The notes under the pieces were generated by a model. The model ran no database searches. It was not told the DNA's origin and worked only from the letters and a program-made list of their open reading frames with translations. A stretch of 9,541 bases of DNA from Candidatus Poribacteria bacterium (GTDB taxonomy: Bacteria; Poribacteria; DTPJ01; WJIO01): the NCBI GenBank assembly GCA_014730235.1, contig WJIO01000085.1:1-9541 (forward strand), given 5' to 3'. The position numbers and the translations under genes are program-made. Shown here piece by piece: positions 1-9,541 of the stretch. The first letter of the stretch is position 1. Each line of letters opens with the position of its first letter.

Positions 1-115
1 AATCCAGAAAATCCCTATTATCTTCCACTGGAGGCAAAACGATAAGCGTTAATATTAACAAGCCGACTATGTGTATTATTACTGATATGGTGAATAAATA
101 TCTTGTTCTTTTCAT
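1..115 (-). CDS. N-terminal fragment of a membrane-anchored protein, possibly TonB-like
   Basis: An open frame starts with ATG at 113-115 on the minus strand and runs off the left edge after 38 codons. The peptide begins MKRTRY, a short basic N-terminus. A hydrophobic segment of about 20 residues follows (roughly residues 7-28, including VIIHIVGLLILTLIVL), then Pro-Pro and an acidic stretch. A basic start, one hydrophobic helix with an internal His and a following proline is the layout of the inner-membrane anchor of TonB/TolA-type energy transducers, but many single-pass proteins and uncleaved signal anchors look the same. No convincing Shine-Dalgarno precedes the ATG, and I could not identify a strong promoter upstream. 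It is transcribed away from the sugar genes. Whether it is a gene is likely but not certain; its function is only a guess because most of the protein is missing. Confidence 0.45.
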   Translation of the reverse strand, partial: MKRTRYLFTISVIIHIVGLLILTLIVLPPVEDNRDFLD

Positions 116-212
116 AATTGTAATGGAAATCAATACATCTATGTTTTATATTCTGTAATCATTAAAAAATGAAGGAATATATTTACTTTATTCATTTTTT
201 TCTATAATTAAT

Positions 213-285
213 GGTTCTTCCGGGTTAAGTGTGGTTATAATTGAAAATTCCCTCATCTTGTCATTCCTGCTAAAGCAGGAATGAC
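213..285 (+). repeat. Dispersed palindromic repeat, copy 1 (left arm plus central hairpin)
   Basis: The left arm begins GGTTCTTCCGGGTT and continues through GTGTGG and AATTGAAAAT to a perfect 11-bp stem, GTCATTCCTGC (260-270), loop TAAA, GCAGGAATGAC (275-285). Over the first 58 bases it differs from copy 3 (9010-9067) at about 6 positions. The right arm present in copy 3 is not recognisable here, so this copy looks truncated or diverged. No T-run follows the stem on either strand, so it is not a canonical intrinsic terminator. Confidence 0.85.
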
Positions 286-302
286 AACCAAATGATATTC
301 GT

Positions 303-336
303 TTATTGACGATTACATTCTATATTATTGACGATT
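303..336 (+). promoter_or_regulatory. Direct-repeat pair, possible regulator binding site
   Basis: TTATTGACGATT occurs exactly twice, at 303-314 and 325-336. The start-to-start distance is 22 bp, close to two helical turns, so a dimeric regulator could bind both on one DNA face. The pair ends 35 bp upstream of the -35 box at 372, a position suited to an activator. A short inverted repeat GTAAA-N6-TTTAC (340-355) lies between the pair and the promoter. Function is inferred from position and spacing only; no matching regulator gene lies in the window. Confidence 0.4.
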
Positions 337-371
337 GGCGTAAAATACGGTTTACAAACGGATTTTGGACA

Positions 372-400
372 TTGACATACTAAACCCTATAATTTATTAT
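372..400 (+). promoter_or_regulatory. Sigma-70-type promoter of the ThuA-like gene
   Basis: TTGACA (372-377) is a perfect -35 box. It is followed after exactly 17 bases by TATTAT (395-400), a 5-of-6 match to the -10 consensus. Transcription would start near 407, leaving a leader of about 37 bases with GGAGG at 431-435. A perfect TATAAT at 388-393 also exists but is only 10 bases from the -35 box and so is unlikely to pair with it. Confidence 0.6.
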
Positions 401-443
401 ACCATAAATTGATTAATTTTCGATAAATACGGAGGATTTAACT

Positions 444-1097
444 ATGGTTGAGGAAAACAAATTGAAGCTTTGTATGATTTCCGGTTCTTTTGAATATGAT
501 TCTGAGGAATCGCTTAAAATATTTCAGGAATATGTAGATGAAAATTATCCTATAAAGTCCACCCTTATAATATACAAATCAGAGGAAGATAATATTTCCC
601 TGGAGCCTATAGAAGATAATGACGTTCTTCTGGTTTTTACCCGCAGACTTAATACTGATGGTAAAGAGTTGGAAAGATTCAAGAGTTACTGCTTACAGGG
701 AAAACCAGTAGTAGGTGTTCGCACAGCCAGCCATGCTTTCCAGAACTGGCTTGATTTTGACAAAATTGTACTGGGAGGTAATTACAACGGTCATTATGGG
801 GCAGGGCCTGTCTGTCATGTGGAAATAGCACCCAAAGCTAAAAATCACCCAATACTTGACGATGTTTCACCCTTTGATTCCAACGGCAGTTTATACAAAA
901 ATACGCCCATAGCAGATGATACTTCCCTGCTTTTGAATGGCAAAACAGCGGAGCATTTCGAACCTGTAGCCTGGACGCGTATCAACAACGATGGAAGAGT
1001 GTTTTACACGTCCCTGGGCCATCAGGATGATTTTAGAGACGACAATTTCCTGCGTTTGCTGGCTAATGCTGTTTTGTGGGCGGCAGAAAAAGAGTAA
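444..1097 (+). CDS. ThuA-like domain protein (trehalose-utilisation family)
   Basis: This 217-residue protein is essentially one ThuA-like domain, a fold related to class I glutamine amidotransferases. Visible landmarks are a beta-strand followed by FTRR (residues 65-68), the turn GKPVVGVRTASHAF (86-99) where amidotransferases place their nucleophile elbow, GGNYNGHYG (111-119), and the family's closing signature GRVFYTSLGH (184-193) followed by a helical tail (FLRLLANAVLWAA). The elbow has Thr-Ala-Ser-His rather than a Cys, so glutaminase activity is not expected. ThuA relatives are tied to disaccharide and keto-sugar metabolism, and many occur in polysaccharide-degrading bacteria; the exact reaction here is unknown. 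There is no signal peptide, so it is probably cytoplasmic. GGAGG lies 8 bases before the ATG and fixes the start. It has its own promoter and is the only gene in its unit; its stop codon directly touches that of the convergent GH127-like gene. Confidence 0.85.
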   Translation: MVEENKLKLCMISGSFEYDSEESLKIFQEYVDENYPIKSTLIIYKSEEDNISLEPIEDNDVLLVFTRRLNTDGKELERFKSYCLQGKPVVGVRTASHAFQNWLDFDKIVLGGNYNGHYGAGPVCHVEIAPKAKNHPILDDVSPFDSNGSLYKNTPIADDTSLLLNGKTAEHFEPVAWTRINNDGRVFYTSLGHQDDFRDDNFLRLLANAVLWAAEKE

Positions 1098-2828
1098 TTA
1101 AGACTTTGGCAGCCATGACCGATAGTGAGTTCCATGCGCTCCGGCAGATGCGAAATCACAAAGGTTTACCGCCTGATTATTAATCGCTTCTGCTTTTAAC
1201 AATGTTATGGGTTTAAACAGGGCTTCCGTTTCTATTTTCTGAATATTATCCTGAGGAACTTTTAAAACGGATACATCATCAGGATCAAAGTCGTTAAATT
1301 TCTGGTCATAAGTCATTAGCAAGGGACCGCTATATATTGATACCAGACCTTCGCAGGCATTTTTACCGTCTTCATATCGTAAAGACATGTCCAGATTGAG
1401 TTCAATCTGATCCCCCGGTTTCCATTCTCGTTCAATAACAGCGTAGCTTCTGGGTTCTGCCGATTGAGTTGATTCGTTATTTACCCTGAAAATGGTATTT
1501 CCAGACCATTCGGGAATTCTGAGACGGACTGGAAATTCCCCTGTCTGTTCCGGCGAGATGGTGATTTTTATTTTACCATCTACGGGATATTCAGTCTCCT
1601 GTAACAGTTTTACCTGTTTATCGCCAAAATTTATAATAGATTCCACAGGTCCATAATAGTTTACCACAATACCGTTATCATCTGTCATAGCAGCCCATTC
1701 GCTTAACATCCCCAATCCCCTGGGGCCGTTTACCGAGCAGCAGTTTAGCTCTGGTGTGCCATGCCTCGCCTGAAAAACGATGCTATGAGCCGATGCAGGC
1801 CTGACGCCATTCATAGGGGTATCATAAGTCCACCACCGCCCCGACGGATGTTGAGAACCCAGCATACTGTTCCATGTGGATAGCTCCAGCTCATCTGCCA
1901 CAGCCGGATCTCCGGTGAGTCTCAACATGTCAACGCTGAGGGCCATCCATGCAATAGTGCAACATGTTTCAATAGCTCCCTGAGCGTAGGGATCACCAGT
2001 GGCTTTTTCACCTGTGGTAAATCCGCCGGTGTTGTGTATATCGTATTTCTGAATACTCCACCATAAATTTTCAAAGGCCGTCTTATATCTTTCATCGCCT
2101 GTAATCTGATAAAGTTCTACTAATCCCTGGACATCGTGAAGGCTTTCCCATCTTGGCAAAGGTGTCTTGTAAAATTCTACATTATCCAATCCCTGTCGGA
2201 AGTAATCGCCAGCCTGTTCCCATTCCTTTTCTATCTGTTGCATCATCTGAAAATAGCGTTCCTGACCTGTTTCCCGGTAAATCCAGCCTAAAACGTGTAT
2301 GACGGCCATATTCATTTCATGAGAACCGGCATCCAGCACTTTTTTATCCGTATTCAAATATATGTTACAGACCAGATCAGCGGCTTTTACCACACAATCC
2401 AGGGTTTTCTTATCACCTGTATCATTATGCCACATCATAAAGGCCAGCATCCAGTGATAATGTCCCCAGAGATCCCAGTGTCCTAAAAGCCTTTCACCCT
2501 TTGTAAAAGGTCCAAGATAACCGTCTTCTGCCTGGGAACCTGCCATATCAGCCATTACCTGCTGGATTAATGAAACTAGTTCCTCGCTTTCAATCATTCG
2601 TATAGCCTGAATAGCGGAGATCAGGTATTTTCCCACAAACTCTCCGGCCCATGGAACTAAATCCGGCTTTGGTTGGCGATCCCTCAGCCGAAACATCTCC
2701 GTCATACCTGGATTGGCTTTGGGTGCCCTGAGAAGCCAATTTTGTAGATTGGCTTTGATCCGATATCCCATGTAACCGTTGAATTTAAAGACAGGTTTAG
2801 ACAGTTTTTCAAATATAAAACTTCCCAT
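1098..2828 (-). CDS. GH127-family beta-L-arabinofuranosidase-like glycoside hydrolase (DUF1680)
   Basis: The protein has 576 residues and belongs to the GH127/DUF1680 family: an alpha/alpha-barrel followed by C-terminal beta-sandwich sequence (about residue 385 onward). The family's zinc-thiolate site is intact. Glu287 and Cys289 (in AIETCC) and Cys363-Cys364 (in ELNCCSVNGPRG) match the Bifidobacterium longum HypBA1 ligands Glu338, Cys340, Cys417 and Cys418. Cys363 is therefore the expected nucleophile, and Glu274 in TTGEKATG is the best candidate for the acid/base (Glu322 in HypBA1). Known members release beta-L-arabinofuranose with retention, so that is the inferred reaction, though the wider family includes other specificities. 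It is shorter than many members and has no signal peptide, so it probably works on imported oligosaccharides. The ATG is preceded by a GGGGGG run overlapping the stop of the upstream DUF4091 gene. The 11-bp gap means co-transcription and perhaps translational coupling. Confidence 0.88.
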   Translation of the reverse strand: MGSFIFEKLSKPVFKFNGYMGYRIKANLQNWLLRAPKANPGMTEMFRLRDRQPKPDLVPWAGEFVGKYLISAIQAIRMIESEELVSLIQQVMADMAGSQAEDGYLGPFTKGERLLGHWDLWGHYHWMLAFMMWHNDTGDKKTLDCVVKAADLVCNIYLNTDKKVLDAGSHEMNMAVIHVLGWIYRETGQERYFQMMQQIEKEWEQAGDYFRQGLDNVEFYKTPLPRWESLHDVQGLVELYQITGDERYKTAFENLWWSIQKYDIHNTGGFTTGEKATGDPYAQGAIETCCTIAWMALSVDMLRLTGDPAVADELELSTWNSMLGSQHPSGRWWTYDTPMNGVRPASAHSIVFQARHGTPELNCCSVNGPRGLGMLSEWAAMTDDNGIVVNYYGPVESIINFGDKQVKLLQETEYPVDGKIKITISPEQTGEFPVRLRIPEWSGNTIFRVNNESTQSAEPRSYAVIEREWKPGDQIELNLDMSLRYEDGKNACEGLVSIYSGPLLMTYDQKFNDFDPDDVSVLKVPQDNIQKIETEALFKPITLLKAEAINNQAVNLCDFASAGAHGTHYRSWLPKS

Positions 2829-2839
2829 TATAATCCCCC

Positions 2840-4798
2840 CTATTCAATTACTTGGAAATGCCTCAATATCTGTTTCTTACTACCTTCTAATTCAGCTTCG
2901 ATAATTACATCTTCCCTGCCCGGTGAAACAAAAGCATGTCCGGCAAAAGTTCCATCTGGTTTTACTTCTACACTTATTCCCTGTATTTTAACAGCAGTTC
3001 CTTTTTCTGCAACACCTCGAACCAGAACCAGTATAGGACCTGGATAAACTTTTGTTTCAGCCTGCGGTGTGGTTTGCACAAGAATTAACGGTCTTTGATC
3101 CAGTTCTTCTATCTCACGAGCTATAGTATTCCTGGCCTGTCTTAGTTTCTCCGGTTTTCTCTCAAATTCTGTAAATGAATATACCACCGAACGACATATT
3201 TCATCACTCCGACGTCTTGGATTAATGAGTTTTGCACTATTTCCCAGTTTTTCCTTAACATTCCTGGTTTTTTCTGCCAGAAGACGGAAATATTTGTAAT
3301 CCTGAAGGCCCTCCCTGGTGGCCTCCCAGCGTATGGAATCCAGAGGAGAACCCTGGCCCGGATATATTATGTATCTATCACCCGGTGGGAGATTATCACC
3401 AATATCCTTAAACGGGTTTTGCGTCCAGCGGTTTAAGCCCCAGTGAAGATAACCATCTAGCCTATATTTCCAGTTAAGCCAGAATAAGATACGCGTCTCA
3501 ATAAGCTCAAAATCAATAAACCTGTTGGGAAAAATTCCATAGGGATGACAGCATGTATAGAACCAAAGTTCCTTATCATCCTGAATTTCTTCCATATATT
3601 CATCATACCAGTTCATCAGGTGGCTGAGTTTGGGAACCCAGACATCCAGACAATCGCCAAAGCCCGTTGTTTCTATGGCTTCAATAATTTTCAGATGTGG
3701 TGCGTGCTGTTTGATAAAACCTGAGATATTGCAGTATGATTCAAGCTTGTATATGGTGGGTTCATCGGAGACGTGAACCATAGCTCTATCCTGCCAGCCC
3801 TTTTCCTGTAAGTGCATGTCCAGATTTTCCAGCATAAGGGCCATACCCTCTTCCGGTTCCAGCTTGATTGTTTTGCCTGATTCTTCATCCAGAACGGTTA
3901 TATTATTTATAGCCAGTTCTTTGGAATCCCAATGACCTTTACCTTCTTCCACAATTGTATGGGCTACTGCCGGAAATTCTATCCTCTCGCATGCACCAAA
4001 TTTATCAAAGAATTGGATCCATCTATCCATCCGGGTATAATCAATTTCCAGAGAACCATCACTCCTGCGAATTATAGGACCCGGGAAATCCGTTTCCACG
4101 ACATTTTGACCATGTTCCGCCATATTTTTTGCATACCTGCCCAGTATCTCCCAATATTCATAAGACCATATCTCGACTTCATGGGCCTGAGCGATGCTTT
4201 GAGGGCTGAACCAAAGGGTAACAAGTAAATGCCTTTCATCCGGCAGGATAAACGGATAGACTTCCATAGATATATCCAGGGATTTTTTCCCCTGGGATGT
4301 TATAACATCCACTTTTCCGATGTAATTACCATCCGGTGCGTCTTTTGGTATATTCACAGTCAGCCAAACAGGTTGAGTTATTCCACTTTCTATTCTGATA
4401 ATTCGCTTATCCAGCAGGGGATCAGGAAAATCAGCCGGAGCTTCTCGAATAAGACGCTTATTGGGTGTATGATATGTATTTTTTGCCAGAGAAACATAAC
4501 CTACAAAATTCCAGTCAATATTCTCCGGCGGCAAAGTATAACCTGAGAAATGGACTATTTCGCCTATTTCTACAGACACATTTTCCAGGTCTTTATTCGC
4601 AGTAATAGCGAACTGCCCGGACTGGTATTCGTTTTTTGCACAAGCAATTTTTATATTTACAGATTCACCTATAGGTGAATCTGTAAATACCTTATTCAGG
4701 GAGTCGGTAGTCCATAAATAATAAGGTTCGGTTTCAGAATTCAAAGATGCGGTAAATATATTTAATAAAGGCAGCAATATAAGCATTATTTTCTCCAT
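2840..4798 (-). CDS. Secreted DUF4091 / GH123-like glycoside hydrolase with C-terminal Ig-like domain
   Basis: I place the start at the ATG 4796-4798 (652 residues). This gives MEKIMLILLPLLNIFTASLN, a plausible signal peptide, and fits a promoter at 4845-4873. An ATG four codons later (4784-4786) has a better Shine-Dalgarno (GGAG, 6 bases away), and a TTG at 4844-4846 also has AAGAGG, so the start is not certain. Numbering from that TTG, a beta-rich N-terminal domain (about 40-200) leads to a TIM-barrel-like region (about 205-525). The barrel holds VHVSDEP (Asp361-Glu362), the Asp-Glu pair used by GH123 in substrate-assisted cleavage of N-acetylhexosaminides, and ends with SIRWEATREGLQDYKYF, a hallmark of DUF4091 proteins. 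Residues about 590-668 form an Ig-like module with GVAEKGTAVKI and DGTFAGHAFV, like the glucodextranase B-type domain. The substrate is unknown; beta-N-acetylgalactosaminidase is the family precedent. It is probably exported and is the first gene of the unit with GH127. A perfect 36-bp palindrome lies inside the 5' part of this gene. Confidence 0.82.
   Translation of the reverse strand: MEKIMLILLPLLNIFTASLNSETEPYYLWTTDSLNKVFTDSPIGESVNIKIACAKNEYQSGQFAITANKDLENVSVEIGEIVHFSGYTLPPENIDWNFVGYVSLAKNTYHTPNKRLIREAPADFPDPLLDKRIIRIESGITQPVWLTVNIPKDAPDGNYIGKVDVITSQGKKSLDISMEVYPFILPDERHLLVTLWFSPQSIAQAHEVEIWSYEYWEILGRYAKNMAEHGQNVVETDFPGPIIRRSDGSLEIDYTRMDRWIQFFDKFGACERIEFPAVAHTIVEEGKGHWDSKELAINNITVLDEESGKTIKLEPEEGMALMLENLDMHLQEKGWQDRAMVHVSDEPTIYKLESYCNISGFIKQHAPHLKIIEAIETTGFGDCLDVWVPKLSHLMNWYDEYMEEIQDDKELWFYTCCHPYGIFPNRFIDFELIETRILFWLNWKYRLDGYLHWGLNRWTQNPFKDIGDNLPPGDRYIIYPGQGSPLDSIRWEATREGLQDYKYFRLLAEKTRNVKEKLGNSAKLINPRRRSDEICRSVVYSFTEFERKPEKLRQARNTIAREIEELDQRPLILVQTTPQAETKVYPGPILVLVRGVAEKGTAVKIQGISVEVKPDGTFAGHAFVSPGREDVIIEAELEGSKKQILRHFQVIE
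4654..4689. repeat. Perfect 36-bp palindrome inside the DUF4091/GH123-like gene
   Basis: Positions 4654-4671 read TATTTACAGATTCACCTA, and 4672-4689 are its exact reverse complement with no spacer. It lies in frame in the coding sequence, where on the minus strand it covers the peptide FTDSPIGESVN, about 110-145 bases after the proposed ATG. An 18-bp arm without mismatch is not expected by chance in 9.5 kb. The RNA could fold into a long hairpin near the start of the message, and the DNA could extrude a cruciform or bind a dimeric protein. I see no second copy in the window. Confidence 0.9.
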
Positions 4799-4844
4799 TT
4801 CCAGATAAAAATTAAAATGCTTTTGATTATATCCAATAGACCAC

Positions 4845-4873
4845 AATATACCTCTTTATAGTTGATAAGTAAA
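4845..4873 (-). promoter_or_regulatory. Candidate promoter of the DUF4091-GH127 unit
   Basis: Read on the minus strand, TTTACT (4868-4873) is followed after 17 bases by TATATT (4845-4850), matching the sigma-70 consensus at 4 of 6 and 5 of 6 positions. Initiation would fall near 4838, downstream of the possible TTG start at 4846 and about 40 bases before the ATG at 4798. This favours the later start codons. No other strong pair was found in this divergent region. Confidence 0.4.
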
Positions 4874-4892
4874 GCAAAAACATCCTCCATTT

Positions 4893-4969
4893 GTCATTCC
4901 TGCTTCCGCAGGAATGATAAGCTGAGAAAATTTTCAAATTATTACTATACTTAAGCCGGGAGAGCCAAA
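4893..4969 (-). repeat. Dispersed palindromic repeat, copy 2 (inverted orientation)
   Basis: The central stem is GTCATTCCTGC (4893-4903), loop TTCC, GCAGGAATGAT (4908-4918), with one end mismatch. To its right, AGCTGAGAAAATTTTCAAATTATTACTA...AAGCCGGGAGAGCC is the reverse complement of the left arm of copies 1 and 3, so this copy is inverted relative to them. It sits between divergent genes, just upstream of the DUF4091 promoter and before the GH50-like promoter. The opposite arm (about 4876-4892) is only weakly similar to that of copy 3. Confidence 0.8.
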
Positions 4970-5009
4970 GTCTTCACGGACATAAATCTTATGCTTGGTT
5001 GCTTAAGTA

Positions 5010-5038
5010 TTGATTTGCAAAGCACTTTATGCTATCCT
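5010..5038 (+). promoter_or_regulatory. Candidate promoter of the GH50-like / M55 / nucleoside hydrolase operon
   Basis: TTGATT (5010-5015) is followed after 17 bases by TATCCT (5033-5038), with TGC directly before it as an extended -10 element. Initiation near 5045 would leave a leader of about 40 bases containing AAGGAGGAG at 5071-5079. The -10 box is imperfect, so confidence is moderate. Confidence 0.4.
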
Positions 5039-5085
5039 CAGATAAAATTTGATGAGTCAATCTTTTCAGTAAGGAGGAGAAAAGC

Positions 5086-7176
5086 ATGATTTGCTTGAGA
5101 GAATTTCTGATCTGGTCATGTAGCTTGTGTAGTATAATATCATCCCAGACCGGATCAGACCAGACTTTATTCGATTTTAGCCAGGATTTTGATGTAAATA
5201 CAGTTCAAACTCAAGATGCTGAGGTTAAATTATCTGATGGTGCTCTTCATGTTGCCACCGGTCACAGCGCAACATGGCCCGGTATAACATTAAAATTACC
5301 AAAAGATAAATGGGATTTATCAAACAGAACATTTTTGACGATGGAAGTTAAGAATAAAGGTAAAAAGGGTCTGGCTTTATTCTGGCGTATTGATAATCCC
5401 GGTGCTGATGGTTCAAAGAACTGCATAACCCATAAAGAAACCTTCAGACCCGGAGAAAAGAAAGAGATAAAGGTATTCCTGAAACGAGAGTTGCCGGAAC
5501 ATATGAAACCAAAGCTTTTTGGCATGAGAGGCTTCCCCGGCGGCTTTGTCCATGAATTCAACCTGAATCCCGCTAACGTTAACCAATTTGTAATATTTGT
5601 ACACAGACCTGACGAGGATCATAATTTTGAGATCCATAATATAAAAGCTGGCGGCGTTTATGAGAAATCGGAATGGCTTGATATGCCAGAAGAAGAATTC
5701 TTCCCGATGATTGACATATACGGTCAGTTTATTCACAAAGACTGGCCTAATAAAACAAAATCCCCGGAAGATCTGGAAGAGCATAAAAAGACAGAATCCG
5801 ATGATCTGGAAAAACATCCTGGCCCAAAAAAATGGACAAAATACGGCGGATGGCTGGAAGGCCCGGAACTCAAAGCCACAGGCTTTTTCAGGACGGAAAA
5901 ATACAAAGGTAAATGGTGGCTTGTAGACCCAAAAGGAAGCTTATTCTGGTCTCATGGTATAGATTGTGTGGGTGCAGCCAACGGAACAACTCCTATAACA
6001 GATCGTGAATACTTGTTTAAAAACCTACCAGAAGAAGGTTCTCCTTTCGCTAAATTCTATGGTGAAGGTTCATGGGCGCCGCATAATTATTATGAAGGTA
6101 AGACATACAAAACATATAACTTCACAGCATCCAACCTGATGCGTAAATACGGTGAAGAATGGTATAAACAATTCGCAGATCTGACGCACCGGCGTCTTAG
6201 AAGCTGGGGTATGAATACCATAGCCAATTGGTCAGATCAGGGCATATACCGGATGCAGCGCACACCTTATACAGTTTCTGTAGGATTTGGGGGAAAGCTG
6301 CTGGAAGGCAGCACAGGATATTGGGGAAAATTTCGTGATGTTTTCGACACCAGCTTTGAGGAAAACATAAAGAAAAGCATGGCTTACCAGAAAGACCGAA
6401 CAGCTAACGATCCCTGGTGCATTGGGTATTTTGTAGACAATGAAATGACTTGGGGTGATGAAGTTTCACTGGCTATAGCAACACTTTCTTCACCACCGGA
6501 TCAGAGCGCAAAGAAAGTATTTATTGATGACCTGAAAGCCAAATACAACACTATAGAAAAACTAAATGAAGCATGGGGAACCGACCACAACGCATGGGGT
6601 GCTCTGCTTAAAACTCAGGAGCCACCGGAACGCGGTAAGGCCTATGATGATCTGGTGACTTTCTATGTTAAAACATGTGATAAATATTTCAGCACCATAC
6701 GCAGCGCAATAAAGGGAGTCGCTCCAAATAACCTCTATCTGGGATGCCGTTTCACCTGGGCCAACCAGAAACTGGCCGAAGTAGCGGCTAAATATTGTGA
6801 TATTATAAGCTATAATTTCTATACCAGGGAGATTGAAGAACACCGCTTGCCAAAGGATATTGACCATCCGGTGGTTGTGGGTGAATTCCACTTTGGAGCG
6901 TTGGACAGAGGCATGTTTCATACAGGTCTGGGCCCTGTGGAAAATCAGGATGCCAGGGCAGAAGCTTATATAAATTATGTTCACAGCGCATTGGAAAACC
7001 CTCGAATTGTGGGAACTCACTGGTTCCAATATGGCGATCAGGCCACCACAGGTCGGGGAGATGGTGAAAATTACCAGATCGGCTTTCTGGATATAGTAGA
7101 CACACCGTATACAGCAACCATAGAAGCCTGTCGTCAGGTGGGATATAATATGTATGAATACAGGTTAAATCGATAA
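5086..7176 (+). CDS. Secreted GH50 / beta-agarase-like glycoside hydrolase
   Basis: The 696-residue protein starts with a short hydrophobic leader (about residues 6-20, FLIWSCSLCSIISS), consistent with export. A beta-sandwich, CBM-like N-terminal domain (about 28-192) follows, then the GH50-type entry segment FFPMIDIYGQFIHKDWP (205-221), WTKYGGWLEGPELKATGFFR and WWLVDPKGSLFWSHGID, and a (beta/alpha)8 barrel. Asn452-Glu453 in FVDNEMTWG is the expected acid/base and Glu600 in PVVVGEFHFG the expected nucleophile, with THWFQYGDQ near the C-terminus. This is the architecture of GH50 agarases, which cleave beta-1,4 bonds in agarose and act in a retaining manner. No agarose specificity can be proven from sequence, and related non-marine proteins probably act on other beta-galactans. 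The start is set by AAGGAGGAG about 7-8 bases before ATG. First gene of an operon; the M55 gene follows after 20 bases. Confidence 0.8.
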   Translation: MICLREFLIWSCSLCSIISSQTGSDQTLFDFSQDFDVNTVQTQDAEVKLSDGALHVATGHSATWPGITLKLPKDKWDLSNRTFLTMEVKNKGKKGLALFWRIDNPGADGSKNCITHKETFRPGEKKEIKVFLKRELPEHMKPKLFGMRGFPGGFVHEFNLNPANVNQFVIFVHRPDEDHNFEIHNIKAGGVYEKSEWLDMPEEEFFPMIDIYGQFIHKDWPNKTKSPEDLEEHKKTESDDLEKHPGPKKWTKYGGWLEGPELKATGFFRTEKYKGKWWLVDPKGSLFWSHGIDCVGAANGTTPITDREYLFKNLPEEGSPFAKFYGEGSWAPHNYYEGKTYKTYNFTASNLMRKYGEEWYKQFADLTHRRLRSWGMNTIANWSDQGIYRMQRTPYTVSVGFGGKLLEGSTGYWGKFRDVFDTSFEENIKKSMAYQKDRTANDPWCIGYFVDNEMTWGDEVSLAIATLSSPPDQSAKKVFIDDLKAKYNTIEKLNEAWGTDHNAWGALLKTQEPPERGKAYDDLVTFYVKTCDKYFSTIRSAIKGVAPNNLYLGCRFTWANQKLAEVAAKYCDIISYNFYTREIEEHRLPKDIDHPVVVGEFHFGALDRGMFHTGLGPVENQDARAEAYINYVHSALENPRIVGTHWFQYGDQATTGRGDGENYQIGFLDIVDTPYTATIEACRQVGYNMYEYRLNR

Positions 7177-7196
7177 AAAAACAGAGGAAAAAACAC

Positions 7197-8009
7197 ATGA
7201 AAATTTATATTCTTTGCGATATGGAAGGTATAACTGGTCTTCATGATCTCAGGCAAACCTGGTTCTCAAAAGATGAAGAAAATGCCAAATTTGCCAGAGA
7301 GGGATTAAAGCTTTTAACAGATCAGCTTAACTGGGCATCGGAGAAAGCCCTGGAAGCAGGAGTTGATGAATTATTCGTATGCGATACCCATGCCGGTGGT
7401 CATAATGTACCAATAGAGGATTTAATATCCGACCCACGTATTACTTATGAACCGCCCAATGGCGCAGAATTGATGACAAGCATGAACGAAAGTTTTGACG
7501 GCCTTATCCTGCTGGGACATCATGCTAAGGCAAATACGGAAAATGCATTTCTCAGTCATACATGGACTGGAAGCTGGGCTGATTTCAGGATAAACGATAT
7601 GAGCGTTGGGGAGATTGGTATTGAGGCATGCTATGCCGGTCATTGGAATGTACCCCTCATTATGGTTCAGGGTGATAGGGCCTGCTGTGAAGAGGTAAAC
7701 CGGCAGTTTCCTGATACTGTTACGGCTGCGGTTAAATGGGCTGTAAGTGGCAAAAAAGCACAGGGACCAACAATTGAAGAAGCCAGGGAATTGACTGCCG
7801 GAAAAATAAAAGAAGCTGTGGTAAAAGCCAGAAACAAAAGTGTCAAACCGTTCAGACCACAACTTCCTATGGATATACGTCTTACACTGAGGGACAAAGA
7901 AAAAGCGGATAGTATCGCTAAGAAAGACGGAGTAAAAAGATTGGATGAATTCACCGTTCAGGTTATAGAAAACAGACACTGCGATATACTAAAAACCATC
8001 GTAGGATAG
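7197..8009 (+). CDS. M55 family zinc D-aminopeptidase (DppA-like)
   Basis: The 270-residue protein matches peptidase family M55, whose type member is Bacillus subtilis DppA. Every metal and active-site residue of DppA has a counterpart: Asp8 and Glu10 in the opening CDMEG, His65 in CDTHAGGHN, His108 in LLGHHA, His121 in FLSHTWTG and Glu139 in SVGEIGIE (DppA: Asp8, Glu10, His60, His104, His115, Glu133). The enzyme family removes N-terminal D-amino acids such as D-Ala from short peptides and forms a cytoplasmic decamer; no signal peptide is present here. The Shine-Dalgarno GAGG lies 9 bases before the ATG. It follows the GH50-like gene by 20 bases and precedes the nucleoside hydrolase-like gene by 11, so the three are almost surely one transcript. 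No dipeptide transporter genes accompany it, unlike the classic dpp operon. Family assignment is firm; the natural substrate is not known. Confidence 0.9.
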   Translation: MKIYILCDMEGITGLHDLRQTWFSKDEENAKFAREGLKLLTDQLNWASEKALEAGVDELFVCDTHAGGHNVPIEDLISDPRITYEPPNGAELMTSMNESFDGLILLGHHAKANTENAFLSHTWTGSWADFRINDMSVGEIGIEACYAGHWNVPLIMVQGDRACCEEVNRQFPDTVTAAVKWAVSGKKAQGPTIEEARELTAGKIKEAVVKARNKSVKPFRPQLPMDIRLTLRDKEKADSIAKKDGVKRLDEFTVQVIENRHCDILKTIVG

Positions 8010-8020
8010 AAAGGTAAAAA

Positions 8021-8947
8021 ATGACTGATTTTCCAAAAATATCCAATGACATAATGCTGAAAAAATTGGAACCACCTACAGGTAAAGTCTCTATGGTGCT
8101 GGATACGGACACATATAATGAGATTGATGACCAGTTTGCTGTGGTTTATTCCATACTCTCGGGAAATATTGATCTGGAAGCCATATACGCCGCACCGTTT
8201 CATAACAGCCGCTCCAGCGGGCCTGGTGACGGTATGGAAAAAAGCTACGAGGAAATAATAAGGCTTCTGGACAGGCTTGATTACGAACATGATAACTTTG
8301 TTTTCCGGGGGTCAAAAAGCTATCTGCCAGAAAAAGACCAGCCAGTCAAAAGCGAAGCGGCAGAAGATTTAATAAAAAAAGCTATGGAAGACAGGGATCA
8401 GCCTTTATATGTAGCTGCAATAGGAGCTATTACAAACGTGGCCTCGGCCATCCTTATGAAACCGGAGATTATTCAACGCATCGTTGTTATATGGCTTGGT
8501 GGACAACCCCTATACTGGCCGTCTGCAAGGGAATTTAACCTGGGGCAGGATGTGCCTGCATCCAAGATTATGTTTGACAGCAGTGTTCCCCTGATCCATA
8601 TACCCTGTAAAAATGTCTCTGAACATCTCAGGACGACTGTGCCGGAAGTGGAGAGATACGTCAAAGGAAAAGGCAAGATAGGTGATTATCTGCATGATAT
8701 ATTCGTTTCCTATCACAAAGACCATTTTGCATGGTCTAAAGTTATATGGGATATATCGGCGATAGCATGGCTTATCAATTCCCGGTGGATACCTTCAGAC
8801 ATACATCCAAGCCCAATACTCACCAGCGAAGTTACATGGAGCTTCGATCCCAAAAGGCATTTTATTCGTATAGCCAACGACGCAAAGCGCGATGCGGTTT
8901 TTGGTGATCTTTTCCGCAAGCTGGAAAAATATGCAGAAAGTGATTAG
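8021..8947 (+). CDS. Inosine/uridine-preferring nucleoside hydrolase family protein
   Basis: The 308-residue protein has the nucleoside hydrolase fold signatures. These are an N-terminal calcium-binding DTDTYNEIDDQFA (Asp28, Asp30, Asp36, Asp37), AAIGAITNVA with the calcium-contacting Thr138, LGG (159-161), EFN (171-173) and the final calcium-ligand Asp244 in IWDISAIAW. Compared with the usual DTDPGIDD motif there are two extra residues between the aspartates. The catalytic His that normally precedes the last Asp is replaced by Trp243. Known members cleave N-ribosidic bonds of nucleosides to base and ribose; in this sugar context another pentofuranoside is possible. No signal peptide is apparent. 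A Shine-Dalgarno AGAAAGG lies about 7 bases upstream. It is the last gene of the operon with the GH50-like and M55 genes, ending 62 bases before repeat copy 3. Family is clear, specificity unknown. Confidence 0.87.
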   Translation: MTDFPKISNDIMLKKLEPPTGKVSMVLDTDTYNEIDDQFAVVYSILSGNIDLEAIYAAPFHNSRSSGPGDGMEKSYEEIIRLLDRLDYEHDNFVFRGSKSYLPEKDQPVKSEAAEDLIKKAMEDRDQPLYVAAIGAITNVASAILMKPEIIQRIVVIWLGGQPLYWPSAREFNLGQDVPASKIMFDSSVPLIHIPCKNVSEHLRTTVPEVERYVKGKGKIGDYLHDIFVSYHKDHFAWSKVIWDISAIAWLINSRWIPSDIHPSPILTSEVTWSFDPKRHFIRIANDAKRDAVFGDLFRKLEKYAESD

Positions 8948-9009
8948 GAATATTCGATTTTCATGGATTGGATAAACAAAACCATTATATTTGTTATTCC
9001 TGTTTATTT

Positions 9010-9119
9010 GATTCTTCCGGGTTTAGTGTGGTAATAATTGAAAATGCTCTCAGCTTGTCATTCCTGCTTCCGCAGGAATGACAAAATATAGAGTTTTCCC
9101 ACACCAACCCGGGAGAACC
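9010..9119 (+). repeat. Dispersed palindromic repeat, copy 3 (most complete, MITE-like)
   Basis: This copy has both arms. The left end GATTCTTCCGGGTTTAGTGTGG (9010-9031) pairs imperfectly with the right end CCACACCAACCCGGGAGAACC (about 9099-9119). At the centre is a perfect 11-bp stem GTCATTCCTGC (9057-9067), loop TTCC, GCAGGAATGAC (9072-9082). The whole unit is about 110 bp with terminal inverted repeats and no coding capacity, as in miniature inverted-repeat elements or large REP/BIME-type repeats. No clear target-site duplication flanks it. It lies between the nucleoside hydrolase-like gene and the iron-ADH gene, where the stem could affect read-through. Confidence 0.85.
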
Positions 9120-9149
9120 AAAAATGAGAAAATATAGTAAGAGGATAAT

Positions 9150-9541
9150 ATGAATAATATTACAAATTATAAATATCACAATCCGGTAAAAATCAGCTTC
9201 GGCCCTGGTACATGTGTTGAAGCTATAAAAGATATTATCGGTAAAGAATCTTATATTGTGGAAGTGTTCTATGAAAAGACTGTTATGGATAAACTCGAAG
9301 TTATCTGGGAAATTGAAGAAGCTCTCCCCAACTGCGAAATAATCAAACACAGCGAAATGAAGTCAAATCCAGAAATAAACGACTTAAAGGCTTTTATGAA
9401 TAACAGAAATGATCTTGGCGACTGGATTATTGGCATTGGCGGCGGAAGCACTATGGATTTTGCCAAATCTGTTGCCTTCTTATCCCCTCAGGAATTCAGT
9501 CTTGAACATATTCTGAAAAAGAAATCCGTTGATCCAGTTGC
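9150..9541 (+). CDS. Iron-containing alcohol dehydrogenase, N-terminal fragment
   Basis: The frame opens at ATG 9150-9152 and runs off the right edge after 130 codons. It starts MNNITNYKYHNPVKISFGPG; the NPVKISFG segment is the usual N-terminus of group III iron-dependent alcohol dehydrogenases. Near residues 98-107 it has IGIGGGSTMDFAKS, the family's GGGSxxDxAK nucleotide-binding motif. SNPEINDLKAF around residues 76-86 matches the usual nucleotide-fold region. The metal-binding Asp/His residues lie in the missing C-terminal half. Such enzymes use NAD(P)(H) to interconvert alcohols and aldehydes or act on related small substrates, so it could dispose of a sugar-derived product, but the substrate is open. 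GAGG (9141-9144) precedes the ATG by 5 bases. Repeat copy 3 separates it from the upstream operon, so co-transcription is uncertain. Confidence 0.85.
   Translation, partial: MNNITNYKYHNPVKISFGPGTCVEAIKDIIGKESYIVEVFYEKTVMDKLEVIWEIEEALPNCEIIKHSEMKSNPEINDLKAFMNNRNDLGDWIIGIGGGSTMDFAKSVAFLSPQEFSLEHILKKKSVDPV

Follow-up and report, generated by a model that had tools for sequence, protein, structure and literature searches.

Conserved genes in the mitochondrial genomes of Nematomorpha contain perfect inverted repeats that are accompanied by no insertion element, are either perfect or absent, with no excess of imperfect repeats, and have been attributed to template switching or repeat conversion (PMC6649704). 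Short inverted repeats are also known to be in excess within bacterial genes, which has been ascribed to template switching (PMC4060949), and short-range switching gives rise to perfect stems and corrects imperfect ones (PMC8794818). In hairpin-creating or hairpin-mending template switches (PMC8794818) and in quasipalindrome-associated mutations of E. coli (PMC7202029), reverse-complement copying creates or perfects a stem in place. Rickettsia palindromic elements (RPEs), as cited in PMC6649704, likewise lie inside ORFs; as described there, they form an inserted, repeated family whose arm identity has been lost. Intrinsic terminators and REP palindromes (PMC3733652) make up a further class of bacterial hairpins.

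Here we describe a perfect 36-bp palindrome within a glycosidase gene of a Candidatus Poribacteria bacterium, together with the hairpin population of the same genome. The palindromes share with those of Nematomorpha, the nearest precedent, their perfect arms, their location in conserved genes, their all-or-none identity and the lack of an insertion element, but they belong to a bacterial chromosome and have arms of 14-19 bp in ORFs of at least 150 aa, whereas the Nematomorpha repeats are mitochondrial and reach 284 bp. Both arms are reported to encode conserved regions in Nematomorpha, whereas in each of the three genes that we scored one arm deviates from the family, and phase 3 is depleted among the long Nematomorpha repeats but accounts for 3 of our 5 (PMC6649704). 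The cases of PMC8794818 and PMC7202029 come from reconstructing the history of RNA genes or from hot spots in reporters, whereas here a standing genome-wide population is seen, some of it in protein genes. Unlike RPEs, the 36-bp palindrome has a sequence of its own, was formed in place and is perfect. The intergenic hairpins of this genome, located just 3' of genes, resemble terminators (PMC3733652) in position, but the palindrome in the glycosidase gene lies within a gene, lacks a T-run and is not a member of any repeat family. Among open-access papers, our searches turned up no bacterial chromosome described as having a discrete population of palindromes of such length.

RESULTS

A perfect palindrome within a GH123-type gene

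The window analyzed here is the whole 9,541-nt stretch of DNA, which is one entire contig of a draft genome of 5.53 Mb (451 contigs; completeness, 91.6%), probably a short-read MAG. At positions 4654-4689, TATTTACAGATTCACCTA is followed without a spacer (0 nt) by TAGGTGAATCTGTAAATA, forming a perfect palindrome of 2 x 18 bp with 100% complementarity, which reads in frame on the minus strand as VFTDSPIGESVNI within a GH123-type glycosidase (Table 1). The original prediction of a perfect, spacer-less, in-frame palindrome was exact as to position, arms and frame; the gene that it named DUF4091 corresponds to the GH123 gene identified by its PF13320 match. The reading frame stays intact across the palindrome, and the SDEP motif and other family-invariant residues are present. 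The gene starts at 4798 or 4786, the longest ORF (2840-4846) beginning at TTG 4846. The GH127 and GH123 genes probably belong to one operon. Between 444 and 9539, genes for ThuA-like, GH127, GH123, GH42-like, M55 D-aminopeptidase, nucleoside hydrolase and iron alcohol dehydrogenase proteins are clustered, perhaps as a carbohydrate/nucleoside-use island. No Rfam family matched in the window, and no homologues of the locus were found on plasmids.

Table 1. Genes, palindrome parts and in-gene palindromes discussed in the text (coordinates without a prefix refer to the window)
Feature	Position	Strand	Remarks
GH123-type glycosidase gene	2840..4798	-	PF13320, 2.8e-63; N-terminal signal-like segment
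GH127 gene (beta-L-arabinofuranosidase-like)	1098..2828	-	Downstream of the GH123 gene
Left arm	4654..4671		3' arm on coding strand; encodes GESVNI, hypervariable linker; putative derived (overwritten) arm
Right arm	4672..4689		5' arm on coding strand; encodes VFTDSP; putative ancestral template arm
Self-complementary TATA at dyad	4670..4673		Candidate first switch point
QueA palindrome	L070:10672-10708		Compared with homologues
CCA-adding enzyme palindrome	L068:18393-18429		Compared with homologues
Isochorismatase-like palindrome	L078:6163-6197		Compared with homologues
Arginase-family fusion palindrome	L048:2849-2877		Compared with homologues
O-antigen ligase (N-terminus) palindrome	L115:1432-1471		Same genome

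When up to 3 mismatches were allowed, the two arms were the only matches to the half-site in the window (0.01 expected), and within 2 mismatches they were its only matches in the whole 5.53-Mb genome. The uniqueness implied by the original prediction holds for the sequence, but features of this kind are common in the same genome. The corresponding mRNA is predicted to fold into a hairpin of -24 kcal/mol (z, -7 versus shuffles); a terminator-like T-run was looked for at the palindrome and was not found. The palindrome is confirmed as real and far beyond chance, as had been anticipated, with no arms of at least 14 bp arising in protein-preserving codon shuffles of 711 ORFs in 20 replicates.

Comparison with GH123 homologues

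A scan of other genomes with an alignment yielded 80 loci, which were used both as homologues and as a control. The relatives are distant, the nearest GH123 homologues being 44-46% identical, and the event was read at the protein level from arm conservation. Opposite the query segment KVFTDSPIGESVNIKIAC, these nearest homologues (46% and 44% identical) have RVFEETSPEEGVGLISIKC and RVFEDTSPEEGLPFIDIKV. Across 85 GH123 homologues, the aligned segment, where present, comprises 13 to 17 residues, and the query, with 13, lies at the short end of this range. Because the segment of the homologues is equal or slightly longer, nothing was inserted in GH123. The VFTDSP arm is conserved among relatives (mean BLOSUM62, 1.72 versus a gene mean of 1.76), whereas the GESVNI arm fits the family poorly (mean BLOSUM62, -0.30; column entropy, 3.29 versus a mean of 2.16), and the homologous GH123 DNA retains just 5 of the 18 pairs. 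The conserved 5' arm, the deviating 3' arm and the few retained pairs together indicate that the symmetry is new in this lineage, in agreement with the predicted recent gain, by which homologues were expected to lack the nucleotide symmetry. Judged from these alignments, the 3' arm would most simply be a reverse-complement copy of the 5' arm.

Palindromes in other genes

Eight hairpins lie within called ORFs, five of them in genes that were compared with homologues; outside the window, the in-gene palindromes measure 29-40 bp and occur in five genes. Two of the eight, L062:4498 and L089:14235, sit where an ORF begins, lack family support and probably belong to the intergenic class. As a null model, 711 ORFs (0.90 Mb) were shuffled synonymously, with the encoded protein preserved, in 20 replicates. 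ORFs of at least 150 aa contained 7 hairpins with arms of 14-19 bp, compared with 0 in the 20 shuffles at arms of at least 14 bp and 0.1 per replicate at arm 13. At arms of 9, 10 and 11 bp, the same ORFs contained 22, 7 and 1 hairpins, versus 17.6, 4.8 and 1.2 after shuffling.

The alignments of all five genes (GH123, QueA, CCA-adding enzyme, isochorismatase-like and arginase fusion) showed zero gaps over the palindrome, and the segment length was identical in 29/29 CCA and 26/29 QueA homologues. The 5' arm of QueA fits its family (mean BLOSUM62, 2.56) and the 3' arm is off (0.74), with Glu in place of the Gly found in 25 of 29 homologues. The polarity is reversed in the CCA-adding enzyme, the 3' arm carrying a conserved Met-Asp (1.51) and the 5' arm being off (-0.09). 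In the genes with enough homologues, namely GH123, QueA and CCA, one arm thus fits the family and its partner deviates from it, as judged from the aligned sequences. Relatives keep 3-12 pairs at the five sites, mostly near chance; an imperfect palindrome may or may not have existed there beforehand. According to the phases of their centers, codon position 3 pairs with position 3 in GH123, QueA and CCA (3/5). This is the phase that most constrains the encoded residues (PMC6649704), which makes a gradual, silent build-up implausible.

The genome-wide hairpin population

Our census covered 120 contigs or contig ends plus the window, that is, 1.11 of 5.53 Mb (39% G+C). Spacer-less palindromes in this 1.11 Mb numbered 205, 58, 13 and 4 at arms of 6, 7, 8 and 9 bp, followed by one at 11, one at 13, none at 14-17 and eighteen at 18-33. 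The population is bimodal: a chance-like class is gone by arms of 9-13 bp, and a separate long class follows. With loops allowed and repeat families removed, there were 51 perfect hairpins with arms of 14-32 bp, no two of which have a 12-mer in common and 41 of which show an apparent loop of 0-3. Besides the palindromes in Table 1, examples include L065:14507-14544, L092:1177-1234 and L056:10276-10330, along with about 40 others in L028-L147; hairpins of this type have apparent loops of 0-3 and mostly lie no more than about 40 nt from the 3' end of a gene.

The control (80 loci of other genomes; 1.14 Mb) is a rough one because it is richer in G+C (59%); its perfect hairpins with 16-bp arms numbered 1 outside ORFs and 1 within them, compared with 34 non-family hairpins and 7, respectively, in this genome. 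At 0, 1, 2 and 3 mismatches, 16-bp arms in ORFs numbered 7, 0, 4 and 20, versus 0, 0, 4 and 25 in Markov sequences counted over all positions. These counts thus show no tail of decaying copies, which points either to recent events or to arms whose identity is maintained. The corresponding series was 34, 7, 9 and 10 for intergenic non-family arms, and 1, 1, 9 and 42 in ORFs and 1, 1, 3 and 14 outside them for the control.

Of the 32 intergenic hairpins that could be placed, 11 lie between convergent genes, which make up 11% of intergenic space, and 1 between divergent genes, which make up 28%. The median distance to the nearest gene end is ~12 nt, and the loop-0 palindromes are centered on TATA, ATAT, TTAA or GGCC. 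These hairpins probably serve as transcription terminators whose stems are unusually long and perfect, and the intergenic majority could be selected terminators and not mutation footprints.

Repeat families form a distinct component of the genome. A small palindromic repeat, TTGTCATTCCTGC..GCAGGAATGACAA, occurs in three copies in the window (244-287, 4877-4920 and 9041-9084), two of which have a common 5' extension and thus a longer form (212-287 and 9009-9084). A related half-element, TGTCATTCCTGCTTCAAGCTTTTT, has 144 matches on the plus strand and 145 on the minus strand of this genome, and one match only, with 2 mismatches, in 57 relatives. The repeats are a lineage-specific REP/MITE-like family and are often perfectly palindromic themselves. 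A 76-bp hairpin with 36-bp arms at L133:11000-11075 resembles a head-to-head pair of the window repeat near 9030-9084.

Hairpin-processing nucleases

A search of this 91.6% complete draft gave no match for SbcC and a weak partial match, below the cut-off, for SbcD. Neither protein was found in a sister genome of the same order (G001), of which about 23 kb, too little sequence to judge, contained no such hairpin. SbcD exceeded the cut-off in 14 of the 20 genomes searched, and most Poribacteria relatives searched have it. SbcCD cleaves DNA hairpins, and its absence could therefore let hairpins form or survive; its loss is a possible permissive factor, the correlation being that of one draft genome. 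Loss of exonuclease VII as a cause was ruled out by the presence of xseA.

DISCUSSION

We consider it likely that the palindrome in the GH123 gene is the mutational footprint of a template switch, an inverted copy made in place, and neither an element nor a regulatory site. A perfect reverse-complement copy adjoins its source, and in GH123, QueA and CCA one arm appears, at the protein level, to be ancestral and the other replaced, both being features of such a footprint. The switch itself, its direction and a role for SbcCD are what we infer from this pattern. During DNA synthesis, the growing strand would have switched to the opposite strand at the self-complementary TATA, synthesized the reverse complement of about 18 nt of the conserved stretch that encodes VFTDSP and gone back to its own template, the length changing little or not at all. 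A mirror copy would thereby have replaced the next 18 nt, which belong to a tolerant, hypervariable linker and now encode GESVNI, and left the frame open. This Poribacteria genome would have undergone the same process repeatedly, within genes and probably also at their 3' ends, with template switching or continued arm conversion keeping the hairpins perfect and SbcCD loss possibly helping them to arise or persist. A nascent strand that folds back on itself is expected to retain at least 3 bases as a physical loop, and the many cases with loops of 0 to 2 would therefore be better explained by a switch between strands at the dyad. The apparent loops of 0-3 in most non-family hairpins likewise fit dyad-crossing copying better than selection on RNA loops. 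The scarcity of products of 10-13 bp counts against this reading, in that generic template switching does not predict it. Under the template-switch reading, the unusual feature is the rate of switching.

Among the alternatives, a functional mRNA hairpin deserves the most weight, even though we regard it as improbable: a stem of 16-18 bp ~100 nt after the start codon might slow ribosomes or polymerase, or protect the message, and be kept by selection. Folding is physically possible at the predicted energy and z value, and many other hairpins of the genome lie just 3' of genes in a terminator-like manner. However, the T-run that follows the stem of an intrinsic terminator or attenuator is absent here, and nothing else pointed to a function; the in-gene hairpins occupy differing places in unrelated genes whose homologues lack the pairing, and one-mismatch versions, which selection on RNA would tolerate, are missing in ORFs. 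An error of sequencing or assembly, such as a fold-back or chimeric reads, might be suspected in a draft of so many contigs that is probably a short-read MAG. We judge it very unlikely, because the sequence flanking the site continues properly, in either direction, into homologous coding sequence, five genes, conserved ones among them, show the pattern with no indel or frame loss, and an artefact would not be expected to favor gene 3' ends, with the convergent excess and divergent deficit described above.

Two readings proposed in the original prediction have become less plausible still, and to each we would now give hardly any credence. A perfect dyad near a gene start within a sugar-use cluster could be the operator at which a dimeric regulator binds within the first gene of the GH123-GH127 unit, but a half-site of this sort should recur at other regulated genes, and the genome-wide search within 2 mismatches returned no second copy. 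Palindromes of the same build elsewhere have unrelated sequences, and 36 bp of perfect symmetry exceeds what an operator needs. An in-frame insertion of a palindromic mobile element, whether RPE-like or REP/MITE-like, its relic or a recombinase target could be entertained in a genome this rich in palindromic repeat families, one half-element of which has ~144 matches per strand. The palindrome, however, has no sequence in common with any repeat family or with the other hairpins, and its segment is not longer than that of the homologues, so that neither the multiple related copies nor the extra segment of a mobile element is seen. Of the readings originally put forward, recent gain was borne out, whereas operator and insertion were not.

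Returning to template switching, a broader reading is possible, although we hold it with less than even confidence: the lineage may have a hyperactive, homogenizing inverted-copy process, through template switching or hairpin conversion, that was released by SbcCD loss and, chromosome-wide, keeps writing perfect palindromes of ~30 bp or more in place and mending them, rewriting short stretches of housekeeping proteins. It would be a bacterial counterpart of the mitochondrial palindromes of Nematomorpha. Evidence for template switching has usually come from individual events or from hot spots in reporters. If our interpretation is true, tens of long, perfect, sequence-unrelated hairpins, several of them in conserved genes where the overwriting of one arm is visible, would constitute a natural record of the process. 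What sets the patch length of 14-20 bp, and whether SbcCD loss allows palindromes to build up, would then be testable, and the process would offer a route by which short protein segments are rewritten in one step.
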